From a virus: DNA of 64,000 bases. Below, one piece after another: positions 1 to 64,000 of the stretch. The position numbers were made by a program, and so were the translations under genes. The DNA lies in the IMG/VR virus record IMGVR_UViG_3300028920_001457, positions 1-64,000 of that record; one strand, 5' to 3'. The notes under the pieces were generated by a model. The model made no database searches and was not told the origin of the DNA. It saw nothing but the letters and a program-made list of their open reading frames with translations. Within the stretch, counting starts at the first letter, position 1; every line of letters begins with the position of its first letter.

Positions 1-85
1 TATCTATAGCTACAGCATAGGGTGCGTTGGTATATTCTGCCACAGCATCCTCAAATTGTTTTACTATCAAAAAGGGATTTGTCAT
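1..85 (-). CDS. DegT/DnrJ/EryC1-type aminotransferase, N-terminal fragment (runs off the left edge)
   Basis: Reading leftward from an ATG at 85, the first 28 residues include IVKQFEDAVAEYTNAPYAVA. This matches the N-terminus of PLP-dependent sugar aminotransferases of the DegT/DnrJ/EryC1/StrS family (pattern FE..(A/L)AEY.GA.YAVAV). Those enzymes put an amino group on a keto-sugar nucleotide. The start overlaps the stop of the upstream acyltransferase as ATGA, so the two are translationally coupled. The catalytic lysine lies outside the window, so the family call rests on this short stretch and on the glycan gene context. Confidence 0.6.
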   Translation of the reverse strand, partial: MTNPFLIVKQFEDAVAEYTNAPYAVAID

Positions 86-594
86 ATCTTTGATATTATT
101 TTTGCGGGATTACCCACAGCATAAACATTAGCGGGCAGAGACTTAAAAACGACTGCCCCCGATGCCACAATGGTATTCTCTCCTATTTCAACACCTGGCA
201 TAACAAGCACATTGGCAAATAAGATAACGTTATTGTGTATCACTACACTCTTTTGGTATTCATGTTTGCGTCTTGAAAATGACCTGGCATGAGAAAATAT
301 CTGGACACCTGTAGCCAAAGAAACGTTATCACCTATTTCCACAAAACCAGAGTAGTCTATAAAGACATTACTCCCAAGAACCACACCGTCACCTATTGAT
401 ATTGTTCCTTCTAAGTTGTGGGATCGGTGTAGTGCCACATTGTGGTTAATAATGGGATTTGTTCCTATGTTAAAAAACTTTCGGTAAGCCCATGTTCTCG
501 TCCTCCATAAATATGGAAAGCTGAACCACTTTGAACCAAATAAAGTCCAAATAAACCTTGCTGTTAATTGTTGTTTTCTATATTTTTGCATCAT
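82..594 (-). CDS. Left-handed beta-helix (hexapeptide repeat) acyltransferase
   Basis: 170 aa. From about residue 50 to the end the chain shows the hexapeptide rhythm [IV]-G-x-x-x-[VI], for example ISIGDGVVLGSNV and VEIGENTIVASGAVV. It ends in YAVGNPAKII, typical of LbH sugar O- or N-acetyltransferases of the WcaF/NeuD/maltose-acetyltransferase type. A His near residue 100 (IFSHAR) fits the catalytic-site region. It lies between a sugar aminotransferase and the glycan genes, so an aminosugar or glycan hydroxyl is a reasonable acceptor (inference). The stop overlaps the next start, and its own start overlaps the end of the upstream gene by 17 bp. Confidence 0.82.
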   Translation of the reverse strand: MMQKYRKQQLTARFIWTLFGSKWFSFPYLWRTRTWAYRKFFNIGTNPIINHNVALHRSHNLEGTISIGDGVVLGSNVFIDYSGFVEIGDNVSLATGVQIFSHARSFSRRKHEYQKSVVIHNNVILFANVLVMPGVEIGENTIVASGAVVFKSLPANVYAVGNPAKIISKI

Positions 595-1306
595 CCCAAA
601 AATTTACATTTAACCATTCTTTTGTTGTCGTAAAATAATCATCCGTTAAATCTCTCGTAATGGTTCCTATCTTCTTTGCCTCAATATTTATTTTATTAAC
701 AATATCATCAATACCAAGCATAAAGGGGAACTTACCATCACCTATGGTATATCGTCCCATTTTCGCCAACTCTGTTGCTGTTGTGATGCCCATGTTTATA
801 CACGGTTTAATATTTACAAAACACCGATCATAATAATTTTCCTTAAAATATTCTATGGGATGTTTTGCATATCCGAGAATTATGTTATAATCTATTTGGT
901 CTTTTATCTCCATATAAAGGGGATAGCCGTACCTCTCCTGGTCTGCTGTCGATAACATATACCAATAGACATGTTCCCCTAGTGGATTTGGTTTGAACAT
1001 ACTAAAATCCTTAATTTCGAGCCTTAATTTTTTCTCTCTATACCCCCCCACATCTTTTTCTATGTCTGTGCCCGCCACTATAACATCTTTTCTCAGATTG
1101 AAAAACACATCCATAAGACGACCTGTGTTCCAAACTACCGCAAACCCCTTATGATCATTTATTTTGTCAACATCATCCATGTCATACACCCCGGCGAAAA
1201 AACAGGGAGCATTTTTGTCGCAATAGGTCTGTAACTCCCACCTTGACAAGAAACCACGCTCAAAGTGTTTTACGTGAGGTGAAAAATATGCTTGTTCAAT
1301 CAACAT
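578..1306 (-). CDS. Glycosyltransferase-like protein, paralog A of three
   Basis: 242 aa. It shares its whole architecture with the proteins at 2515-3249 and 6071-6808: an opening F(S)..V..FE..F...W, a central F.G.YD.DD...I..H..F.V...TG, and a C-terminal CFVNIKP....G.TTA.E.A.MGR.TI followed by KIGTI. The GxTTAxExAxMGR segment resembles the donor-binding Glu region of GT-B glycosyltransferases, so a single-domain GT-B-like role is inferred; no family was firmly recognised. It overlaps the ATP-grasp gene upstream by 11 bp and lies in the glycan operon. Confidence 0.6.
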   Translation of the reverse strand: MLIEQAYFSPHVKHFERGFLSRWELQTYCDKNAPCFFAGVYDMDDVDKINDHKGFAVVWNTGRLMDVFFNLRKDVIVAGTDIEKDVGGYREKKLRLEIKDFSMFKPNPLGEHVYWYMLSTADQERYGYPLYMEIKDQIDYNIILGYAKHPIEYFKENYYDRCFVNIKPCINMGITTATELAKMGRYTIGDGKFPFMLGIDDIVNKINIEAKKIGTITRDLTDDYFTTTKEWLNVNFWDDAKI

Positions 1307-2492
1307 GAAATTCTATTTTTTCTGTTAGCATTTCAACAGTCTGTTCTGCTTCTGCGGCTGTTCTGCCCGTCACCACAACGTGTCCTATGCGGTCTGATCC
1401 AACAATAAATTTATTAACCTTATCGCCAATGTTTACATCAATTTTTAACTCTACCAGGTCTTTATGATATCTTACCCACCGTGGGATTATAATATCTCTT
1501 ATCACACCTGTCTTTTTCGACTGTAGTAAAAGGGCTGCATTAGGACGTCCCTTGCCTATTTTTATGTTTGTAAATTCACCCAGGGAAAGTTCTATGACAT
1601 ACCGATAAACATCGAAATTATAATATATAGAGATGTTTTCAGGCAGACATGTCGCCCCCATTCGTGCACCAATTTCCAATATATAGGGTTTCCCCTTAAC
1701 CATAATAAGGTCTACGTTGGCCACACAGTCCCTTATCCCCAATGCCCTAACCGCCTTTGAAACCAATATGTCTGCTTCTTGTTGCTGTGTTTTGCTTAAA
1801 TCAGCAGGCATGGAATGTCCTATCGGGGTACTTTGTGGGGGTGGTGATACGGTATCATTATGATAAAAACAAAAAACAAGTTGTCCTTCTCTTACAAACG
1901 CTTGCGATCCGAATTCAATACCCTCTAAATATTGTTCAATAATAATTTCATTTCTTTTTGTTACCCCCCTGGCATTATCCCACGCAACAGACAATTCCTC
2001 TTTTCTATTTACCTTAATAACCCCGCGGCTACCTGAGCTATCTACAGCCTTTACCATCACGGGATAACCTATATTGTCAGCAAACTGGTTGGCGTCAACA
2101 AGTTGGTCAAAAACCCCAAAGTCTGCCGTGGACACACCATGTTCTTTAAATAATCTTTTCATATTGCTTTTTATCGAACTGTTTACTGCCACATCATAAC
2201 CCGACCCCCTCAATCCAAGGCTATCTATAACACTACCCATTGCCGGCACACAAACATCTGTCCCTGTGGTTATGATACCATCAATATTAAATTCCCTTGC
2301 CACACTAATAATTCTGTCGGCGTTTCTTGTGTCACTGTCTATGAAAACATCTCCTGCATGTATGCCGGGGTATCCCGCAGGACTTACCACTATCACAAAC
2401 AAACCCATATCTTTGGCTTTCTTTATCAGGGGTACTTGGTACGTCCCCGCACCCAAAATCATTAATCTTTTTGTCTTGGAAATATTATCCAT
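1296..2492 (-). CDS. ATP-grasp ligase (CarB / D-Ala-D-Ala-ligase-like)
   Basis: 398 aa. The N-terminal pre-ATP-grasp Rossmann part reads MILGAGTYQVPLIKKAKDMG. The central ATP-grasp fold has PVMVKAVDSSGSRGV, the glycine-rich ATP loop, and the C-terminal part has VDLIMVKGKPYILEIGARMG with the metal-binding acidic residue and E-I-G-A-R. Such enzymes form amide bonds through an acyl-phosphate. In O-antigen clusters they often attach amino acids or other acids to aminosugars. The substrate here is unknown. A 22-bp gap separates it from paralog B. Confidence 0.85.
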   Translation of the reverse strand: MDNISKTKRLMILGAGTYQVPLIKKAKDMGLFVIVVSPAGYPGIHAGDVFIDSDTRNADRIISVAREFNIDGIITTGTDVCVPAMGSVIDSLGLRGSGYDVAVNSSIKSNMKRLFKEHGVSTADFGVFDQLVDANQFADNIGYPVMVKAVDSSGSRGVIKVNRKEELSVAWDNARGVTKRNEIIIEQYLEGIEFGSQAFVREGQLVFCFYHNDTVSPPPQSTPIGHSMPADLSKTQQQEADILVSKAVRALGIRDCVANVDLIMVKGKPYILEIGARMGATCLPENISIYYNFDVYRYVIELSLGEFTNIKIGKGRPNAALLLQSKKTGVIRDIIIPRWVRYHKDLVELKIDVNIGDKVNKFIVGSDRIGHVVVTGRTAAEAEQTVEMLTEKIEFHVD

Positions 2493-2514
2493 GGTTTTAT
2501 AATTAATAAATATC

Positions 2515-3249
2515 TTATTGCCAAAAACTTATTTTTTTCCATCTATCGTCTGTAATCTGAAACCCGTCCATCATTGATGGCTGAATAGTTCCTATTTTGT
2601 GACTTTCTTCATTAATCATGTCCACCATATTGCCACGTCTGAGCATCGGGTATTGTGCATTGGATGTCGTGAGACTCATGCGTCCCATATATCCAAGTTC
2701 AAATGCCGTAGTAAACCCACAACGTCCCGACAATGAGAGATTGAGATTCGCAAAACACTTGTCGTAATATTCTTTCTTATAATCAATATTTTTGCCAGCA
2801 AGTCCATATAATATATCATATTTAACTAACTTTTTCAATTCCTCTGCTTGTCGATAGCCATAGAGGTTTCTCGAGCTCCCTGCACCTAAATAAATATATA
2901 TCTTATCGCCCATGATATTGGGGGTAAACTCGCTATAATCTTTTATTGCTATGTGAACATTTTTCACATTCGCCCCTTGTGGGAAATGACAATAAAAGCG
3001 GTTAATAAAAACAGTATCAGGGGCAAGTGCTCTTATATATTCATTATTTCTCTTAACATCTGGTGTTCCTGTCTGCCAAAGCACTTTAAACCCGCTGTGT
3101 TTTCTTATTATATTGAAATCCGTGTCATCATATAATCCAATAAACACACAGGGTTCTTGGCAATTCATATAACTATTCATCCCCCACTTTGCGGCAAACA
3201 ACTTTTCAAAATGAGCCACCCTACTTGAAAATCTATATTGCGTTATCAT
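2515..3249 (-). CDS. Glycosyltransferase-like protein, paralog B of three
   Basis: 244 aa. Same family as 578-1306 and 6071-6808: opening YRFSSRVAHFEKLFAAKW, central FIGLYDDTDFNIIRKHSGF and LWQTGT, C-terminal CFANLNLSLSGRCGFTTAFELGYMGR and KIGTI. The GxTTAxE motif suggests a GT-B-like donor site (inference). It overlaps the WbqC-like gene by 17 bp. It is the most divergent of the three, with Leu-Ser in place of the KP motif. Confidence 0.6.
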   Translation of the reverse strand: MITQYRFSSRVAHFEKLFAAKWGMNSYMNCQEPCVFIGLYDDTDFNIIRKHSGFKVLWQTGTPDVKRNNEYIRALAPDTVFINRFYCHFPQGANVKNVHIAIKDYSEFTPNIMGDKIYIYLGAGSSRNLYGYRQAEELKKLVKYDILYGLAGKNIDYKKEYYDKCFANLNLSLSGRCGFTTAFELGYMGRMSLTTSNAQYPMLRRGNMVDMINEESHKIGTIQPSMMDGFQITDDRWKKISFWQ

Positions 3250-3922
3250 TATGAATAAATTTTATTGCATCCTTGCCTGTATTAAAAATCAAATCCACAA
3301 TACTCACATTGGGTTGAAAATCCCCATAGAGTTGCGGATATTCGGGATAACTATAATCCATCCAGTGTACATCTATACCTATTCCCCTGAAATCATTATC
3401 GGTGATGTAGTTTCTTGCCGCCGGCCCACAATAATAATCCGTGGCGCCAACCTCTTTTAGAATATTAAGAATCCTCCCTTTCCGCGTCCCTGTTTGTGTA
3501 TAATGGCGGGAGTCATCAAGGATTGTTGTTATCCCCATATAGTGGCATATATTTTCTATGAAATATTGATTAAGCTCGGATAATGTTTTATATTCTGCCT
3601 GGAAATATAATTTTTCAAACAATAGGCGCACATCATCAAAATGTGACGACTTCCAATATGAACTATATATATGTTGCCAATGTTCATACTGCCACTGCGT
3701 GGCTGGTAGTAAAACATCGCATGTCTTCACATCTCTCTTTATGTGTCCCACGGGTATGGTCAGCCATTTCAATCCGTCTTTTGTCTTTATTTTATTACGG
3801 TTGCGCCAATCACGCACCGTGTATTGCACATCATCATAAAAAATAAATAAATCACATTTATTTATTATATCGAAATAACCACGCCAGGGAATATAGTTAC
3901 TTTGTGATATTCCTACTTTCAT
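3233..3922 (-). CDS. WbqC-like family protein
   Basis: 229 aa. The N-terminus MKVGISQSNYIPWRGYFDII, then DLFIFYDDVQYTVRDWRNRNKIK and WLTIPVG, is diagnostic of the WbqC-like family found in O-antigen and aminosugar clusters. A C-terminal SIVDLIFNTG is also typical. The biochemical role of the family is poorly defined; it is usually linked to acyl or amino-acid decoration of sugars. Its start overlaps the upstream methyltransferase end by 26 bp, so the operon is tightly packed. Confidence 0.88.
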   Translation of the reverse strand: MKVGISQSNYIPWRGYFDIINKCDLFIFYDDVQYTVRDWRNRNKIKTKDGLKWLTIPVGHIKRDVKTCDVLLPATQWQYEHWQHIYSSYWKSSHFDDVRLLFEKLYFQAEYKTLSELNQYFIENICHYMGITTILDDSRHYTQTGTRKGRILNILKEVGATDYYCGPAARNYITDNDFRGIGIDVHWMDYSYPEYPQLYGDFQPNVSIVDLIFNTGKDAIKFIHNDNAI

Positions 3923-4556
3923 AATTTAAAAATATTCTTCTGTCATCAAAACCATTTTCTTTATATACAAAAATAGTAAATTCAAATGGCATATAATCAT
4001 TTCTTAGCACCACATTACGTGAATAGGTATACGCTATTGTTAGTATTGTTTCGGGCGAACTGTGAAAATGGTGTTTTATTTTCCATTCTACCTTATCTGA
4101 TAAGAAGTTAAAACAAACCCCCTCGTTACACATAGACAGGGCTTTTCTGAAATACTTATTAATAAGTCCGTACCCACCCTCGAAAACATTAAATATGCCC
4201 GATCCTATTATGATATCAAATTTTTCGTCTGTACCAAATGTCGTAAAATCAGCATTAATAAATCTTTTTTTGTATTTTTTTCTGGCAAGGTTTATCATAC
4301 CTGGCACTACGTCTATCCCCGTATACCTGCAATTTTTGTCCTCGACATAAGCGTTCAAGTCACCATAGCCGCATCCTATGTCAAGGATGTTTTTATTATT
4401 AAAATCAAATCCAGATAAAATAATTTCTTTTCTTATCTTATCTGCTCCGTGATTCCACCCAAGCGAGAGAATAGAATCACCATGTTTTTGTAAAAGCTCC
4501 GAATATCTGTCAAATGCTTCCATGGTTTTATCTGTTAATTTCACCCTTGTTATCAA
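3897..4556 (-). CDS. Class I SAM-dependent methyltransferase
   Basis: 219 aa. Motif I is NILDIGCGYGDLNAYV, followed by YTGIDVVPGMINLARKKY (motif II acidic residue binding the ribose) and a later FDIIIGSGIFNV strand: the standard Rossmann methyltransferase layout. The substrate cannot be told; in this operon an O- or N-methylation of a sugar or glycan is plausible (inference). An ATG at 4523 is an alternative start; the longer form overlaps the formyltransferase stop by 29 bp. Confidence 0.85.
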   Translation of the reverse strand: MITRVKLTDKTMEAFDRYSELLQKHGDSILSLGWNHGADKIRKEIILSGFDFNNKNILDIGCGYGDLNAYVEDKNCRYTGIDVVPGMINLARKKYKKRFINADFTTFGTDEKFDIIIGSGIFNVFEGGYGLINKYFRKALSMCNEGVCFNFLSDKVEWKIKHHFHSSPETILTIAYTYSRNVVLRNDYMPFEFTIFVYKENGFDDRRIFLNYESRNITK

Positions 4557-5139
4557 AGTTTTCTGTTATTGATACCCATACCTGATGGTCATTGATTAAT
4601 ACTTGGAAATCACCTTTTAAAGAATCAATAAACCATTGATTAAGTAACAAGCAGCCTGTTTTAAAGATGACTTCATTGCATGTTTCGGTATTTCTAAATA
4701 CTGCCTGTGCCAATATCATCCCCGCATCAATATCATTTGTAACGCGATGTAGTGTTGTACCTGTAAATCTCTCCCCCCGCTGTCGTCCTTCAGGCAGATA
4801 TTTTAGTCCGATAACGCCACGATAGGCGGGCAAGAGGGAATAATGAATATTGATAAACTCTATTGGTAATGATAAGACCTCGGGTTTTAATATTCTCCAG
4901 CATGTGGTAATAACCACATCGGGATTCATCCGATTTAGTGTTTTGATTAAATCCCCCTGCTCATTAAAATTCACCACAATATGGTCAATCGTCATCTTCC
5001 TTGCATATTCCACAGCCCCACATTCCCTATCGCCAATAACCCCGACAACTATTACGCCCAAATCATCCTGTCGGGCATGAACATGTTTTAATGTTCCACC
5101 CCCAGATGACACCAAAAAAACAACCCTTTTTATCATCAC
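4528..5139 (-). CDS. Formyltransferase (methionyl-tRNA formyltransferase / sugar N-formyltransferase fold)
   Basis: 203 aa. It carries the N10-formyl-THF transferase signature INIHYSLLPAYRG, with catalytic Asn and His near residues 97 and 99, and the Asp of NDIDAGMILAQ near residue 138. It lacks the C-terminal domain of methionyl-tRNA formyltransferase. With a DegT aminotransferase and a WbqC protein in the operon, N-formylation of an aminosugar (as for Qui4NFo-type sugars) is the best inference. ATGA coupling joins it to the radical SAM gene upstream. Confidence 0.85.
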   Translation of the reverse strand: MMIKRVVFLVSSGGGTLKHVHARQDDLGVIVVGVIGDRECGAVEYARKMTIDHIVVNFNEQGDLIKTLNRMNPDVVITTCWRILKPEVLSLPIEFINIHYSLLPAYRGVIGLKYLPEGRQRGERFTGTTLHRVTNDIDAGMILAQAVFRNTETCNEVIFKTGCLLLNQWFIDSLKGDFQVLINDHQVWVSITENFDNKGEINR

Positions 5140-6065
5140 ACATCAATATATTCACATGTTCCTGCCTGCCAGTCCACACAATTCCTACACATTTCCGGCA
5201 GGTTATTCCACATTTCTGATTGTTGTAATACCCTGTATAGCCTCATTCCTTTCCATGCTTCTTGGATTGTCTGTTTGTTAATATCCCCACATGGCACATC
5301 CGCATCCATATCATTGGCACAATAGGCGACAATACCCTTGTCGGTAATAGCCATAACCTGCATATTCCAATAACAGGGATAACGACTTGTGGGTGGGTGT
5401 TTCTGTTGTGGTAACTTATTAATCCAAGTAAGCATAGGGCGTATCTTGACGGTAACATCATAGTCAGACCAGAATTCTATGAAATCTTCCTTTTCCTGCC
5501 TGTTTCCGTTCATTTCTACAAATTGGATAAAAATATCAGGATGGGTTTTCCCCATTTCTTTTTTTAATTTTACCAGATACAAAATATTAGCGACAACCTT
5601 ATGATAGTCACCCCCAACACGATATTTCTTATATACATCCACCGATGCGGCGTCTACCCCGAAATAAATAGCATCCAAATCTGAATTTATTATATTACGT
5701 GCAGTAGCCTTATCCATCAAATTACCGTTCGAGTTTAATACCACATCTGTCAGTCCCTTGGATTTAGCATAACGAATCATTCTGAAAATATTATTATCAA
5801 GATTTATGTCTCTTATTATAAATGGTTCACCAAAGTATATTAACCAAACACGTATATCTTTATTTTTCATAGCCACCTCATCAATGATTTTTGTATAAAG
5901 TGACCAGGGCATAATACCTTTTTCTCGCTTCATATCTTTATGAAAACACATACTGCATTTAAAGTTACAATAGCTACATGTATCAATAAGCAAAACCCGC
6001 GGAAAATCACCGGGGTCTTCCCTACGTGAGCGTATCCATCCTTCCCTATCCTTGTTTATCTCCAT
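5136..6065 (-). CDS. Radical SAM enzyme with SPASM-type C-terminus
   Basis: 309 aa. The 4Fe-4S cluster motif CNFKCSMC (Cys 33, 37, 40) binds S-adenosylmethionine. IYFGEPF is the GGE-like motif. The C-terminus adds at least six more cysteines (RYPCYW, AYCAND, PCGD, MCRNCVDW, TCEY), as in SPASM domains holding auxiliary Fe-S clusters. Family members modify peptides, cofactors or aminoglycoside-type sugars. Which of these applies here is unknown; the neighbours favour a sugar or a glycan-linked amino acid. Confidence 0.85.
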   Translation of the reverse strand: MEINKDREGWIRSRREDPGDFPRVLLIDTCSYCNFKCSMCFHKDMKREKGIMPWSLYTKIIDEVAMKNKDIRVWLIYFGEPFIIRDINLDNNIFRMIRYAKSKGLTDVVLNSNGNLMDKATARNIINSDLDAIYFGVDAASVDVYKKYRVGGDYHKVVANILYLVKLKKEMGKTHPDIFIQFVEMNGNRQEKEDFIEFWSDYDVTVKIRPMLTWINKLPQQKHPPTSRYPCYWNMQVMAITDKGIVAYCANDMDADVPCGDINKQTIQEAWKGMRLYRVLQQSEMWNNLPEMCRNCVDWQAGTCEYIDV

Positions 6066-6070
6066 AAATG

Positions 6071-6808
6071 TTAACTAATCCAAAAATTTTCGTCCTTCCA
6101 TTCATCGCCTGTGTCAAAAAAATCTCCCACAACAGATGGCTGTATTGTACCTATTTTCTTGCTCTCAGCCATAACAACAGAAAGCATTTCATCAATATCT
6201 GAGTACTTAATACAAAAGGGGGCATCCCTGTTGGATATAGTCATCCGCCCCATATATGCCATTTCTATGGCCGATGTGTTTCCGCCATAAATGGTTGGTT
6301 TTATATTAACGAAAGACCGTGAATAGTAATTATCCATAACATACTTTATGTCATGCTGATGAAACCCAATGATAATTTCAAAGGGTGATTTTTTACGAAA
6401 AGCGTCAATTATACTGTATCCATATTCCTCTTTCATTCTCTCGTTTCCAACATAACAGTATATTTTATCTCCAAGTGGTACGGGAGTAAAGAGAGAAAAG
6501 TCTTTTATGGGGAATGCGGCTCGTTTTGTCTTGTAAATACCATTTTCGGGAATTCCCTGTTGCTGACTTGCTATGTGTACAACGACCCCCCGTGGGTTTA
6601 TCTTAAAAAAACAATCCCTTAACCGTCCTGTGTTTCTCACTACCTTAAATGCCCTGTGGTTATTTATCGCATTAACATCATCCATATCATAGACACCAAC
6701 AAATAATGATGACTCATTGGGATTAAAGTATGGTACTACATCCCACTTATCACAAAAACCCTTCTCAAAGGACTTTACCTTATCAGAAAACCTTACTTGC
6801 CGAATCAT
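6071..6808 (-). CDS. Glycosyltransferase-like protein, paralog C of three
   Basis: 245 aa. Closest in layout to 578-1306: VRFSDKVKSFEKGFCDKW, FVGVYDMDDVNAINNHRAF, RNTGRLRDCFF, then SFVNIKPTIYGGNTSAIEMAYMGRM and KKIGTIQPSV. The block from VYDMDDV to NTGRL is nearly shared with paralog A, which points to local duplication. A GT-B-like donor site is inferred from the G-x-T/S-A-x-E block. It overlaps the 253-aa ATP-grasp-like gene by 26 bp. Confidence 0.6.
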   Translation of the reverse strand: MIRQVRFSDKVKSFEKGFCDKWDVVPYFNPNESSLFVGVYDMDDVNAINNHRAFKVVRNTGRLRDCFFKINPRGVVVHIASQQQGIPENGIYKTKRAAFPIKDFSLFTPVPLGDKIYCYVGNERMKEEYGYSIIDAFRKKSPFEIIIGFHQHDIKYVMDNYYSRSFVNIKPTIYGGNTSAIEMAYMGRMTISNRDAPFCIKYSDIDEMLSVVMAESKKIGTIQPSVVGDFFDTGDEWKDENFWIS

Positions 6809-7544
6809 GTCTTTTTTTTATAAATCTCAAAAACTGTTCGTCTTGTGCTTGTTTTATCCATGGTGTAAAGGAAATGTGTGACACTATATTATTAACATCA
6901 ATGATTATTGGCTTCCCGTTTTCCATGAGAAAGTCCACATCCCCGTAGTCAAACCCAAAAAGCTGACAATTATAGTCAAATTCCTCCTGCATTTGCGGGG
7001 TAAATATTTCCCGCACATGTACCCACTCATGCGTAACATAGTCGTAATTATAGTCGGGATGTCCAAACAAAGTTCTTTTCCGTTGCTTCAGGATGTATTC
7101 TATCCCATCTGCATAATAAATACGATACTTAACAAATAGGTCGCGTTCCTTGTCCTCTATGTATCTTTGATATACATAACCCTTCCTGCGTGGTGCGGGA
7201 CATTTGATAAGACTATGTAGGGCATGTTGTCCTTGTTTTTCGGCTTTTTCCACACACACGCCCTCGTGTGTTTCGGGGTTAATGCTAATGTCATTAAAAA
7301 TATCATTGACTTTTTCTTTACTTATGTCCCAACAGCCGCGGTTTATGACATTGGGTTGTGTTAGGGTAAACATATCCGGCTGTATTTGTTTTTCACAGTA
7401 ACTCCAGAAAAAATGCAAGTCGTAATGTTCCTTGGGATTACTATGAAAGGGAATCCCATATTCCATACAAATACGATGCACCCTTGATTGTGGCACCGCT
7501 TTGTTTGGTTCTGGATAAAATAATATTGTTGGATACTTACTCAT
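6783..7544 (-). CDS. ATP-grasp-like protein
   Basis: 253 aa. A C-terminal DYGDVDFLMENGKPIIIDVNN is the ATP-grasp metal site (D...E/D.N). A mid-chain YVYQRYIEDKERDLFVKYRIYYADG fits the preceding beta-strand pair with conserved Arg. The N-terminal third is short and unlike the usual pre-ATP-grasp domain. It is probably a second amide- or ester-forming ligase of the cluster. Homologs sit beside glycosyltransferases in capsule loci, but the exact substrate cannot be read from sequence. Confidence 0.65.
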   Translation of the reverse strand: MSKYPTILFYPEPNKAVPQSRVHRICMEYGIPFHSNPKEHYDLHFFWSYCEKQIQPDMFTLTQPNVINRGCWDISKEKVNDIFNDISINPETHEGVCVEKAEKQGQHALHSLIKCPAPRRKGYVYQRYIEDKERDLFVKYRIYYADGIEYILKQRKRTLFGHPDYNYDYVTHEWVHVREIFTPQMQEEFDYNCQLFGFDYGDVDFLMENGKPIIIDVNNIVSHISFTPWIKQAQDEQFLRFIKKRHDSASKVF

Positions 7545-8127
7545 CTTTACAGTATTTATTGTAATTAGTTTCTATTGTGGACACATCGCTACGTGTACAT
7601 GTGTCTGACTGTGTTTGTATCTGTGTGGCCACCATAGGGAAAGTGACGAAGCAATTAAATTGTGGCTGTACGACAGTGGCAAGATAGTCATCATATTTTC
7701 TTATGTGATGTTCATGTGATAAAATATGTTCTACCGCCCCACCGGTGCGGTTACGCCAAATAATTGCATGTGTGACATGTGCATTATTTAACATAAACAG
7801 GTTTTCCGAATACCGTTTCTGTGGTTCTTTGGGTGACGCTCCAAGATACAAACAATCCCAGTCGTCGGGTAGTTGTTCAAAAGATTTATGTAAGACAGAC
7901 AATCCCCGCAAAACCTTAATGTCGTCTTCATATATGCCAAACATATTTTCATCATTACACATACGCATGATTTCCAAATGGGATTTTGCACATCCCACCC
8001 ATCCTGGTTTTATATCGTATGCGGCAAACCGCTCAACATCAATACCCAATTTGTGAAATTCATTTTGAACATAATTCCATCTCTCGGGTCGTCTATCAAG
8101 ATTTATACAGAAATTACGCATTATCAC
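7537..8127 (-). CDS. Glycosyltransferase family 25 (LPS-type galactosyltransferase fold)
   Basis: 196 aa. The N-terminal FCINLDRRPERWNYVQNEF, then GCAKSHLEIMRMC and GIYEDDIKVL (the metal-binding E-D-D), are the hallmarks of GT25 enzymes of LPS and lipooligosaccharide synthesis. ATIIWRNRTGG-like text near residue 128 matches the later acceptor strand. It probably adds a hexose to a host or phage glycan. It is joined to GroES by a 4-bp ATGA overlap. Confidence 0.85.
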   Translation of the reverse strand: MIMRNFCINLDRRPERWNYVQNEFHKLGIDVERFAAYDIKPGWVGCAKSHLEIMRMCNDENMFGIYEDDIKVLRGLSVLHKSFEQLPDDWDCLYLGASPKEPQKRYSENLFMLNNAHVTHAIIWRNRTGGAVEHILSHEHHIRKYDDYLATVVQPQFNCFVTFPMVATQIQTQSDTCTRSDVSTIETNYNKYCKDE

Positions 8128-8402
8128 CAGTATAAAAGTACATCCTGTATGTTCAGGAGATAATAGTCATCATCTTCATATCTTACTTTCATAGGTGCTC
8201 TTGGCGGATAGAACACATGTTGTCCTTCTTTAAGGGGTACGGGTATCTTATCTGTGCCCTCGCCCACCAATACCACAATGCCATGTGATGTCACCTCTTC
8301 GGTTGTCGTAGGTATGATAATCCCACTTGCCGTTTCTTTCTGTACTTCCTCGACCCGCTTTACCAATATCTTTGTCGGCAGTATATGTTTTTCTTTTATC
8401 AT
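8124..8402 (-). CDS. groES: GroES-like co-chaperonin
   Basis: 92 aa, full length for GroES. ILPTKILVKRVEE matches the LxPLxDRVLVK region; TASGIIIPTTTEE covers the mobile loop that contacts GroEL; VHFYPPRAP-like and YLLNIQDVLLYW form the last strands (usual ending E.DILA). Phage co-chaperonins (T4 gp31 type) redirect host GroEL to fold large capsid proteins. A four-base ATGA overlap couples it to the preceding coiled-coil gene. Confidence 0.9.
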   Translation of the reverse strand: MIKEKHILPTKILVKRVEEVQKETASGIIIPTTTEEVTSHGIVVLVGEGTDKIPVPLKEGQHVFYPPRAPMKVRYEDDDYYLLNIQDVLLYW

Positions 8403-8653
8403 GGTCTTTGTTCTTTAAGTTTTTTTATCGTTTCTTTAATAGCGTGAATCTTATTTACGATATCGGCTATATAATCATATAACGATTGTAACTTTTTGTC
8501 TTTGTATGTACCCGCCCTGAAATCGCCTTCATTCTCATCAAATAAGGCATATTTATCGGGCATCTTCTTTTGCAAGGTATCCAGTTGCTTGTTTAGTGCA
8601 TTAGCTTCCTTCTGTAATTCTTTTATCCTAAACCGTCTTTCGTTTCTTGTCAT
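8399..8653 (-). CDS. Small coiled-coil protein of unknown function
   Basis: 84 aa. Not recognised. Two helical, Lys/Glu/Leu-rich heptad stretches (residues 5-32 and 58-82) flank a short acidic middle, so a helical hairpin or dimer is likely. It overlaps both neighbours by 4 bp, inside the GroES transcript. Confidence 0.7.
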   Translation of the reverse strand: MTRNERRFRIKELQKEANALNKQLDTLQKKMPDKYALFDENEGDFRAGTYKDKKLQSLYDYIADIVNKIHAIKETIKKLKEQRP

Positions 8654-8862
8654 GCCAGTAGGTTTTCAAATTCTTTTTCCTCGAATGATATTATGTCTGT
8701 CCGTACAAAACGATAGCTTATATCATCATTATCCACGAATGTAATCGTTCCAAAACGATCTACGTGAAGTACGGTACCATAAAACTGTTTGCGGTATTCC
8801 TCAGAACCCGCCACAAGCTCACCAAACTTGCCTTCGTCTTCTTTTTTAATTATCCTGTTCAT
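8650..8862 (-). CDS. Small hypothetical protein
   Basis: 70 aa. Not recognised. It shows a beta-rich pattern (GTVLHVDRFGTITFVDNDDISYRF) suggesting a small barrel, framed by charged helices. Coupled by overlap to the coiled-coil gene downstream. Confidence 0.65.
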   Translation of the reverse strand: MNRIIKKEDEGKFGELVAGSEEYRKQFYGTVLHVDRFGTITFVDNDDISYRFVRTDIISFEEKEFENLLA

Positions 8863-8868
8863 AGTTCT

Positions 8869-9207
8869 TTATAATAAATCCCAGATTCTCTTTTTTTCGC
8901 CATTTATTTCAATTTCATCCTGAAGTCGATAACCCTCAATCCCTATCGGCTGATCCCTCTTTGTGCGTACAAAAACACCATAACACGCCCATAAAGCACA
9001 CACTTCAAACAAAAAATTTGATACTCTCTCCTGTGGTTGCCCCGCAATAGTATTGTATTTAAGTGCTTTCTTATGTATCTCATGCAGGCGTTCTTTTACA
9101 TATTTGGTTGTTGGTAGTCCCTTTGCACGACATATATCCCCCATCATAAGACTATAATATGTACGATACAAAATAGGGTCGGCAATATCTTCATTCGCAT
9201 AACTCAT
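8869..9207 (-). CDS. Hypothetical helical protein
   Basis: 112 aa from the ATG at 9207; a start at 9240 would add 11 residues but overlap the upstream gene by 50 bp. Not recognised. Mostly helical with two Cys in CALWACYG and a basic loop before a C-terminal amphipathic segment. It sits between the OB-fold protein and small genes leading to GroES. Confidence 0.6.
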   Translation of the reverse strand: MSYANEDIADPILYRTYYSLMMGDICRAKGLPTTKYVKERLHEIHKKALKYNTIAGQPQERVSNFLFEVCALWACYGVFVRTKRDQPIGIEGYRLQDEIEINGEKKRIWDLL

Positions 9208-9640
9208 CCAATGAGGCGTCTGTCGCCAGATAAAAATCATTATAGTAGTCAGGCATTTCTTTGGGCTCTATGTGACCCGATGCGGCTGCCTGACCAATAA
9301 CACGTATCACCTCTTTTCTTAAACTTATTTTTAAGCTAAGCAATTCTGCGGGTGTGAGGCTTACCTTTGCCCTTGATGCTGCCGATTTGGTTTCTGTCGG
9401 TTCTTGTGGCGGTGCTGACTGTTCCTTTATTTCCTCCCCAACCCGCGTAAGGGTAAATAGATTATATTCGCCCTTGGGTGATTTCTTAACCTCAAGGGTA
9501 TAATCCACTTTCTCGCCCTCTTGGTATTCCCATGGTTTGTCGTTGGTTATGAATCCCTCCTTGCCGTCCGAAAGAAAGAACCTCCATCCTTTCTTCCCGT
9601 TTCTTTTAGTAAACTCTTCTACTTTGTTAATTGTAACCAT
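9191..9640 (-). CDS. OB-fold-like protein, possible single-strand nucleic-acid binder
   Basis: 149 aa from the ATG at 9640. The longer reading from 9658 would start at a TTG inside a promoter-like box (TAAATTTG, complement of 9656-9663). Residues 1-60 alternate short beta strands with aromatic and glycine turns (KKGWRFFLSDGKEGFI, KVDYTLEVKKSPKGEYNLFTLTRVG), as in small OB folds. A Pro/Glu/Thr-rich linker and a helical C-terminus follow. A role in replication or recombination is inferred from neighbours. Confidence 0.6.
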   Translation of the reverse strand: MVTINKVEEFTKRNGKKGWRFFLSDGKEGFITNDKPWEYQEGEKVDYTLEVKKSPKGEYNLFTLTRVGEEIKEQSAPPQEPTETKSAASRAKVSLTPAELLSLKISLRKEVIRVIGQAAASGHIEPKEMPDYYNDFYLATDASLDELCE

Positions 9641-9676
9641 AATTCTTGTTTTTTGCAAATTTAATATATTAATTCC

Positions 9677-10273
9677 TTATTCTATTTCGTATTGGTCGAG
9701 AAATTCTTCCATGTTTGCATTGGATGTATATGCATCGGATACATAATATCCACAAAGAAATTCCTTAAATTCTTCTCTCGTCTTTGGCAGTTTTTTCTTA
9801 TCGGGGATAATCTCTGCGAATTTGCCTTGATCGTAGGGATAAATTGTGTAGTTACCTTCTCCCAGATATCGCATTGTATCGCCTTCTGGTTCATATGATA
9901 AAAATTCTTTAACAATATCTGATGTACCATCATCAAATGTTTGTACTAAAATTCTCTTCCCGATATATTTATCGCAAATCTCTTTCAGGTGAGCTTCGAT
10001 TTCTTCTTTGGTAACTGAAATAAGGTTATTTTTATGGCAATGCCATACTATATCGTAAATATTATGCCAACTCTTAAAGACTTGTCCATAAACTTTGTCG
10101 CCTTCAAAATGGTGAATTAAGAAAGGATAGATTCCACCACTCGTTTTAAATCCTGCCCATTGTCCTACTTTAAATTCAGGCTTAAATTCAGGCTTATGCT
10201 TTTCTTCATAGTCCTTGCAGATTGTTTCAACTGCATCAAAAATTTGTTTTTTTAATTCATTTACATTTTCCAT
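9677..10273 (-). CDS. Hypothetical protein with short tandem PEFK repeat
   Basis: 198 aa. Not recognised. It has an acidic helical N-terminus, a duplicated PEFKPEFK segment near residue 28, then a beta-rich region with WAGFKTSGGIYPFLIHHFEGDKVYG-like turns that resembles a small SH3-like barrel. A CHKN/His pair is present without a full metal motif. Only 2 bp separate it from the next gene upstream. Confidence 0.65.
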   Translation of the reverse strand: MENVNELKKQIFDAVETICKDYEEKHKPEFKPEFKVGQWAGFKTSGGIYPFLIHHFEGDKVYGQVFKSWHNIYDIVWHCHKNNLISVTKEEIEAHLKEICDKYIGKRILVQTFDDGTSDIVKEFLSYEPEGDTMRYLGEGNYTIYPYDQGKFAEIIPDKKKLPKTREEFKEFLCGYYVSDAYTSNANMEEFLDQYEIE

Positions 10274-10275
10274 GA

Positions 10276-10572
10276 TTAATACATTTTATACATTGTTCGA
10301 TTATAATAATATTCTGCATACATTTCCGTGATGTCTTTATAGATAAATTCTTTATACATATCTTTTTTTAAGTCAAGAGTATCTATGTAGTGTAATAACT
10401 CTCGTGCGAACCAGGTGCGGTGTTGCCACTCATACTTGCGTATCTTTCTGCACATTTCTAAGAACTCCCAATTCCACCAATGGGTACATATCTCATGTAT
10501 CTTGCCATAGTCAGTAATGCCACGAGAAGACTTCTTCTTTATTATATCAGATATTTTATGTTTCTTTCTCAT
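10276..10572 (-). CDS. Hypothetical basic, aromatic-rich protein
   Basis: 98 aa. Not recognised. Strongly basic N-terminus (RKKHKISDIIKKKSSRG) followed by Trp/Tyr/His-rich helices. A nucleic-acid-binding role is possible by composition only. ATGA overlap with the resolvase-like gene upstream. Confidence 0.65.
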   Translation of the reverse strand: MRKKHKISDIIKKKSSRGITDYGKIHEICTHWWNWEFLEMCRKIRKYEWQHRTWFARELLHYIDTLDLKKDMYKEFIYKDITEMYAEYYYNRTMYKMY

Positions 10573-10910
10573 ATTATTTTTTCTGCTCTCAGCATCCCAA
10601 CAATCTCATAAAAAGATTTCTTATCCATGACGACAACCTCTCCCTTGTTAGGCTTTTTGTGGATAATAATATTATAATTCTCATTTTGTGGCATAGCCTT
10701 TAGCACATCTTGATAAGCAGGGGCGTGAGACCACCTTTTCGCCTGTATCTGGAATGGCGGGGTGTTGGTAAAGTCCACAAGCTGGTCGTCCAATTGTTTG
10801 GACGCATATCTTGTCGTTTGGCATTCGTCCCAACCAAGATCAATCAGTTCCCGCCTGATTTGTCTTTCGTAGGTGTGTCCCACTGCCCTCGAATTGCTTT
10901 TCTTACTCAT
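10569..10910 (-). CDS. Holliday-junction-resolvase-like PD-(D/E)XK nuclease
   Basis: 113 aa from MSKKSNSRAVGHTYERQIRRE. The Glu of YERQIRREL, the Asp of DDQLVDF and the Q-A-K of PPFQIQAKRW match the E...D...(E/Q)xK core of Hjc/VRR-type nucleases. They cut branched DNA in phage recombination and packaging. The longer reading from 10970 is rejected because another gene (10903-11064) occupies that stretch in a better-supported frame. Confidence 0.75.
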   Translation of the reverse strand: MSKKSNSRAVGHTYERQIRRELIDLGWDECQTTRYASKQLDDQLVDFTNTPPFQIQAKRWSHAPAYQDVLKAMPQNENYNIIIHKKPNKGEVVVMDKKSFYEIVGMLRAEKII

Positions 10911-11064
10911 AATAGCCATCAAAATCATCCATCCCCGCAAAAGCAAGTTCATCAATAATATCATAATCATTGATTACATTGCCAAATTCGTTTTTTAGTT
11001 CACTGAGCGTCTCTTTAAATTCACGCTCTTGCTTTCTGTTTTTTGTCGTTTTCTTTGTCATCAT
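10903..11064 (-). CDS. Small acidic-tailed protein (53 aa), overlapping frame
   Basis: Found by reading the minus strand between the resolvase and the DnaA-like gene. ATG at 11064 (second ATG 11061), TAA at 10903-10905. Lys-rich start (MMTKKTTKNRKQER) and an acidic end (DIIDELAFAGMDDFDGYYE). It overlaps the DnaA-like gene end by 44 bp and the resolvase start by 8 bp. Function unknown. Confidence 0.6.
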   Translation of the reverse strand: MMTKKTTKNRKQEREFKETLSELKNEFGNVINDYDIIDELAFAGMDDFDGYYE

Positions 11065-11404
11065 TTCTAAGGTTTAAATAAGTTAATAATGCGTTATATA
11101 CTAATTTGGTCTTTTCCGAGCCGTAAAATTCACCACTTAAATCTTCCTTAATCTTTTTATAATGATAAAGCATATTGCTATGCGACCTGTAACCCAGAAT
11201 GCCCGCAATGTCCCACAAAGTACATGCGGTATAGTCATAAAGCAATACTATTATATATTTCTTCTTACCCCATAGCGGGGAACGTGTGCCTGCGTTGTCT
11301 TTTATTGCATCCCTAGGCACACCAAAATATTCACAACACCCACTTAAGATTTTATTTACCATCTCCGGGTGTGTCATTATTTTCTTGCTGTCAGTAGTAT
11401 CCAT
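11021..11404 (-). CDS. DnaA C-terminal-domain-like DNA-binding protein
   Basis: 127 aa. Residues about 10-100 follow DnaA domain IV: a first helix, TRSPLWGKKKYIIVLLYDYT in place of the arginine/helix start, then IAGILGYRSHSNMLYHYKKIKEDL, which matches the DnaA signature around GGRDHSTVLHA..KI. It has no AAA+ ATPase part, so it probably only binds DnaA-box-like sites, perhaps to regulate replication. Family inferred from that helix-turn-helix. Confidence 0.7.
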   Translation of the reverse strand: MDTTDSKKIMTHPEMVNKILSGCCEYFGVPRDAIKDNAGTRSPLWGKKKYIIVLLYDYTACTLWDIAGILGYRSHSNMLYHYKKIKEDLSGEFYGSEKTKLVYNALLTYLNLRNDDKENDKKQKARA

Positions 11405-11577
11405 AATGCTTTTAGTTCTTCATAAGTAAAATCGCCCCTTTCCCTTACCGTATCATTCTCGTGTTCATATAATGTATATCTGTCTTTAGCATATTTTGTC
11501 AACTCGAGATAGCTTTTTGTACCCGTAACTATTGTGCGGGCTGAGTCAAATCTGTTGTTGTTAAGAGAAAATCTCAT
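11377..11577 (-). CDS. Small hypothetical protein
   Basis: 66 aa. Not recognised. Charged, mostly beta then helical (YTLYEHENDTVRERGDF). It overlaps the DnaA-like gene by 28 bp and the 57-aa gene upstream by 4 bp (ATGA), so it is the second gene of the unit driven from 11755-11786. Confidence 0.6.
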   Translation of the reverse strand: MRFSLNNNRFDSARTIVTGTKSYLELTKYAKDRYTLYEHENDTVRERGDFTYEELKALWILLTARK

Positions 11578-11747
11578 TTGTTTGTTGTCTTTGGTTCTTC
11601 GTTGTCATCACCCCTATAAAAAAGACTGTGGGGATCATTACTGTCAAAACTTGATTCTGGGATTAATGTCACCCGTGTTGCCTCTGCAACCTTTTCCCAG
11701 TCTACGGGATATTTTATTTTACACTTTTTCTTGGTTTTATAACTCAT
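11574..11747 (-). CDS. Small protein (57 aa), first gene of its transcription unit
   Basis: ATG at 11747, TGA at 11574-11576. The start lies 8 nt after a good minus-strand promoter -7 box, so the leader is very short. Lys-rich N-terminus (MSYKTKKKCKIKYP) and acidic middle. Not recognised. The ATGA overlap with the next gene supports it being real. Confidence 0.6.
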   Translation of the reverse strand: MSYKTKKKCKIKYPVDWEKVAEATRVTLIPESSFDSNDPHSLFYRGDDNEEPKTTNK

Positions 11748-11754
11748 TTGGGTT

Positions 11755-11786
11755 CAAAAGTAAAACAGTTTTTTAACAATTCCAAA
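11755..11786 (-). promoter_or_regulatory. Bacteroidetes-type promoter
   Basis: On the minus strand TTTG (11786-11783), 20-bp spacer, TACTTTTG (11762-11755), fitting -33 TTTG and -7 TAnnTTTG. It would start transcription of the unit 11747 leftward through the DnaA-like, resolvase and perhaps GroES/glycan genes. Confidence 0.7.
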
Positions 11787-11790
11787 TATT

Positions 11791-12306
11791 TCAGTCAAAA
11801 AGTTCGGTTTTATCTTCACTTTTCTCTATTTTTCTTTGTATCCTCTCCCACGCCAACCTATCATCTTTCTTTAATCTTTCAAGAAAATCATTCCAATAGG
11901 GTTGTTTCTTAAACCAGGCTATTGTTTTGTGTTCGAGATTATAATTACATTCGCAGTGCATCAGCCGCCAATGTTTCTCATCCCTGTAATTATCCCCAAC
12001 CCGCCCAAGGCTATGCTCAATAGTACAATACCTTGTGTCGGAAGACTGATCGAACGGCTCAAGACATAGATAACAATAATATTTCCCTTCATCTTTACAT
12101 TTTTGTATGAATGCCTTGCGTTGGTCTGTGTATCTTATGTGTTCCCCTTTTCTTTTCTTGCTTTCTTTGGGTATTGGTTTTTGTCTTTTGCGTGGTCTGG
12201 ATTTGTACAGGTCACCGCCTTTCATATAGCGACGAAATTGATGATATTTGCAAAGGTTTTTCGCAAATGCCGGTCTGTCGCAACCAGGTTCTATGCAGGT
12301 CTTCAT
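11791..12306 (-). CDS. NinG-like / HNH-type zinc protein
   Basis: 171 aa. N-terminal zinc knuckle CIEPGCDRPAFAKNLCKYH, a basic linker (RPRKRQKPIPKESKKRKG), then CYLCLEPFD...TIEHSLGR...RLMHCECN, a Cys-Cys...His...Cys-Cys HNH-like core as in lambda NinG (Rap) and HNH nucleases. The Glu-His pair of TIEH stands where HNH has (D/E)H. Probably a recombination or structure-specific nuclease. Two bp separate it from the next gene upstream. Confidence 0.7.
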   Translation of the reverse strand: MKTCIEPGCDRPAFAKNLCKYHQFRRYMKGGDLYKSRPRKRQKPIPKESKKRKGEHIRYTDQRKAFIQKCKDEGKYYCYLCLEPFDQSSDTRYCTIEHSLGRVGDNYRDEKHWRLMHCECNYNLEHKTIAWFKKQPYWNDFLERLKKDDRLAWERIQRKIEKSEDKTELFD

Positions 12307-12308
12307 TA

Positions 12309-12650
12309 TTAAATAAATTTAACATTCAAATCAATACTGTCGGCATACCAATCCCTTTCCATACCCTCTGTTGTTTCTTTACCCAACTCCCATGTAAAGT
12401 CATGCAGGAATTCGTAGTATGGGTTGCCATAGGGGTTAACTATCTTTTCATCGTCTTTATCCCATGTTAGAAAGGCGTTATAGAAATCCCTGAAGGATAT
12501 TTTCATTAGGATATCGTTTGCATAGTCTTTTGCACGGTTTGCTATCTCTTCAAATTTTTCGTTATAGGGATAGGTTGCTTTTACATACCATCTATTCTTA
12601 TGTTGGATTAAGTGGTACAATAGCCTAACTTCTGATTTTTTTGATTTCAT
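12309..12650 (-). CDS. Hypothetical protein
   Basis: 113 aa. Not recognised. Basic start, then a helical body and a Tyr/Trp-rich acidic second half (YEFLHDFTWELGKET). Start overlaps the stop of the 53-aa membrane protein upstream as ATGA. Confidence 0.65.
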   Translation of the reverse strand: MKSKKSEVRLLYHLIQHKNRWYVKATYPYNEKFEEIANRAKDYANDILMKISFRDFYNAFLTWDKDDEKIVNPYGNPYYEFLHDFTWELGKETTEGMERDWYADSIDLNVKFI

Positions 12651-12808
12651 CTCACAAAATTATTTATTATTGCCATTACAAGTGCTGTGCCGCCTGCTAT
12701 AAGCCCGCAAAAGAACACAACAACTACTATTATAGATATTAGCTTTTGTCCTTTGGTATACTGATATTCTTTTATCGTCTCTTGTGCGAATTTTTCTTTT
12801 GTATCCAT
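12647..12808 (-). CDS. Single-pass membrane protein (53 aa)
   Basis: ATG at 12808, TGA at 12647-12649; too short for usual ORF cut-offs. A charged 22-residue N-terminus is followed by one strongly hydrophobic helix (LISIIVVVVFFCGLIAGGTA, about residues 23-46) and a short basic tail. ATGA coupling with the next gene supports translation. Could be a holin-like or membrane-modifying protein; unknown. Confidence 0.6.
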   Translation of the reverse strand: MDTKEKFAQETIKEYQYTKGQKLISIIVVVVFFCGLIAGGTALVMAIINNFVR

Positions 12809-12819
12809 GATTGTTTTAT

Positions 12820-13068
12820 TTATACACCATCTTCAAATGACGGATGCGGTCTTTCTTCTCTTGCCTCATCATCGTCTTTAAGGTCTTTGGTAGTTACTTT
12901 TTGCTGTTTTTCTTCCCACACTAATCTATACTCATTCCCGAACATATCACCAGTTTCTTGATGCTGTCCCACATGATTAAAAGGTAATTCACAATGAAAT
13001 GTACAAGAATTATCACCAAAATCATCACCAAATTCTATTGAAGCATTGCATCTTTTTACTTTTTTCAT
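12820..13068 (-). CDS. Small Cys/His-rich protein
   Basis: 82 aa from the ATG at 13068 (three residues longer from 13077). Spaced C....C....C.L...H.GQH suggests a small zinc fold similar to phage proteins with a C..H..GxH motif. The C-terminus is acidic and probably disordered (DLKDDDEAREERP). Not assigned. Confidence 0.6.
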   Translation of the reverse strand: MKKVKRCNASIEFGDDFGDNSCTFHCELPFNHVGQHQETGDMFGNEYRLVWEEKQQKVTTKDLKDDDEAREERPHPSFEDGV

Positions 13069-13089
13069 ATCATTCAAGTTTAAAATCCT

Positions 13090-13284
13090 CTATTTCTTAA
13101 TCTTCCTTGAGGCTTGGTTTATAAATTTTACGTTAACCCAATATTCTTCATAACTATTGGATTTCCTCATTTGTTCAGGTGTAACCCACTCAAACCATCT
13201 TGTTTCAGTCGGTGTCCAAATAGGGAAAAATGCAAATCTTTTTATGATTCTTTTTTCTCCTTCTTTATAATTCCTTCTTTTCAT
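13090..13284 (-). CDS. Small basic, aromatic-rich protein
   Basis: 64 aa. Not recognised. Lys/Arg-rich ends around a Trp-Phe-Pro core (FAFFPIWTPTETRWFEWV), reminiscent of small phage proteins that describe local context only. Leader TTAACTTAAAATAGAGAAC precedes the ATG; no Shine-Dalgarno. Confidence 0.6.
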   Translation of the reverse strand: MKRRNYKEGEKRIIKRFAFFPIWTPTETRWFEWVTPEQMRKSNSYEEYWVNVKFINQASRKIKK

Positions 13285-13295
13285 AGTTCTCTATT

Positions 13296-13565
13296 TTAAG
13301 TTAAACCTAATTCCTTTCTGAGTTCGCTTATCTTTTGACGGAGATGGTCTGCCCTAATTATTTCTTCTTCTGATACTCCACATACCTTATGAACCATTGG
13401 CCTTAATTCCTCATACAACCCTACCAGTTCTTCCAGCTTGGATGTGCGGTCATTAAATTTAATCTTAAACCAATCCATTATCTGACGTTGGGAAAAATTG
13501 AATCCACCTTCAGTATCCCATTCAATAAATTCTTTTTCTATTTTTAACCATTCTGTTTTTTTCAT
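13296..13565 (-). CDS. Hypothetical helical protein
   Basis: 89 aa. Not recognised. Helical, with a Leu/Glu heptad C-terminus (ELVGLYEELR ... LRQKISELRKEL). Start overlaps the upstream gene stop by 4 bp. Confidence 0.6.
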   Translation of the reverse strand: MKKTEWLKIEKEFIEWDTEGGFNFSQRQIMDWFKIKFNDRTSKLEELVGLYEELRPMVHKVCGVSEEEIIRADHLRQKISELRKELGLT

Positions 13566-13780
13566 TTCTTTGAGTTTAAATAATCGTTAATGTATATTCT
13601 TTCTGCCTTTTTATATACATCTCTCTCTGTGTCTCCAATATTAAATAAATGTGAATATTTATTATTATCATATCCGATACTCATTCCTGTTGTCAGTCCA
13701 TTTGTTTTAGTTACGGAATAAATATGTATTTGACTCCTGCCTCTTTTCCTAAGTTTTTTTAATAGCCTTGTTTTCATCAC
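13562..13780 (-). CDS. Small basic protein
   Basis: 72 aa. Not recognised. Strongly basic start (MMKTRLLKKLRKRGRSQ) and beta-rich middle. Overlaps the downstream gene by 4 bp. Confidence 0.6.
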   Translation of the reverse strand: MMKTRLLKKLRKRGRSQIHIYSVTKTNGLTTGMSIGYDNNKYSHLFNIGDTERDVYKKAERIYINDYLNSKK

Positions 13781-13798
13781 TTTAGGTTTATATATTCG

Positions 13799-14149
13799 TC
13801 AATCATCACCCTGCATCCGGGAACGTGCCCATTTAGCACCATGTCTTGCTCCATGATTATAGTTATTAAGTAATCTCATATTGATTAATTCAGCTGAACC
13901 CTTATAAGCTGTAAATTCAGAAGATTGTATTAAAGAAAATTCCTTCTCTATCTCCTCATCTGTCAGTCCTGCGGGTTCTGCTGGCTTGAGAGTATATTCA
14001 ATATCGGTATCATTTATTTTGTCCTCGCACCATGTGACTTCACCATGATGGTTTAAATCCTTAAAATCTTCATCTTGCAATAATTCATCCTTATCAAATC
14101 CCAAATTAAGATATATCTTCTTTGGAATATTTTTTATCTGTGCTTTCAT
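13799..14149 (-). CDS. Hypothetical protein with EIEK...GAKWAR module
   Basis: 116 aa. Not recognised. Its second half, LTDEEIEKEF ... GARHGAKWARSRM, shares its layout with the C-terminal part of the 15225-15536 product (VSDEDIEKWA ... GWKHGAIAIRD). The two are therefore probably distant paralogs of a small phage family. Confidence 0.6.
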   Translation of the reverse strand: MKAQIKNIPKKIYLNLGFDKDELLQDEDFKDLNHHGEVTWCEDKINDTDIEYTLKPAEPAGLTDEEIEKEFSLIQSSEFTAYKGSAELINMRLLNNYNHGARHGAKWARSRMQGDD

Positions 14150-14155
14150 TGTGAG

Positions 14156-14497
14156 TTAGATTTTATATTTAGTTTTCAATAATTTAAGTATATCATCAAA
14201 TTGCTTCTGTACCCATTTTTCAACTTGGTATTTAACTTCGGTTTCGGTTTCAGCCTCAAAATCCTTACTTACTATTTCAACAAAATCACCTTTGGTATGA
14301 AGCAAAATATTACTTGTGGCACTTGGTTTAATATCATTATTGGAATTTGTTTCAATAGATACTTTTCCGCTTTCGTTATGAGTTATTATTCCCATGCCAC
14401 CTCCACGTGGCCAATACCGAGTACTAATAGTCAATATTTCACCATCATAATCCTTTTTGCCCTGACAATCATCTGTCCATTCTGCTGTTGGTTCCAT
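14156..14497 (-). CDS. Hypothetical protein
   Basis: 113 aa. Not recognised. Acidic N-terminus, Gly/Arg-rich turn (YWPRGGGMG), beta strands, then a charged helix. One of the few starts here with an SD-like AGGAGG just upstream. Confidence 0.6.
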   Translation of the reverse strand: MEPTAEWTDDCQGKKDYDGEILTISTRYWPRGGGMGIITHNESGKVSIETNSNNDIKPSATSNILLHTKGDFVEIVSKDFEAETETEVKYQVEKWVQKQFDDILKLLKTKYKI

Positions 14498-14507
14498 AAT
14501 ACACCTC

Positions 14508-14756
14508 CTATTTATTAGTTTCTTTTTCAGGATATTTTTTCATACCACCATACCACATTCTTTTGCAATTAGAGCAGCCTTCGTTAAGCATATTATCCAG
14601 CTCATCAAAAGACATCTCATAACCGCAATAAGGACAGGTACGGTTAAATACAAATGTTTCGGCATCGTCTTTATAAAGAAATGATGCCATCAGTTTGCCT
14701 TCATATCTCACAAACCAGTAATCGTTTGTTCCCTGTGTTATAGTATATTTTTTCAT
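14508..14756 (-). CDS. Small zinc-ribbon protein
   Basis: 82 aa. Two CxxC pairs about 18 residues apart (CPYCGYEM and GCSNCKRMW) form a zinc ribbon in the C-terminal half. The N-terminal half is a short beta sheet (YTITQGTNDYWFVRYEG). Likely DNA-, RNA- or protein-binding; partner unknown. ATGA-coupled to the upstream gene. Confidence 0.65.
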   Translation of the reverse strand: MKKYTITQGTNDYWFVRYEGKLMASFLYKDDAETFVFNRTCPYCGYEMSFDELDNMLNEGCSNCKRMWYGGMKKYPEKETNK

Positions 14757-15028
14757 TTCCCTTTGATTTCAGTTAGCCAGTAGTTGAATATGTCGCTAAA
14801 TGTCACTTGATTTCCGTCCATATCAAAATATTCATTATCACCATATATGTCTGTTCCTGCCTCAAAGTATTCAGAAAAGTCCATTACACACCATTCAGCA
14901 AACTCCATATACAGTTCATGGATTTCTTTGGCAAGAGAATTAAATTGAGCCTCATGTATTACTATTCCAAACCCAAAGATATTTGATGCATCCGCATATC
15001 TGTTTAATATTTCAAGTATCTTTTCCAT
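14753..15028 (-). CDS. Hypothetical acidic protein
   Basis: 91 aa. Not recognised. Strongly acidic with many aromatic residues (MDFSEYFEAGTDIYGDNEYFD). Such small acidic phage proteins are often DNA mimics or inhibitors, but nothing here proves that. Overlaps the zinc-ribbon gene by 4 bp. Confidence 0.6.
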   Translation of the reverse strand: MEKILEILNRYADASNIFGFGIVIHEAQFNSLAKEIHELYMEFAEWCVMDFSEYFEAGTDIYGDNEYFDMDGNQVTFSDIFNYWLTEIKGK

Positions 15029-15030
15029 TG

Positions 15031-15213
15031 TTATTCGGGGTTAGTGATATTCATACATTGTTTTAATTGATGATATATTGCAAATTGCATTTCATATAAT
15101 CTTAACGAATGCCATTTGTGGTTTTCATCTAAGCCAGATTCTTTTAGTATTCTTTTTGCATTTTTTAATGCTATTTCTCTTGCTTTTTGCATTTTTCCAT
15201 AATCGCTATTCAT
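15031..15213 (-). CDS. Small helical protein
   Basis: 60 aa. Not recognised. Mainly one or two basic amphipathic helices (KAREIALKNAKRILKE). Confidence 0.55.
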   Translation of the reverse strand: MNSDYGKMQKAREIALKNAKRILKESGLDENHKWHSLRLYEMQFAIYHQLKQCMNITNPE

Positions 15214-15224
15214 ATCATTATATT

Positions 15225-15536
15225 TTAGTTAGTCTTTATCTTTCCGTCTCGCATGGCTTTAGGTATCTTATTATCTCTTATGGCAATAGCTCCATGTTTC
15301 CAGCCCAGCCAATAGCCCCTTTCAAAATCATTGGCATTATCAGGTAATATATTATCATTCGCTATTGTTGCCCATTTCTCAATATCTTCATCACTCACTT
15401 CATCCTTGTTTTGTGAGGCAAATTCAAGCATGGCTTCAATAACTTCATCTCTGTAATAAAATTCACCTTGTTGTATTGGTTCTTTTATGTCGAGATTATC
15501 TAATACCTCTTCTGCTCTCTGTCTGTCTGTTTTCAT
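15225..15536 (-). CDS. Hypothetical protein, distant paralog of 13799-14149
   Basis: 103 aa. Shares the module (V/L)(S/T)DE(D/E)IEK ... G(W/A)...HGA with the 116-aa product at 13799-14149. The N-terminus has a helical HTH-like look (RQRAEEVLDNLD). Function unknown. Confidence 0.6.
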   Translation of the reverse strand: MKTDRQRAEEVLDNLDIKEPIQQGEFYYRDEVIEAMLEFASQNKDEVSDEDIEKWATIANDNILPDNANDFERGYWLGWKHGAIAIRDNKIPKAMRDGKIKTN

Positions 15537-15616
15537 ATCTGTAAGTTTAATTTAATATCCGGTAATATGTGGTAATAATATTTTCACTAATTCCTCTGTC
15601 TATAAGGCTATTATCA

Positions 15617-15886
15617 TTAATGTTCGGTAATATCCGGTAAATCTAAAAGCATCTTTATTTCTAATGGACAATATGGTAACCTTTCCCCCCTTGATATACT
15701 GGCAGTATCAAAATCTAAACCAGCATAAGTACACCACTTTCCTTCCACACCCACATATTTATATTTACAAGAATGACAGTCATGTGGCAAAGGTGATATA
15801 TCACAACTCGCAATCTTTTTGAATATTTCATCACGCTGTTTCTTATTATAGCAATGTTCTTTTAATGCTTCTATATATTTCTCCAT
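15617..15886 (-). CDS. Small Cys-rich protein
   Basis: 89 aa. HDCHSCKYKYVG..GKWCTYAG gives a CxxC followed by a further Cys and a later YCPLEIK, consistent with a small zinc fold. Function unknown. Upstream intergenic DNA (15887-15966) holds the palindrome TCGCCAATATGGCGA. Confidence 0.6.
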   Translation of the reverse strand: MEKYIEALKEHCYNKKQRDEIFKKIASCDISPLPHDCHSCKYKYVGVEGKWCTYAGLDFDTASISRGERLPYCPLEIKMLLDLPDITEH

Positions 15887-15966
15887 ATCTGTAGGCTTAA
15901 TTTATTTGTTGTATCTCGCCAATATGGCGAGTATTTGGCGACTTATAATATTTCCTCATAATAACC

Positions 15967-16326
15967 TTATTGATTAAATAAAACAAACACAGTCAATAGG
16001 GCTAACAAAGCAATAATAAAGAATGCTCTGAAGATAAGTTCAGTAAGTGGTATTCTTTTTCTCTTATCTTTCAATATCCATGGATTTAGCCCCATACCAC
16101 GCCTTGCAGTTTCATCGCTGACATATTCATTAATAAAATCCATGACACGACCAAACCTGAACATAACAGCGAGTATATATATAACGGCAAACACTATCCC
16201 CGCAAGAGCATACATATTGTCAGCCCACCAATGATTAACAAAACCCTTTATAAGCACTGCAACAAAAAACAGCCATAGGGTTAAATCAACAAAGTCTCTT
16301 CTTAAGTAATTAAATAGTTTTTTCAT
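15967..16326 (-). CDS. Three-helix membrane protein
   Basis: 119 aa. Hydrophobic segments at about residues 13-31, 37-57 and 95-117, separated by a basic loop (WILKDKRKRIP). Could be a holin or an inner-membrane exclusion protein; nearby lysin-like gene at 17953 makes holin possible but unproven. Overlaps the upstream gene by 4 bp. Confidence 0.65.
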   Translation of the reverse strand: MKKLFNYLRRDFVDLTLWLFFVAVLIKGFVNHWWADNMYALAGIVFAVIYILAVMFRFGRVMDFINEYVSDETARRGMGLNPWILKDKRKRIPLTELIFRAFFIIALLALLTVFVLFNQ

Positions 16327-16532
16327 GTCTCTTGGTCTTTAGCGGGCTCATGCGTTGTCTTAACAAGCATATAACCCATATTATCTAATTCTTTAGCTAT
16401 ATCAGTTAGTTTTTGATATAGTGTTAAGCGTTCATCGAAGACAATTAATCCTCTTTGTAAATTAACACCACGCACCATCCTTAATGCGCATTTGTCCGCA
16501 GAATCAAATAATACATCTTTAGTCGTTTCCAT
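16323..16532 (-). CDS. Small hypothetical protein
   Basis: 69 aa. Not recognised. It has one helix-strand-helix pattern and overlaps the HNH gene stop by 14 bp and the membrane protein by 4 bp. Confidence 0.55.
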   Translation of the reverse strand: METTKDVLFDSADKCALRMVRGVNLQRGLIVFDERLTLYQKLTDIAKELDNMGYMLVKTTHEPAKDQET

Positions 16533-17430
16533 AAGTTAATTTATTAATTTCTTTTTCCAAATATAAAATAGCTCTTTTAAATATGGTAGTATTTTCGCAT
16601 GAAGCACCTAAAAGTCTATTACAATTATGGCACAAAACACCCCTGATAACCCCATTGCTATGGTCGTGGTCAATACATGCCCTTTTCTTACCATTCTTAA
16701 CGGTTATGGGGTTATTGCAAATCAAACATTTATTATTTTGAATTTTTAACAACATCTCAAGGTCGTCTTTACTAAGACCATATTGTAGGAGATAGCGAAA
16801 TTCATCGTTATTTCTTTTCCTTAAACATTTCTTGCACCCACCCCTATATCCACATTTAGTGTTCTTACATTTATAAAATTCAGAAAGAGGTTTTATTTCG
16901 CCACAAATATTACACAGTTTTTTCCCGTCCTTTATCTTAGAGGACGCCTCTCTCCTTAGAATAAACTCAGAAAAAGACGAATGTCTCCCACAGTCTCCAC
17001 AAAAATAATACTGATAATTTCGTTTATAATTACGCTTCCTTATATTAAGACTTCCACAATGTCTGCACTCCAGCCGGTCGGGATTATTCCATCTCTCTTT
17101 ACTCCTATCAACAGAGCAAAAAAAACGACCACAGCTACGACATAAATAACGGCGATCTTCCCCCTGGGGGAGTCCCTTCAAATATGCATTCCTATTCCAC
17201 CTCCCCTTAGATGTAATATTATTTCCCCCACAATAGGGGCAAGTTGTTCCTTTTATTATCACTCTCCGCATTGCGATTAATATAAAAGCCCCTCCAACAG
17301 ACGGCCTATAACTCACATCGCAAGGATAGAATTCACCTATTTTCGGGGCAATGTTATTTTTAATTGTAAACACGATGTATGTTATAAGCGATACAAAGAT
17401 AGTCATTTGTTTTGAGTTCGCTTTTTCCAT
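16519..17430 (-). CDS. Recombination endonuclease VII-type HNH protein with zinc-finger array
   Basis: 303 aa from the ATG at 17430. Longer readings to 17487 would begin inside the promoter. After a hydrophobic segment (residues 8-25) come zinc ribbons: CPYCGG...CRSCGRFF, CRHCGS...CGDCGRH, CNICGE...CKKCLRKR. The C-terminal HNH core is CLICNNPI ... CIDHDHSNGVIRGVLCHNCN, as in T4 endonuclease VII-like HNH nucleases. The InsA-like ribbons suggest sequence-specific targeting. It looks like a selfish or homing endonuclease joined to a short membrane ORF (inference). Confidence 0.8.
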   Translation of the reverse strand: MEKANSKQMTIFVSLITYIVFTIKNNIAPKIGEFYPCDVSYRPSVGGAFILIAMRRVIIKGTTCPYCGGNNITSKGRWNRNAYLKGLPQGEDRRYLCRSCGRFFCSVDRSKERWNNPDRLECRHCGSLNIRKRNYKRNYQYYFCGDCGRHSSFSEFILRREASSKIKDGKKLCNICGEIKPLSEFYKCKNTKCGYRGGCKKCLRKRNNDEFRYLLQYGLSKDDLEMLLKIQNNKCLICNNPITVKNGKKRACIDHDHSNGVIRGVLCHNCNRLLGASCENTTIFKRAILYLEKEINKLTYGND

Positions 17431-17456
17431 AATGCTTTTTAATCTTAATTTCTTGT

Positions 17457-17488
17457 CAAATGTAAAATGCTTTTTTGACATTTCCAAA
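17457..17488 (-). promoter_or_regulatory. Bacteroidetes-type promoter
   Basis: Minus strand TTTG (17488-17485), 20-bp spacer, TACATTTG (17464-17457). Lies just upstream of the HNH gene and decides its start at 17430. Confidence 0.65.
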
Positions 17489-17649
17489 TATTTTAGCGAT
17501 TATTTTTACTTTTGGCGGGATTTTTCTACCACCAGTAAACATTATACCTTGTATTTTTTAATTTAAGCGTGTTTTTAGCGTGTTTAAGACATTTTCTTGC
17601 AAAAGTGGGTGTGTACCCCCACCAAAAGAACAAAGTCCTTTAAATCGCT
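17489..17649. other. Intergenic region, no gene seen
   Basis: 161 bp between the HNH promoter and the 95-aa gene. A short inverted repeat GGGTGTGTACCCCC sits near 17607-17620; otherwise A/T-rich with no convincing reading frame or promoter. Confidence 0.5.
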
Positions 17650-17937
17650 TTATTTTGCCTGTTCCTCGATTGTTTTGTCAATATTATCAACCAATGCTTG
17701 ACAAAACCCCATTATAAACGGATCATTTGTTTGTCTTGATGGGGAATTTAAAACCACGGTCTTAATGCGCTGCCTAACGCGGTCTAATTCCCTTGCCAAT
17801 AATAATTCTCGTTGTGTGTGAATTTGGGTTGCATAATCGTCCATTATTTTGTGTAATAACGGATCATTTGTTCCACGTATAAAAGCCTTTGCTTTCGATG
17901 GATAGTCCTCACAAAACTCTCTTGAATTTTTCATCAT
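17650..17937 (-). CDS. Hypothetical helical protein
   Basis: 95 aa. Not recognised. Helical with a basic middle (ARELDRVRQRIKTVV). A 15-bp gap separates it from the lipoprotein lysin gene upstream; it may be a lysis accessory by position only. Confidence 0.6.
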   Translation of the reverse strand: MMKNSREFCEDYPSKAKAFIRGTNDPLLHKIMDDYATQIHTQRELLLARELDRVRQRIKTVVLNSPSRQTNDPFIMGFCQALVDNIDKTIEEQAK

Positions 17938-17952
17938 TATAAATTTTTATGG

Positions 17953-18447
17953 TTAAACAATACTTTTTAATTTACTTATATATCTTTTGTCGGTTGCATA
18001 GGGCAAGTCCTTAAGAAAAGTGTAATAATCCCTTAAATCATGCCCCTTTTTTATGTAGAAGTCCTGCCATAGCTTATAATCAATTACGCTATTTAGCCAA
18101 TGGTCATATTTAGCATGGTGTTTATATATTCCCGTTGCTTTTGTCGGGCGTACCCTCGCATAGCGCATACCAAAACAATTAAACCCCTGTTTGAAAATAT
18201 CACTACGGAAGTTACCCGTTTCGTGGACTGCTTGGCGAAACGCTATTTCGGGTGATCTTATTTCCAGGTAATAAATAGCCTCTTTCAAAAGTTCGGGTGA
18301 AAATGGTTTGGTGTAAATCTCTTCAAAAAATAAATGCTTTTTAAGGTTAAATACTCTTTTTTGATTTTCTTGTGTGGATGTCAGCGGGGGGCAACCCGCA
18401 AGTAGGGGAAGCCCCGCAAAAGCTATTAATAACAATAGTTTTTTCAT
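17953..18447 (-). CDS. Lipoprotein glucosaminidase-like cell-wall hydrolase
   Basis: 164 aa. The signal peptide MKKLLLLIAFAGLPLLAGC ends in a lipobox (LLAGC), so the product is probably a lipoprotein. The rest follows FlgJ/endo-beta-N-acetylglucosaminidase domains: IAFRQAVHETGNF holds the catalytic Glu, then CFGMRYAR ... KYDHWLNSVIDYKLWQDFY. It is the best candidate for the phage peptidoglycan hydrolase in this window. A lone TATCTTTG box lies upstream (complement of 18472-18479) without a clear -33. Confidence 0.8.
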   Translation of the reverse strand: MKKLLLLIAFAGLPLLAGCPPLTSTQENQKRVFNLKKHLFFEEIYTKPFSPELLKEAIYYLEIRSPEIAFRQAVHETGNFRSDIFKQGFNCFGMRYARVRPTKATGIYKHHAKYDHWLNSVIDYKLWQDFYIKKGHDLRDYYTFLKDLPYATDKRYISKLKSIV

Positions 18448-18481
18448 ATTATCCTAATTTTTAATGATTTGCAAAGATAGA

Positions 18482-18667
18482 CTATTCCCACAATAGTTCT
18501 TTTAGCTTAAGGATTGTAAGTTTTATTATCTCTTTTGCCGGATCATCACAATCTGTTCTTATGTGTGGTATCATTTTTTCAACTTCTCTTTGCACAAGTC
18601 CTGTAATTATTTCTGATGCCAGGTTAAGAACGGAATGTTCATCTGTTTTTAGTTCTGTCTTATTCAT
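18482..18667 (-). CDS. Small hypothetical protein
   Basis: 61 aa. Not recognised; acidic, helical (ILKLKELLWE at the end). Three bp from the next gene upstream. Confidence 0.55.
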   Translation of the reverse strand: MNKTELKTDEHSVLNLASEIITGLVQREVEKMIPHIRTDCDDPAKEIIKLTILKLKELLWE

Positions 18668-18670
18668 GGT

Positions 18671-18865
18671 TTAATCTTTTAGCGGTGAATATTCCTTATA
18701 TCCATTTGCGATTAATTCATTAATAAAGCCGTTCAGTTTATTTTTGTTTTTGAACGGTGCAATATCATAAAAATCGCTTCCGTCTTTGTGTTTTTTTATT
18801 CCGTTATGATAGCAAACCAGGTATTTTACCTTGCCAACATTGAACATTAATCTATATGTTTTCAT
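18671..18865 (-). CDS. Small hypothetical protein
   Basis: 64 aa. Not recognised. Beta-beta-alpha look with a YRLMFNVGKVKYLVCYHNG start; YNP-like proteins of this kind recur in the block (compare 20446-20613). Confidence 0.55.
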   Translation of the reverse strand: MKTYRLMFNVGKVKYLVCYHNGIKKHKDGSDFYDIAPFKNKNKLNGFINELIANGYKEYSPLKD

Positions 18866-18883
18866 TTTATTAAGTTTTAAAGA

Positions 18884-19195
18884 TTAATAACTATTTACAT
18901 TTCTTAATTCATTGAGTTCTTTTAAATACCTGTCATAATTTCGTCTTTTGACTACTTTAAGATTATAGCCTAAAGATTCCAATTCGCTTTTTAAGTCAGC
19001 ATATTCATTTTCTTTAGCCGGTTTTGCGTTTTTCATACAAGCCGAATATTCAGCCCCGCCATGTTGACCAATGTGCATATAACTACTGATCCCGCCCGTA
19101 TAGTCCCATATATCATAAGGGAATAGGGCTATTATTTCGTTGTCTTCAGGAAATCGCCTAAAGATCACTTCTGTAATAAATTCATCTTTTTTCAT
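18884..19195 (-). CDS. Hypothetical protein
   Basis: 103 aa. The text IIALFPYDIWDYTGGISSYMHIGQHGGAEYSACM is similar to small phage/plasmid proteins of Bacteroidetes in which GQHG(G/A) precedes a helical end. Function not known. Leader lacks a Shine-Dalgarno. Confidence 0.6.
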   Translation of the reverse strand: MKKDEFITEVIFRRFPEDNEIIALFPYDIWDYTGGISSYMHIGQHGGAEYSACMKNAKPAKENEYADLKSELESLGYNLKVVKRRNYDRYLKELNELRNVNSY

Positions 19196-19213
19196 AATTT
19201 CTAATTTTAATAG

Positions 19214-19390
19214 TTAGTCATTTTCTCTTAACCATGCCTGAAAATCACCAGGCATAGGATATGTTTTACTTATGACGCCCTCAATTTCAAGAACGAGTTT
19301 TCCTTTTTGTTCATATATAGAAAAGTCGGCGCCTAGAGGCTTACTGAATTCCAAATAGAATTCCTGTATTAAGTCATTTGTTTTTGTCAT
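19214..19390 (-). CDS. Small protein (58 aa)
   Basis: ATG at 19390, TAA at 19214-19216; fills a gap left by length filters. Mixed alpha/beta composition with a C-terminal PGDFQAWLREND. Not recognised. Spacing to both neighbours (12 and 19 bp) fits the packed operon. Confidence 0.55.
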   Translation of the reverse strand: MTKTNDLIQEFYLEFSKPLGADFSIYEQKGKLVLEIEGVISKTYPMPGDFQAWLREND

Positions 19391-19401
19391 AAAAATAGTT
19401 T

Positions 19402-19593
19402 TTATTCAATAAATTCAATACCTGAATGAGTAAATTCAATACCTGAATGAGTTTGGCAATCCAAACACCAAGTATCTTCGTCTTCAATTTCCTCTAAATA
19501 ATCAAGGGAATTTTCATCGGTAAGTAAGTTGTGCCAAATTTTGGCCTCAACATTTTCACTACCACATTTTTTGCATACAATTTTTGTCTTCAT
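19402..19593 (-). CDS. Small zinc-ribbon protein with duplicated tail
   Basis: 63 aa from the ATG at 19593; upstream codons to 19653 would overlap the intergenic leader. CKKCGSENVEAKIW...WCLDC forms a zinc ribbon. The C-terminus repeats THSGIEF because of a perfect 21-bp tandem duplication in the DNA. Confidence 0.65.
   Translation of the reverse strand: MKTKIVCKKCGSENVEAKIWHNLLTDENSLDYLEEIEDEDTWCLDCQTHSGIEFTHSGIEFIE
19411..19452. repeat. Perfect 21-bp tandem duplication
   Basis: The unit AAATTCAATACCTGAATGAG plus T occupies 19411-19431 and again 19432-19452. It keeps the reading frame and doubles seven C-terminal residues of the zinc-ribbon gene, a sign of recent slippage. Confidence 0.9.
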
Positions 19594-19633
19594 AATAAAA
19601 CGCTTTTTAATGGTTAATACTAATTTTATAATT

Positions 19634-19816
19634 TTATTCTTCGTTTGAATCAATTATTTTAGCTGACTGATAAGCCATTGGCAGGGTTAAATATCCGCGC
19701 CGCCTAAAGTTATTCCACATTTTATTTATAGCCTCTTCGCTGTTTTCCGCAAAGACTATTTCAGTACCTAAATAAGTACCATACTGATATTTGATAGTAT
19801 ATTTTTTCATCTGCAA
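19634..19816 (-). CDS. Small hypothetical protein
   Basis: 60 aa. Not recognised. Beta strand start (KKYTIKYQYGTYLGTEIVFAE) like other small genes in the block, then a basic helix. Overlaps the upstream gene by 10 bp. Confidence 0.55.
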   Translation of the reverse strand: MQMKKYTIKYQYGTYLGTEIVFAENSEEAINKMWNNFRRRGYLTLPMAYQSAKIIDSNEE

Positions 19817-20238
19817 TATTTGTTAAAAAATTCAAATTCCTTTTGCATATCTGCCTCAATTTCTTCGTTTGTGGCAATTCCCGCCCCTATTCTATTGGGT
19901 AAATCCATTTGTTCACCCCTTAATTCCATGCTTAAAAGCATATCATTAAAATAATCATATTCTGCCCTTGTTATTTCAATAAACGAACCGTCTTTAAAAT
20001 AAAGATTATAGCAAGGTATTTGTTCGGAACACTTTTTTTCGTATTCTTCCTGTTCTTTGCCATTCATCCTGTTATATTTCGTTCTGTTAAATTCACAACG
20101 GTTTTTAGTTTCCCCTTTGGCGGTTGATCCTTTGGCAATTTGCAGTTTTATCCACTCTCTTCGGGTCATTATCCCTTCTTCGTACCCTATCAATTTGTTG
20201 AGGGTAAATTCTGCTTTTTGTTCTTTGATTGTTTTCAT
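19807..20238 (-). CDS. Hypothetical protein
   Basis: 143 aa. Not recognised. Charged helices around a hydrophobic middle strand (CYNLYFKDGSFIEITRAEYDYFNDML). A TATTAACC-type leader precedes the start. Confidence 0.6.
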   Translation of the reverse strand: MKTIKEQKAEFTLNKLIGYEEGIMTRREWIKLQIAKGSTAKGETKNRCEFNRTKYNRMNGKEQEEYEKKCSEQIPCYNLYFKDGSFIEITRAEYDYFNDMLLSMELRGEQMDLPNRIGAGIATNEEIEADMQKEFEFFNKYCR

Positions 20239-20266
20239 AACGCTTTTTAATTAAAGGTTAATATTC

Positions 20267-20449
20267 TTAAAATCTTATGTTCTTTTTGTGTACTCTTATT
20301 CTTTCGCCCGGTTTGTGATCCCTGCAAAAGCTTAATAACTCTACTAAATATGCATTTTTATCATTTTTTATTATTTCAACTAATGACTTTCGCGGGATCA
20401 ATAACCCGCTAGGGCTATCATATTCTTTATAGTAATATTGTGCTATCAT
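20267..20449 (-). CDS. Small basic protein
   Basis: 60 aa. Not recognised. ATGA-coupled to the 55-aa gene upstream. Basic C-terminus (GERIRVHKKNIRF). Confidence 0.55.
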   Translation of the reverse strand: MIAQYYYKEYDSPSGLLIPRKSLVEIIKNDKNAYLVELLSFCRDHKPGERIRVHKKNIRF

Positions 20450-20613
20450 TTACTATTTATTCGTTTTATTACCTTAATAGATTTCCTTGCAATGTATTTA
20501 TTATTTAGGCTTAAGCAAAGTTTACTTATTGCCTGGTTTTTACTTTTAGCCGGAATTATCAATACCTGAGAATCCCGCACAAAAGGACTATTAAATTGTA
20601 GTTTGTATAACAT
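20446..20613 (-). CDS. Small basic protein (55 aa)
   Basis: ATG at 20613, TGA at 20446-20448. Highly basic (Lys/Arg-rich second half, KYIARKSIKVIKRINSK) with a beta-rich start. Similar opening to 18671-18865. Coupled to the next gene by ATGA. Unknown role. Confidence 0.55.
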   Translation of the reverse strand: MLYKLQFNSPFVRDSQVLIIPAKSKNQAISKLCLSLNNKYIARKSIKVIKRINSK

Positions 20614-20624
20614 AACTTAATATT

Positions 20625-20708
20625 TTAGTCAGTATATTTCTTTGATAGTGCAATACTACAATACAATATTAATATAACAACTGTCAGTATTATTTGTGTT
20701 ATTGTCAT
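20625..20708 (-). CDS. Micro-membrane protein (27 aa)
   Basis: ATG at 20708, TAA at 20625-20627. Almost the whole chain is one transmembrane helix (IILTVVILILYCSIAL) with a short charged tail. ATGA overlap with the upstream gene stop supports translation. Like 21414-21500 and 21854-21952. Confidence 0.5.
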   Translation of the reverse strand: MTITQIILTVVILILYCSIALSKKYTD

Positions 20709-20926
20709 TTGACTTTTTCTATTTCCTCAAATAACATTCTTGCCGGCTGATTTCTCCCTGGTGTCTCTTTCCAATAACCAAAAGCAAAATAATTGTATTT
20801 TGTATTGATTTTCCTTACAACCGGCGGGAGATGTTCTATAATAAATACCGATCCCGTGGGGACAAAACTATCGTTTGACTTATAGTCAACTAATGTTTTT
20901 ACTTTGTCATTTACTTTAAATTTCAT
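20705..20926 (-). CDS. Small hypothetical protein
   Basis: 73 aa. Not recognised. The start KFKVNDKVKTLVDYKSNDSF and PTGSVFIIEHLP look like a small beta-barrel (SH3/KOW-like) protein. Coupled to the 27-aa membrane protein. Confidence 0.6.
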   Translation of the reverse strand: MKFKVNDKVKTLVDYKSNDSFVPTGSVFIIEHLPPVVRKINTKYNYFAFGYWKETPGRNQPARMLFEEIEKVK

Positions 20927-21016
20927 TGTTTTTTATTTTTAAGAGTTATTTTAAGCCGTTTTAAAGCACTTTCGCGGTTTAGTTGATATGTAACCCCGCT
21001 AGAGATCAAAAGTCCT

Positions 21017-21310
21017 TTAAATAGTGTTAAATTGATTCAAATCAGTCAAAATATATTCACCGCTTTTTATCTTTGCCTCAGTCTCTTTTTTTGTTTCATT
21101 TAAAAACTGATTACGATATTTACCGGTTGTTACTGAATAATCCCAGTAACTTTCATCAATCTGAATTTTACCGCTAAGTGGTTTGAATGCTATAATACTA
21201 TTATAAGACTGAAAATAACATCCCTTGTCTGTAAATAACCTGAATTGATTTCTAACAGGATCACCGTTAGTATTTACAAACTGTTCTACTTTACAATTAA
21301 TTGATTTCAT
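21017..21310 (-). CDS. Hypothetical beta-rich protein
   Basis: 97 aa. Not recognised. Starts with short strands (FRLFTDKGCYFQSYNSIIAF) and ends in a charged helix. Preceded by the TATTAACC leader at 21325-21332 (complement). Confidence 0.6.
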   Translation of the reverse strand: MKSINCKVEQFVNTNGDPVRNQFRLFTDKGCYFQSYNSIIAFKPLSGKIQIDESYWDYSVTTGKYRNQFLNETKKETEAKIKSGEYILTDLNQFNTI

Positions 21311-21371
21311 AACATTTGATTTTAGGTTAATACTAATTTATTAATTCATTTGAGCCGTTGCGGGTAACGAT

Positions 21372-21401
21372 CCCGCCAAAAGCTCCAGAGAACGGCTAAT
21401 T
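21372..21401. repeat. Intergenic repeat copy 1 (CCGCCAAAAG...CCA.AGAACGGCTAA)
   Basis: The stretch CCGCCAAAAGCTCCAGAGAA then CGGCTAA recurs at 21829-21858 as CCGCCAAAAGACTCCAAAGA then ACGGCTAA. In both places it lies directly 3-prime of a one-helix membrane gene, and upstream bases form a hairpin (here GCGGGtaacgatCCCGC at 21359-21375). Confidence 0.6.
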
Positions 21402-21413
21402 TCCACTAAAGTT

Positions 21414-21500
21414 CTAAAAGACAGTTACAATAATACATACTATTACCGCACCTATCAAATAGACTTTAATAATTAAGTTAACAATTTTAATACGTTTCAT
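21414..21500 (-). CDS. Micro-membrane protein (28 aa)
   Basis: ATG at 21500, TAG at 21414-21416. A basic start (MKRIKIVNLIIKVY) leads into one transmembrane helix (LIGAVIVCIIVTVF). ATGA overlap with the 84-aa gene upstream. Probably related to 21854-21952 by layout. Confidence 0.5.
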   Translation of the reverse strand: MKRIKIVNLIIKVYLIGAVIVCIIVTVF

Positions 21501-21751
21501 AATTTTATGGTTTTATAATGGTTTAAGTTCACTTCAAGCAAATCACATTTGTCGCGCCTTGCTTTCATTTCTGCGTTAATAATGGCCCGTTGTTGATTAT
21601 CTTCCATGAAAGATTCAACGCCGGGATCGGCCAATATCTCACAACTCAAACAGTCAATATTATCAGTTAATTGAGCTATTTTAGTCATCTTACCGTTTTT
21701 CAATTCATTATAGTTTTTATAAATGCCATAATGATAAGTAACTGTTTTCAT
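21497..21751 (-). CDS. Small hypothetical protein
   Basis: 84 aa. Not recognised. Resembles the small beta-alpha proteins of the block (VTYHYGIYKNYNELKNGKM) with an acidic helical end. Coupled to the 28-aa membrane protein. Confidence 0.6.
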   Translation of the reverse strand: MKTVTYHYGIYKNYNELKNGKMTKIAQLTDNIDCLSCEILADPGVESFMEDNQQRAIINAEMKARRDKCDLLEVNLNHYKTIKL

Positions 21752-21828
21752 ATCTTTAATTTTTTGGTTAATTTACACCCGCATAGTTTTGTAAATACGG
21801 GCGCTATCATTATTTACGCGGACTTTAG

Positions 21829-21858
21829 ACCGCCAAAAGACTCCAAAGAACGGCTAAA
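21829..21858. repeat. Intergenic repeat copy 2
   Basis: Second copy of the element at 21372-21401, again just 3-prime of a micro-membrane gene. The adjacent bases GCGGactttagaCCGC (21818-21833) can form a hairpin, matching the arrangement of copy 1. Confidence 0.6.
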
Positions 21859-21952
21859 GAATAGTAAAAACAACAGCCAGGATGCACGCTAAAGCTAAAT
21901 ACAAATAAACTGCATATTTAACTACATTTAAAAATACTTTTATAACTTTCAT
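21854..21952 (-). CDS. Micro-membrane protein (32 aa)
   Basis: ATG at 21952, TAG at 21854-21856. Basic N-terminus (MKVIKVFLNVVKY) then one transmembrane helix (VYLYLALACILAVVF). Preceded by the TATTAACC leader. Same plan as 21414-21500. Confidence 0.5.
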   Translation of the reverse strand: MKVIKVFLNVVKYAVYLYLALACILAVVFTIL

Positions 21953-21976
21953 AGTTTAATAAATTAATGGTTAATA

Positions 21977-22168
21977 TTATAATTTACTCGCATACTTTAT
22001 TTCTTTTTCAAGTCTTAATAGTGTACGTTCATGCACAAGCCTACATTCAAGATTTGATTCCCAACCCTCTTTCAAGGTAGCCCAATAACTTATCCCGTCG
22101 TCATCTTCCTTATGAATTTCAACAAGCCTGTCAGAATACTTACCCATTAATCTTTGTATTGTCCTCAT
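21977..22168 (-). CDS. Small hypothetical protein
   Basis: 63 aa. Not recognised. Basic N-terminus, acidic middle with Trp residues (YWATLKEGWESNLE), basic helix at the end. Confidence 0.55.
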   Translation of the reverse strand: MRTIQRLMGKYSDRLVEIHKEDDDGISYWATLKEGWESNLECRLVHERTLLRLEKEIKYASKL

Positions 22169-22218
22169 CTCTTTATTTTTTAGTTAATATTAAAACACGC
22201 TAAATTAATTATAAAGTG

Positions 22219-22434
22219 CTATTTAATATCAAATAATTGTTGTAATTCTGGAATTAATCCAGATTCGTCCCCCCATTGGTTAGTCCTGCTATCTTTAAAC
22301 ATCCTGCAGCCTAATATAATCGGGGTTAAGTCTTTATATTTTAGTGCATGATATACATAGCTCGCTAATGTCCCGGCTTGGTTGCGTGTAAAACCTAATG
22401 TCATAATTTTGGTACAGATTTCTACTAGTGTCAT
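22219..22434 (-). CDS. Small helical protein
   Basis: 71 aa. Not recognised. Two helices with FTRNQAGTLASYVYHALKYKD between them could form an HTH-like unit. Preceded by AATATTAACC. Confidence 0.55.
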   Translation of the reverse strand: MTLVEICTKIMTLGFTRNQAGTLASYVYHALKYKDLTPIILGCRMFKDSRTNQWGDESGLIPELQQLFDIK

Positions 22435-22606
22435 ATCCTTGATTTTTGGTTAATATTAATGTCTGCTAAAGTAATACTATACTGCAATATTAAAACTAAT
22501 ATTTGAATTGACAATACAAAAAATCAATTATTTTGTTAATAGACTGAAATTTAGATTGATTCTAAATAATACCGATTGATTATCAGTACGTTAGCGTAAA
22601 AACCCG

Positions 22607-22972
22607 CTAGAGTTCAATATTATACTTCTCAGCAAATAAATACAATTCCTTATTGTATGACTCTTCTATTTCTTTGACAATACCAGTAACCTGGTCTGAT
22701 ACATTGTAAAGAGTACGGCCGGCATAAGTCTTGCCAGAATCAACAATAAAACCACGCTTAAGCAATACATTGAAATATACTATAATCTTATTATAATCAA
22801 AGTATGTAACGAATTTCATTATAGCCGTTTTGGTGAATCCTTCCTTAATCAACCTACTGTAAACATAACAACCATGTAGCACTAAAGAACAGTTAACAGA
22901 CAGATTGTATTTAACCTTTAACACCTTCAGTATCCTGAATGATAAAAGAATTATATAATGAAATGATTGCAT
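22607..22972 (-). CDS. Winged-helix DNA-binding protein
   Basis: 121 aa. Residues about 40-105 read as helix, KTAIMKFVTYFDYNKIIVYF (recognition region), LLKRGFIVDSGKTYAGRTLYNVSDQ (wing with G-R-T-L-Y-x-(V/L)-(S/T)), then a closing helix. This is the layout of MarR/PadR-like regulators in Bacteroidetes. It is likely the transcription regulator of the small-gene block. The N-terminus contains hydrophobic text (HYIILLSFRILKVL). Confidence 0.65.
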   Translation of the reverse strand: MQSFHYIILLSFRILKVLKVKYNLSVNCSLVLHGCYVYSRLIKEGFTKTAIMKFVTYFDYNKIIVYFNVLLKRGFIVDSGKTYAGRTLYNVSDQVTGIVKEIEESYNKELYLFAEKYNIEL

Positions 22973-23351
22973 AGTGATATCATTTTAATATCATTCATTT
23001 TATTAATTCCTTTGCGTTTGTTCGTGTTAGCCGCATAAAATCAGGCTATTAACCCCGCTTATTGAATTGGTATTCATGTATTGATAACTGTTATTATATT
23101 TTTCCTATAATACATATTATGTCAAATAGGATTTTATTAGTAAATATTAAGACCCTGTTATTCAGCCCGTTAACTCTTGCCTTTTTATGGTGATCCTGGC
23201 ACATTTGCATACATTTTAAACTGTTTTGTGTAAAAAAGAATTCTTATTTAGGGTGCGGGGGTTCGATTTTTTGCGATCTGAACAAAAAACAACACCCCTT
23301 ATTTTTAACATAGACCTCCCCTGTATATCGTTGTTCAGTAGCATAATATGT
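22973..23351. other. Non-coding stretch, about 380 bp
   Basis: No convincing gene. A 42-codon frame on the minus strand (start 23344) has no leader support. The DNA is A/T-rich with a G-run near 23261-23271 and a run of short palindromes (TATAATACATATTATG near 23107-23122). No clear promoter was found. Confidence 0.5.
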
Positions 23352-23516
23352 TTACATATATCCGTTCCCATATAGTCTTACCCATGTGCAGCAGCTAGCG
23401 AAATCTCCCCTAACACCCGTGGTTTCATATTCGTCTATACTTGGGTTTAATCTCAGGATTTCGTAATGATAGTTGTGATTGCCTGTATATCCGATAAATT
23501 GCACTTTGTATTCCAT
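23352..23516 (-). CDS. Small protein (54 aa)
   Basis: ATG at 23516, TAA at 23352-23354. YKVQFIGYTGNHNYHYEILRL resembles the beta-rich starts of other small products here; contains a Cys-Cys pair (ASCCTWVRLYG). Unknown. The 17-bp gap to the next gene upstream fits an operon. Confidence 0.5.
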   Translation of the reverse strand: MEYKVQFIGYTGNHNYHYEILRLNPSIDEYETTGVRGDFASCCTWVRLYGNGYM

Positions 23517-23533
23517 TTTCTATTAGATATGGT

Positions 23534-23722
23534 TTATTGTTCTGTTGTCAGTTTTACTATGTAGTTGTTTAGTGTTATTGCTTTAGCGGGTTGTATGTTA
23601 GACACTGTATTTCTGTGTGTATTGGTTATTTCTGCTACTTTGTTTTTACGGTTTGTGATGTAGATATCCATTGTGAGCATATTTATTATGACGTAGTATT
23701 GTCTGTAGTTTGTTTTCTTCAT
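23534..23722 (-). CDS. Small basic protein
   Basis: 62 aa. Not recognised. Contains TNRKNKVAEITNTHRNTVSN, which could be a helix-turn-helix (homeodomain-like resolvase/Trp-repressor style). A TATCTTTG box lies upstream (complement of 23766-23773), so it may start a transcript. Confidence 0.5.
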   Translation of the reverse strand: MKKTNYRQYYVIINMLTMDIYITNRKNKVAEITNTHRNTVSNIQPAKAITLNNYIVKLTTEQ

Positions 23723-23810
23723 GGGTATAAAAAGTGTTTATTCGGATATATTCACTCTTTTTGTGCAAAGATAGGGGTTTTTGTTTTATATGGTAGCATG
23801 GGCGGGTTTG

Positions 23811-25055
23811 TTAGAATAGTCTTTGTTGTTTTGCAGTGTCTTTGGGTTTCTTTTCTTCTTCCCAATTATCAATCCTTGCCTGTGCTATCTCACAATATTC
23901 TTTTTCTAATTCTATGCCTATAAAATCAAATCCTTCGAGCTTTGCACCTATTCCTGTACTGCCACTGCCCATAAACGGATCGCAGATTGTTCCTTTCGGT
24001 GGTGTTATCAATCTGCATAGATAACGCATTAAAGCAATTGGTTTGACTGTTGGATGCCGATTTCCTTCACACCCCTTATTCCTTTCGCTCCTTGAAGCCT
24101 TTGCACAATAAAAGAATCGGGAAGCAGAACCTTCATCGCCCAATCCCCCAAGATTTGATGCTCTTACATTTAAGGCATATTTACCGTATTTCCCATTTTT
24201 CCCCATGCCCCCCATAGATTTATCACCACTTCCTCCCGTACTTTTAGAATAAGGAAACTCTCTTACCACTTCATCACTACCATCGTGGATGACATTGGCA
24301 GGGAAACGACCTTGTGGATGGCTTTCTGTTACTATTTGATTATAATGACCGTAACAATTCCCATCTGGCCCCTTTGGTCTGCCTCTATTTTCTACTGTTT
24401 CTATCCTACACCCGTCAATATTCAATCCCCCTGTTCCCCATTTGAGAACATTCTCTGCAATAGTCTTTTCTGATAAGGGTTTTCTTGCAAGACAGATAGG
24501 TTCGTTAGCAGGCTTAAGAGAACTGCCCCAGCCTTCCCATTCGGAAGTGCCTTTGGTTAAAACAGTCATATCCTCACAATGTTTATCGTCTTTTCTCCAA
24601 GGCCTGTCCCAACCTTCATTTATGTGTTTCCCGCTACCGCCCTTTGCTTGCTTGTAACTCATAGGCTTACCTGTACTTGTATCTATTTTTTTGCCAACCA
24701 CTTCTCTTTCATTCCCCTGTAATTTATCAACCGCCTTACCGACATTCAGACTTTTCGGGAATCCAGAGCCGTATAACCATTGTATCTGATCTCTTATTTC
24801 AAAACCAGCATCTTCAATAGCACAAGCCATACGATGATAGGTACGGGTACCGCCAAAAGCAAGTAAATGACCACCGGGTTTTAACACCCTCAAACACTCT
24901 TTCCACATATCAACATTATAAGCTATACCGGACTTATCCCATGCTTTACCCATAAACCCTAATTCATAAGGTGGATCGGTAACAATGGAATCGACACTAT
25001 TATCCGGCATTGTCGGCAGATAATCCATGCAGTGGGTATTTAAGAGCTTTATCAT
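23811..25055 (-). CDS. DNA adenine/cytosine-N4 methyltransferase, beta-class
   Basis: 414 aa. Motif IV DPPY (SIVTDPPYELGFMGKAWD) stands at residues 27-30 and the AdoMet motif I DPFMGSGSTG near residue 365, preceded by HPTVKP. IV before I is the order of beta-class N6-adenine or N4-cytosine methyltransferases. A long insert (about 110-330) is probably the target-recognition part. No restriction partner lies beside it, so it is a solitary phage enzyme, likely masking DNA from host restriction. Confidence 0.88.
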   Translation of the reverse strand: MIKLLNTHCMDYLPTMPDNSVDSIVTDPPYELGFMGKAWDKSGIAYNVDMWKECLRVLKPGGHLLAFGGTRTYHRMACAIEDAGFEIRDQIQWLYGSGFPKSLNVGKAVDKLQGNEREVVGKKIDTSTGKPMSYKQAKGGSGKHINEGWDRPWRKDDKHCEDMTVLTKGTSEWEGWGSSLKPANEPICLARKPLSEKTIAENVLKWGTGGLNIDGCRIETVENRGRPKGPDGNCYGHYNQIVTESHPQGRFPANVIHDGSDEVVREFPYSKSTGGSGDKSMGGMGKNGKYGKYALNVRASNLGGLGDEGSASRFFYCAKASRSERNKGCEGNRHPTVKPIALMRYLCRLITPPKGTICDPFMGSGSTGIGAKLEGFDFIGIELEKEYCEIAQARIDNWEEEKKPKDTAKQQRLF

Positions 25056-25067
25056 CTGTTTTAAGAA

Positions 25068-25141
25068 GGGAATCCCCGATTTGAAGTATTAACCTAACCT
25101 GAAAAGATATGAAAACTATGAAAGTGTGTGTGGGGATTCCC
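25068..25141. repeat. 10-bp inverted repeat around a short spacer
   Basis: GGGAATCCCC (25068-25077) is the exact reverse complement of GGGGATTCCC (25132-25141), with 54 bp between. It fills the gap between the methyltransferase start and the next gene stop. A stem-loop in the leader or a protein-binding site are both possible. Confidence 0.7.
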
Positions 25142-25149
25142 TGTGTTTA

Positions 25150-25428
25150 TCATTGTATAAGTTCTTCTGGTTTTATGTTGTATTCCTCAAGCAGGCTGTC
25201 TATCTTGTATAGTGCCATGTCCAGTCCGTCGTAGGGTGACAGGGTTACTTTCTTATCCAGGGCGTCTTCTATCTGTGCTTCCAGTTCCCTGCGTACGTTG
25301 AAGACTATATCCCATAATACCTGTGCCATATCTGTTGCTTTTGTGCAGCGCAGGAATTCCTGGTATTCATCAGAGTTTTCTGTGTTGAATTTAAGTATTG
25401 CTTCCATGGTTGCTTTATTTAATATCAA
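25150..25428 (-). CDS. Hypothetical acidic helical protein
   Basis: 92 aa. Not recognised. All-helical with an acidic bias (YQEFLRCTKATDMAQVLWDIV). Its start overlaps the SSB-like gene stop by 4 bp. Confidence 0.6.
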   Translation of the reverse strand: MILNKATMEAILKFNTENSDEYQEFLRCTKATDMAQVLWDIVFNVRRELEAQIEDALDKKVTLSPYDGLDMALYKIDSLLEEYNIKPEELIQ

Positions 25429-25841
25429 AATGGGAGATCATCCGTATCCCCATCATTATCATAAGGGTTAACTGCTTCAAATGTGTCTTTTTCTTTAGCG
25501 GGCAGGCTGACATCCAAGCCATCATTACCGTTAATATCTGTATGACGGATATATAATGCACGCAGGTACGTTTTGTGCCAATGATCGGATATCTTACGTC
25601 CACAGGGCTTATATGTTATCTCCACGTGGTCGCCCACCTCAAACTGTTCAAGGTTTAGTCCCCGTCCTAATTCAAACTCGGGTAAGTCCGTAAATGTTTT
25701 ACCACCATATTCTTCTTTTATCTCAAGTATTATAGAGGGGAATTCAAATGTTTTACCTTCGTTCTTTGTTCCTTTTTTCCCATCGGCGGTTCTCACCGGC
25801 TTGGCATATATTACGCCTGTTGCTTTTGGTAGGTTACTCAT
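25425..25841 (-). CDS. SSB-like protein (DUF3127-type)
   Basis: 138 aa. Beta-rich OB-like core (TFEFPSIILEIKEEYGGKTF, VGDHVEITYKPCGRKI, KTYLRALYIRH) followed by an acidic, flexible tail ending in DDLPF, the C-terminal tip of single-stranded DNA-binding proteins that recruits partners. DUF3127 proteins in Bacteroidetes share this layout. It is likely the phage SSB in replication. ATGA-coupled to the 51-aa gene upstream. Confidence 0.8.
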   Translation of the reverse strand: MSNLPKATGVIYAKPVRTADGKKGTKNEGKTFEFPSIILEIKEEYGGKTFTDLPEFELGRGLNLEQFEVGDHVEITYKPCGRKISDHWHKTYLRALYIRHTDINGNDGLDVSLPAKEKDTFEAVNPYDNDGDTDDLPF

Positions 25842-25993
25842 ATTTTTTTTATTAAATGTTTGATTTTTATATTTCTTTCGGCCTGGGTTTCACTTGCTTT
25901 TAGCGGCAAGTGATTTAATAAATACAACTCGTAGGCTATTGCTGATTTAATACCAAAATCCCTTATAAATGAATTTCTTTTTAATATTGCCAT
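25838..25993 (-). CDS. Small basic protein (51 aa)
   Basis: ATG at 25993, TGA at 25838-25840, overlapping the SSB-like start as ATGA. Helical and basic (ERNIKIKHLIKKI at the end). Unrecognised, but the coupling on both sides supports translation. Confidence 0.55.
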   Translation of the reverse strand: MAILKRNSFIRDFGIKSAIAYELYLLNHLPLKASETQAERNIKIKHLIKKI

Positions 25994-26287
25994 TTATTTT
26001 TTATTTAATAATTTTGTATAATAGTTTTCTATTACTTTAGCGAGGTCGTTAACCGCTGATGGTGTAAAGTCATCTTTGGTGGCGTCCTTATCACCTATGG
26101 TAGTGTGTTTTACTATGTGGTCTGCAAGGCGGTGTGAATACATAATCACATCATCCATACAGCTATCATACCCGCTATCGAATTTATTTGTATCATAACT
26201 GTCTATAAGGAATTCTATGGCGTCCATGAGGTCATCATGGTAGCCCCCCCTAATCCTTTCTATTGTTTCCTTTGTTATCTTATTCAT
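25994..26287 (-). CDS. Hypothetical helical protein
   Basis: 97 aa. Not recognised. Acidic helices rich in Asp (YHDDLMDAIEFLIDSYD, YDSCMDDVIMYSHRLADH). Lies between the SSB-like gene and small genes near the replication protein. Overlaps the upstream gene by 8 bp. Confidence 0.6.
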   Translation of the reverse strand: MNKITKETIERIRGGYHDDLMDAIEFLIDSYDTNKFDSGYDSCMDDVIMYSHRLADHIVKHTTIGDKDATKDDFTPSAVNDLAKVIENYYTKLLNKK

Positions 26288-26495
26288 AGGGTAATGATTT
26301 AAGTTCTTTTACGAGTTTTTTAAGTAGGCGGTATTCTCCCCATGTCAGCCTTATAAGGACACCCCTTGAACTTATGTCGGCGTCAAAGCCCTCGCCATTC
26401 TTCCACTCGGTAACTTCAATATAATCATTTTCATTTGCAAAATGACAAAATTCTTTTGTGGTGGCATATACCGAATTTCTTTTATAGTTTTCCAT
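26280..26495 (-). CDS. Small hypothetical protein
   Basis: 71 aa. Not recognised; mixed alpha/beta, ENDYIEVTEWKNGEGFDADI in the middle and a Leu/Lys helix at the end. Confidence 0.55.
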   Translation of the reverse strand: MENYKRNSVYATTKEFCHFANENDYIEVTEWKNGEGFDADISSRGVLIRLTWGEYRLLKKLVKELKSLPYE

Positions 26496-26500
26496 AATGT

Positions 26501-26989
26501 TTATGTTAAATAGTCATTGTTCCATGTTGATTTATTTGTAATATAGTCAACCCATTCCCATGTTTTCCTGGCTTTTTTTATGTCTTTGTCTGAGTAATAA
26601 AGATACCATAGCACCATTTCCCAATATAGGTCTTCGTCGTCTACGGAGGCCACCCACCACGAACAGAACTGCCATCCGAAAAACCATATCTGAAATGACG
26701 GCGACCACTCAAAACGCGGTGTGCCATACTTGTCTTTCCATCCCAAACCATACCTGACAACCGCCATAGGCCAGCCATAGCTTATATCATAACCAAACAA
26801 CCTGATGTAACTACATCTTAAAAACTTTGGTCTTTTCTTGCGTATTGTAAGTATAGTTCTGTTAAAGTTCCATGGGTCAAAATATGGTGTGCCATGTCTT
26901 ATTCTACCGAAGTAATACCTCTTGCGGGGTAACACGAAAACCCCGTCAATCTGTTTCAGTATCTTTTTAAAGCTTTTCATCAGTCCCAT
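26501..26989 (-). CDS. Trp/Tyr/Phe-rich hypothetical protein
   Basis: 162 aa with an exceptional aromatic content, including at least 17 Trp. Two halves show a related G(T/S)P.F.(P/W) turn (RHGTPYFDPWNF and YGTPRFEWSPSFQIWFFGW), suggesting internal duplication. No hydrophobic signal. Not recognised; could be a membrane-surface or carbohydrate-binding protein by composition only. Overlaps the upstream gene by 10 bp. Confidence 0.6.
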   Translation of the reverse strand: MGLMKSFKKILKQIDGVFVLPRKRYYFGRIRHGTPYFDPWNFNRTILTIRKKRPKFLRCSYIRLFGYDISYGWPMAVVRYGLGWKDKYGTPRFEWSPSFQIWFFGWQFCSWWVASVDDEDLYWEMVLWYLYYSDKDIKKARKTWEWVDYITNKSTWNNDYLT

Positions 26990-27225
26990 TCAAATGCTGT
27001 GGGGTCCCTGTTTTCCAGTCCGCACCTGAGTGCTAATTCCACATCACAATGATAAATTATCATTTCATTATCTATCATCATACATGTTATTCCACGTAAT
27101 GCATCGTGAAACTTTTCCATATTTATGTCAGGGTATTGCTTTAGCAGGGTTTGTATTTCCTTGCCGGTAAATCCTTCTTTGTTTTTTGTTGGAAAGTTAT
27201 TCACTATGTCGGTTATTTTATTCAT
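26980..27225 (-). CDS. Small hypothetical protein
   Basis: 81 aa. Not recognised. Helical, FTGKEIQTLLKQYPDINMEKFHDALRG may be an HTH. First gene after the promoter at 27247-27278. Confidence 0.6.
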   Translation of the reverse strand: MNKITDIVNNFPTKNKEGFTGKEIQTLLKQYPDINMEKFHDALRGITCMMIDNEMIIYHCDVELALRCGLENRDPTAFEWD

Positions 27226-27246
27226 CGCCCGCTAAAGTTTAAACCA

Positions 27247-27278
27247 CAAAAGTAAATAACAGAATTGATATTTCCAAA
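27247..27278 (-). promoter_or_regulatory. Bacteroidetes-type promoter
   Basis: Minus strand TTTG (27278-27275), 20-bp spacer, TACTTTTG (27254-27247). Transcription would begin just before the 27225 start and run leftward toward the SSB and methyltransferase genes. Confidence 0.75.
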
Positions 27279-27338
27279 TAAAAAGGTAATTATTTTCTTC
27301 TGATCCCCGCAAAAGATATTATTTACTTCCATTATGTA

Positions 27339-27560
27339 TTAACTTTTGTCGGACTTTTGGCGTTCTTCTATTTTCTTAATAGCTTCTGTTAAGTCTGCCA
27401 CAATATCCTTTGCATCGGCCAATGGTAAAACGATAAACCTATCATAACCATCATTATCGCTAAGTATAACAAATAAATCATCATTTGCATTAAGGTAAAT
27501 CTGAAGCTCAGAATAGTTATAATCTGTTTTTTCTGCTTTATAAATTTTGTTGTGTGCCAT
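27339..27560 (-). CDS. Small beta-rich protein
   Basis: 73 aa. Not recognised. YSELQIYLNANDDLFVILSDNDGYDRFIVLPLADAK suggests a small sheet plus helix. Monocistronic-looking: own promoter at 27602-27633 and a 90-bp gap to the next promoter. Confidence 0.6.
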   Translation of the reverse strand: MAHNKIYKAEKTDYNYSELQIYLNANDDLFVILSDNDGYDRFIVLPLADAKDIVADLTEAIKKIEERQKSDKS

Positions 27561-27601
27561 TTTTTATAAGTTTTAAATTAGTATTATTACTTTTGTCGGC
27601 T

Positions 27602-27633
27602 CAAATATAAATAGTATTATTGGAAAAAACAAA
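27602..27633 (-). promoter_or_regulatory. Bacteroidetes-type promoter
   Basis: Minus strand TTTG (27633-27630), 20-bp spacer, TATATTTG (27609-27602), upstream of the 73-aa gene start at 27560. Confidence 0.75.
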
Positions 27634-27699
27634 AAATTCACTTAAATAATTTTCCCCCTAAATAAGAATATATTTCTTTCTTTTCTTTTCCTTTCCTTT

Positions 27700-27763
27700 G
27701 TTGACATGTGTTGACATGTGTTCAACAAGTGTTAACATGTGTTGACATTTGTTGACATTTGTT
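27700..27763. repeat. Iteron-like array, period 10-11 bp
   Basis: Units TTGACATGTG (27701, 27711), TTCAACAAGTG (27721), TTAACATGTG (27732), TTGACATTTG (27742, 27752), then TTCC. Includes palindromes TGTTAACA (27730-27737) and ACATGT. Half lies inside the 3-prime end of the DUF4373 gene and half beyond it. Helically phased short repeats at a replication-protein gene are typical of initiator-binding sites; origin function is inference. Confidence 0.7.
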
Positions 27764-28175
27764 CCTTTTCTTTTGCTAATTTAGCAAGTTTTTTTTCTTC
27801 TTTACGGCGCTTTGCACTTTCTTTCCCCGCCTTAGACCTTTTCTTTGATAATTCCTCTCTAATAGCTATATTTCTCACCACCCTTTCTGACCAAAACATT
27901 TCACCATCTGCTGTAAAAAGCCGATATGGGTTTATACACTCATAGATAATCTTTTCTACTTCCTCGGGTGTTAATTTCATTTGGATAGCCACCGACATAT
28001 ATATATATTTTTCAAATGGAAGGTGGTGGTTTCTATCCTCATGTAGCATTTCTATCAATCGCCAATACACGCCATAGCCAGTAGCGCCAAACTGACTTAA
28101 GAACGACTGCATCTTAGGATCATTGGTTGGATTGTAGTCGTGTGGAAAATAATAAGCGTCTTTCTGCTTGCTCAT
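27732..28175 (-). CDS. DUF4373 / Lin1244-like replication initiator-type protein
   Basis: 147 aa. YYFPHDYNPTNDPKMQSFLSQFGATGYGVYWRLIEMLHED is the signature of the DUF4373 (Lin1244/Lin1753-like) N-terminal domain of phage and plasmid replication proteins, a winged-helix fold. A basic helix (KKRSKAGKESAKRRKEEKK) follows. The protein stops in the iteron-like repeats, giving the C-terminus MSTNVNTC. It reads leftward from the divergent control region at 28.2-28.4 kb. Confidence 0.8.
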   Translation of the reverse strand: MSKQKDAYYFPHDYNPTNDPKMQSFLSQFGATGYGVYWRLIEMLHEDRNHHLPFEKYIYMSVAIQMKLTPEEVEKIIYECINPYRLFTADGEMFWSERVVRNIAIREELSKKRSKAGKESAKRRKEEKKLAKLAKEKEQMSTNVNTC

Positions 28176-28387
28176 GTGACTTTATTTAATTAAGACCCCC
28201 ACAAAGTAACAAACCCAATAAAGGGAAAGTCACGAACCTTTAATGGGAATTATTACCTGCGAGGGTCTATTGTTATTCTTAAGTTTGCTGATTGTTGTGA
28301 CTTTTACCATAGCGCAAAGATACAAATAATATTTTTATCATAATCCCCGCAAAAGTAAAATTAATATATTTAAAAAGCAAGAAAAAG
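28176..28387. other. Divergent control region and leader
   Basis: Separates leftward and rightward genes. It holds an 8-bp inverted repeat AAAGTCAC (28226-28233) / GTGACTTT (28297-28304) in the DUF4373 leader. Two minus-strand -7-like boxes are present: TATCTTTG (28322-28315) and TACTTTTG followed by CGGGGAT (28357-28350). No gene fits. Confidence 0.6.
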
Positions 28388-28418
28388 TTTGGAAATTTTA
28401 AAATTATGATTAACTTTG
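28388..28418 (+). promoter_or_regulatory. Bacteroidetes-type promoter
   Basis: TTTG (28388-28391), 19-bp spacer, TAACTTTG (28411-28418): an exact match to TTTG-N19-TAnnTTTG. It starts the first rightward gene and shows that a TTG start at 28416 is false. Confidence 0.85.
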
Positions 28419-28460
28419 TGGGCAGAAGCAGTCAGTAGACATAGAAAGGAGAAACAGAAG

Positions 28461-28829
28461 ATGATGACAATTAAAATTGAATCAGCACGTAAATCTGAAT
28501 TTGGTTGGGTTGAGGAAACCCGACTTATCGAAACAAAACCAAATGAAATATATCTAAGAAAAATTGGGTATGTTACATTTGATGACTTCCTGAAATCTCA
28601 GTCTGAATACGCAAGTAATACTAATCATGCCGTACCCACTGCGGAGTTCGGTGATTCACCAAAACCCGAAACTAAAGATAGGGAACGGTGGTATTTGGTT
28701 GGTAATTATTATGTGGACGAGAGAATAATACACGGGTTTATCGTTTTTAATGGTATGGTTTATATAATGCAAGACGGCAAAACCGTTGATAAGATTGCCA
28801 TAGGCGACCAAAACGACGAAAAACTTTAA
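28461..28829 (+). CDS. Hypothetical protein, first rightward gene
   Basis: 122 aa from the ATG at 28461 (or 28464), with AAAGGAG 10 bp upstream; this is one of the few clear Shine-Dalgarno sites. Not recognised. The C-terminus (RWYLVGNYYVDERIIHGFIVFNGMVYIMQDG) forms a beta sheet; the start is charged. Being first after a strong promoter suggests early expression. Confidence 0.65.
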   Translation: MMTIKIESARKSEFGWVEETRLIETKPNEIYLRKIGYVTFDDFLKSQSEYASNTNHAVPTAEFGDSPKPETKDRERWYLVGNYYVDERIIHGFIVFNGMVYIMQDGKTVDKIAIGDQNDEKL

Positions 28830-28869
28830 TTTAACAAATAAAAAGACTGCTTCTTTTTTCAATAAAAAA

Positions 28870-28900
28870 TTTGCATTTTAAAAAACTATTATTAACTTTG
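28870..28900 (+). promoter_or_regulatory. Bacteroidetes-type promoter
   Basis: TTTG (28870-28873), 19-bp spacer, TAACTTTG (28893-28900). Drives the structured leader, the 48-aa basic protein and the tRNA at 29279. Confidence 0.85.
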
Positions 28901-28922
28901 CATTTGGTTTATTTCAAGCATG

Positions 28923-28980
28923 CCCGCCAGGGAAATAACAGAATATTCCTGATAATAATATGGTTAGACAACCTGGCGGG
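28923..28980 (+). other. Leader stem (inverted repeat)
   Basis: CCCGCCAGG (28923-28931) pairs exactly with CCTGGCGGG (28972-28980) across a 40-nt loop, beginning about 15 nt after the expected transcription start. Long-range stem in the leader of the next transcript; not followed by a T run, so not a simple terminator. Confidence 0.65.
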
Positions 28981-29048
28981 TTTCGGAAGTTCTTTTAAAC
29001 AACATAAAAAGGAGGTAGCCATGACGTAAGAACCAATAAATTACGACA

Positions 29049-29195
29049 GTGGCACAAAGAAAAAAAGAAAAGTCCAAAAGCGGAAATAAGAAACACGGAC
29101 GTAACAAACGTCCTGTTAATTCCGCGATGAGTGCGTATGTTCGGGGCAAAATCAGCCTCGATAGCTATTTGAAACAGACGAAAAAGTCTGAATGA
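29049..29195 (+). CDS. Small highly basic protein (48 aa)
   Basis: Reads from GTG at 29049 to TGA at 29193-29195, in frame with MAQRKKEKSKSGNKKHGR and ending ISLDSYLKQTKKSE. A strong GGAGGT (29011-29016) precedes an ATG-ACG-TAA mini-frame at 29021 instead, so translation may reinitiate or be coupled from that two-codon frame. About one third Lys/Arg, so likely nucleic-acid binding. Start uncertain. Confidence 0.45.
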   Translation: MAQRKKEKSKSGNKKHGRNKRPVNSAMSAYVRGKISLDSYLKQTKKSE

Positions 29196-29201
29196 CATGA
29201 T

Positions 29202-29271
29202 GGCGAAGGCAGAGGTGGTAAGGGTGGTAAGGACGAATGTGAACTGAAAGTTCTGTAAAGAAGCCTTCGCC
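29202..29271 (+). ncRNA. Candidate structured RNA (9-bp stem)
   Basis: GGCGAAGGC (29202-29210) pairs with GCCTTCGCC (29263-29271), enclosing purine-rich GGTGGTAAGG repeats. Lies between a small gene and a tRNA, on the same transcript. Could be a processed spacer or a small RNA; evidence is base pairing only. Confidence 0.4.
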
Positions 29272-29278
29272 TGACATA

Positions 29279-29355
29279 GCGGTGGAGTGAAACGGATAAA
29301 TAAATCATTCGAGTCTCATAATCTCGAGATAGTGGGTTCAACTCCCACGACCGCA
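29279..29355 (+). tRNA. tRNA-Met-like (anticodon CAU)
   Basis: T-arm GTGGG-TTCAACT-CCCAC is perfect. The anticodon loop CTCATAA gives CAU, with a T-T mismatch closing the stem. The D-loop is long, and the acceptor stem (GCGGT..../..ACCGC) has a mismatch near its base. CAU could serve Met or, if modified, Ile AUA. Isolated from the main tRNA array. Confidence 0.6.
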
Positions 29356-29379
29356 ACAAGATTAAACAATGATAAAAAT

Positions 29380-29646
29380 ATGGCTTTATTAAGATTCCCT
29401 ATTTTATTTACTGAAGAAGAGTATGAGAAGGCAGAAAACCTTGGTCTTGATCCCAAAACAAAGAAAGGGTGGGTGGTGATAAACACTGTTACTATCTGTG
29501 CCTATAATGAAATGGATAACGGTAATGTCCTTGTACGTATGGCAAATGGGGAATGTTATGAAATCCCGCTATTGGTAAAAGATTTTGAAAAGATATTAAA
29601 AGATATAGAATCTATGGTGGAACTCACTACCATAGGTGGTAATTAG
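29380..29646 (+). CDS. Hypothetical protein
   Basis: 88 aa from the ATG at 29380. A longer frame from 29287 runs through the tRNA and is rejected. Not recognised; MALLRFPILFTEEEYEKAENLGLD suggests a helix, then a small sheet (VTICAYNEMDNGNVLVRMANGECYEIP). Confidence 0.6.
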   Translation: MALLRFPILFTEEEYEKAENLGLDPKTKKGWVVINTVTICAYNEMDNGNVLVRMANGECYEIPLLVKDFEKILKDIESMVELTTIGGN

Positions 29647-29649
29647 TTC

Positions 29650-29863
29650 TTTCTTTGTTTTGTTCTGGCAGATGGGTCTGCATGGGAACGCCGGGGTTAG
29701 TCCCCGCGCCATTCATTTATAAAAGACATTAACAGGCGTGGGGGAAGTCCTCATTCATTAACCATTGTCGTTGTTCGGCGTGCGTGGCGACATAATTTGT
29801 GATACCCCTATCGGATATGGGGCGCTGTAAGGTGATACACAATGGAACAGGCAAAATTAAAAT
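29650..29863 (+). ncRNA. Candidate structured non-coding RNA region
   Basis: About 210 nt with no frame but several stems: CGGGG-TTAGT-CCCCG near 29691-29705; GTCG...CGAC near 29768-29792; TTGTG-A-TACCCC...GGGG...ACACAA near 29799-29843, a nested pair of helices. It ends at a strong terminator (29864). This is consistent with a stable RNA or the 3-prime leader of the upstream transcript. No known family was recognised. Confidence 0.45.
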
Positions 29864-29890
29864 ACCCGCCTTTTCGGGGCGGGTTTCTTT
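29864..29890. terminator. Bidirectional Rho-independent terminator
   Basis: ACCCGCC (29864-29870), TTTTCGG loop, GGCGGGT (29878-29884), then TTCTTT. On the other strand it is followed by an A/T-rich tract. It separates rightward 28.4-29.7 kb from the leftward exonuclease gene. Confidence 0.8.
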
Positions 29891-29905
29891 ATTTACGGGT
29901 TTTGA

Positions 29906-30829
29906 TTATCGGGCATCCGAACGCAAGAGCAGGTTTTTTCTTGCGGGTGTTATTTCGGTACTTCGCTTATGGCTGACAGCGCCACAGTCCTTACACCTTA
30001 CTGTTTCATATCTGTTCATTGGTGTGTAATAATAAGAATCGGTTTCTTCGATATTAAATGAACCACAATTAGGGCATGCGGGTGCCTTGGCTTGCATGAT
30101 AAGTGGTAGGTTGGGATGTGATTTTATCCATGGTCTGAGCTCTATATAAACTTCCTCAAGAAGTGTTACGTCTTGTTCACAGTATTTTTCCATATATTTC
30201 AATTGTTTGGCATCGCCTTCCTCGCAATCTATCCAAAGCTGATAATTTGTTTCTAACTTTTCTTTTCTTATCATTAGTTTGCCAAGGTAGTTAAGCGAAT
30301 TAGAAGAAAACCGGAAGTGTTTTCTGCCTACCTTACAAGTGTCTATTGCCTGATAGGGTAATGGTGGCTTTAGTCCGTTTAATATGAAGCGTGTGTTCGC
30401 CTTGGGTAGATCGAAGGCATTGCCGTTGTGTGTAATTATAATGTCAGAATCATTTATTAAGTTCCATAATGACTTACATATCCTACTGTCATTGCGTTCC
30501 CTGGCTTCTTTGGAAGTAACGAAATCAGACATTATTTCCTGGTCGAAAAGCCATTTGGCACTCCACCCCAATATAAACCAATCCTTAATTATCTGTTGGT
30601 GTGTTATGTATTGTTTGCCAAGTTGCCAAAAACCCCCTATTATCCTTGCTGTTTCTATATCTAATAACAATACCTTCGGCTGTTGGGTTTCGTAGAAACT
30701 TTTTGCCCGAAGGTATCTGTTTAGTGTTTCTTCTTTTATCTTAAAATGCTCTATTGTTTTGGTGAGGCCATGTTCATTCATAAAAGTAACTACTTCGTCA
30801 ATACGGTCGGGTGTTGTGGAAAATGCCAT
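29906..30829 (-). CDS. DnaQ/RNase-H-like 3'-5' exonuclease with zinc ribbon
   Basis: 307 aa. An N-terminal helical HTH-like part (about 1-45), then the exonuclease core: DIETA (Asp57, Glu59), HNGNAFDLPKANTRF near 137-151, and YCEQDVTLLEEVY near 222-234, the ExoI/II/III acidic motifs of the family-B-polymerase-like exonucleases. A C-terminal zinc ribbon CPNCGSF...CKDCG is added. Likely acts in DNA repair, degradation or RNA processing. It runs against its neighbours under its own promoter. Confidence 0.85.
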   Translation of the reverse strand: MAFSTTPDRIDEVVTFMNEHGLTKTIEHFKIKEETLNRYLRAKSFYETQQPKVLLLDIETARIIGGFWQLGKQYITHQQIIKDWFILGWSAKWLFDQEIMSDFVTSKEARERNDSRICKSLWNLINDSDIIITHNGNAFDLPKANTRFILNGLKPPLPYQAIDTCKVGRKHFRFSSNSLNYLGKLMIRKEKLETNYQLWIDCEEGDAKQLKYMEKYCEQDVTLLEEVYIELRPWIKSHPNLPLIMQAKAPACPNCGSFNIEETDSYYYTPMNRYETVRCKDCGAVSHKRSTEITPARKNLLLRSDAR

Positions 30830-30835
30830 AATTTC

Positions 30836-31102
30836 TTATTTAGTATGAATTAAGTTATCTGTATTTTCTATAAATGTATCGAATGATTTCTTACGGTGTT
30901 TTTCTTTTTTCTCTTTGAAGATTTTTGCGTCGCTTATTCTTCTTTGGTAGCCATAGTCGGCGCCATTAGCCCATATTTCCTTTAAGTTATTAAGTATTGT
31001 TTCTCTTGGCGGCTGTATCTTGTGTATCTTATCAGCCACGCTAAAGAGATAGTCCATGGGATATTTAGGGCTACTTCTTTTGGTCTGTTTCTTTTTCGCC
31101 AT
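30836..31102 (-). CDS. Small basic protein
   Basis: 88 aa. Not recognised. Lys-rich at both ends (MAKKKQTKRSSPKYPMD, KEKKEKHRKKSF). First gene of the leftward unit that includes the exonuclease; six bp separate them. Confidence 0.6.
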   Translation of the reverse strand: MAKKKQTKRSSPKYPMDYLFSVADKIHKIQPPRETILNNLKEIWANGADYGYQRRISDAKIFKEKKEKHRKKSFDTFIENTDNLIHTK

Positions 31103-31127
31103 AGTTATTGATTTTTGATAATGATTG

Positions 31128-31158
31128 CAAAAGTAAGTATAACAATCGAATATTCAAA
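31128..31158 (-). promoter_or_regulatory. Bacteroidetes-type promoter
   Basis: Minus strand TTTG (31158-31155), 19-bp spacer, TACTTTTG (31135-31128). Drives the basic protein and the exonuclease. Confidence 0.8.
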
Positions 31159-31276
31159 ATAAAAAGACGAATATTTTCTATAAGACCATTATTTTCGTAG
31201 AAAGTCTGCCATAGAAAACCCGCAAGAGGTAAAATATTTCTATTTATCATCAAAAACAAAGAAAAATGGAAATATA

Positions 31277-31308
31277 TTTGGAAATTACAAAAACTGTTTT
31301 TATCTTTG
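31277..31308 (+). promoter_or_regulatory. Bacteroidetes-type promoter
   Basis: TTTG (31277-31280) in TTTGGAAATT, 20-bp spacer, TATCTTTG (31301-31308). Divergent from 31128-31158. A TTG at 31306 inside the box is not a start. Confidence 0.85.
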
Positions 31309-31329
31309 CAAAAAGACAAAATATCGTCC

Positions 31330-31662
31330 ATGGACAACACGGTTCAGAGAGAACAGAATTTCACAGAGACACTTTCAACCATACATGAGAAGCTGACACT
31401 AATGTTTCTGAGTATAAAGGAAAAGAGAGAGTTGGTAGATAGTGAGGAAATGCGAACCATCTTAGAACCCATACACAGGGCTTGGTATGATGGTGAATAT
31501 AGTTTTCACACGCAGGAATTGGATTTACCGACAGAAAGTCCTGTCCAACAGGGATTGTTCAGTCAGGTCGTCAGCGCTATAACACAGGAAAAGGAAAATG
31601 TGGCAGATAAAAATACTGGCACGGAAGTTGACAATGGGGAAGAAAAAAGGAAAGATGAATAG
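31330..31662 (+). CDS. Hypothetical helical protein
   Basis: 110 aa from the ATG at 31330, about 15 nt after the expected transcription start. Not recognised. Long helices with acidic and Gln-rich stretches (PVQQGLFSQVVSAITQEKENV) and an acidic/basic end. Its stop overlaps the next start. Confidence 0.65.
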   Translation: MDNTVQREQNFTETLSTIHEKLTLMFLSIKEKRELVDSEEMRTILEPIHRAWYDGEYSFHTQELDLPTESPVQQGLFSQVVSAITQEKENVADKNTGTEVDNGEEKRKDE

Positions 31663-31906
31663 AGTAAGATTATTAACACAGTTGTTTAGTGATGCTTTTG
31701 GCGACATTTATTGTCCTGAAGTAACAAGTTGGACTGCACGGGGTATGTGGGTTGACCCCGATAAATATGAAATCCGCCCAAAGAAAGAATACTATGAAAC
31801 CCTCGTAAAGCACAAGGAAGAAGAAATAAAGCGTGTAGAGGAAAGGTTGTCCACGCTAAAGGAAGAAAAGGAAACCTTGCAAAAGGAAAGAAAAGCATTA
31901 GAATAG
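31655..31906 (+). CDS. Small coiled-coil protein
   Basis: 83 aa from the ATG at 31655, which has an AGGAAAG-type Shine-Dalgarno; longer in-frame starts upstream lack one. C-terminal half is a clear coiled coil (YYETLVKHKEEEIKRVEERL). Unknown role. Confidence 0.6.
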   Translation: MNRVRLLTQLFSDAFGDIYCPEVTSWTARGMWVDPDKYEIRPKKEYYETLVKHKEEEIKRVEERLSTLKEEKETLQKERKALE

Positions 31907-31956
31907 ACAATACCTTAAAAACAAGAATTGGTTGTTGACAGATCAACTTGGAAGGT

Positions 31957-31985
31957 GAAGGGAAATTAGTTTTTCCCTTTTTTAT
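31957..31985 (+). terminator. Rho-independent terminator
   Basis: AAGGGAAA (31958-31965), TTAG loop, TTTTTCCCTT then a T run to 31983. Ends the 31.3-31.9 kb transcript; the next promoter begins in its T tract. Confidence 0.75.
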
Positions 31986-32016
31986 TTGGATTTTTCAAAA
32001 GAATGATATATCTTTG
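31985..32016 (+). promoter_or_regulatory. Bacteroidetes-type promoter
   Basis: TTTG (31985-31988), 20-bp spacer, TATCTTTG (32009-32016). Starts the unit leading to the GT2 gene. Confidence 0.8.
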
Positions 32017-32031
32017 GCGGAAAATAAATTT

Positions 32032-32256
32032 ATGAAGAAGAAAAAACTGCGAAAGAGAATAAGACGATTGGAACAAGAAAATCAGCGTTTACATGATGAT
32101 ATTGTTGTTCTTATATCCGAAGATAAAGACGCAATAAGTGTCACAAAAGCCCGTTATTTACTTAACAAGAGGTTTGATGATGCCCTTTGGGACGGGAACA
32201 TTGTTGGGGGCATTAACGTGAAATACAAACATCCTTTTAATATTAATTATTTATGA
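32032..32256 (+). CDS. Small basic coiled-coil protein
   Basis: 74 aa from MKKKKLRKRIRRLEQENQRL at 32032; a longer frame from 31948 reads through the terminator and promoter and is rejected. Basic N-terminal coiled coil, then KARYLLNKRFDDALWDG. Function unknown. Four-bp overlap with the Tat-signal gene. Confidence 0.65.
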   Translation: MKKKKLRKRIRRLEQENQRLHDDIVVLISEDKDAISVTKARYLLNKRFDDALWDGNIVGGINVKYKHPFNINYL

Positions 32257-32477
32257 AACGCAAAGATTTTTTAAGAAAGATAGGACTGGGTGCGATTGGT
32301 GTTGCTGTTGCACCAATGCTTATTTTAGAAAACAAAAGAAAAACCTCTGGGGAGCGCCATCTTAAAAAAACAGGGTTTTATAGAAAATATCCGCTCACAT
32401 ATAGGCAATGTTGGTCGCCCGGGGAAATATTAAAAATATATAAGCAAACGGGAGGATTAATCATGTGTTCCGTATAA
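32253..32477 (+). CDS. Small protein with twin-arginine-like signal
   Basis: 74 aa. MKRKDFLRKIGLGAIGVAVAP has the layout of a Tat signal (K-R-K-D-F-L-R-K, then a hydrophobic helix). The strict RR is R-K here. The rest is short, basic and Trp/Tyr-containing, too small for a normal Tat cargo. May be membrane-anchored. Unusual for a phage. Confidence 0.6.
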   Translation: MKRKDFLRKIGLGAIGVAVAPMLILENKRKTSGERHLKKTGFYRKYPLTYRQCWSPGEILKIYKQTGGLIMCSV

Positions 32478-32480
32478 ATA

Positions 32481-33479
32481 ATGATTTCAGTCCTCATTCC
32501 AACCATAAATGATACCGAGCTTGGCGACACACTAAAGCTATTAAGAGAAACTACCGAGTATTCCTCGGATGTTGAGATAATAATAATCAATGACGGCGGC
32601 GATATACCAAATTGTGATTTACAAAATGGTAAACTGATAAACAATGGCAAGAATTGGGGTGTCGGTTATTCTTTCGACAGGGGGGCAAAACACGCAAAGG
32701 GTGATATTATTATCATTATGGGTTCTGATGTACGCCCAAGGCACGGATGGCACAAAAAGGTGTTCAACACCGTCTCAAACAACCCCGGTATTTTGGGTTG
32801 TGCTGTCAGCGTAGGGCTGAACCCCAAAAGAATGAATATGGAAGATAAGGGGTGTTTTAGGCGATATGGGGCAGACTTATTATTTACGGTGTCTGAGGAC
32901 GACCTGCCAGAGAAGTCCGCTCTAAGGGGAAAAGAAGGCGGTTATACGGCATTATTTAAAGGTAAGTGGAAACACGGTAAAGAAAACGATAGTCCCTATG
33001 AAATACCATGTCTTATGGGTGCATTTTATTTCACAAGCAAGGATTATTATTTTAAACTTCATGGCTGGGACACAGAAGAAGGTAATCCCTGGTGCGGACA
33101 TAGATATTGGTCGGGTCTTGAACCCCACATAAGCCTTAAATCATGGTTACATGGTGGTGGCTGTATGCTATACCCCGACATAGAGGCAGGACATGTTTTT
33201 GCAAGGCTAAGAAGATCACGCAGATACAGGCATGGGTTGCGTAGTGCTGAATGGATGTGGTGGAATTCGCTGTGGACACTTGAGACAATGATACTAGATG
33301 CCGACTTGAGAAAAAAACTATATGACTTTCCTATTCCTGAACTGAACCTCGGCAAAGCTAAAAAAATGATAAAAGATCATTATTCAGAAGTAGAGAGAAT
33401 CAGAGAAAGAAACCGCCAAGAGTTCAAATACGACCACACAATATTTACAGATAGGTTTGGGTATGAGTTTAATTTTTAG
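32481..33479 (+). CDS. Glycosyltransferase family 2
   Basis: 332 aa. GT-A start ISVLIPTINDTELGDTL, EIIIINDGGD (first Asp), then GVGYSFDRGAKHAKGDIIIIMGSDVRP, where GSD plays the DxD role. A C-terminal GHRYWSGLEPHISLK and HVFARLRRSRRYRHG are basic, acceptor-facing parts. Probably glycosylates a virion or host surface component; separate from the left-end cluster. Confidence 0.85.
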   Translation: MISVLIPTINDTELGDTLKLLRETTEYSSDVEIIIINDGGDIPNCDLQNGKLINNGKNWGVGYSFDRGAKHAKGDIIIIMGSDVRPRHGWHKKVFNTVSNNPGILGCAVSVGLNPKRMNMEDKGCFRRYGADLLFTVSEDDLPEKSALRGKEGGYTALFKGKWKHGKENDSPYEIPCLMGAFYFTSKDYYFKLHGWDTEEGNPWCGHRYWSGLEPHISLKSWLHGGGCMLYPDIEAGHVFARLRRSRRYRHGLRSAEWMWWNSLWTLETMILDADLRKKLYDFPIPELNLGKAKKMIKDHYSEVERIRERNRQEFKYDHTIFTDRFGYEFNF

Positions 33480-33612
33480 AATAATAAAGAATTTCTTTTT
33501 CTTATTGTGGGTATCGCATAAGTTGAAATTCAAAAAAACAGAATGCCATCCCAATCGTATGTCATATTATCGCCATGCATGGAGGCTCGCTAAAGAAATA
33601 TCTGTTAATTAA
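33463..33612 (+). CDS. Small protein (49 aa) with N-terminal membrane helix
   Basis: ATG at 33463 inside the GT2 end (17-bp overlap), TAA at 33610-33612. Hydrophobic start (LIFRIIKNFFFLLWV), basic rest. The C-terminus LAKEISVN resembles that of the next gene (LAKEILVN), hinting at shared ancestry. Unknown. Confidence 0.5.
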   Translation: MSLIFRIIKNFFFLLWVSHKLKFKKTECHPNRMSYYRHAWRLAKEISVN

Positions 33613-33616
33613 ATTA

Positions 33617-33919
33617 ATGGCATACTATAAAGTTACAACATATAAATTAAAATCCTTGGGTTTAAGAAGAAATCCCAATATTATGCAATTTGGCAAATAT
33701 TGGGTTATTGAACCACATCCAACATACGACAACAAAGATAACGGGGGAATATGGGTAACAAACTCATTATCGAATGCCCGCAAACTTAAAAAATATTATG
33801 AAGAAAGATACGGTATGGCAAGAATATTTGAATGTCAAATAGGAGATATACTATATCAAAATAGTTATCGCACCAAAACAGACAAGGTGAAACTCGCCAA
33901 AGAAATACTTGTTAATTAA
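33617..33919 (+). CDS. Hypothetical basic protein
   Basis: 100 aa from the ATG at 33617; the earlier in-frame ATG at 33575 overlaps the 49-aa gene. Not recognised. Alternating strands (FGKYWVIEPHPTYD, GGIWVTNSLSNARKLKKYYEERYG) resemble small phage proteins with an HNH-adjacent beta-alpha fold. Ends in LAKEILVN. Confidence 0.55.
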   Translation: MAYYKVTTYKLKSLGLRRNPNIMQFGKYWVIEPHPTYDNKDNGGIWVTNSLSNARKLKKYYEERYGMARIFECQIGDILYQNSYRTKTDKVKLAKEILVN

Positions 33920-33928
33920 ATTATAACT

Positions 33929-34108
33929 ATGGATAAACAGGAAAGAAAACTCATTGGGGATATTTTCAAAGAAGAATTAGACAGATTAAATGTCTTATGC
34001 GAGAGGGATGTGTATATTGATGATTATTATAGTACGGTAGAAGAAGCCGTCATAAGAACCGTCCAAAGATATCTTATAAGAGATCATCTAAAACCTGTGT
34101 CAAAATAA
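33929..34108 (+). CDS. Small acidic helical protein (59 aa)
   Basis: ATG at 33929, TAA at 34106-34108. Helical, acidic start (IGDIFKEELDRLNVLCERD) and basic end. Not recognised. Nine bp after the preceding stop. Confidence 0.55.
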   Translation: MDKQERKLIGDIFKEELDRLNVLCERDVYIDDYYSTVEEAVIRTVQRYLIRDHLKPVSK

Positions 34109-34123
34109 AGTGTTACCTTTACA

Positions 34124-34191
34124 TGGTAGATAGGCGGAGATGATCTCCCGCCGACAAGAGGGTTGTCTTCGGTTATCCTTCTTCTACCATT
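34124..34191 (+). ncRNA. Multi-stem leader RNA before an HNH gene (copy 1)
   Basis: ATGGTAGA (34124-34131) pairs with TCTACCAT (34184-34191). Inside are GGCGGAGAtgaTCTcCCGCC and GACAAgaggGTTGTC, giving a cloverleaf-like fold. The start TACCTTTAcatGGTAGATAG resembles the leader at 48626-48710 before the second HNH gene. Confidence 0.55.
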
Positions 34192-34223
34192 TTCAAAACC
34201 GAATTAATTAAAAACGAAGGGAA

Positions 34224-34943
34224 ATGCCAAAATCAAAGACAAAAGACTGCCAGGGGATAAGTCTTAACAAAAGACGCAACAGGTGGGAGGTTACTATTAT
34301 CTATAAAAGGAAGCGCTATTATTTGGGTTCTTATCACAACAAAAAGATTGCACGGGCTGTATGGGAGTCCAAGAGAGATGAATTTTATGGGACAGAATCA
34401 GTACTCGACTTGCGTGGCGAGGTTTGGATTAAAATGGATAAACATAAGGGGGAATATTATGTTAGCAATAAGGGGCGAGTAAAAAACCTAAATTTTAAGG
34501 GCATGGGCTACGAAAGATTGTGTGGTATCATACCTTCGCATGGCTATAATCAAGTAAAGATAAATAGGGAGAGTTATTCTATACATCGGTTAGTTTTACA
34601 ATATTTTAAGGGAGAATCCGACCTTCCGGTTAATCACAAGGACGGAAATGGAACAAATAATATTTTAGAAAACCTAGAGTATGTTAGTCAGCGGATTAAT
34701 GGTTGCCATGGTTATTTTGTTGTGAACAAAAGAAATGTCCTAACGGGGGCACATTGGGATAAGTGGAATAATAGTTGGCGGTCTGAAATAAACATTAATG
34801 GTAGATTGGTATATTTAGGGTCTTTTAATACATCCATAGAGGCATGCGATAGATACTTACGGGCATTATTGGATTATGGCCTTCAGGATGATTATGATTA
34901 TATTGTCGAAATGATTGGACATAAACCCCATGTCGGAAATTAG
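34224..34943 (+). CDS. HNH homing endonuclease with AP2 domains
   Basis: 239 aa. N-terminal AP2-like strand set (RRNRWEVTIIYKRKRYYLGSY), NUMOD4-type EVWIKMDKHKGEYYVSNKGRVK, HNH core IHRLVLQYFKG...VNHKDGNGTNNILENLEYVS, then a second AP2-like repeat (GAHWDKWNNSWRSEININGR, YLGSFNTSIEACDRYLRA). This is the standard layout of phage homing endonucleases. It stands between genes rather than inside an intron. Confidence 0.88.
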   Translation: MPKSKTKDCQGISLNKRRNRWEVTIIYKRKRYYLGSYHNKKIARAVWESKRDEFYGTESVLDLRGEVWIKMDKHKGEYYVSNKGRVKNLNFKGMGYERLCGIIPSHGYNQVKINRESYSIHRLVLQYFKGESDLPVNHKDGNGTNNILENLEYVSQRINGCHGYFVVNKRNVLTGAHWDKWNNSWRSEININGRLVYLGSFNTSIEACDRYLRALLDYGLQDDYDYIVEMIGHKPHVGN

Positions 34944-34946
34944 TAT

Positions 34947-34954
34947 TATCTTTG
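34947..34954 (+). promoter_or_regulatory. Promoter -7 box
   Basis: TATCTTTG at 34947-34954, with a second TAACTTTG at 34967-34974, upstream of the 178-aa gene; no clear -33 TTTG. Probably late promoters, since several late genes show only the -7 part. Confidence 0.5.
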
Positions 34955-35023
34955 CACTCGTATCATTAACTTTGATACCGTTGAAACAACGACCAGAGTG
35001 TTAAATTTAAAACAGTTTTTGAC

Positions 35024-35560
35024 ATGTTAGCATTAATTCAAGCAACCCGGTGGGAAGATCGTAGGGATAGTTCATTCCGAGTTCACCCACTTGATTTACA
35101 CAAGGATTCGTATAGATATTTTCTTATCAATCCGAATCGAATTACAGAGATGAAGGTTGATGCCGCCACGGGGGGCAGCTACTTCAAATTTTCTGATAAT
35201 CACCGAGATCGCCGTGAAGGAAATTCCGTTGTATGGTGTAATAGCACTGTAAGTGAGCTACAAGTCGCGCACGACACGGCCTATGCGTCTAATTTTGTGA
35301 CACTTCCGTTCTTTCCGAAAAACGACCCAAACAGGACGCCCGTAGATACGACTATTGATGTTTCAGACATAGCCTATTTTTGTGAATACAACCCCGATCC
35401 AGATAATTATGTGTGGTTGGTGCACAATTCTAAGGCTTTTAAAAGAAAAGAGCAATTAGTCAACCTTAATCTTGATGAGGCAGAGGATATTGTAGAGACA
35501 GGTACTACAAGTACGACCACTACTTCTGAGGCAGAGACCACAACTACACAACACCTGTAA
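35024..35560 (+). CDS. Probable virion-associated protein, paralog 1
   Basis: 178 aa. Shares with the next gene: YFLINPNRITEMKV, V.CN.S.SELQVAHDTAYASNFV.L..FP..D...TPVDTTI..SDIAYF. The C-terminus is a Thr/Ser/Glu-rich tail, common in exposed virion or decoration proteins. Position before the late module suggests a structural or decoration role (inference). Confidence 0.6.
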   Translation: MLALIQATRWEDRRDSSFRVHPLDLHKDSYRYFLINPNRITEMKVDAATGGSYFKFSDNHRDRREGNSVVWCNSTVSELQVAHDTAYASNFVTLPFFPKNDPNRTPVDTTIDVSDIAYFCEYNPDPDNYVWLVHNSKAFKRKEQLVNLNLDEAEDIVETGTTSTTTTSEAETTTTQHL

Positions 35561-35578
35561 CATTAAAAGCTATTTGAT

Positions 35579-36043
35579 ATGTTATTTGTTACGAGCGTAG
35601 ATATATGGACGAGCAAAAAGCCCGCTAAGTTACTTAAGGATGCTTGGGGGACTTATTTCCTGTTAAACACTAATAGGATAATTGAGATGAGGGTCAAGGG
35701 TACTGATGATACTAAGTTTTGGTATGCACAAGACCCTGACGATGCACGGGATAGCCCCGACTATCTGGAGTGTGGTGCTTCGAGGGCTGTCATCACGGCA
35801 TGGCATGATGCTACCGCAGACAGCAAGTTTGTTTCTTTGGACATATTTCCCAATATGGATATAACGCAAACGGCTGTGGCGACGACAATAGAATGGGCGG
35901 ACATTGCCTATATTTATCAGACCTACAGGGATGTGTTGGATAATGTAGCCCACATGACATATTATGCCAATGCTTTTCAGAGGGTTGAGTGTATTATAGA
36001 ACACAACCTGCTTGGGATATTGGCGTTACAGAACGCACATTAA
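35579..36043 (+). CDS. Probable virion-associated protein, paralog 2
   Basis: 154 aa. Paralog of 35024-35560 (YFLLNTNRIIEMRV, LECGASRAVITAWHDATADSKFVSL, FPNMDITQTAVATTIEWADIAYI) but without the Thr-rich tail. Ends in a hydrophobic helix. Nineteen bp after the first copy: a tandem duplication. A terminator follows. Confidence 0.6.
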   Translation: MLFVTSVDIWTSKKPAKLLKDAWGTYFLLNTNRIIEMRVKGTDDTKFWYAQDPDDARDSPDYLECGASRAVITAWHDATADSKFVSLDIFPNMDITQTAVATTIEWADIAYIYQTYRDVLDNVAHMTYYANAFQRVECIIEHNLLGILALQNAH

Positions 36044-36073
36044 TACCATTACGAAATTCTATCATAAGAAACG

Positions 36074-36098
36074 ACCCGTCAGTGATGGCGGGTTTTTT
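36074..36098 (+). terminator. Rho-independent terminator
   Basis: ACCCGTC (36074-36080), AGTGAT loop, GGCGGGT then TTTTT. Closes the paralog pair. Confidence 0.85.
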
Positions 36099-36133
36099 AT
36101 TGTGTATTGTAATATAAAATAATTGCGAAAATA

Positions 36134-36165
36134 TTTGGTGGATTCAAAAACATGTTTTATATTTG
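36134..36165 (+). promoter_or_regulatory. Bacteroidetes-type promoter
   Basis: TTTG (36134-36137), 20-bp spacer, TATATTTG (36158-36165). Drives the repeat-motif leader and the 584-aa gene. Confidence 0.85.
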
Positions 36166-36196
36166 CAGAAGTTCTTTGAAGGTATAACCGACAAAT

Positions 36197-36235
36197 GGGG
36201 TTCCTATAAAAATACAATTGGATGTAAATTACCCC
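36197..36235 (+). ncRNA. TTCCTATA RNA motif, unit 1
   Basis: GGGG (36197-36200), TTCCTATA (36201-36208), a 23-nt variable part ending AATTA, then CCCC (36232-36235). The flanks pair. Same plan as units 2-4, with different paired bases. Confidence 0.55.
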
Positions 36236-36260
36236 CCGCCGGTTTTCGATACGAGACAAA

Positions 36261-36315
36261 GAGAGTTCCTATAGACCCTGTAAAGGGTCAGCCTCTTAAG
36301 CTGATATTTACTCTC
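36261..36315 (+). ncRNA. TTCCTATA RNA motif, unit 2
   Basis: GAGAG (36261-36265), TTCCTATA, then an internal hairpin GACCC-TGTAAA-GGGTC and CAGCctcttaaGCTG, ending TATTTA, and CTCTC (36311-36315). A T run follows (CGTCTTTTTATTTTT), so it may also end a short transcript. Confidence 0.6.
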
Positions 36316-36340
36316 CGTCTTTTTATTTTTAATAGGTAAA

Positions 36341-36381
36341 GGGTGTTCCTATACAAATCAATGCTTATGATAAATACACCC
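36341..36381 (+). ncRNA. TTCCTATA RNA motif, unit 3
   Basis: GGGTG (36341-36345), TTCCTATA (36346-36353), variable AT-rich part ending TAAATA, CACCC (36377-36381). Ends 20 nt before the 584-aa gene. Confidence 0.6.
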
Positions 36382-36400
36382 CACTTTTAAAATAAATAAC

Positions 36401-38155
36401 ATGAATACTTTAAGGTTATTCAATGCGGTAATCGCAAAAGAATCTACAGAAAAACCCTTCGTTTCAGAAGAGGGATTTATCATTGAATCAAATGCTCTTT
36501 GGGCAAAAAATAGGATATTGGAATTCTATCTCAAGGAAAAGTTAAGTGGTAACGATCTTAACAAAACATTTCACAAATCATGGGCTAAAATTAAAAACAG
36601 CTCTCGGTTTGAATTGTTTGTTGAGCAGATATTTCATTATATTTCTACATACGGAAGTGATTTTCAGGACGAAATATATATTCCCGATGAAGTATTAAAT
36701 GTACCTGACGTAAAGTTGTCATACAAGGTTGTCCGTGCATATTCCAAGGAGGAAATGACGGATAAGTGTTTATCACTATTAAAATCAGGTATAGCATTAA
36801 AGGAGGAAACAATTAATGAGGTGTTATCGGTGCTTGTTGAAGAACTGGATTATTCCTTTACGGGAAATGAGAAAATCAGAAACAAAGAGGCTGTTATAAA
36901 AATAGCAGATATTTATGGCGTTCTGCCCAATGACACCATGGAGTTTTTCAGATATATTATATATCGGGCTACGGGGCAGTCTCTTCTTATTAAGAGCAAT
37001 GATTTGATAATGAAAATTAAAGAAGGGAATTATAATCCGTCGGTTCAGTTTAATAAATTCGGATTAGAAAAATTGGCAACGATATTTAATCGTTTTAAGC
37101 CATTATTCTTGGCATTTAAACCCAAGTGCGGAAAAACGATCAATAAAATTGCGAAGTTGTCTAAAAAGTTTCATAAACCTCTCGTTGTCAACCCCCTTAA
37201 TACCGCAACAAGTGAGCTGATGGGGGATGATGATAGACATTGGTTGGATAATGCTACGCCGTACGCTTTATTTAAAGTATTATCGGCATGTTATACGAGA
37301 GCGAGCGGCCAAGAGTCTTTCGTTTATCGGATTAGAAACGGGAAATCCTGGGTCAAGGAAAAGGAAACTATTTTGAGGGTGAACAAGTTAAATTTTGATT
37401 TCATTATAAAGTATCTGAAAGAAAGATATGATTTATCAGAAAAGAAATTCTTTTTGCCTGCTGATATAAAATATGCCCTTCCTACATCAGAAAAAATGTT
37501 TGTTGGCAATATTCCCACAGGAACGAGATTTTATGGCAGGAAGTTGGCGGTTGGGATATATTGGGAGGACGCATGGGGGGCAAGAGACCTCGATCTTTCG
37601 GGGTTGACGCTTTCAGGGCATAAGGTTGGTTGGAATGCAGAATATGATTATGGCGAAGGACAATTAATGTATTCTGGCGATATTACATCCGCCCCCAATG
37701 GTGCGGTAGAGTACCTGTATGCCAACAAAGGGCTTCGGGAATCGGTTTTAATAAAAAACAATGTTTATTCGGGAAGTAATGAATGTGATTATAAAATCGT
37801 TATTGGGTTGGGGGATAAGATTTCTGTGGATTATATGATGAACCCAAATAATCTTTTTATAGAAGTCAAATGTAAGTCCGTACAAAAACAGACCATATTG
37901 GGGATTCTTACTCCAAAGAAAATGGGGCAGTGCTTTGTATTGCTTAATTTTGGGGCGGGACATGTAAGGGTGTCGGGCAACAGTAAGATATCTAATATCG
38001 CCCTTAAGTCACTATATGAACAATGGAACAAACCGTTTTCATTTAATAAATTGATTAAATTATTGGGGGCGCAGATTGTTGAAAACAAAGAGGATGCAGA
38101 TTATGATTTCTCGTCTGATAATTTAGAAAAAGATTCTTTTATTAAGATATTTTAA
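36401..38155 (+). CDS. 584-aa protein, helical N-terminus and TerD-like C-terminus; possible RNP partner
   Basis: Not firmly recognised. About residues 1-330 look all-helical, rich in Lys and aromatic residues, without a clear motif. Near residues 380-510 the text AWGARDLDLSGLTLSG, LMYSGDITSAPNGAVEYLYAN and YKIVIGLGDKISVDYMMNPNN follows the strand pattern of TerD-type calcium-binding domains (DLDLSA...HSGD). Its leader holds three copies of a paired RNA motif, with a fourth in the tRNA array. An RNA-binding or ribonucleoprotein role, loosely like Ro/Y-RNA systems, is hypothesis only. Confidence 0.6.
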   Translation: MNTLRLFNAVIAKESTEKPFVSEEGFIIESNALWAKNRILEFYLKEKLSGNDLNKTFHKSWAKIKNSSRFELFVEQIFHYISTYGSDFQDEIYIPDEVLNVPDVKLSYKVVRAYSKEEMTDKCLSLLKSGIALKEETINEVLSVLVEELDYSFTGNEKIRNKEAVIKIADIYGVLPNDTMEFFRYIIYRATGQSLLIKSNDLIMKIKEGNYNPSVQFNKFGLEKLATIFNRFKPLFLAFKPKCGKTINKIAKLSKKFHKPLVVNPLNTATSELMGDDDRHWLDNATPYALFKVLSACYTRASGQESFVYRIRNGKSWVKEKETILRVNKLNFDFIIKYLKERYDLSEKKFFLPADIKYALPTSEKMFVGNIPTGTRFYGRKLAVGIYWEDAWGARDLDLSGLTLSGHKVGWNAEYDYGEGQLMYSGDITSAPNGAVEYLYANKGLRESVLIKNNVYSGSNECDYKIVIGLGDKISVDYMMNPNNLFIEVKCKSVQKQTILGILTPKKMGQCFVLLNFGAGHVRVSGNSKISNIALKSLYEQWNKPFSFNKLIKLLGAQIVENKEDADYDFSSDNLEKDSFIKIF

Positions 38156-38156
38156 T

Positions 38157-38290
38157 TATCTTTGCACCATGATTAGAATACAGCATATAGAGCAACCGCA
38201 ACAGCCAAGAGCCGATATTGGGTCTGGATAGGTGTTCTATGTGTTTATAATACAGAGCCTTCTGGACTATTTCAGAGGGCTTTTTTTATT
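38157..38290 (+). ncRNA. Short transcription unit 1 of the tRNA array (promoter box to terminator)
   Basis: TATCTTTG at 38157-38164 (no clear -33), then about 90 nt, then a terminator: AGCCTTCTG (38256-38264) pairs with CAGAGGGCT (38273-38281), followed by TTTTTTATT. Holds GGTGTTCTATG, a variant of the motif seen in the 36.2-kb leader. A leaderless 20-codon frame starts at 38169. The tRNA genes follow directly. Confidence 0.6.
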
Positions 38291-38291
38291 T

Positions 38292-38364
38292 CGGAAGTAT
38301 GGTGTAATCAGGTAGCATACGTGCCTTGGGCGCACGGGGAGTAGTTCGAATCTAATATTTCCGA
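38292..38364 (+). tRNA. tRNA-Pro (UGG)
   Basis: Acceptor CGGAAGT/ATTTCCG (C1-G72 as usual in bacterial tRNA-Pro), anticodon stem CGTGC/GCACG with loop CTTGGGC, T-loop TTCGAAT, discriminator A. Confidence 0.85.
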
Positions 38365-38370
38365 CAATAT

Positions 38371-38442
38371 TGGCACATAGGTTAATGGTAAGACCTCTCG
38401 GCTTATACCCCAGCAGTCCAAGTTCGATTCTTGGTGTGCCAA
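38371..38442 (+). tRNA. tRNA-Ile (UAU)
   Basis: Acceptor TGGCACA/TGTGCCA, loop CTTATAC in a stem with one C-C mismatch, T-arm CCAAG-TTCGATT-CTTGG. UAU reads the AUA codon, frequent in this AT-rich genome. Confidence 0.75.
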
Positions 38443-38443
38443 C

Positions 38444-38515
38444 GGTGGTTATGGTGTAATGGCAACATAACTGTTTGTGGAGCAGTGGTTATCAGTTCGA
38501 GCCTGATTAATCACC
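38444..38515 (+). tRNA. tRNA-His (GUG)
   Basis: Extra G at -1 (38444) facing C73, the His identity pair. Acceptor GTGGTTA/TAATCAC, loop TTGTGGA, T-loop TTCGAGC. Confidence 0.88.
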
Positions 38516-38519
38516 CCAT

Positions 38520-38590
38520 GCTCGGTTCTTCTAACGGCAGGAAATCGGGTTTTCACCCCGGCAATAGCGGTTCAATTCCGCTACCGAGTA
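38520..38590 (+). tRNA. tRNA-Glu (UUC)
   Basis: Acceptor GCTCGGT/ACCGAGT, loop TTTTCAC, T-arm AGCGG-TTCAATT-CCGCT. Confidence 0.85.
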
Positions 38591-38596
38591 CGATAA

Positions 38597-38667
38597 TGCC
38601 TTGTGGTGTAATAGTAACACATAACACTTTGGATGTTATGTTTTCGGTGCGAATCCGAACAAGGCAT
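38597..38667 (+). tRNA. tRNA-Gln (UUG)
   Basis: Acceptor TGCCTTG/CAAGGCA, anticodon stem TAACA/TGTTA with loop CTTTGGA, T-arm TTCGG-TGCGAAT-CCGAA. Confidence 0.88.
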
Positions 38668-38676
38668 CAAAATAAA

Positions 38677-38852
38677 TTTGGAAATTTAAAAATATGTATT
38701 ATCTTTGTACCAATAAAAAACAAAAAATGCAGTTAGTCAGAAAGAATATGGTGAATATTGACCGCACAGGCGCAACCTTGCGAGGGGGTATTCCTATATG
38801 ATTTCTGTAAGAAACAACAGGGATGCCCTCAAGAGATTGGGGGCATTTTTTA
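38677..38852 (+). ncRNA. Short transcription unit 2 of the tRNA array, with TTCCTATA motif unit 4
   Basis: Full promoter TTTG (38677-38680), 19 bp, TATCTTTG (38700-38707). Terminator GCCCTCA (38825-38831), AGAGAT, TGGGGGC (38838-38844), ATTTTTT. In between is TTCCTATA (38791-38798) flanked by GAGGG (38782-38786) and CCCTC (38826-38830), as in the 36.2-kb units but sharing bases with the terminator stem. A 24-codon frame starts at 38727 and ends in TATATGA. Transcript about 135 nt. Confidence 0.65.
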
Positions 38853-38853
38853 T

Positions 38854-38924
38854 TGGCTCATAGTTTAATAGTAGAACGCATCTCTGATACGGATGTAGCC
38901 TAAGTGCGATTCTTAGTGAGCCAA
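38854..38924 (+). tRNA. tRNA-Ile (GAU)
   Basis: Acceptor TGGCTCA/TGAGCCA, loop CTGATAC, T-arm CTAAG-TGCGATT-CTTAG. First tRNA after the terminator of unit 2. Confidence 0.85.
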
Positions 38925-38928
38925 CAAT

Positions 38929-39001
38929 AGCGGGTTGTGTAGAAATAGTATCTCGTCAGTCTCATAAGCTGAAGTTATGGGTGCAATCCCCATACCCGCT
39001 A
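38929..39001 (+). tRNA. tRNA-Met (CAU)
   Basis: Acceptor AGCGGGT/ACCCGCT, stem TCAGT/GCTGA with loop CTCATAA, T-arm ATGGG-TGCAATC-CCCAT. The paired first position argues for an elongator; Ile-lysidine use is also possible. Confidence 0.85.
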
Positions 39002-39005
39002 CAAT

Positions 39006-39077
39006 GGGAATATGGTGAAATGGGTATCACGATGGACTGTTAATCCTTCGTTATAGGTTCAAGTCCTATTGTTCCCG
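39006..39077 (+). tRNA. tRNA-Asn (GUU)
   Basis: Acceptor GGGAATA/TGTTCCC, loop CTGTTAA, T-arm ATAGG-TTCAAGT-CCTAT, discriminator G as usual for Asn. Confidence 0.85.
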
Positions 39078-39081
39078 CAAA

Positions 39082-39153
39082 GTCCTTGTGGTGTAATGGA
39101 GAGCACAAGTGTCTTCTAAGCATTTAGTCAGGGTTCGACTCCTTGCGGGGACA
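39082..39153 (+). tRNA. tRNA-Arg (UCU)
   Basis: Acceptor GTCCTTG/CGGGGAC, loop CTTCTAA, T-loop TTCGACT. Reads AGA/AGG. Confidence 0.82.
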
Positions 39154-39159
39154 CTAAAT

Positions 39160-39234
39160 ACCCTTGTAGGCTCCTTGGTGGAGAACCAGATTGTCACTCT
39201 GGTAAAACAGACGGATCGTAACCGTTCAGGGGTG
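39160..39234 (+). tRNA. tRNA-Asp (GUC)
   Basis: Acceptor ACCCTTG/CAGGGGT, D-arm CTCC/GGAG, perfect anticodon stem CCAGA/TCTGG with loop TTGTCAC, discriminator G. The T-loop is ATCGTAA, lacking the usual TTC, so the gene is slightly divergent. Confidence 0.7.
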
Positions 39235-39239
39235 CAAGC

Positions 39240-39312
39240 GGGTTGCAATGTACCAAGGCTGGCGAGAGACCCTTGCAAGGTTTTTGGCTCGGTTCGATTC
39301 CGAGGCGATCCA
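39240..39312 (+). tRNA. tRNA-Ala (UGC)
   Basis: Acceptor GGGTTGC/GCGATCC with G3-U70, the alanine identity pair. Stem AGACC/GGTTT, loop CTTGCAA, T-arm CTCGG-TTCGATT-CCGAG. Confidence 0.85.
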
Positions 39313-39315
39313 CAA

Positions 39316-39387
39316 GCAGGATAGGTGTTGATGGTTGCATAAGAGCCTTCCAAGCTCAAGGAGTGAATTCGAATTTCACATCCTGCT
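39316..39387 (+). tRNA. tRNA-Gly (UCC)
   Basis: Acceptor GCAGGAT/ATCCTGC, loop CTTCCAA, T-arm GTGAA-TTCGAAT-TTCAC, discriminator T. Confidence 0.85.
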
Positions 39388-39391
39388 CAAT

Positions 39392-39466
39392 GGGCGATTA
39401 GTTTAATGGACAGAATATATCGCTACGGACGATATGGTGAGGATTCGATTTCTTCATCGCCCACCA
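39392..39466 (+). tRNA. tRNA-Arg (ACG)
   Basis: Acceptor GGGCGAT/ATCGCCC, then A and an encoded CCA. Stem TATCG/CGATA with loop CTACGGA. Needs A34 editing to inosine to read CGU/CGC/CGA. Confidence 0.85.
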
Positions 39467-39468
39467 AT

Positions 39469-39540
39469 GACCCTATAATTTCAACAGTAGAATCCCATCC
39501 TTTTAAGATGGTTGTCTTGGGGCGGAACCAAGTGGGGTCA
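39469..39540 (+). tRNA. tRNA-Lys (UUU)
   Basis: Acceptor GACCCTA/TGGGGTC, stem CCATC/GATGG with loop CTTTTAA, T-stem CTTGG/CCAAG around the unusual loop GGCGGAA, discriminator A. Confidence 0.8.
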
Positions 39541-39544
39541 CAAA

Positions 39545-39616
39545 GGCAGGTTAGTTTAAGCGGCAAAACACGTGATTTGTAACCATGAGATACGGCTTCG
39601 ATCGCTGTACTTGCCT
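39545..39616 (+). tRNA. tRNA-Thr (UGU)
   Basis: Acceptor GGCAGGT/ACTTGCC, loop TTTGTAA in a stem with one A-C pair, T-arm ACGGC-TTCGATC-GCTGT, discriminator T. Confidence 0.8.
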
Positions 39617-39621
39617 CAAAT

Positions 39622-39694
39622 AGCCCGATAGTGTAGCGGTTAAGCACGGCACCCTTACAAGATGTCAGCCACAGTTCGAGTCTGTGTTGGGCTA
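39622..39694 (+). tRNA. tRNA-Val (UAC)
   Basis: Acceptor AGCCCGA/TTGGGCT, loop CTTACAA, T-arm CACAG-TTCGAGT-CTGTG, discriminator A. Confidence 0.82.
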
Positions 39695-39712
39695 CAAAAA
39701 AACATAAATATA

Positions 39713-39866
39713 TTTGTTTATTTAAAAATTATTATTAATTTTGCAGATTATGAAAAATCTATGGTGTTCATATAGTTTATTTTCACTCTTGCTCTTGAGG
39801 CGAGGCGGATAAACTATATCTACCAAAGATATATTGAAGCCTCGCTTATAAAGCGGGGTTTTTTGT
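39713..39866 (+). ncRNA. Short transcription unit 3 of the tRNA array
   Basis: Promoter TTTG (39713-39716), 19 bp, TAATTTTG (39736-39743). Terminator CCTCGCTT (39841-39848), ATA, AAGCGGGG (39852-39859), TTTTTTG. Between them an 11-bp inverted repeat, ATATAGTTTAT / ATAAACTATAT (about 39770-39820), encloses GCGAGGC (39801-39807). That can pair with GCCTCGC (39840-39846) and break the terminator. A leaderless 20-codon frame starts at 39750. tRNA genes follow. Confidence 0.65.
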
Positions 39867-39869
39867 TAT

Positions 39870-39942
39870 GGGGAATTGACGTAAATGGCAACCGTATTGG
39901 GTTTAAGCCCCAAGTTTGAGAGTTCGAATCTCTTGTTCCCCA
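39870..39942 (+). tRNA. tRNA-Leu (UAA), compact class I form
   Basis: Acceptor GGGGAAT/GTTCCCC, D-stem ACG/CGT, stem TTGGG/CCCAA with loop TTTAAGC, T-arm GAGAG-TTCGAAT-CTCTT, discriminator A. The variable region is only GTTT, while normal tRNA-Leu has a long variable arm. Confidence 0.78.
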
Positions 39943-39945
39943 CAT

Positions 39946-40018
39946 GGTCGAGTGACGTAACAGGCAACCGTATCCGTCTCAAAAGCGGAGTTTATGGGTT
40001 CGAATCCCATCTTGACCA
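39946..40018 (+). tRNA. tRNA-Leu (CAA), compact class I form
   Basis: Acceptor GGTCGAG/CTTGACC, stem TCCGT/GCGGA with loop CTCAAAA, T-arm ATGGG-TTCGAAT-CCCAT, discriminator A. Variable region GTTT only. D-arm ACG/CGT as in the previous gene. Confidence 0.78.
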
Positions 40019-40022
40019 CAAA

Positions 40023-40095
40023 GCTCAGGTAGTAAATTGGCAAAGCAACTTGACTTAGGATCAAGGATTTGTGAGTTCGAGTCTCACCCTGAGTA
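40023..40095 (+). tRNA. tRNA-Leu (UAG), compact class I form
   Basis: Acceptor GCTCAGG/CCTGAGT, stem CTTGA/TCAAG with loop CTTAGGA, T-arm GTGAG-TTCGAGT-CTCAC, discriminator A. Variable region GATTT. Reads CUN. Confidence 0.78.
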
Positions 40096-40099
40096 CTAT

Positions 40100-40190
40100 G
40101 GATGGCTAAACCACAGTAGGTCTAAGTGGGACGGTCTTGAAAACCGTAGGTCGCTCAACACGGCGTGTAAGTTCGAGTCTTACGCCATCC
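40100..40190 (+). tRNA. tRNA-Ser (UGA)
   Basis: Acceptor GGATGGC/GCCATCC, stem ACGGT/ACCGT with loop CTTGAAA, long class II variable arm, T-arm GTAAG-TTCGAGT-CTTAC, discriminator G as in Ser. Confidence 0.87.
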
Positions 40191-40194
40191 GCGA

Positions 40195-40277
40195 AGGGAC
40201 GGCTTGGCATTAGTGAGCCTAAGAGTCTGTAAAACTCCCGCTTCGGCTGTGGTGGTGCAAATCCATCTCGTCCCACC
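40195..40277 (+). tRNA. tRNA-Tyr (GUA)
   Basis: Acceptor GGGACGG/TCGTCCC, loop CTGTAAA, class II variable hairpin (CCGCTTCGGCTG), T-loop TGCAAAT, A73 and an encoded CCA. Confidence 0.87.
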
Positions 40278-40278
40278 A

Positions 40279-40362
40279 AGGAGAGTAAATCATCAAGGCG
40301 ATGACTACGCCCGCTAAGCGATAGGTTCTGAAAGGAATGGGACTCGGGTTCTCTGCTCTCCG
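40279..40362 (+). tRNA. tRNA-Ser (GCU), somewhat degenerate
   Basis: Acceptor GGAGAGT/GCTCTCC and discriminator G. Anticodon loop CCGCTAA gives GCU but has C at 33 where U is near-universal, and the stem CTACGC/GCGATAG needs a bulge. A long variable arm is present. The T-arm pairs poorly (loop near CTCGGGT). May be weak or pseudo. Confidence 0.6.
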
Positions 40363-40367
40363 CAAAC

Positions 40368-40437
40368 AGGGATACCCATTGGAGTGGTAAGCGGTCTCCA
40401 AAACCGTGATTTGAATGTTCGACCCGTTCTATCCCTG
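40368..40437 (+). tRNA. tRNA-Trp (CCA)
   Basis: Acceptor AGGGATA/TATCCCT, stem GCGGT/ACCGT with loop CTCCAAA, T-arm GAATG-TTCGACC-CGTTC, discriminator G as in Trp. Confidence 0.87.
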
Positions 40438-40441
40438 CTAT

Positions 40442-40518
40442 GGAGAAGTAGCTGAGTCGGTTCAAGCGTCGGACTGAAAATCCGAAGTAGATGAGTTCAA
40501 TTCTCATATTCTCCACCA
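40442..40518 (+). tRNA. tRNA-Phe (GAA)
   Basis: Acceptor GGAGAAG/ATTCTCC (last pair mismatched), stem TCGGA/TCCGA with loop CTGAAAA, T-arm ATGAG-TTCAATT-CTCAT, A73 and an encoded CCA. Confidence 0.87.
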
Positions 40519-40519
40519 A

Positions 40520-40586
40520 GACCCAATAAAAGCACAAAACGTGGTTTGCAAAACCATGGGGGACGGTGCGATTCCGTCTTGGGTCT
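40520..40586 (+). tRNA. tRNA-Cys (GCA)
   Basis: Acceptor GACCCAA/TTGGGTC, stem GTGGT/ACCAT with loop TTGCAAA, T-arm GACGG-TGCGATT-CCGTC, discriminator T as in Cys. Short D-arm. Confidence 0.82.
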
Positions 40587-40599
40587 CTAATATATTTCT

Positions 40600-40607
40600 T
40601 ACCTTTG
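40600..40607 (+). promoter_or_regulatory. Promoter -7 box before terL
   Basis: TACCTTTG at 40600-40607, 18 bp upstream of the terminase start, with TTG at 40579-40581 at roughly -33 distance. Confidence 0.5.
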
Positions 40608-40624
40608 CATAAAACAAGAATAGT

Positions 40625-43135
40625 ATGGGCAAGAAACAACCGCCAAAGGCAGAAAAGAAACTTTCCTTTGAAACAGACTTTGAGTTACAGGAAGAAACCC
40701 GCCTAAAGCTACGTCCCGAAGATATAGTAAAGATAAAAGAGGAAGCAGGCAAACTACCCGATGACTTTAATCCTTATGGGAACTATATGCCCGAAAAACT
40801 CAGATTTCTGGGCGACGAACCACCCCCAAACACCAAAAGATTTGTTGGAATAAATGTGGATGATGATGATCTGACACCGATTTATGTAAGCACACCCGCC
40901 CCCCCGCCGAAAGAATTAATAGATTATCACGACCTACCACCCACAGAACAATATTGGCGGCGTATGGAAGTACCCAAACGACTGCATAAATTAGAAGAGA
41001 GAGCCTTCCTTGCGCTATTTGAGGTAGAAAGAAGAAACAGGCAGGAAACAGTACAGGGCTATAGGATTTATCAGAAATATTGGGAAATATTAGAAGCAGA
41101 ACAGGATAAATATGCGGAAGAGATAGCATGGATAAAAAAGATGTGGTGGTACAGGACTAACGGCTATTGGTTCTATAATGATGGCGAACCCGCCTATTGT
41201 ACTGGTGAATATTTTGATTATCTTAACTTTTGGTATATAAAGGATGGTGAGACACATGTGGAATTCAGGGAAGAGGATCGGGTTATTTCTATTTTTTCAC
41301 ATTATCTAAGAACAACAACCGAGTCTTTCGCCAACATAAACCCCACCACGGGTAGGGCAATGAAAAATAAAGATGGCAAGTATGATATGGTGGATGTCGG
41401 TGCAAGAGTATTTTTCGGTGACATGAAACCGAAATTCAGGAGGTGTGGGGAAACGCAATGGGCGTGTCACGGGATATGGCTTGGTGCGAGTACGACACCC
41501 GCCGCTTATGGTACTATCATATCCATGGATGGTGAAAACGCACAAAAGCACTATTACAAAAAGCTAATACCCGCATGGAATAAATATCCTATGTTTCTCA
41601 AGCCAATATGGATGGGTACGAAACGTCCCACAAATATTAAGTTGATAGAACCACCCAATGTATTTAATCCCAATATGGAGGGATTGGGTTCTAATATTGA
41701 TTATACAGAAAGCTCCGGGGTGTCGAAGAATGATGGTGATACATTACATTTTTGTCTCTCAGACGAGGAGGGAAAAAGTAAGTCACCTATAGCCGAAAGG
41801 TGGAGTGTAAATAAGATAGCTATGTCAACGGGTGGTGGGTCTAACATCCTTAATAACGCTTATGCGTGGCATCCGAGTACCGTTGAGGATATTGGTGACG
41901 GTGCGCCAGAGTATTTTAAAATGTGGCAACTATCTAATTTTTATGAAAGGATACCCATACTTGGGCAGACACACTCGGGGTTGGCAAGGATTTTCATTCC
42001 CGCATATAAGAAACTCGAGGGTTTTATTGACAGGTGGGGTAAGTCGGTATCGGATACACCAACGAAACGACAGATAAAATACAGTCCACGAGCCAAATTT
42101 GCACTCACGGGCAAGGGTGCAAGGGAAACACTACAGGCAGTTCTTGATTCCTTGTTAGCCAAGGGGACACCCGAGGCACTTGAGGCATACAGGTCAAGGC
42201 GCAGAAAGTTCCCGATGAAGTCGGCAGATGCATGGTTGGGGAGTTCGGGTAATGTGGGTTTCAACCTTGAGATAATAGACAAGCGTATAGAGGAACTCAA
42301 TAGGATAAAGTCTTTTGGCAAGATGAATTATAAAACCGGGTATTTTTACAGGGAAAACAATCATCCACAGGGCGATGTGTTGTGGCGTACAGACCTCGAC
42401 AACCCCAAGTTTATCATGTCCAAGGACTTACCACAGGAATTAACCAACAGAAGGAGTGTGGTCGACTTTTACGATGGTCTCAGGCAACAGTGGAAGAAAT
42501 CATGGACACCAGTAGACGGATATAAATTCACCCTTGGGGTGGATATGTTCAGAAATCTATCGCCCGTAGAGGCAAAACAGGCATCTAAATTTGGGGGATT
42601 TACCAATAACTCCCGCCAGAGTAATGGTGGTATAGCTATTCTATGGGAATATGATTCAGAATATCCCGATAGTGGCAGGTGTGTATTGTCGTATAATTAT
42701 CGTCCATCGACACAAAAAGAGTTTATGGATGATGTTCTTATGGCGGCACAGTATTTCGGGGCAATGATATATCCCGAACAAAACGTAGAGCGGTTTATTG
42801 AGTATATGTTTGATGAGGGCTATGGCGGGTATGGGCTTTATGATATTGATTTGGTAACTGGTAATATAAAGAAACTACCAGGGCGATATACTACAAAAGA
42901 AAGCCTGCAAGAGATGTTCAGGGAATATAAGGACTATATAGAACGTAAGGGTGCGGAAGAAGAACACGATGATTTGCTAATGCAGATGAAAAACATACGT
43001 GGGGTAGAAGATGCTACACGTAATGACCTTTTCGTTGCTTTCGGTATGTGTCTTCTTGGAAGTAAGTCCCGTGTCAGGGAAATTATAAAGCGTGAAGACT
43101 TTGGTGAGGCAATAGCAATAGACGATATTTTTTAA
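40625..43135 (+). CDS. terL: Terminase large subunit
   Basis: 836 aa, longer than most TerL but in the range of crAss-like phages. A long charged N-terminal extension (about 1-150) precedes the ATPase: an atypical P-loop region KPKFRRCGETQWACHG (about 268-285) and Walker B TLHFCLSDEEG (about 374-384). The RNase-H nuclease part has GVDMFRNLS, a later Glu in MIYPEQNVERF and EHDDLLMQM near the end. It packages DNA through the portal, whose gene follows at 31 bp. Confidence 0.85.
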   Translation: MGKKQPPKAEKKLSFETDFELQEETRLKLRPEDIVKIKEEAGKLPDDFNPYGNYMPEKLRFLGDEPPPNTKRFVGINVDDDDLTPIYVSTPAPPPKELIDYHDLPPTEQYWRRMEVPKRLHKLEERAFLALFEVERRNRQETVQGYRIYQKYWEILEAEQDKYAEEIAWIKKMWWYRTNGYWFYNDGEPAYCTGEYFDYLNFWYIKDGETHVEFREEDRVISIFSHYLRTTTESFANINPTTGRAMKNKDGKYDMVDVGARVFFGDMKPKFRRCGETQWACHGIWLGASTTPAAYGTIISMDGENAQKHYYKKLIPAWNKYPMFLKPIWMGTKRPTNIKLIEPPNVFNPNMEGLGSNIDYTESSGVSKNDGDTLHFCLSDEEGKSKSPIAERWSVNKIAMSTGGGSNILNNAYAWHPSTVEDIGDGAPEYFKMWQLSNFYERIPILGQTHSGLARIFIPAYKKLEGFIDRWGKSVSDTPTKRQIKYSPRAKFALTGKGARETLQAVLDSLLAKGTPEALEAYRSRRRKFPMKSADAWLGSSGNVGFNLEIIDKRIEELNRIKSFGKMNYKTGYFYRENNHPQGDVLWRTDLDNPKFIMSKDLPQELTNRRSVVDFYDGLRQQWKKSWTPVDGYKFTLGVDMFRNLSPVEAKQASKFGGFTNNSRQSNGGIAILWEYDSEYPDSGRCVLSYNYRPSTQKEFMDDVLMAAQYFGAMIYPEQNVERFIEYMFDEGYGGYGLYDIDLVTGNIKKLPGRYTTKESLQEMFREYKDYIERKGAEEEHDDLLMQMKNIRGVEDATRNDLFVAFGMCLLGSKSRVREIIKREDFGEAIAIDDIF

Positions 43136-43140
43136 ATTAG

Positions 43141-43148
43141 TAACTTTG
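43141..43148 (+). promoter_or_regulatory. Promoter -7 box before portal
   Basis: TAACTTTG at 43141-43148, 19 bp upstream of the portal start; no -33 TTTG. Confidence 0.45.
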
Positions 43149-43166
43149 CATCAAATTTAGTTACGA

Positions 43167-45518
43167 ATGAATCTTGCACAGAAGAATTATGTTGAGGGTG
43201 AGTATAGTTTCCCCCGACAAGACATAAATCCGAAAGAGAAAGACGAATCCTACCATAGACGTAATACCGAAGCTATATATTCCCTATTTTGTAAAGGAAA
43301 AACAGCCTGGGGTGTCAATGCCTATGATTACTTTCAGACATTAAGGGATTACTCATGCGGCAATCAGTCTACAGACCGCTATAAATCATGGTTATTATCA
43401 GACCAGTCCGAGGGTGCTACAGAGACAGTGGCGACGGATTCTTTTGATAGCATACCCCTGTCGAGGGTCAGCAAAAAAGAGGGATGGTATGCCATGATGT
43501 GGCAGAACATAAGTCCTGCGCCGACGATACTTGAAGCCCTGCATGGGCAATTTGATAAGTTAGATCACGACCTGTATGTTAATGCCATTGATTCCAACTC
43601 CAAAGACATAGAAGAAAATGAGGCGTTCCTTAAATATTTTGAAGGGAAGAACCTTGCATGGCAGACAGAGTATAAGCAAAAGGCGGGCATACCTATAGAC
43701 GAAGAGGTTTATTATCCCAAGTCACAACAGGAATTTGAGATGTTTAAGGCTCAAGACGGCTTTAAACTTGGTGTGGCACGCAGTATGCAAAAACTACTTC
43801 GTTATTCCTTTGGTGTAAGTAAGTGGGATACGGTGGCACGCAAGAAGGTGATAGATGATATTATATGTCTGCGTTATGGTGCTTTGAGAGATTATTATGA
43901 TAGTGAGGATCATAAGTTCAAGACCAAGTGGGCAGACCCCGCAAGGACGGTAATACAATTTTCCAATGAATCCGACTATAGTGATAGTGAATATGGCGGG
44001 TATTTTGAATTCTGGACTATATCCAACCTAAAGAGGAAAAGACCCGATGTGGATGAAAGTAAATGGAAGGCTCTTGCACGCTCATCGAATGCCATGGGAT
44101 TTCTTGATAACCCACGCACATGGAACGACAAATACAGCGCATTAGACCCATCTACACATCTATATGGCTATGATAGCTTCAAAGTACCAGTATTCTGGGG
44201 TGTGTGGATAGATATGGATGCACAGAAAAGACAGTATTATACGTCTTATGGACGTAGGCTTGTGCGGGATTTGGAATATGACGAAGAAGGCAAAAACACC
44301 GAAAACAAAGAAGTAAAGACAGTCCATATAAGAAAGGTAAGGGAATGTTATTGGGTGATAGGCACAGAGATAACTTTTGATTCAGGTGTTGTTAAGATGG
44401 CATCCCGCAAGGGATATAGCAAACCGCAACTACCCATACATGTAGAACAGCTATTACAGCCTTCGATAGTAGAAAGGCTTATCCCTATCTTAGATCAGAT
44501 AGAACTGACATTCTTACGATACCAGAACTCTCTTGCACAGATGGTAGAAAACGGTTATGCCCTGAACACCTCTATGCTTGGTAATGTGACCTATGGCGGG
44601 AAGAAACTAAAACCCGCAGAGGTGGTTAAGTTATTCAGGCAGACAGGATTCCTGTTGTATCAGTATGCGGCAGGAACAGGGTTATATACAGGTGGTGTAG
44701 CCACACCCATCACAGAGATAGAGGGGGGTATGAAGAAACGTGTCGAAGAGACATTACAGACTTTAGATATGTGGTTTGGCGTTATAAAGTCCATGACGGG
44801 GATAGATGTTGTCGCATTGGCGACGACCCCCGTAGCCACAGACCCCAAAGAGCTACCGGCAGGACAGGTGCAGATAACACAAAACGTGCTAAAGACTATC
44901 ATGTACGCTACCTCTGAATTAAAGCAGAGTGTGGGTGAGTGTATGATGCGCAGGATACAGACGGGCATAAGAACGAACAAATCTATACGCAAGGCTTATG
45001 CGGGTGTTATAAGTAATGCCGACATGGAGGCTATTGTGAGGATGGAAGCCGAGGGTACGCAGTATGGGCTGACACTCAAACCGAAACCCGACAAGATAGC
45101 CAAGGCAAGGTTCGAGAAATGGATTGACATAGCCCTACAAAACACGAGAGAACAGCGTCCGGGCATAGACCTTAATGATGCTATATACTTCATGTCACAA
45201 CTTGAGAACGGTGCTGACCTGACCGAATTAGAGAAACAGCTTGAATATGCTATTGAGAAGAATAAGCAAGAGGCACAGGCTAATTCTGAAAGGATGATGC
45301 AGGTACAGGCAGAGGAAAACCGCAAGAGTGAGGAACAAAAACAGCAAGGCGAACTTGCTAATATAAAAGCAGAGGCAGAAGTTAAGCTACAGGAAGAACT
45401 TGTACGGGGACAGATTAAAGATAGAGAGTCGAACAAAGAGATAGCGGCAGACCTTTATAAGTCATTAAGGGAGGAAGCTGCGGCTGAAGAAGGCGTTAAT
45501 ATTAGCGGAGGACGATAA
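43167..45518 (+). CDS. Portal protein
   Basis: 783 aa. Directly after terL, of the size and layout of crAss-like portals: an N-terminal wing, a mid region (PAPTILEALHGQFDKLDHDLY, FWTISNLKRKR), a long helical stem (about 430-560: LIPILDQIELTFLRYQNSLAQM) and a Gln/Glu/Lys-rich coiled-coil C-terminus (about 690-775). It forms the dodecameric channel for DNA. Assignment is from position, length and these features; no short motif is decisive. Confidence 0.8.
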   Translation: MNLAQKNYVEGEYSFPRQDINPKEKDESYHRRNTEAIYSLFCKGKTAWGVNAYDYFQTLRDYSCGNQSTDRYKSWLLSDQSEGATETVATDSFDSIPLSRVSKKEGWYAMMWQNISPAPTILEALHGQFDKLDHDLYVNAIDSNSKDIEENEAFLKYFEGKNLAWQTEYKQKAGIPIDEEVYYPKSQQEFEMFKAQDGFKLGVARSMQKLLRYSFGVSKWDTVARKKVIDDIICLRYGALRDYYDSEDHKFKTKWADPARTVIQFSNESDYSDSEYGGYFEFWTISNLKRKRPDVDESKWKALARSSNAMGFLDNPRTWNDKYSALDPSTHLYGYDSFKVPVFWGVWIDMDAQKRQYYTSYGRRLVRDLEYDEEGKNTENKEVKTVHIRKVRECYWVIGTEITFDSGVVKMASRKGYSKPQLPIHVEQLLQPSIVERLIPILDQIELTFLRYQNSLAQMVENGYALNTSMLGNVTYGGKKLKPAEVVKLFRQTGFLLYQYAAGTGLYTGGVATPITEIEGGMKKRVEETLQTLDMWFGVIKSMTGIDVVALATTPVATDPKELPAGQVQITQNVLKTIMYATSELKQSVGECMMRRIQTGIRTNKSIRKAYAGVISNADMEAIVRMEAEGTQYGLTLKPKPDKIAKARFEKWIDIALQNTREQRPGIDLNDAIYFMSQLENGADLTELEKQLEYAIEKNKQEAQANSERMMQVQAEENRKSEEQKQQGELANIKAEAEVKLQEELVRGQIKDRESNKEIAADLYKSLREEAAAEEGVNISGGR

Positions 45519-45520
45519 TC

Positions 45521-45766
45521 ATGGCAACAGGAAGAGATAAATTAAGAATATTTGAAAATGTAGTGGCGAGAGTAGGGTTTAGTGGTGATGTCGTAGGTGA
45601 GTTTGCCAAGGCACTATCAGCACTGAATGGTATACAGGCGTATAATGATGCAATTGAGCCAACTATGAGCCAACTGCCCCCACAGGGACAAAACTTACCA
45701 CCAGAACAGTCAAATAATACGGGTTTCATGTCCCCCGCTAATGAAATGGGGCAAAATATCGTCTAA
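45521..45766 (+). CDS. Small virion-region protein
   Basis: 81 aa, two bp after the portal stop. Short helices then a Gln/Pro/Asn-rich flexible tail (SQLPPQGQNLPPEQSNNTG). Not recognised; likely a minor head or scaffold helper by position. Confidence 0.6.
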   Translation: MATGRDKLRIFENVVARVGFSGDVVGEFAKALSALNGIQAYNDAIEPTMSQLPPQGQNLPPEQSNNTGFMSPANEMGQNIV

Positions 45767-45822
45767 ACGGTAAAATAATCAGGGAATTTAGTACATAAAA
45801 ATAGTATTAAAAATATTATTAC

Positions 45823-45830
45823 TAATTTTG
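45823..45830 (+). promoter_or_regulatory. Promoter -7 box before scaffold gene
   Basis: TAATTTTG at 45823-45830, 32 bp before the scaffold start; no clear -33. Confidence 0.45.
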
Positions 45831-45861
45831 CAAACGAAAAACAAGATAAAAAACAGAAACC

Positions 45862-47064
45862 ATGGCAGATTTTCCAAACATGAGTCAATCGCCGCCAGAA
45901 GAAACCCAACAGGCGGAAACAACTACGGAAGAGGTTAAGGAACAGAGTCAGGGACAGACCACACAGACCGAAGCCTCTACCGAAACAACAACAGAAGAAA
46001 AGCCACAAAGCGAGGCTACAGAAGAAAGGATTTTGGGACAGACGACTACCGAAGGAACGGAACAGTCAGAGCAACCCGCAGAGACAGAAGGAGGACCCGC
46101 CGAAGTGGATAAGTTCATTGAAACTTTTAATAAGCGTTTTAACACTACTTATGAAAATGAGGACGCAATTAAGGACTTATTTGACCGATCAGGGAAGGTT
46201 GGTGAATATGAGGAAAAATTGAAAGAATTTGATAGCCTCAAAAGCAGTGTTGATACGTATAAAGAACAACTGGAAGAAGTACGAGCCAACGGGTTATCAG
46301 ACCTTATGGGCAAACCCCTTATTCGTGGTGCGTATATTGCAGACCAGCTTCTTGCCAAATATCCCGACAAAGACCCATTCATACTACAGGAAGTAGCCAT
46401 GCTGGACTTAAACAAAATGACGGACTTAGAGGTATTGGCGAGAGAAGCAAAGATTAATAATCCGAACCTAAACCTTGAGGATATAAAACAGGTTATCCTG
46501 GATGATATAAAACCTGAAACACCCGTAGAGGATTGGACAAGTACGGACAAGACAAAACTTGCTGTCAGGGCTGGTAATGCAAGGGCAAATCTTAAAAGCC
46601 TGTTACAGGGCATAGATGTACCAAAGACCGTCACGAAAGAGGAAAGAGAGGCTGCTGCACAACAGGCTTTAGAGGACAAGAAAAAAGCCGCACAGCCCTT
46701 CAAAGAGGTTTTCACAAAGTTTGATACCTACGAAAACGAAGATTTTTCTTTTACTGTGCCTGATGAATACAAGAACGGATTGGGGCAAACATTCGACGAT
46801 GTGTTTATTGAGGCCGGCGTTGAGATAAACAAGGACAATATAGGTCTATTGGAAGCCTTTAAAAGAGGTTTGTTTTTAGATGAGTATTTTCCACAAATAA
46901 AAGCGGTGATAGAGAAACAAGCCAAAGCATCTGTACAGGAAAAGACAGATGAAGAGCTTGATAACACAGAGCCGCCCAATACAGCGACAGCGGCAGAACA
47001 GCCGACGACAGAAGAAAAACTACCGGGAATAGGCGACTTCTTTCAAACAAATAAAAGAAGATAA
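45862..47064 (+). CDS. Capsid scaffold-like protein
   Basis: 400 aa. A 75-residue Thr/Glu/Gln low-complexity N-terminus, a helical coiled-coil body (FIETFNKRFNTTYENEDAIKD, EYEEKLKEFDSLKSSVDTYK) and a Thr/Glu-rich end before PGIGDFFQTNKRR. High charge, no Cys and location just before the major capsid gene are typical of scaffolds, which shape the procapsid and then leave. Confidence 0.75.
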   Translation: MADFPNMSQSPPEETQQAETTTEEVKEQSQGQTTQTEASTETTTEEKPQSEATEERILGQTTTEGTEQSEQPAETEGGPAEVDKFIETFNKRFNTTYENEDAIKDLFDRSGKVGEYEEKLKEFDSLKSSVDTYKEQLEEVRANGLSDLMGKPLIRGAYIADQLLAKYPDKDPFILQEVAMLDLNKMTDLEVLAREAKINNPNLNLEDIKQVILDDIKPETPVEDWTSTDKTKLAVRAGNARANLKSLLQGIDVPKTVTKEEREAAAQQALEDKKKAAQPFKEVFTKFDTYENEDFSFTVPDEYKNGLGQTFDDVFIEAGVEINKDNIGLLEAFKRGLFLDEYFPQIKAVIEKQAKASVQEKTDEELDNTEPPNTATAAEQPTTEEKLPGIGDFFQTNKRR

Positions 47065-47087
47065 TAAAACCTAAACTTTTACAATAA

Positions 47088-48542
47088 ATGTCAACAACCA
47101 CACTAGGAACAATTAGTTCCAACACAAAGAACGTGCGTTATGGATATCAATTTGATTCTATCTATAACACCATGCTCAAACCCCAAATCTATGGGGACTA
47201 TTTAAGATACTACGGCAAGGGCGTGGGTCTGTTGGAGTTTCTGTATATAAACGGACAGACAACCAACATAAAAGGTAATACGACCACTTATTGGGCTGAA
47301 GGCTCACTCACAAAACTTGTCGAGATTGAAGGTGCTATTGCTATAGCCGCCGAAGGTGCTGATATAACATTTGCGCTTGCCGCAGGTGAATATGATGCCA
47401 ACGGTAACTGCTATCTTAATACCAACGATATAATTGTCATTCCCGCATATTACATTGAAGAACCCACGGGTACTCAATCCATTATGCCTGCCGAATATCA
47501 GATAACAGGGAATGACGGTGCGGCTGCACCAGCAACCGTATATACAGCAAGACCCAAACTTGTCACCACACATCTCAATATAGCTGTTCCTGACGGAACA
47601 AAGCTGATGGTAACTGGTGGAAACTACTCACTTGAGTCAGCAGGTGGTGGCGTTAGGTCTTCGGGATGGTACTCAGATACCTTTGTCAACTCAATCAAAA
47701 AAGCTGATTGGGGTATCGGCCGGGGTACACAGAGTAACGAGAGATACTACGAAACATTGCGTGGTGGCGGAACAGGTATTCTTACCAAGAACACCATGGA
47801 AGCCGACTATTGGCTTGACAAGTACATCAACGATGAGATATGGCTGTCACAGGGTCTCACCAATACCCTTAACATGAATAACCGTAATGGTGTTGCCATA
47901 CCAGCAACAGCCACGGTAGGCGTGCTAAAGCACTTGGTAGACTCAGCTATGAAGCAGTATTACACTGCCGCATATCAGCTAACAGACTTTGACGACCTCA
48001 AAGACCTGCTTATGTCTCAGGGTATCACAGAAAGAAACCTTGCCTTCTTTATGGGTTCAAATCTCTACCAACAGATAGAAAACACAGGACTTGATACTAT
48101 CAAGGAATTCTCTGGCGGGACAGACCTTATGAGAAAGCTCGATGAGATACATGTAGCCTTCAAAGCTATCAACAAGAACGGTGTCTACACAATATTTAAA
48201 GAACTGCCGTCCTTGAGTGATCCAACTGCTTACGGTGCAACAGCCTTCAATGATTACTTCAAAGACTTAGGATTTATACTTCCTGATGTCGATGTAACGG
48301 TTATGAGAGGTGACTTTGAAGCCGCAGGTGCCTTCAAAATTAAGAACCTGACACTGGGCTTCAAAAACTACAATGGCGAGAACCGTACAAGGGTAGTTAA
48401 AGACATACCGAGTATGGCAGGACAGGGTAGCATCGCAGTCGATAATTATGATGATAGCCGCGGATCAATGCTTAGCGAATTCAGTGTCCAGTTCGTGCTT
48501 CCGAACCAGGCAATACTTGTCTTAAACGACAATATCTTATAA
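47088..48542 (+). CDS. Major capsid protein
   Basis: 484 aa, HK97-fold size class of crAss-like phages. The chain has an N-arm (about 1-50), an E-loop-like region with EGSLTKLVEIEGAIAIAAEGADITFALAAGE, a Gly-rich P-domain helix region (NTMEADYWLDKYINDEIWL) and a C-terminal strand set (PNQAILVLNDNIL). Placement between scaffold and adaptor genes and a terminator right after support this. GroES at 8.1 kb may help it fold. Confidence 0.8.
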   Translation: MSTTTLGTISSNTKNVRYGYQFDSIYNTMLKPQIYGDYLRYYGKGVGLLEFLYINGQTTNIKGNTTTYWAEGSLTKLVEIEGAIAIAAEGADITFALAAGEYDANGNCYLNTNDIIVIPAYYIEEPTGTQSIMPAEYQITGNDGAAAPATVYTARPKLVTTHLNIAVPDGTKLMVTGGNYSLESAGGGVRSSGWYSDTFVNSIKKADWGIGRGTQSNERYYETLRGGGTGILTKNTMEADYWLDKYINDEIWLSQGLTNTLNMNNRNGVAIPATATVGVLKHLVDSAMKQYYTAAYQLTDFDDLKDLLMSQGITERNLAFFMGSNLYQQIENTGLDTIKEFSGGTDLMRKLDEIHVAFKAINKNGVYTIFKELPSLSDPTAYGATAFNDYFKDLGFILPDVDVTVMRGDFEAAGAFKIKNLTLGFKNYNGENRTRVVKDIPSMAGQGSIAVDNYDDSRGSMLSEFSVQFVLPNQAILVLNDNIL

Positions 48543-48563
48543 TTCAGATTTACAGATGATTAT

Positions 48564-48594
48564 AGAGAGGGTGCGAGAGTTCCCTCTTTTTTAT
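48564..48594 (+). terminator. Rho-independent terminator after the capsid gene
   Basis: GAGAGGG, TGCGAGAGTT, CCCTC then TTTTTT, between about 48564 and 48592. Ends the head transcript. Confidence 0.8.
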
Positions 48595-48601
48595 TTGTAT
48601 A

Positions 48602-48633
48602 TTTGAAAAATTCATTTTATCTTCGTACCTTTG
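48602..48633 (+). promoter_or_regulatory. Bacteroidetes-type promoter
   Basis: TTTG (48602-48605), 20-bp spacer, TACCTTTG (48626-48633). Serves the HNH gene. Confidence 0.75.
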
Positions 48634-48636
48634 TGG

Positions 48637-48710
48637 TCAGATAGTCGGGGGTGGCCTCCCGATGAAAGTGGAAACCCGAACTCCATTTCTGGCCTTTTTG
48701 TTCGGGATAA
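48637..48710 (+). ncRNA. Multi-stem leader RNA before an HNH gene (copy 2)
   Basis: GGTCAGATAG opens the leader, then TCGGG-ggtggcct-CCCGA (48650s) and CCCGAAC...GTTCGGG (7-bp stem, about 48677-48708). The arrangement and the shared AGATAG plus (T/G)CGG.G.TG..CTCCCG match the leader at 34124-34191. Confidence 0.5.
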
Positions 48711-48725
48711 TTAAACAAACGGGTT

Positions 48726-49475
48726 ATGGAAACTAAAATTTGTATAAGGTGCAAGAGAAATTTATCTGTAAATGATTTTCATAAAAACAAAAACACCAAA
48801 GATGGTTATCAGGGATATTGTAAGGAATGCCGAGTGGAAATGCGTAATGCTGAATTAGGTGAACAAAGAAAATTATTAAAGAGAGGACTGAGAATGTGTA
48901 GGAGATGTGGGGAAATAAAAAAACTCACGGAATTTGTAAAAAACAAAGAATGTACTCTTGGTTATAGTTATACTTGTCTAGCATGCAGTAGGGCAGATTG
49001 GGTTAAATACAGAAGAAAGCAAAGTTATAAAGAATATTATAGGAACTATCATATTGAATATAATAAAAAAAACAGAGCAATCCTAAGTGAGAAGGCGGTA
49101 AAATATTATCAAAACAGGTATTATGATGATTTGAATTATAGAATAAGGCTTTTATTAAAGGGTAGGCTTAACCATGCACTTTATGGAAACAACAAAAATT
49201 CCAAAAGTAAATTTTTGGATATATTAGGATGTAGTATAGAGGATTTAAAATCATATATAGAAAAGCAATGGAAAGACGGTATGTCTTGGGACAATTGGCG
49301 ACATGATGGTTGGCATATAGATCATATTAAACCATGTGCGAGTTTTGATTTAACCGATTATAAACAACAAAAAGAATGTTTTCATTATACAAATCTACGT
49401 CCAATGTGGGCACGGGATAATTTTTTGAAGAGTAGTATTTATAATGGCGTGCATCATAGAAAAAAGAATAATTAA
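48726..49475 (+). CDS. HNH homing endonuclease
   Basis: 249 aa. N-terminal zinc fingers CIRCKRNLSVNDFHKNK...CKECR and CRRCGEIKKLTEF...CLAC, a basic linker, then WHIDHIKPCASFDLTDYKQQ and CFHYTNLRPMWARDN, the HNH core with HxDHIxP. The N-terminal CxxC...FxKNK modules also occur in phage HNH endonucleases that invade gaps. Inserted between the capsid and adaptor genes with its own promoter. Confidence 0.88.
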   Translation: METKICIRCKRNLSVNDFHKNKNTKDGYQGYCKECRVEMRNAELGEQRKLLKRGLRMCRRCGEIKKLTEFVKNKECTLGYSYTCLACSRADWVKYRRKQSYKEYYRNYHIEYNKKNRAILSEKAVKYYQNRYYDDLNYRIRLLLKGRLNHALYGNNKNSKSKFLDILGCSIEDLKSYIEKQWKDGMSWDNWRHDGWHIDHIKPCASFDLTDYKQQKECFHYTNLRPMWARDNFLKSSIYNGVHHRKKNN

Positions 49476-49483
49476 AAAAGTAT

Positions 49484-49491
49484 TATCTTTG
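49484..49491 (+). promoter_or_regulatory. Promoter -7 box
   Basis: TATCTTTG at 49484-49491 followed by an A-rich leader to the ATG at 49524; no -33 TTTG. Confidence 0.5.
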
Positions 49492-49523
49492 TAGGCGAAT
49501 AACAAGAATTAAAAACAGAAACC

Positions 49524-50585
49524 ATGATCTTAGTCAATAAGGAAAGATTGATGATGGATGCTTTGCAAGACCCAAAGCATAAGCATCACGAATTTGCAAA
49601 ATTTTACAATAACACATTGGAGTTTTTGCAAAAGAGATACAAAAACTACATGAGGTATACGCGACCAGGGTATCCCAAGACGACAAAGGGTAGGGACTCA
49701 CGCGGGTTTGACATACCACACATGAAGAAGCCCACACCGCCAATGGCAATTCCATTGAAAGCAAATGTTAATGTAGAAGGTAAGTTAGGCAAGAACCTAT
49801 GGGCGTGTTGCCTTGACGACCCCACATTACTACCGGGTAATCTGTGGGACTTGGGACGCAGACGTTCCATAACCATAGAAGAAGAACTTATCGTGGATAT
49901 AGAGAAAGAACCCGATTTGGCTTTCTTCCTTTATGCCATAAGTCCTTTTAAGAAAAAGAACATTATCAGACTGCATGACCCCGAGGGTATCGATGCCGAG
50001 ATAGGGGCAGAACAGGAGCTTATCACCAAGCGTAAGACAGCAGTATGGACATCGCTTACTGACGAGAAAAAACTGCGTACAGTGGCGAGTGCATATAATG
50101 TAGCTATGGTAGATAGGAAACAGCCCAATGCTATCCGTCAGGAACTTGAGAAGATACTTGAATACAATGACAGGCATAAAGGCATACAGCCATATCTTAA
50201 AGGTACGGATGAACTGCTTGAGGAATTACATCTTACCGATGCCCTTATCATGCGTGCTTATGTACAGAAAACCATTGATGACAAGAAATTAGCATATCGT
50301 CCTGATGGCAGGTGGAAGATAGGTGATAAGATAATAGTACAGGTACCGCAGAATGAGACGAAGACAAGAACGGAATATCTATGTTCTTATCTTTTGGCGG
50401 GTAACAATGCCGAAAAGCTCAAGGAGTTCATACATGACACACTCACAAAGGAATATCTTGACAACTTAGAACTTGAGAAAGAATGGTCTTGGTTGTTTAA
50501 GGTAGCCACGGGACAGGCACCCAACTTCAAGAAGAAAGAGGAAATCAAGACAAGAGTTAGAGAGACATTCTGCCCGATTGGGTAG
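49524..50585 (+). CDS. Probable virion structural protein
   Basis: 353 aa. Not recognised by motif. Helical N-terminus (FAKFYNNTLEFLQKRYKNYM), middle with Pro-rich turns (PHMKKPTPPMAIPLK), then a helical body with ITKRKTAVWTSLTDEKKLRTVASAYN. Sits between capsid and adaptor genes, so a head or neck component is inferred. A strong terminator follows. Confidence 0.6.
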   Translation: MILVNKERLMMDALQDPKHKHHEFAKFYNNTLEFLQKRYKNYMRYTRPGYPKTTKGRDSRGFDIPHMKKPTPPMAIPLKANVNVEGKLGKNLWACCLDDPTLLPGNLWDLGRRRSITIEEELIVDIEKEPDLAFFLYAISPFKKKNIIRLHDPEGIDAEIGAEQELITKRKTAVWTSLTDEKKLRTVASAYNVAMVDRKQPNAIRQELEKILEYNDRHKGIQPYLKGTDELLEELHLTDALIMRAYVQKTIDDKKLAYRPDGRWKIGDKIIVQVPQNETKTRTEYLCSYLLAGNNAEKLKEFIHDTLTKEYLDNLELEKEWSWLFKVATGQAPNFKKKEEIKTRVRETFCPIG

Positions 50586-50651
50586 GTTTCTGGGTTGTCT
50601 GTCGGATTTGTGATTTGCGAATTGCGATTCGTATGACTTCCAATTCTTGTT

Positions 50652-50676
50652 CCAGCCCTTCGGGGCTGGTTTCTTC
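50652..50676 (+). terminator. Rho-independent terminator
   Basis: CCAGCCC, TTCG, GGGCTGG (about 50652-50669), then TTTCTTCT. A UUCG tetraloop gives a very stable hairpin. Confidence 0.85.
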
Positions 50677-50695
50677 TGAAATAATTATCAATTTA

Positions 50696-50727
50696 TTTGG
50701 ATTTCTCGTTTATGTGTTTTATCTTTG
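50696..50727 (+). promoter_or_regulatory. Bacteroidetes-type promoter
   Basis: TTTG (50696-50699), 20-bp spacer, TATCTTTG (50720-50727), ahead of two small genes. Confidence 0.8.
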
Positions 50728-50750
50728 GTGAAAATTAAAAACAAGAAGAC

Positions 50751-50984
50751 ATGAATCATATTGATTTTTGGACAGAAAAAAAAATGGACTTAATTAAAAA
50801 GGGGAATCTTGCATTTGATATCCACATGGTTGATATATCAAAAGAAGAATTTAAGCAAATAAAAGAAACCGACTTTTTAATTTCTACTCGTAATTTACCA
50901 ATATCGCAAAAAACATTAAAGCGTCTCGGGATTAATAAAGTTTTAAAATATAGCGGAATATTTTGGCTCTTACGAGTTTATTAA
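50751..50984 (+). CDS. Small hypothetical protein
   Basis: 77 aa. Not recognised. Basic helix, IDIHMVDISKEEFKQIKETDFL-like middle and a hydrophobic end (YSGIFWLLRVY). A transcription unit inserted between virion genes (moron-like). Confidence 0.6.
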   Translation: MNHIDFWTEKKMDLIKKGNLAFDIHMVDISKEEFKQIKETDFLISTRNLPISQKTLKRLGINKVLKYSGIFWLLRVY

Positions 50985-51009
50985 ATCAAAAATAAACAGG
51001 AGGTATATT

Positions 51010-51216
51010 ATGATAAGGATTAAACAACCTAAAATTAAGAAAGGAACAGAGTTTACGGGGTGGGCTACTTTTAATTGGGGGATATGTCATCAGAGAGTTT
51101 TCAGAACCCGGAAAGAAGCAAAAGCTTTTTGTATTGGCATGGGAAAAGAAGGTTTGACTTGGGATGATGTTAAAGATCATTTCAGAATAGAAAAAGTTAA
51201 ATGTATTGTTATTTAA
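51010..51216 (+). CDS. Small hypothetical protein
   Basis: 68 aa, preceded by AGGAGGT (50999-51005), a clear Shine-Dalgarno. Not recognised. WATFNWGICHQRVFRTRKEAKAF suggests a small beta-alpha unit. Followed by a possible 17-codon frame (51230-51283) and a terminator. Confidence 0.6.
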   Translation: MIRIKQPKIKKGTEFTGWATFNWGICHQRVFRTRKEAKAFCIGMGKEGLTWDDVKDHFRIEKVKCIVI

Positions 51217-51307
51217 ACTTAATTCACAATGAAAGAAGAACACTACACAGATATTGATAATTATCTAAATTTAAAGAAATAAAATAACAAAACAAACAAT
51301 AGTCCAG

Positions 51308-51331
51308 CCCGTATTTCTACGGGTTTTTTTA
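51308..51331 (+). terminator. Rho-independent terminator
   Basis: CCCGTA (51308-51313), TTTC, TACGGG (51318-51323), TTTTTTT. Closes the small-gene unit. Confidence 0.85.
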
Positions 51332-51338
51332 TTTTAAC

Positions 51339-51346
51339 TAACTTTG
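51339..51346 (+). promoter_or_regulatory. Promoter -7 box
   Basis: TAACTTTG at 51339-51346, 16 bp before the first adaptor-like gene; no -33 TTTG. Confidence 0.45.
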
Positions 51347-51361
51347 CAGAAAAGTTAGCAA

Positions 51362-52117
51362 ATGCTGTTAGTTGAAGAAATTTATAATCTCTTATTAGAC
51401 GAGTTAAGGGTTGATGAACGTGGTCTTTCTTGTGATGTAGATACCTTCAATAGGCTGGCAAGACTTGTCAATCAGGAGGTATACAATGATTTGGTAAGGC
51501 GGTTTGAGGCGGATCAGTCCAATATCAATGCCCTTGGCTCATTAAAGATTCATAACTATAACATAGCCCTCACTGCGGGGGTGGGGACATTGCCCATAAA
51601 CTATGGTAGGCTTATAGGTAAGCCGAGGATAGTAGACGATGATGGTGTCACCCGATATGTTGATTTAGCCACGTCTTTTGAACATGGTAGCCGTAGTGAG
51701 GATTATCTCACACAACCCACAACCACACACCCTACATGTCGGATAGGCGGTGTGGATGCTGATGGTTATATGCAGATAAGGGTGTCGCCAACGACAATAA
51801 CCAATATCTATATAGACTACCTAAAAGAACTTAGCGTACCCTTTCTTGATTATTATGTTTCAGATACCACGTTACGTTATACATATTTTGACGAGACGGG
51901 TGATTTACAGACTGTGCCCGTAGGCTCAACTTATCGTGATGATACACCAGGGGCGGGGACAGCAACAACAGTATCGCTAACAAATAACTTTGACTGGACA
52001 GAAGATGAACTCCCCCTTATACTTACCAAACTTGTCAATAGAGTAGCCAAGCAGTTACCTGATGAATTATTATTACAGGCTACAAACAGAGAACAGGATA
52101 AAAGTGATGCTCAATGA
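51362..52117 (+). CDS. Head-tail adaptor/ring-type protein 1
   Basis: 251 aa. YNLLLDELRVDERGLSCDVDTFNRLARLVNQEVYNDLVRR is the helical start common to gp4/connector-like adaptors, then beta regions (PINYGRLIGKPRIVDDDG). Followed by two more adaptor-sized genes with ATGA/TAATG overlaps. This matches the ring proteins under the portal of crAss-like phages (inference from size and order). Confidence 0.6.
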   Translation: MLLVEEIYNLLLDELRVDERGLSCDVDTFNRLARLVNQEVYNDLVRRFEADQSNINALGSLKIHNYNIALTAGVGTLPINYGRLIGKPRIVDDDGVTRYVDLATSFEHGSRSEDYLTQPTTTHPTCRIGGVDADGYMQIRVSPTTITNIYIDYLKELSVPFLDYYVSDTTLRYTYFDETGDLQTVPVGSTYRDDTPGAGTATTVSLTNNFDWTEDELPLILTKLVNRVAKQLPDELLLQATNREQDKSDAQ

Positions 52118-52743
52118 TAAAATCAGAACTACGGTCAGCAGTTTTAAATTCTTTGCTTAAGTGGGACTCTACGGCGAAATACCACCCAAGGTTTTTGGAT
52201 GCTGTGATAGAGAAGACACGTAATGAAGTCCTGACAGAGATATGGCAGGCAGACCCCCTTGCCCTGCAAAGGTTTACCAAAGGATATGGATATACCACGG
52301 CGCTGACAATATCCACAGAACCCACATCGGGGGTATATTACACCACATTACCAGAGAATATAGTACCTTTCCCCGATAAAGCATCGGGTGTCAGGCGTGT
52401 GGCGTATGCTACGCAAACAGGCATAGGCTTTTATCCAATGGATCAGAGGGAATGGGACTTGGTGATGGGCGGTAGCTATACCAACTATGTCAAGAATAAG
52501 GTGGGATATATCGTAACGCCAACAAGAGTTGAATACTATGGTATGACGGGTGCTGTTATTACGGCGGGTGTAAGGATGGATATTATCATCCCATTTTCAA
52601 AATACAGTGATACAGATGTGGTGTTGGTACCCGAACACATAGATGGACAGGGGCGTGGTCTTATAGACAGATGTGTGGCAAAACTGATGCAGATACCGCC
52701 ACAGGTAGATTTAGTTGATGATAACGCAGATATGGTACAATAA
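52114..52743 (+). CDS. Head-tail adaptor/ring-type protein 2
   Basis: 209 aa. Helical start (LRSAVLNSLLKWDSTAKYHPRFLDAVIEKTRNEVLTEIW), a beta-rich middle (GVYYTTLPENIVPFPDKASGVRRV) and a hydrophobic end (LIDRCVAKLMQIPPQVDLVDD). Overlaps neighbours by 4 and 1 bp. Confidence 0.6.
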   Translation: MIKSELRSAVLNSLLKWDSTAKYHPRFLDAVIEKTRNEVLTEIWQADPLALQRFTKGYGYTTALTISTEPTSGVYYTTLPENIVPFPDKASGVRRVAYATQTGIGFYPMDQREWDLVMGGSYTNYVKNKVGYIVTPTRVEYYGMTGAVITAGVRMDIIIPFSKYSDTDVVLVPEHIDGQGRGLIDRCVAKLMQIPPQVDLVDDNADMVQ

Positions 52744-53456
52744 TGGCAGCGACAAATTCTTTAATAGATATTAATCAGGCAGTAAGCAGATTTTTACTGA
52801 AATATAAACTATCAACAGAAGACGCATTTATCTTCACAGAACATGCATGTGATTGTATCAGGGACTTTAGCCTGTTCGATTCAGGGGACGTTGTCTCGGA
52901 AAAGGTAACAATAAGTGCATTGGGCATTATTGAGATGCCTGATAGCATGGTGGGTTTTAATGGTTTGTTTATACCTATTAATGGTGAGCTTTGGCCGTTT
53001 ACAGAAGTGGATACAATCGTCAATACAACAACGACTACGGCGGGTGTGGAAGGACAGGATAGCGACTTTGGTGAGGGTGTGGCAATATATGACTATGCAA
53101 GTGAGGGTTATGGCGGACGACCAGGGGTCAATGATTATAAATACACTTTAGACTGGCAAGCAAGACGTATTTTCTGTGAGGGAATAACGAGCGATACAGT
53201 GCTGTTGAGGTATGTAACAAGCGGGGTAGAGATAACGGGGACAACCTATGTGCCCGAATTTGTTCTGCCTATGATAGATACCTATCTGTTATGGAAAAGT
53301 TCTTATTGGCGTCCTGATTTAAAAAGAGAAAGACCATTACTTGAACGGGACTATACCAATGCAGAGCTAAAGGTCAGGAACTTTATCAATAGCATGTCGT
53401 ATGACCAATGGCGGGATGTCTTACTTTCAACAAGTGTACTTGCACCTATAAGATAA
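52743..53456 (+). CDS. Head-tail adaptor/ring-type protein 3
   Basis: 237 aa. Starts as the other two with helices (INQAVSRFLLKYKLSTEDAFIFTEHACDCIRDF), then strands (VSEKVTISALGIIEMPDSMVGFNGLF), and ends with a helical tail (YTNAELKVRNFINSMSYDQWRD). Completes a tri-gene connector group. The giant tail gene starts 1 bp after its stop. Confidence 0.6.
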   Translation: MAATNSLIDINQAVSRFLLKYKLSTEDAFIFTEHACDCIRDFSLFDSGDVVSEKVTISALGIIEMPDSMVGFNGLFIPINGELWPFTEVDTIVNTTTTTAGVEGQDSDFGEGVAIYDYASEGYGGRPGVNDYKYTLDWQARRIFCEGITSDTVLLRYVTSGVEITGTTYVPEFVLPMIDTYLLWKSSYWRPDLKRERPLLERDYTNAELKVRNFINSMSYDQWRDVLLSTSVLAPIR

Positions 53457-53457
53457 T

Positions 53458-56400
53458 ATGGCAAAGATAAAAGATGAAATCATATTTACAGATTTTGGGC
53501 TGAACCAGGATGATGACCTGCGGTATGTCGGCAAGGGCAGTACGCCTTACGCTATGAATATATTGAAGGGCGAAGATGGTGCCTCGGGTGTGATAACCAA
53601 CATGAAGGGCAACAAACTTGTCAGTTATCAGCTTGGCGATTCCAACACTTATTTTGTCCTTGGCAGTTGCTATGATACTCTCACAAGAAATGTATATTAC
53701 TTCATATTTTCACAGCCTTATGACACCACGGGTAGCGGTGATTATGAATACGACAATAGGTTACTACAGTTTAATGAGGATGATGAGGAGATAACCCTTA
53801 TTTTCAGGGATACCAGAAATTACTTCGGCTTAGACCCTGCCCGTCCTATGAAAGACCCGTTTGTTTTGGGTGAATGGCTGTATTTCAATCCCATAACATC
53901 CGAGCCCAAGATGATACATCTCACCATGGCATATTATTATACTGCCTGTACCTATAGGACAGTACCGGGATATTATGTATATGATGCCACAGATACTTAT
54001 TTATATGGTGATAAGGTGTCTTACTTTGGTGGTTTGTTTCTTGCTTTGGCGGCTGTGGCTGTTGGTGAAACACCTGTTACGACACCCGCCAAATGGGATA
54101 GGATAGGTAGTGTTTATCAGGACGAATCATTCCTACAATTTGATTCTGAATTCCGCTATGCTTTTAATGTTATAAAACAACCGCCTGCCCATAGACCTAT
54201 TTGTAATTACGCCACAGACGCAGAGAGGTCTTTTAATAACGTCAAGGGGAAAGTATTCAGATTCACGCACAGATATAAGTATTTTGATAATACATATTCT
54301 GTATGGGGGGCATATTCAGATGTGATGTTGCCACCCGATGATGAGAGTTATAATGGGGAGATAACAGGGAATGATATATCTAATAATTATATAGAAGTCA
54401 GAATACCTTTGTTTTCTGCTGCCTTAATCAAGGAAATAGAACTTGTATTTCAGGAGGTGGATGGCAATTGGCGGTGTGCTAAAGTTATTAACAGAAGGGA
54501 TTTAGATATAATAACAGACATCTATTACACACATGATTTTTATAATGATGAATCTTATCCCGAGATAGATGATACATATATCAATACATCCCACGATAGT
54601 GTTCCACGAACAGCCAATTGTCAGGAAATAATCAACAAGAATATTCTCACCTATGCTTATTGTAAGGAGGGGTTTAATAATCTCGATAAAGAAGACATAG
54701 ATGTAAGTCTGACACCTGAACCAGTAGAATTTGAGGTTGGTGCGGCGGTGCAAGCTTATGGTGCTTTTATATATGATGCCGTGGGGGATATAGTTTATGG
54801 ATGGGAAGACGATCCGCTTAACGCCGATATTGTTTTATATGCCTATGCTTTAATTGGTCTTAATAACGCCTTCCTTGCAGGTATTAGTGTGGGAGATGTG
54901 TTCAGGATAACAGTTGATGGTACACAGTATCATTATGTGTTACTTGATGCCGATGATGATAGTGTACAGGACTTAGTTGTGGGCATTGTGGCTTTCTTGA
55001 ATACCATAGCACCGAATTATAATGCTATAGTCGACCCACTAGATGACACTTATGTTAGGTTAGAGGCTGGTTATGGTGTGGAGGAAATAAGTGTCAGCCA
55101 AGCGTCATTTCACAACACTGGGGTTGGTGAAGATGCGGCCTATCTCATAAAACAAAGAGGATTTAAGACAGGGGCATGGCATCCATTCTGTATTTTTTAT
55201 TATGACGAAGCATTGCGTAGGTGGGATGCACAAACAGCAAAAGATAAAACCGATGGTGCTGTGGCATGGGAAATAGATGGCACGGTGGTTTATGTTCCAT
55301 TACTTGCAGAATATTCACCCACACCTACAGGTTTAAATGTTAAATGGGTTGTTAATTGGGAGGTAAACCATCTTCCGCCCGAAGGTGCTAAATATTGGCG
55401 ATGGGGTTATGCGGGCAATACTCTTTGTTCATATTTTATACGTTATATTATTGATGATGACGACCCGATAGGTGATGTCGCCGTGGGTAGTGCAGAAGAA
55501 CCCATTAACACTACTTATATAAATATCAAACCATTACAGACGCTTACCAATACAGCGGAAAATGACTGGAATAAATTTCCCAACTCAAATATAAGATCAT
55601 ATTCATGGGAATCAGGTGATAGGATTAGGTTTATTACCGAAGCTGCTGGGGCGAATGACATAGGTGCGCCACTTGACACCATCTATGATTATGAGATTAT
55701 TATGCAGGATGAAGCTAATCATAAAATTTATATAAGAGAATTTGATTGGGCTGCCGCTGGAATTGGTGCGCAAACTCTTGTGGAGATATATTGTCCGCTT
55801 AAGGGTGGTACGGAAACTGTTTATTATGAGTTTGGCGAAATAATGCCTATTATTGAAGATTCAGCGGGCAATCTTGTTCATGGTGCGCCGATAGTTGCCA
55901 ATAGCCAGGACTATGATTTAAGTATTGCCGCAACAGGGGTTTTTACAACGGGTGATGTTTACCATATATTAAGAACGCCAAGCTGTCCTATAGAAGATAT
56001 AGAAGCGTATGTCCATGAATCTATGTGGTATTCAGACTTTTATGATAGTGATGATTGGGATAAGGGCAAGACAGGGATGGAAACTATATTTAATGAACGC
56101 TATCTTAATATAGTAAGATATTCATATCCTTATTTACAGAACACACAAATTAATGGGTTAAGCACCTTTGATGGCGATAATTACAAGCCATTAAATGATG
56201 TCTACGGCGAAATACTGCGTATCATAGAAATAGGTGACACGCTAAAGGTATATCAAAGAAAGAAACCAAGCTCTATACTTATCGGACGTACAGAATATAC
56301 AGATGCCGAGGGTAATACTACTGTGGCTATCAGTGAAAGGGTGCTTGGCGCACTAAGATATTCTACCACTAACTATGGTACGGAATTTCCCGAAAGCATA

Positions 56401-58530
56401 GAAAGAAATAACCGTTATGTCTATGGGTTTGATGTTTATAATGGTGTCCTTTGGCGGGATTCGCCCAACGGTATCTTCCCTGTAAGTGGACGTTACGAAT
56501 CTATGGACGGTGGCAGTGACTATAAGATGGAAACCTATTTCAAGGAAAAAGCCAAGGAACTGCTTGTATCGGGAACAGACCATGTACAGGTGCCTATCGT
56601 ATGGGATGAGCGCCATAAGAACTTATATGTGATATTCAAAGATACTGTACTTGAAGAAAACAATGAGAATATTGTATTTCACGAAGCAAGTAACCGTTGG
56701 ATATGTTTCACTGATATGGACAGGACTTATGACGAGGGGTGGAATCAGATACTTGAATTGGATTGGTGGGTATTATGGGGTTTTGATGGTGGTCTTGGCT
56801 ATAGCTTTGATGAGGACACACGTTTTGCTGTGTTCGATATAGGTGACGGTCTGGGTACGCCAGAAACAGTCAGGGCGTTTGGTTCATTAACTGAATTAAC
56901 GCTGACGGCACTTGCACCCGATATTATTATTGACTCCACACCCGTACCACCGCTTGCGGTAATGCATGTAGAACCACTAGTTCCCGTTCCTATTTCCTCG
57001 TGGATAGATTCGAGCAACGAGAACCCTGCCATAGCCTACGATTGTGACACCATAGGTGAGGTAACAGCAACTGGACAGGCAACAATAACAGCCTATGCCA
57101 AGAGTTCTGAATTACAGACTATCTTAATAAAGATAAACCACATTACCGAATCGTGGTTGCATGTAACAAAAGCCGATGGTGTGTATCTTAGTATCGGACA
57201 AACATTGGTTTCAGGAACGGATGCTTTGCATGATCCGCCATATAAGGATGTTGATTTGTATTTCTTTTCAACAACAGGGGGTAACACTGGGGCAGCACGT
57301 ACCGCACAGGTTATCTTTGAAGATGGTTTTGGTAATTATGAAATTGTAACAGTACATCAGGCTGTCAATCCCACACCCCCGGATGTCACCGTTGGCGTAT
57401 TGGGTGGTGATATATGGCTTACCCTAACAGGAGAGGAAGGGATAGCCACACTTGGCAGTAATAACATAACTGTTAATTTCACCCCCGACCATGGTGATAA
57501 GATAGCAGGACAGTATTATACTGTTTACTGGTCTGCATTTATAACAAGGGATGGTATTTATTCAAATGAATCATGTGGAACGGGTTATTGGTCTAATATA
57601 GAAGATGAGGTGGCTACAAGTGAAACTGCATCTGTTAGTATTCCCGATGCCTCTGTGCCAAGAGTTGGTGACACATTTTATATTTATTTATCGGTTAATT
57701 ATGTTAATATTGAGGATGTGACAATAGACACCCTGTCATTATTAACCATCACACCATTAGTACCCCAAGCCATAGTATCGAACTGCACAATAACAGGAAG
57801 TCCGATATCCTTTACCCATGATGAACTATATGATGCCCCTCTGAACGACGCACAACCATTTGTTGTGCTTAAAGCCCCGGCCACGGCAACCTGTAAGATA
57901 ATCTACATAGAATCATGGCTTAGATTATTCAATTCTCTGGGGGTTGAGTTATTTAACGGGATGACACCCGATTCTGTTGATGCTACTGGCGTGGGTGAAA
58001 CCCTGCGTGTTGTACCCAGAACAGCCAATACGGGCGGTGATAGGGAAGGTACTTATGATGGTGATGGGACGGCAGTGGTATTTCATGTTCAGGAATATGG
58101 CGACATAGGTAAGCTGGTTGTATATCAAGCCCACGCTCCAACCACATTTGAACATGACACCATATATATAAGTTCTACGGGAAGTGCATATCTGAGTTTT
58201 AAATATGGCAGCGTTCAGAGAATTGTCGGAACGGATGTTAGTAATGAGCTAAGTATGTCGTTTTGTATTGAATCGACATTACACGGATGGAACGAACCCT
58301 ATACTTTATATTATAAGGTATTTGTTAAGAAAGCAGCGAGTTCCACTTATTATTACACATGGCTCGCAGAGGGTTCATTTACCTATTATGATGAGATGGG
58401 CATCAGTCTTATTTCCTCGCCCCCCAATAACATATATTTATATGATGATGGTGGTGCGGCTTATCTTGTAACAGACGCAGATACCATTGAAGTATGGGTA
58501 TCGCATGTTAATTTTTGGAGCAGGGCGTAA
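53458..58530 (+). CDS. Giant tail protein (tube/muzzle-like)
   Basis: 1690 aa, mainly beta. The opening (FTDFGLNQDDDLRYVGKGSTPYAMNILKGEDG) resembles tail-stabilisation or muzzle proteins of crAss-like podoviruses. Repeated strand blocks and Ig-like segments are visible after residue about 1150 (VTVGVLGGDIWLTLTGEEG, PPLAVMHVEPLVPVPISSW). Charge is low, with many Asp/Tyr/Thr. It probably forms the tail barrel and its distal end. No tape-measure or lytic motif was seen. Confidence 0.7.
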   Translation: MAKIKDEIIFTDFGLNQDDDLRYVGKGSTPYAMNILKGEDGASGVITNMKGNKLVSYQLGDSNTYFVLGSCYDTLTRNVYYFIFSQPYDTTGSGDYEYDNRLLQFNEDDEEITLIFRDTRNYFGLDPARPMKDPFVLGEWLYFNPITSEPKMIHLTMAYYYTACTYRTVPGYYVYDATDTYLYGDKVSYFGGLFLALAAVAVGETPVTTPAKWDRIGSVYQDESFLQFDSEFRYAFNVIKQPPAHRPICNYATDAERSFNNVKGKVFRFTHRYKYFDNTYSVWGAYSDVMLPPDDESYNGEITGNDISNNYIEVRIPLFSAALIKEIELVFQEVDGNWRCAKVINRRDLDIITDIYYTHDFYNDESYPEIDDTYINTSHDSVPRTANCQEIINKNILTYAYCKEGFNNLDKEDIDVSLTPEPVEFEVGAAVQAYGAFIYDAVGDIVYGWEDDPLNADIVLYAYALIGLNNAFLAGISVGDVFRITVDGTQYHYVLLDADDDSVQDLVVGIVAFLNTIAPNYNAIVDPLDDTYVRLEAGYGVEEISVSQASFHNTGVGEDAAYLIKQRGFKTGAWHPFCIFYYDEALRRWDAQTAKDKTDGAVAWEIDGTVVYVPLLAEYSPTPTGLNVKWVVNWEVNHLPPEGAKYWRWGYAGNTLCSYFIRYIIDDDDPIGDVAVGSAEEPINTTYINIKPLQTLTNTAENDWNKFPNSNIRSYSWESGDRIRFITEAAGANDIGAPLDTIYDYEIIMQDEANHKIYIREFDWAAAGIGAQTLVEIYCPLKGGTETVYYEFGEIMPIIEDSAGNLVHGAPIVANSQDYDLSIAATGVFTTGDVYHILRTPSCPIEDIEAYVHESMWYSDFYDSDDWDKGKTGMETIFNERYLNIVRYSYPYLQNTQINGLSTFDGDNYKPLNDVYGEILRIIEIGDTLKVYQRKKPSSILIGRTEYTDAEGNTTVAISERVLGALRYSTTNYGTEFPESIERNNRYVYGFDVYNGVLWRDSPNGIFPVSGRYESMDGGSDYKMETYFKEKAKELLVSGTDHVQVPIVWDERHKNLYVIFKDTVLEENNENIVFHEASNRWICFTDMDRTYDEGWNQILELDWWVLWGFDGGLGYSFDEDTRFAVFDIGDGLGTPETVRAFGSLTELTLTALAPDIIIDSTPVPPLAVMHVEPLVPVPISSWIDSSNENPAIAYDCDTIGEVTATGQATITAYAKSSELQTILIKINHITESWLHVTKADGVYLSIGQTLVSGTDALHDPPYKDVDLYFFSTTGGNTGAARTAQVIFEDGFGNYEIVTVHQAVNPTPPDVTVGVLGGDIWLTLTGEEGIATLGSNNITVNFTPDHGDKIAGQYYTVYWSAFITRDGIYSNESCGTGYWSNIEDEVATSETASVSIPDASVPRVGDTFYIYLSVNYVNIEDVTIDTLSLLTITPLVPQAIVSNCTITGSPISFTHDELYDAPLNDAQPFVVLKAPATATCKIIYIESWLRLFNSLGVELFNGMTPDSVDATGVGETLRVVPRTANTGGDREGTYDGDGTAVVFHVQEYGDIGKLVVYQAHAPTTFEHDTIYISSTGSAYLSFKYGSVQRIVGTDVSNELSMSFCIESTLHGWNEPYTLYYKVFVKKAASSTYYYTWLAEGSFTYYDEMGISLISSPPNNIYLYDDGGAAYLVTDADTIEVWVSHVNFWSRA

Positions 58531-58546
58531 ATTTTTAGTAATTTTG
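58514..58546 (+). promoter_or_regulatory. Bacteroidetes-type promoter, overlapping the tail gene end
   Basis: TTTG (58514-58517), 21-bp spacer, TAATTTTG (58539-58546). Placed across the stop of the giant gene, upstream of the small fibre-like gene. Confidence 0.65.
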
Positions 58547-58569
58547 CAAAAACTTAATAATAACATAAA

Positions 58570-58989
58570 ATGGCAGTAACAGGAACAATACCGAAACAGG
58601 TTAAGAGAGAAATTGTAGACGCATGGTTGCCAGCCGCAGAAACCACATGGAAGGTTGCATTGCTTGATGATACCTTTGTGTATGACCACACCACACATGT
58701 CACCTATGCTGATGTTAGTGGAGATGAGATTGCTGGGATAGGATATACGGCGGGGGGGGCAACACTTGCAGGTAGGGTTGTGGGTTATGTGGACACGGAT
58801 GACACATACATAGACGCCACGGATACCCAATGGACTACTGCTACATTTGCCAATGTGCAGTATGTGGTAGTCTATGAAACATCCGGCGGGTTAATACGTG
58901 TTATCTATGACCTCGGCACGACACATGATGTAACAGCAGGTACTTTCACTATTCAGTGGAATACTGGGGGGTTAATTAAGGTAGTCTAA
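58570..58989 (+). CDS. Small beta-rich tail-fibre-like protein
   Basis: 139 aa. Strand-rich, Thr/Asp/Gly-containing chain (YADVSGDEIAGIGYTAGGATLAGRVV, FTIQWNTGGLIKVV) typical of small phage tail components. Similar proteins in phages precede adhesins. No enzymatic motif. Confidence 0.65.
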   Translation: MAVTGTIPKQVKREIVDAWLPAAETTWKVALLDDTFVYDHTTHVTYADVSGDEIAGIGYTAGGATLAGRVVGYVDTDDTYIDATDTQWTTATFANVQYVVVYETSGGLIRVIYDLGTTHDVTAGTFTIQWNTGGLIKVV

Positions 58990-59002
58990 AAATTATTCGG
59001 TT

Positions 59003-60040
59003 ATGCAGAAGGACAATATCTGTAGATCATCAGAATTCCATATGGATGAAGGTGATGTTTTACACCTCAGATTCCTCGATGAAACCTTTCAGCCAATAGA
59101 GTTTATGTTGGCTTCAAGCGGGGATAATGATAATATTGATGAAGTACCTGATGCGCCTACTGCATTAGCCGCAAGTGATATAACAGATAGTAGCTTTTAT
59201 GCTAACTGGAATTATCAGGAAAACACGCTTGGGTTCTATCTTGATGTTTCAACAGCAAGTGATTTCAGTTCTTTTGTTGTGGGATACGAGGATTTGGATG
59301 TCGGGTTGGTTAATGAATATAGTGTTGTGGGATTGGGTGATGCTATTCCATATTATTATCGTTTAAGAGCATATAATGATATAGGCACAAGCGTGAATTC
59401 TAATATAATCACCCTGACAACTGCATGTGAGGTAATAACTGATTTCGATGGTAATGTATATACTTATGTGACAATAGGAACACAACAGTGGTTGGTTGAA
59501 AATCTACAGACAACACATTATAATGATGGCACGGCAATTCCAAATTTGACATTAAACGCTGATTGGATCGCAGAAGACGGTACACCGGGACATGATGGTG
59601 CATATTGTTGGTATGATAATGATGCTGTTACCTATGCTGATTATGGGTGTTTATATAATTGGTATGCGGTAGATAATGCACATGGGTTTGCGGTGGTAGG
59701 TTGGCGAATTCCCACTAATGCAGATATGACAACATTATCTGATTATTTGGGGGGATTGTTGGGTACTGGGGGTGAATTAAAAGAAACTGGCACGGTGCAT
59801 TGGAACAGTCCGAATACAGGAGCAACTAACGAAACGGGGTTTACGGCTCTTCCAGGTGGCTTGCGGGCGGTGGCTGGTGCATTCTCTAACATTGGAGTTA
59901 GTGGACATTGGTGGTCGTCCACGGAAGTTGATGCTGGAAATGCATGGCTTCGTTATTTGACTGCTCCTGATGATGATATTATTGTTAATAGTGTTGCTAA
60001 ATATGCTGGTTATTCGGTTAAATGTATGAGAGATGTATAA
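59003..60040 (+). CDS. Tail adhesin with fibronectin-type III and FISUMP domains
   Basis: 345 aa. A short N-terminal attachment part, an Fn3-like domain (about 50-135: PTALAASDITDSSFYANWNY...YYRLRAYNDIGTSVNS) and a FISUMP domain (about 150-343): FDGNVYTYVTIGTQQWLVENL, GYCWYDND-like, YGCLYNWYAVD, GWRIPTNADMTTL, LPGGLR, WWSSTE and YSVKCMRDV. The FISUMP fold is seen in surface proteins of Bacteroidetes and Fibrobacteres; here it would bind a host glycan or protein. Confidence 0.85.
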   Translation: MQKDNICRSSEFHMDEGDVLHLRFLDETFQPIEFMLASSGDNDNIDEVPDAPTALAASDITDSSFYANWNYQENTLGFYLDVSTASDFSSFVVGYEDLDVGLVNEYSVVGLGDAIPYYYRLRAYNDIGTSVNSNIITLTTACEVITDFDGNVYTYVTIGTQQWLVENLQTTHYNDGTAIPNLTLNADWIAEDGTPGHDGAYCWYDNDAVTYADYGCLYNWYAVDNAHGFAVVGWRIPTNADMTTLSDYLGGLLGTGGELKETGTVHWNSPNTGATNETGFTALPGGLRAVAGAFSNIGVSGHWWSSTEVDAGNAWLRYLTAPDDDIIVNSVAKYAGYSVKCMRDV

Positions 60041-60076
60041 AACATTAATATATGGCAAGAGAGTATCAAATAATGA

Positions 60077-60754
60077 ATGAGAATTATGGGACGACCCAAT
60101 AGTGGATTAAATATTGGTGGTATTTATAAAATACAATCTATAATAAAGCCCGATAGGGTTTATATTGGTAGTGCTGTTAATTTCAGGCATAGAAGGAATA
60201 TACATTTCAGAACTCTAAGAAAAAACAAGCATAAAAATCCCAAGTTACAGGCTCATTATAATAAGTATGGGGGAAAAGACTTGGTGTTTTCAATTCTTGT
60301 TGTTTGTGATATAAAATATATTACTCCCGAAGGTGGGGTTATTTGGCTTGAACAATTTTTTCTTGATGCCTATAAACCCTGGTTCAATATTGCCAAAATT
60401 GCAGGGAGTAGTTTGGGCGTTAAGAGATCGGATAAAACCAAGGCGCTGCTTAGTAGAATAAAGGGGAATAAGACCGATGAAGAAAAAAGGAAATGTGGGG
60501 AACATAATATAGGACGAATACCGTGGAATAAGGGGATGAAATTTGGGAAGCAAAGTCCTGAATTAGTGGAAAAACGAGTAGCCCCGATGCGGGGGAGGAA
60601 AAGACCACCTTTTTCGCAGGAATGGAGAGATAATTTAAGTAAATCCCACATGGGGCACAAACAACCCCAAGGGGTATTAGATAAAAGATCAAAGGCGATG
60701 AAATTAGTTTGGGCAAAAAAGAAAGAATTAGAGAATAAGGAGGCTGTGGCATGA
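60077..60754 (+). CDS. GIY-YIG homing endonuclease with NUMOD3 repeats
   Basis: 225 aa from 60077; an ATG at 60086 is also possible. GIYKIQSIIKPDRVYIGSAVNFRHR is the GIY-YIG core (the second motif reads Y-I-G) with Arg and Glu of WLEQFFLDAYKPWFNI. C-terminal repeats (SRIKGNKTDEEKRK, GRIPWNKGMKFGKQ, SKSHMGHKQPQG) are NUMOD3-type DNA-binding segments. Free-standing between tail genes, with a 4-bp overlap to the next gene. Confidence 0.9.
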   Translation: MRIMGRPNSGLNIGGIYKIQSIIKPDRVYIGSAVNFRHRRNIHFRTLRKNKHKNPKLQAHYNKYGGKDLVFSILVVCDIKYITPEGGVIWLEQFFLDAYKPWFNIAKIAGSSLGVKRSDKTKALLSRIKGNKTDEEKRKCGEHNIGRIPWNKGMKFGKQSPELVEKRVAPMRGRKRPPFSQEWRDNLSKSHMGHKQPQGVLDKRSKAMKLVWAKKKELENKEAVA

Positions 60755-61341
60755 GAGAGTACGAACTTGTCGCTACAAAAACCGGCTCGCACTACCTATT
60801 ACTGGGGCTCGACAATTCAGAATTATGCGGGTTTCGCCTCCAGATGTGGATTACCCACTACAACCCAAGAGCCGTGGACTGGGCACAAAAAATGGGACTC
60901 AATTTTTGTTCATTTCTTGGAGGCGATGTGTGGGTGCATAATGATGAAACAGCAGACAGGTGTAATCTTTTTGGTGAGAAGCGGGATTGTATCATTGGCG
61001 TGGTGTCTAATGAACAGCCATTGACTATTAAGTTATATGATTCCTTGGGCGTTCATAGTGATGATTCATGGGAGGTCACTTCTATAACCATACCTGCCAC
61101 ATCCAACTATCCTGATGGCATGAGTTCAAGGATACCATTAGAGCAGTTTAAGAAGCGCAAGGGTGTTTGGGAGGCTAAGTTTCTGAGGAACATGAAAAGT
61201 ACCGACAGCACATCAAGGGTTTTGGATGCTTTACGGGGGGAGCCGCTCAAGGGCTATGAGCTATATATGACATTAAAAAACACTAATACAGAACAGGTAA
61301 AGCTGTTTAAGGTAACAACAAATATGACAGTAGCACGATAA
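60751..61341 (+). CDS. Probable tail or virion protein
   Basis: 196 aa. Not recognised. Strand-rich N-terminal half (YLLLGLDNSELCGFRLQMWITH, VWVHNDETADRC) and a charged second half with SSRIPLEQFKKRKGVWEAKF. Next to internal virion genes. Confidence 0.55.
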   Translation: MREYELVATKTGSHYLLLGLDNSELCGFRLQMWITHYNPRAVDWAQKMGLNFCSFLGGDVWVHNDETADRCNLFGEKRDCIIGVVSNEQPLTIKLYDSLGVHSDDSWEVTSITIPATSNYPDGMSSRIPLEQFKKRKGVWEAKFLRNMKSTDSTSRVLDALRGEPLKGYELYMTLKNTNTEQVKLFKVTTNMTVAR

Positions 61342-61345
61342 TGAT

Positions 61346-61353
61346 TAACTTTG
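61346..61353 (+). promoter_or_regulatory. Promoter -7 box
   Basis: TAACTTTG at 61346-61353, 17 bp before the 237-aa gene; no -33 TTTG. Confidence 0.45.
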
Positions 61354-61370
61354 TAAATTAAAATATAACG

Positions 61371-62084
61371 ATGGCAGGTGAAAAAACAGGTATATTGAGT
61401 TCATTACTTGGCGGGTTGAGTCCATTGGGAGTAATAGCGGGTTTAGCGCCGAGTGTTTTGCAGGGCATCTTCAGTGGTATTGGGTTGGGAAGAACATCAG
61501 CACAATTCAATAGACAAAAAGCCAATCGTCCCGGATACGAAATTCCTGAAGAACTCTATCAAAACTTAGAGGCCGCAAAACTATTGGGTGCACAGAAGGC
61601 ACCTGGTTATGCATCACAGTTATCTGAGATACGACAGGCGAGTGCGAGGGAATATGGTAGGAGAGAGCGTGGTGCTATAAGTTCCAATGCCCTTATGGCA
61701 GGTGACATTTATCAAAAAGAACTTGATGCTATACAGGGACTTGCACGTATGAATGAAGAATGGGCGGCAAAACAAGCACAAAACATAAATTTGGCAAGGG
61801 GGGCTATTGGCGAACAGAAATTACAAAAACAGTCATGGGAGAGTCTTATTCCATGGCAGACAGAGATGAACAGACTTGGTGAACAGAAAGCGTCCTATAT
61901 GCAGGGTTTGATGGGTGCGTTACAGGGACTTGGACAGAATGTCACGGATTTGTATGGAACAAAGTCTTTCACGGATTTTTATAAGGGTTTGTATCCACAG
62001 GGCGGTGCGGGTGGCTCAGGTGACATTACGAAAAATTTTGCTGACATATTGAGTTTGGCACAAAGATTTGGAAATTTTAGATAA
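61371..62084 (+). CDS. Internal virion / ejection-type protein
   Basis: 237 aa. Hydrophobic Gly-rich N-terminus (ILSSLLGGLSPLGVIAGLAPSVLQGIFSGIGLG) and a long Gln/Glu/Ala-rich helical body. This is the layout of small ejection proteins that are stored in the head and inserted into the host envelope. Ends 2 bp before the next ATG. Confidence 0.65.
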   Translation: MAGEKTGILSSLLGGLSPLGVIAGLAPSVLQGIFSGIGLGRTSAQFNRQKANRPGYEIPEELYQNLEAAKLLGAQKAPGYASQLSEIRQASAREYGRRERGAISSNALMAGDIYQKELDAIQGLARMNEEWAAKQAQNINLARGAIGEQKLQKQSWESLIPWQTEMNRLGEQKASYMQGLMGALQGLGQNVTDLYGTKSFTDFYKGLYPQGGAGGSGDITKNFADILSLAQRFGNFR

Positions 62085-62085
62085 T

Positions 62086-63435
62086 ATGGCAGACACACCG
62101 ATTTTATATACGGGAAAGGGCATATCAACACAGTTTCCACAGGACACAGGACAGACAACGAAAAGACTGTCTGACTTTATTACCCGTGCCGAGAAGATAC
62201 GGTATGATACTTTCCGTCAGAAAAAACAAGAATTTTTAGAAAATCTGCAAGTAGAACCCGCCTTTTTTATATCCCAAGCGGCACAGGAGGCACAAGCTAA
62301 AACACTAAAAGAATATAATGATAAGTGGTCACAAAGATATAAAGAGTCGGGATATAATCTATCCCCAGATGAAGAAATGCAGATGATAGCAGATAAAAAT
62401 TATCTTCAATTACAACAAAATGATCTATTGGCACATCAGGAAAGATGGATGGAACATGCGAAATTAGTGGAGGCTGACAGGCGCAATTATTATAACGGAA
62501 ATGCTTTCTGGGAAAAAAACACAAATGATTTTTTTGATACAGGACGATATGAGGCGACCCACATACCAATAAAACCTAAAGACTTTGCTGGTTTCTTACA
62601 AAAAGAAAGTGCGGCACGGGAGACAAAATACCCCATGGGAACAAAACGAATAGAGGGGAAAGATTGGCCTATTTATACTAATTTGATAGATGAAGGCTAT
62701 GGTGAAAACGGGTTGGTGAATAATCCCAATGACGGTGTGTCTGAGCTTATAAGACAGAGTGCTTTTAAAGATGAACAAGCTACGTTGGGTATGTTAGAAG
62801 ATTGGGCTGAACTTGATGATACAGAGAAAGCACGGTGGTTTGTTGATGAAGACAAAAGTGGTGATATAAGCAGGACAGAAAAAGAAAATGGTATTGTGCG
62901 TTGGGCAATAAACAATCCGCGCTATCGTGAACAGGCACGTATAGAGAGTAGTTATGCACCAAGGAATGTATCGCAACCAAAGACAGCCAAACGCACACCA
63001 ATGGTTATTCATGGCAAACAAGTCACTGTATATCCCGCCAAAAAAAGAACAGAACCAATAAGGTATGTGGATGGTGAAAATAAGAGGACAGGACTTTATT
63101 CTTTTGGGGGTTCTACTGTACTGACTGACATTCCCACCGATGGTGCTATTCTATTAAGAGGGTCTGCGGGGGTTAAATTACGTGGTGGCGGTAATATAAC
63201 TGGTCAGTTAGTGGATTATGATATTAACAATAACACACTAATAGTAAGGACGACAACTGGTATTCCTTCACAAAACATAGACCCCAAACAACTTGTGGAA
63301 ATACCACTGGCTAATGTTTTGGATAGTGAGAACCTACCTATATTAGATGAAAATGGAAGGGAAATAACGATAGCTGAACTAAGGGGGAAGGAAAAACCCG
63401 CCGAGAGAATGAGAAGATTGGCAGAAGGTAAATAA
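62086..63435 (+). CDS. Virion-associated protein of unknown function
   Basis: 449 aa from the ATG at 62086. Helical N-terminal half rich in Gln/Lys/Glu (QAKTLKEYNDKWSQRYKESG) and a beta-rich second half (GKQVTVYPAKKRTEPIRYVDGE, SFGGSTVLTDIPTDGAILLRGSAG). Not recognised; placement with ejection-type genes suggests a cargo or tail-tip part. Confidence 0.6.
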   Translation: MADTPILYTGKGISTQFPQDTGQTTKRLSDFITRAEKIRYDTFRQKKQEFLENLQVEPAFFISQAAQEAQAKTLKEYNDKWSQRYKESGYNLSPDEEMQMIADKNYLQLQQNDLLAHQERWMEHAKLVEADRRNYYNGNAFWEKNTNDFFDTGRYEATHIPIKPKDFAGFLQKESAARETKYPMGTKRIEGKDWPIYTNLIDEGYGENGLVNNPNDGVSELIRQSAFKDEQATLGMLEDWAELDDTEKARWFVDEDKSGDISRTEKENGIVRWAINNPRYREQARIESSYAPRNVSQPKTAKRTPMVIHGKQVTVYPAKKRTEPIRYVDGENKRTGLYSFGGSTVLTDIPTDGAILLRGSAGVKLRGGGNITGQLVDYDINNNTLIVRTTTGIPSQNIDPKQLVEIPLANVLDSENLPILDENGREITIAELRGKEKPAERMRRLAEGK

Positions 63436-63436
63436 C

Positions 63437-64000
63437 ATGGAAGATAAAATTACTGAACTATATAATATTTTAAATGATTCCAAGGAATTTGGTGGCATAT
63501 ACAAAACCCCCGAAGAACTTCGCAATATACTTTCTGATGAAACAAAAGTAGGTGAATTCTATAATATTTTAAATGATTCAGAAGAATTTGGTGGTATATT
63601 TCCTGATTTAGAAACATTCAAGAGTGCTTTCCCCGTAAAAAAAAAAGAACTTTCTTTCTTGGATATTGTTACGACTGCATCAGGCAAAGAACCACTTCCA
63701 TTTTTAGGACAATCAAAAGCATCATCAAATCAACCACAACCATCACCATTAACCGATAAGGGGTCTTATGGCGGTGATATTCTTGAGCGCATAGGGGCGG
63801 GTGCTATTGATATAGCAACATCAGCACCAAGTCAGTTAAGTTTTGCAAAGAGAATATTGGATATACCCAAGAAGATAGCTGTCAAGGAACTCGAAATGCT
63901 TGGACTATCCAAGGAAAATGCAGAAAAAGTATCTGGTTTCATTCCCTATCTCAAGCCACCCGCCATTAGTGCGGGGGTGAATATATCTAACGAAGCATGG
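63437..64000 (+). CDS. Large virion protein, N-terminal part (runs off the right edge)
   Basis: 188 codons present, open at the edge, starting ATG at 63437, one bp after the previous stop. Two near-identical 30-residue repeats open the chain: LYNILNDSKEFGGIYKTPEE and FYNILNDSEEFGGIFPDLET. A Ser/Pro/Gln linker and a Gly/Ala region (GAGAIDIATSAPS) follow. Such repeat-headed giant proteins are injected cargo in crAss-like phages; this is inference. Confidence 0.7.
   Translation, partial: MEDKITELYNILNDSKEFGGIYKTPEELRNILSDETKVGEFYNILNDSEEFGGIFPDLETFKSAFPVKKKELSFLDIVTTASGKEPLPFLGQSKASSNQPQPSPLTDKGSYGGDILERIGAGAIDIATSAPSQLSFAKRILDIPKKIAVKELEMLGLSKENAEKVSGFIPYLKPPAISAGVNISNEAW

What the first reader, a model, noticed from the sequence alone, without database searches (positions are those of the whole stretch)
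36197..38852. A covarying RNA motif (stem, TTCCTATA, stem) in four copies, three of them in the leader of a 584-aa protein
Seen in sequence: TTCCTATA occurs at 36201, 36266, 36346 and 38791. Each copy is flanked by different bases that still pair: GGGG/CCCC, GAGAG/CTCTC, GGGTG/CACCC, GAGGG/CCCTC. Changed bases with kept pairing point to a conserved RNA stem. In units 1-3 the bases before the 3-prime strand are (T/A)(T/A)TA or AATA, so an internal loop may be shared. Unit 4 overlaps a terminator stem. The neighbouring 584-aa protein may bind this RNA. That would be an undescribed phage RNA-protein system or a new autoregulatory element.
Basis: partly seen in the sequence, partly recalled or inferred. 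Interest (0 to 1): 0.82.

Follow-up and report, generated by a model that had tools for sequence, protein, structure and literature searches.

The report
tRNA-mimic RNA array with partner protein
The short repeated RNA hairpins in front of this phage gene belong to an RNA class with no match in Rfam, found in many phages and bacteria, which hangs imitation pieces of transfer RNA on a common stem beside one particular protein gene, and in bacteria usually beside RNA-repair genes, so it probably forms a particle that protects or repairs transfer RNAs.

Summary
Units at 36186-36244, 36253-36321 and 36333-36387 share P0 stem - AHA - P1 stem - UUCCUA ... UA - P1' - C - P0'. The 38791 copy is not a member.

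A covariance model built without window sequences finds exactly these three in the window. It finds 2-5 (up to 9) copies per record in genomes carrying a homolog of the 584-aa gene, nearly all just upstream of that gene. In 20 Bacteroidota genomes without a homolog there was no match, bar one weak one.

Both stems covary. The loops between the strands are tRNA pieces: anticodon arms with real anticodon loops (35 units versus 3.3 expected by shuffling; mostly Lys and Asn; window unit 2 shows a Lys(CUU) loop), T-arm/acceptor minihelices, and whole tRNA-like modules, several matching the tRNA-mimic part of Rfam YrlA. The last unit sits about 20 nt before the start codon and has its own P0 sequence.

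The protein has a helical N-terminal domain without known match and a TerD-like C-terminal domain. In bacteria it usually lies beside RtcB, often beside RlaP.

Best reading: an RNA-protein particle of tRNA mimics, working like Ro60/YrlA but not that family by the tests run here, with the last unit serving autoregulation. Binding and function are inferred, not shown.

The parts
36134..36165 (+). Bacteroidetes-type promoter-like sequence (TTTG at 36134, TATATTTG at 36158-36165) that would start a leader carrying units 1-3
   Evidence: read from sequence and general knowledge of the TTTG / TAnnTTTG consensus; a terminator-like hairpin of the preceding operon at 36073-36094; transcription start not tested
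36186..36244 (+). Unit 1: P0 AACCG/CGGTT, AHA-type bulge, P1 GGGG/CCCC, TTCCTATA 36201-36208, short insert
   Evidence: R1 hit 36188-36242, 36.7 bits, E 5.8e-9; folding
36253..36321 (+). Unit 2: P0 GAGAC/GTCTT, AAA, P1 GAGAG/CTCTC, TTCCTATA 36266-36273, insert = hairpin 36274-36289 followed by an anticodon-arm mimic
   Evidence: R1 hit 37.5 bits, E 3e-9; fold z -2.98
36289..36303 (+). Anticodon-arm mimic in unit 2: CAGC-CTCTTAA-GCTG, loop identical to real tRNA-Lys(CUU) anticodon loops
36333..36387 (+). Unit 3, the gene-proximal unit: P0 TAGGT/ACTTT, AAA, P1 GGGTG/CACCC, TTCCTATA 36346-36353; ends 13 nt before the ATG; probable operator for autoregulation
   Evidence: R1 hit 51.7 bits, E 7.4e-14; GGU-type P0 and 10-30 nt distance to the start codon conserved in last units
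36401..38155 (+). Gene of the 584-aa partner protein: helical N-terminal domain of unknown fold (about 1-350) and TerD-like C-terminal domain
   Evidence: ORF; homologs; AlphaFold2 pLDDT 91; Foldseek TerD 2kxt E 7.7e-5
37493..37960 (+). TerD-like beta-sandwich domain (residues about 365-520), with near-invariant D396, D398, D427, E437
38292..40518 (+). tRNA gene array directly downstream, the usual context of this gene in several of the phages

Best explanation
The leader encodes an array of RNA units, each built on the same base (P0 stem - AHA bulge - P1 stem - UUCCUA/UA internal loop) and many of them presenting an imitation of part of a tRNA: an anticodon arm (often stacked on another hairpin, as the D arm is), a T-arm/acceptor minihelix, or a whole tRNA-like body joined at its anticodon arm. 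The conserved base is most likely the binding site of the 584-aa protein encoded just downstream, and the units form ribonucleoprotein particles with it. The gene-proximal unit, about 20 nt before the start codon, most likely serves as the operator through which the protein limits its own translation. The particles most likely protect or help repair the tRNA pool, either as decoys for tRNA-cutting nucleases or as docking sites for tRNA repair enzymes such as RtcB and RlaP. Shown by computation: the motif, its covariation, its association with the gene, the tRNA mimicry, the position of the last unit, and the RtcB neighbourhood in bacteria. Inferred: transcription, protein binding, autoregulation, protection or repair.
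For: Base: among 265 non-redundant A strands picked by sequence only, the unit's own P1 finds its complement in 141 versus 42.8 with swapped P1 (maximum 58 of 500 trials); P0 119 versus 20.2 (maximum 32); reverse strand 0 of 114. All 10 pairs change on both sides in 60 sequences, including the outermost pair, which was not used for selection. Association: 170 + strand copies versus 1 on the - strand and 0 in shuffled sequence; all 80 bacterial loci; model R1 hits in genomes lie at the gene; of 23 Bacteroidota genomes the 2 with a close homolog have 2-4 strong hits while the 20 without any homolog have none except one at E 0.004, and 1 with a distant partial homolog has none. Mimicry: real anticodon loops on stems of >=3 bp in 35 units versus 3.3 expected, >=4 bp 21 versus 1.1; T-arm sequence in 25 units versus 0.02 expected; whole tRNA-like bodies match Rfam YrlA's tRNA-like part at E 1.6e-5 to 2.5e-6; 62 loci carry a tRNA-like RNA with the element in the anticodon arm. 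Autoregulation: last unit 10-30 nt before the start codon in most of 118 leaders, GGU-type P0 in 84 of 104 versus 2 of 207 other units. Repair context: RtcB within 6 kb in 71 of 80 bacterial loci, RlaP in 56, PrfH in 5, Thg1 in 8.
Against: No expression or binding data. Two thirds of the units have no recognisable tRNA piece, window units 1 and 3 among them. The bacterial loci are dominated by Chryseobacterium, so the RtcB linkage is not 71 independent events. Most phages with the gene lack RtcB (4 of 31 have it) and Rnl1-type ligase (6 of 31). The N-terminal domain has no known relative, so RNA binding rests on location alone.
Confidence: 0.6

Rival explanations
1. Purely cis-acting leader: the units are binding sites for the 584-aa protein (or sensors of tRNA or tRNA-cutting nucleases) that only control this gene; they are never released as RNAs with a function of their own.
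For: All units sit in the leader on the same strand; the last one is fixed at the start codon; unit count and cargo are variable, typically 1-4 per leader.
Against: Whole tRNA bodies with closed acceptor loops and complete tRNA-like RNAs between rtcB and the leader are hard to explain as mere operators; Phass-1 has two clusters away from the gene start and S-CBWM1 has a copy inside its tRNA array.
Confidence: 0.22
2. The element is a mini-intron in tRNA genes: strand B and strand A flank or form an intron removed from the anticodon arm, and permuted copies give circular exons.
For: In L009 (second copy), L064, L081, L105 and L148 removal of the element would rebuild a perfect anticodon arm; in tRNA-like RNAs the element always sits in the anticodon arm.
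Against: Only 4 of 12 non-redundant tRNA-like RNAs give a proper anticodon arm, against 1.7 (maximum 4) for swapped halves; L143, L153 and L161 have too few bases for any 7-nt loop; permuted bodies have acceptors closed by short loops, so no mature tRNA can result; most units carry no tRNA half at all; no Rfam intron match.
Confidence: 0.08
3. A very divergent Ro60 (Rsr)/Y RNA system.
For: Same layout as rsr-yrlBA-rtcBA: RNA-binding protein candidate, tRNA-mimic RNA, RtcB; YrlA model matches the tRNA-like part.
Against: No TROVE match in Pfam; hhalign against TROVE 1.8% probability (shallow TROVE alignment); no Ro60 among the listed Foldseek matches of the full or N-terminal model; TerD in place of vWA; 9 of 24 bacterial genomes carry a separate TROVE gene; Ro60-binding stem of YrlA not matched.
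Confidence: 0.07
4. Type III toxin-antitoxin-like module: repeated RNA units neutralise the protein, which is a ribonuclease.
For: Tandem RNA repeats in front of a protein gene.
Against: Irregular units with different cargo, no clear terminator between repeats and gene, no ToxN-like or other nuclease match, protein about three times the length of ToxN (from general knowledge).
Confidence: 0.03

Closest known systems
Ro60 (Rsr) / Y RNA, in particular YrlA, with RtcB (rsr-yrlBA-rtcBA operon of Salmonella)
   Same: Protein gene next to ncRNAs with tRNA-like bodies joined at the anticodon arm and acceptor closed by a loop; RtcB neighbour in bacteria; also carried by phages. Operon described in PMC7790460.
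   Different: Different base stem (P0-AHA-P1-UUCCUA), protein has TerD instead of TROVE+vWA, several small units per locus showing separate tRNA halves, units lie in the mRNA leader.
Band-7/SPFH scaffold with a tRNA-like RNA in RNA-repair loci (Burroughs and Aravind 2016, from memory; paper not readable here)
   Same: Scaffold-type protein plus tRNA-like ncRNA beside RNA ligase genes.
   Different: No SPFH domain; whether their survey touched the present family could not be checked.
TerD / tellurite-resistance domain proteins, incl. NCBIfam NF041916 MXAN_6230/SCO0854
   Same: C-terminal TerD fold; weak match of about 75 aa; full-length structural relatives in other phages (Siphoviridae ctFn287, Campylobacter IBB35, Lactobacillus LpeD).
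   Different: 22 bits against a 600-bit cut-off; no RING; the LpeD and CP21 phages have no convincing copies of the RNA unit.
Phage tRNAs that replace tRNAs cut by host anticodon nucleases (T5 against PARIS AriB: Lys UUU, Thr UGU, Asn GUU; PMC12409363)
   Same: Lys and Asn are the commonest mimicked anticodons (14 of 35 versus 55 of 564 tRNA genes).
   Different: Here only pieces or permuted tRNA bodies on a common base; not tRNA genes.

Membership tests
Ro60 / TROVE protein family | TROVE domain | tested here: not met
   No Pfam TROVE match in 46 homologs; hhalign 1.8%; Foldseek none listed. The TROVE profile used for hhalign was shallow.
Ro60 / TROVE protein family | C-terminal vWA domain | tested here: not met
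   C-terminal half matches TerD
YrlA Y RNA (Rfam RF02553) | tRNA-like module with closed acceptor, joined at the anticodon stem | tested here: met
   In a subset of loci: L064, L009, L051, E 1.6e-5 to 2.5e-6; not in the window
YrlA Y RNA (Rfam RF02553) | Ro60-binding outer stem and gathering score 69 bits | tested here: not met
   Best 37 bits; model positions 1-22 and 88-114 unmatched
TerD superfamily | TerD beta-sandwich fold | tested here: met
   2kxt E 7.7e-5, probability 1.00, TM 0.56 by target length; not detected by Pfam at sequence level
NCBIfam NF041916 MXAN_6230/SCO0854 | Score over 600-bit cut-off, RING domain | tested here: not met
   About 22 bits over about 75 aa
Self-splicing or other known introns, T-box, riboswitches, other Rfam families | Match to a curated covariance model | tested here: not met
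   Only chance-level matches at 36100-36450; gathering scan of the window gives only tRNAs and a twister
tRNA genes with intron | Removal of the element restores a canonical anticodon arm | tested here: inconclusive
   4 of 12
Type III toxin-antitoxin (ToxIN) | ToxN-like endoribonuclease | tested here: not met
   No Pfam, PADLOC or fold match
RNA-binding autoregulator | Protein binds the unit RNA | not testable with these tools
   Needs a binding assay

The most novel reading that the evidence does not exclude
A new kind of RNA-protein particle, shared by phages and bacteria, in which one dedicated protein carries a set of small RNAs that imitate single tRNA halves with chosen anticodon loops (above all Lys and Asn) as decoys or sensors for tRNA-cutting defence nucleases; cleavage or occupancy of the unit at the start codon reports the attack to the protein's own gene.
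Probability: 0.3. Interest if true: 0.92.

Novelty: new variant of a known kind. Interest (0 to 1): 0.8.

Why it matters
If true, it adds a second protein family, distinct from Ro60/Y RNA by the tests here, to the tRNA-mimic particles tied to RNA repair. It ties phage tRNA arrays to a dedicated RNA-protein system, and it gives cultured test systems (Chryseobacterium, cyanophages S-CRM01 and S-CBWM1). The choice of mimicked anticodons makes a direct prediction about which tRNA nucleases it meets. The structured RNA has no match in Rfam 15 and the protein no family match in Pfam or PHROGs.

Tried and rejected
Fourth copy at 38791: rejected. Chance: rejected. Mini-intron / circular exon idea, my first reading after seeing permuted tRNAs in L009 and S-CRM01: kept as a minor rival. 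Ro60 homology suggested by eye from sequence: not confirmed. NF041916 membership: only TerD overlap. Type III toxin-antitoxin and known defence systems: no match. RNA ligases as constant phage partners: RtcB in 4 of 31 and Rnl1-type in 6 of 31 phage records, none in this phage record of 77 kb. Full-length structural relatives in LpeD and CP21: no convincing RNA units there. MFE folding of single units is not informative for units 1 and 3. Literature searches found nothing describing this RNA or protein in the open-access library; key subscription papers (Chen 2014, Sim 2020, Burroughs and Aravind 2016) were not held.
Full report
What is in the window. The window is part of a 77,443-base phage contig from IMG/VR whose large terminase resembles those of Cellulophaga and Flavobacterium phages. 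The 584-aa gene (36401-38155) lies directly before an array of 18-19 tRNA genes. TTCCTATA occurs at the four stated places, but as an 8-mer it is unremarkable. The structure around it is not. Reading all copies together gives a consensus P0 stem - A[ACU][AC] - P1 stem of five pairs ending in G - UUCCUA - variable insert - UA - P1' - C - P0'. Window units 1, 2 and 3 fit it. Unit 4 does not: a covariance model made only from other genomes finds the three leader units and nothing else in the window up to E 10, the bases in front of TTCC at 38791 do not pair with anything after UA, and TTCC there is paired in another hairpin next to a terminator.

Is the structure real? Strand A was picked by sequence only (A[ACT][ACT]NNNNGTTCCT) in all loci, 265 cases after removing near-duplicates. 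The unit's own P1 found its complement downstream in 141, against 42.8 when P1s were swapped between units (maximum 58 in 500). With the unit's own P0 as well, 119, against 20.2 with swapped P0 (maximum 32). On the reverse strand, 0 of 114 had both. In a 60-sequence alignment without window sequences all ten pairs show changes on both sides. The outermost pair, which had not been used for selecting sequences, is kept in 44 of 60 with 30 double changes.

Is it tied to the gene? Homologs of the protein were found in 71 viral loci, in cyanophages S-CRM01 and S-CBWM1 and the gut phage Phass-1, and in bacterial chromosomes, mainly Chryseobacterium and other Flavobacteriia (182 loci, 80 fetched). 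Strict units: 170 on the coding strand of the viral loci and window, 1 on the other strand, 0 in shuffled sequence; at least one in each of the 80 bacterial loci. Genome-wide searches with the model hit the gene's own surroundings in 8 bacterial genomes and the phages (one extra hit at E 0.04, and further copies away from the gene start in Phass-1 and S-CBWM1). In a draw of 23 Bacteroidota genomes, the two with a close homolog had 2 and 4 strong hits directly upstream of it; 20 without a homolog had none apart from one at E 0.004; one genome with only a distant partial homolog had none.

What do the inserts carry? Inserts are mostly 20-35 nt, with further classes at 40-70 and about 86-103 nt. 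Hairpins with a 7-nt loop and U at the second loop position are in clear excess (61 units versus 21). Comparison with anticodon loops of 564 real tRNAs from the same loci gave 35 units with an exact anticodon loop on a stem of at least 3 bp, against 3.3 in shuffles (maximum 9), and 21 against 1.1 for 4 bp; equal-length flanking windows gave 7 per 191. Commonest are Lys UUU and Asn GUU, enriched over the tRNA genes present (14 of 35 versus 55 of 564). A recurrent form is a stable hairpin followed by the anticodon arm, as in window unit 2 (hairpin GACCC..GGGTC, then CAGC-CTCTTAA-GCTG, Lys CUU), Winogradskyella L083 (Gln), L123 (Lys), L064 (Tyr, Ile), L081 (Asn) and Phass-1 (Lys). This resembles the D-arm/anticodon half of tRNA. 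A second form is a T arm followed by an acceptor-like hairpin (L083, L123, L147, L154 and others), the other half. T-arm sequence occurs in 25 units against 0.02 expected. A third form is a whole tRNA body opened in the anticodon arm, with the acceptor closed by a short loop such as UUCG (L008, L009 twice, S-CRM01, L051, L064, L081). The Rfam YrlA model recognises such bodies in L064, L009 and L051 (E 1.6e-5 to 2.5e-6) but not the base stem, so they stay below its curated score. A fourth form, in 62 loci, is a tRNA-like RNA with open acceptor whose anticodon arm holds the element in the opposite order (strand B, loop, strand A); in Chryseobacterium it lies between rtcB and the gene.

Position of the last unit. 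In most of 118 leaders the last unit ends 10-30 nt before the start codon (mode 19-20), and its P0 ends in GGU in 84 of 104 against 2 of 207 for the other units. In the window, unit 3 ends 13 nt before the ATG with AGGT/ACTT. This is what a translational operator would look like. The upstream units have GGC or GAC and vary in number and cargo.

The protein. AlphaFold2 with 46 homologs gives a confident model (pLDDT 91). The C-terminal part matches TerD (Foldseek E 7.7e-5), with near-invariant D396, D398, D427 and E437. The N-terminal 350 residues are helical with invariant R231, K233, N248, H258, R312 and N313 and match no solved structure significantly. No Pfam, PHROG or PADLOC family fits. 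NF041916 overlaps only in about 75 residues of the TerD part at 22 bits. Larger TerD proteins of other phages resemble it over the full length, but the two whose phages were checked (LpeD, CP21) lack convincing units, so the RNA goes with this subfamily.

Neighbourhood. In bacteria RtcB lies within 6 kb in 71 of 80 loci, a WYL regulator in 65, RlaP in 56, PrfH in 5, Thg1 in 8. Most of these are Chryseobacterium, but Winogradskyella, Tenacibaculum and Flavobacterium share RtcB. In phages the context is often tRNA arrays; RNA ligases are the exception.

How it probably works. The common base is most economically a protein-binding site, and the only constant protein is the neighbour. Much of the cargo imitates tRNA, and the bacterial neighbourhood is RNA repair. 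A particle of the protein with tRNA-mimic RNAs that serves the upkeep of tRNAs, as a decoy for nucleases or a docking platform for repair enzymes, explains all of this; the last unit would close a feedback loop. Lys and Asn are targets of the PARIS nuclease AriB (PMC12409363), and uridine-rich anticodons are targets of Cas13a (PMC11042736); this fits the decoy version for phages but proves nothing.

Against the intron reading. Removal of the element would restore a perfect anticodon arm in some cases, but only in 4 of 12 non-redundant tRNA-like RNAs, against 1.7 (maximum 4) with swapped halves. Several have no room for an anticodon loop, and the permuted bodies cannot become mature tRNAs. A tRNA mimic with the element set into the anticodon arm explains both groups.

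Relation to known systems. It works like Ro60/YrlA (layout, tRNA mimicry, RtcB; PMC7790460), but TROVE was tested and not found, and a separate TROVE gene exists in 9 of 24 of the bacterial genomes examined. The hhalign test used a shallow TROVE alignment, so very remote kinship is not excluded. From memory, Burroughs and Aravind (2016) described Band-7 scaffolds with a tRNA-like RNA in repair loci; that paper could not be read here, and whether it touches this family is open.

Noticed in passing
window 21760-21840, - strand: Type-P3 twister ribozyme, 59 bits, above the Rfam gathering score.
   Followed up: no
window 38694-38848: Promoter-like TATCTTTG, a short ORF ending TTCCTATATGA at 38801, then two mutually exclusive hairpins (anti-terminator-like and terminator) just before tRNA-Ile at 38854: looks like a leader-peptide attenuator for the second half of the tRNA array.
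   Followed up: partly
L082 10485-13582 and L116 494-4229: RNA-repair islands next to the gene: two RlaP, Thg1 and an AAA_33 kinase-like gene in Chryseobacterium; RtcB with PrfH in Tenacibaculum.
   Followed up: partly
L010 4460-5110 (S-CRM01): About 650 nt without annotated gene between tRNA-Trp and tRNA-Asn, possibly a large structured RNA.
   Followed up: no
Phass-1 OQ749652 92.6-93.05 kb and 105.7-107.2 kb: Nine model hits in two clusters, neither in the leader of the 584-aa homolog, so the units can be encoded apart from the gene start.
   Followed up: partly
BFVD A0A8S5LVH0, H6SUA9, A0A291I9M6: Full-length structural relatives of the protein in phages of other hosts; their partner RNAs, if any, are unknown.
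   Followed up: partly
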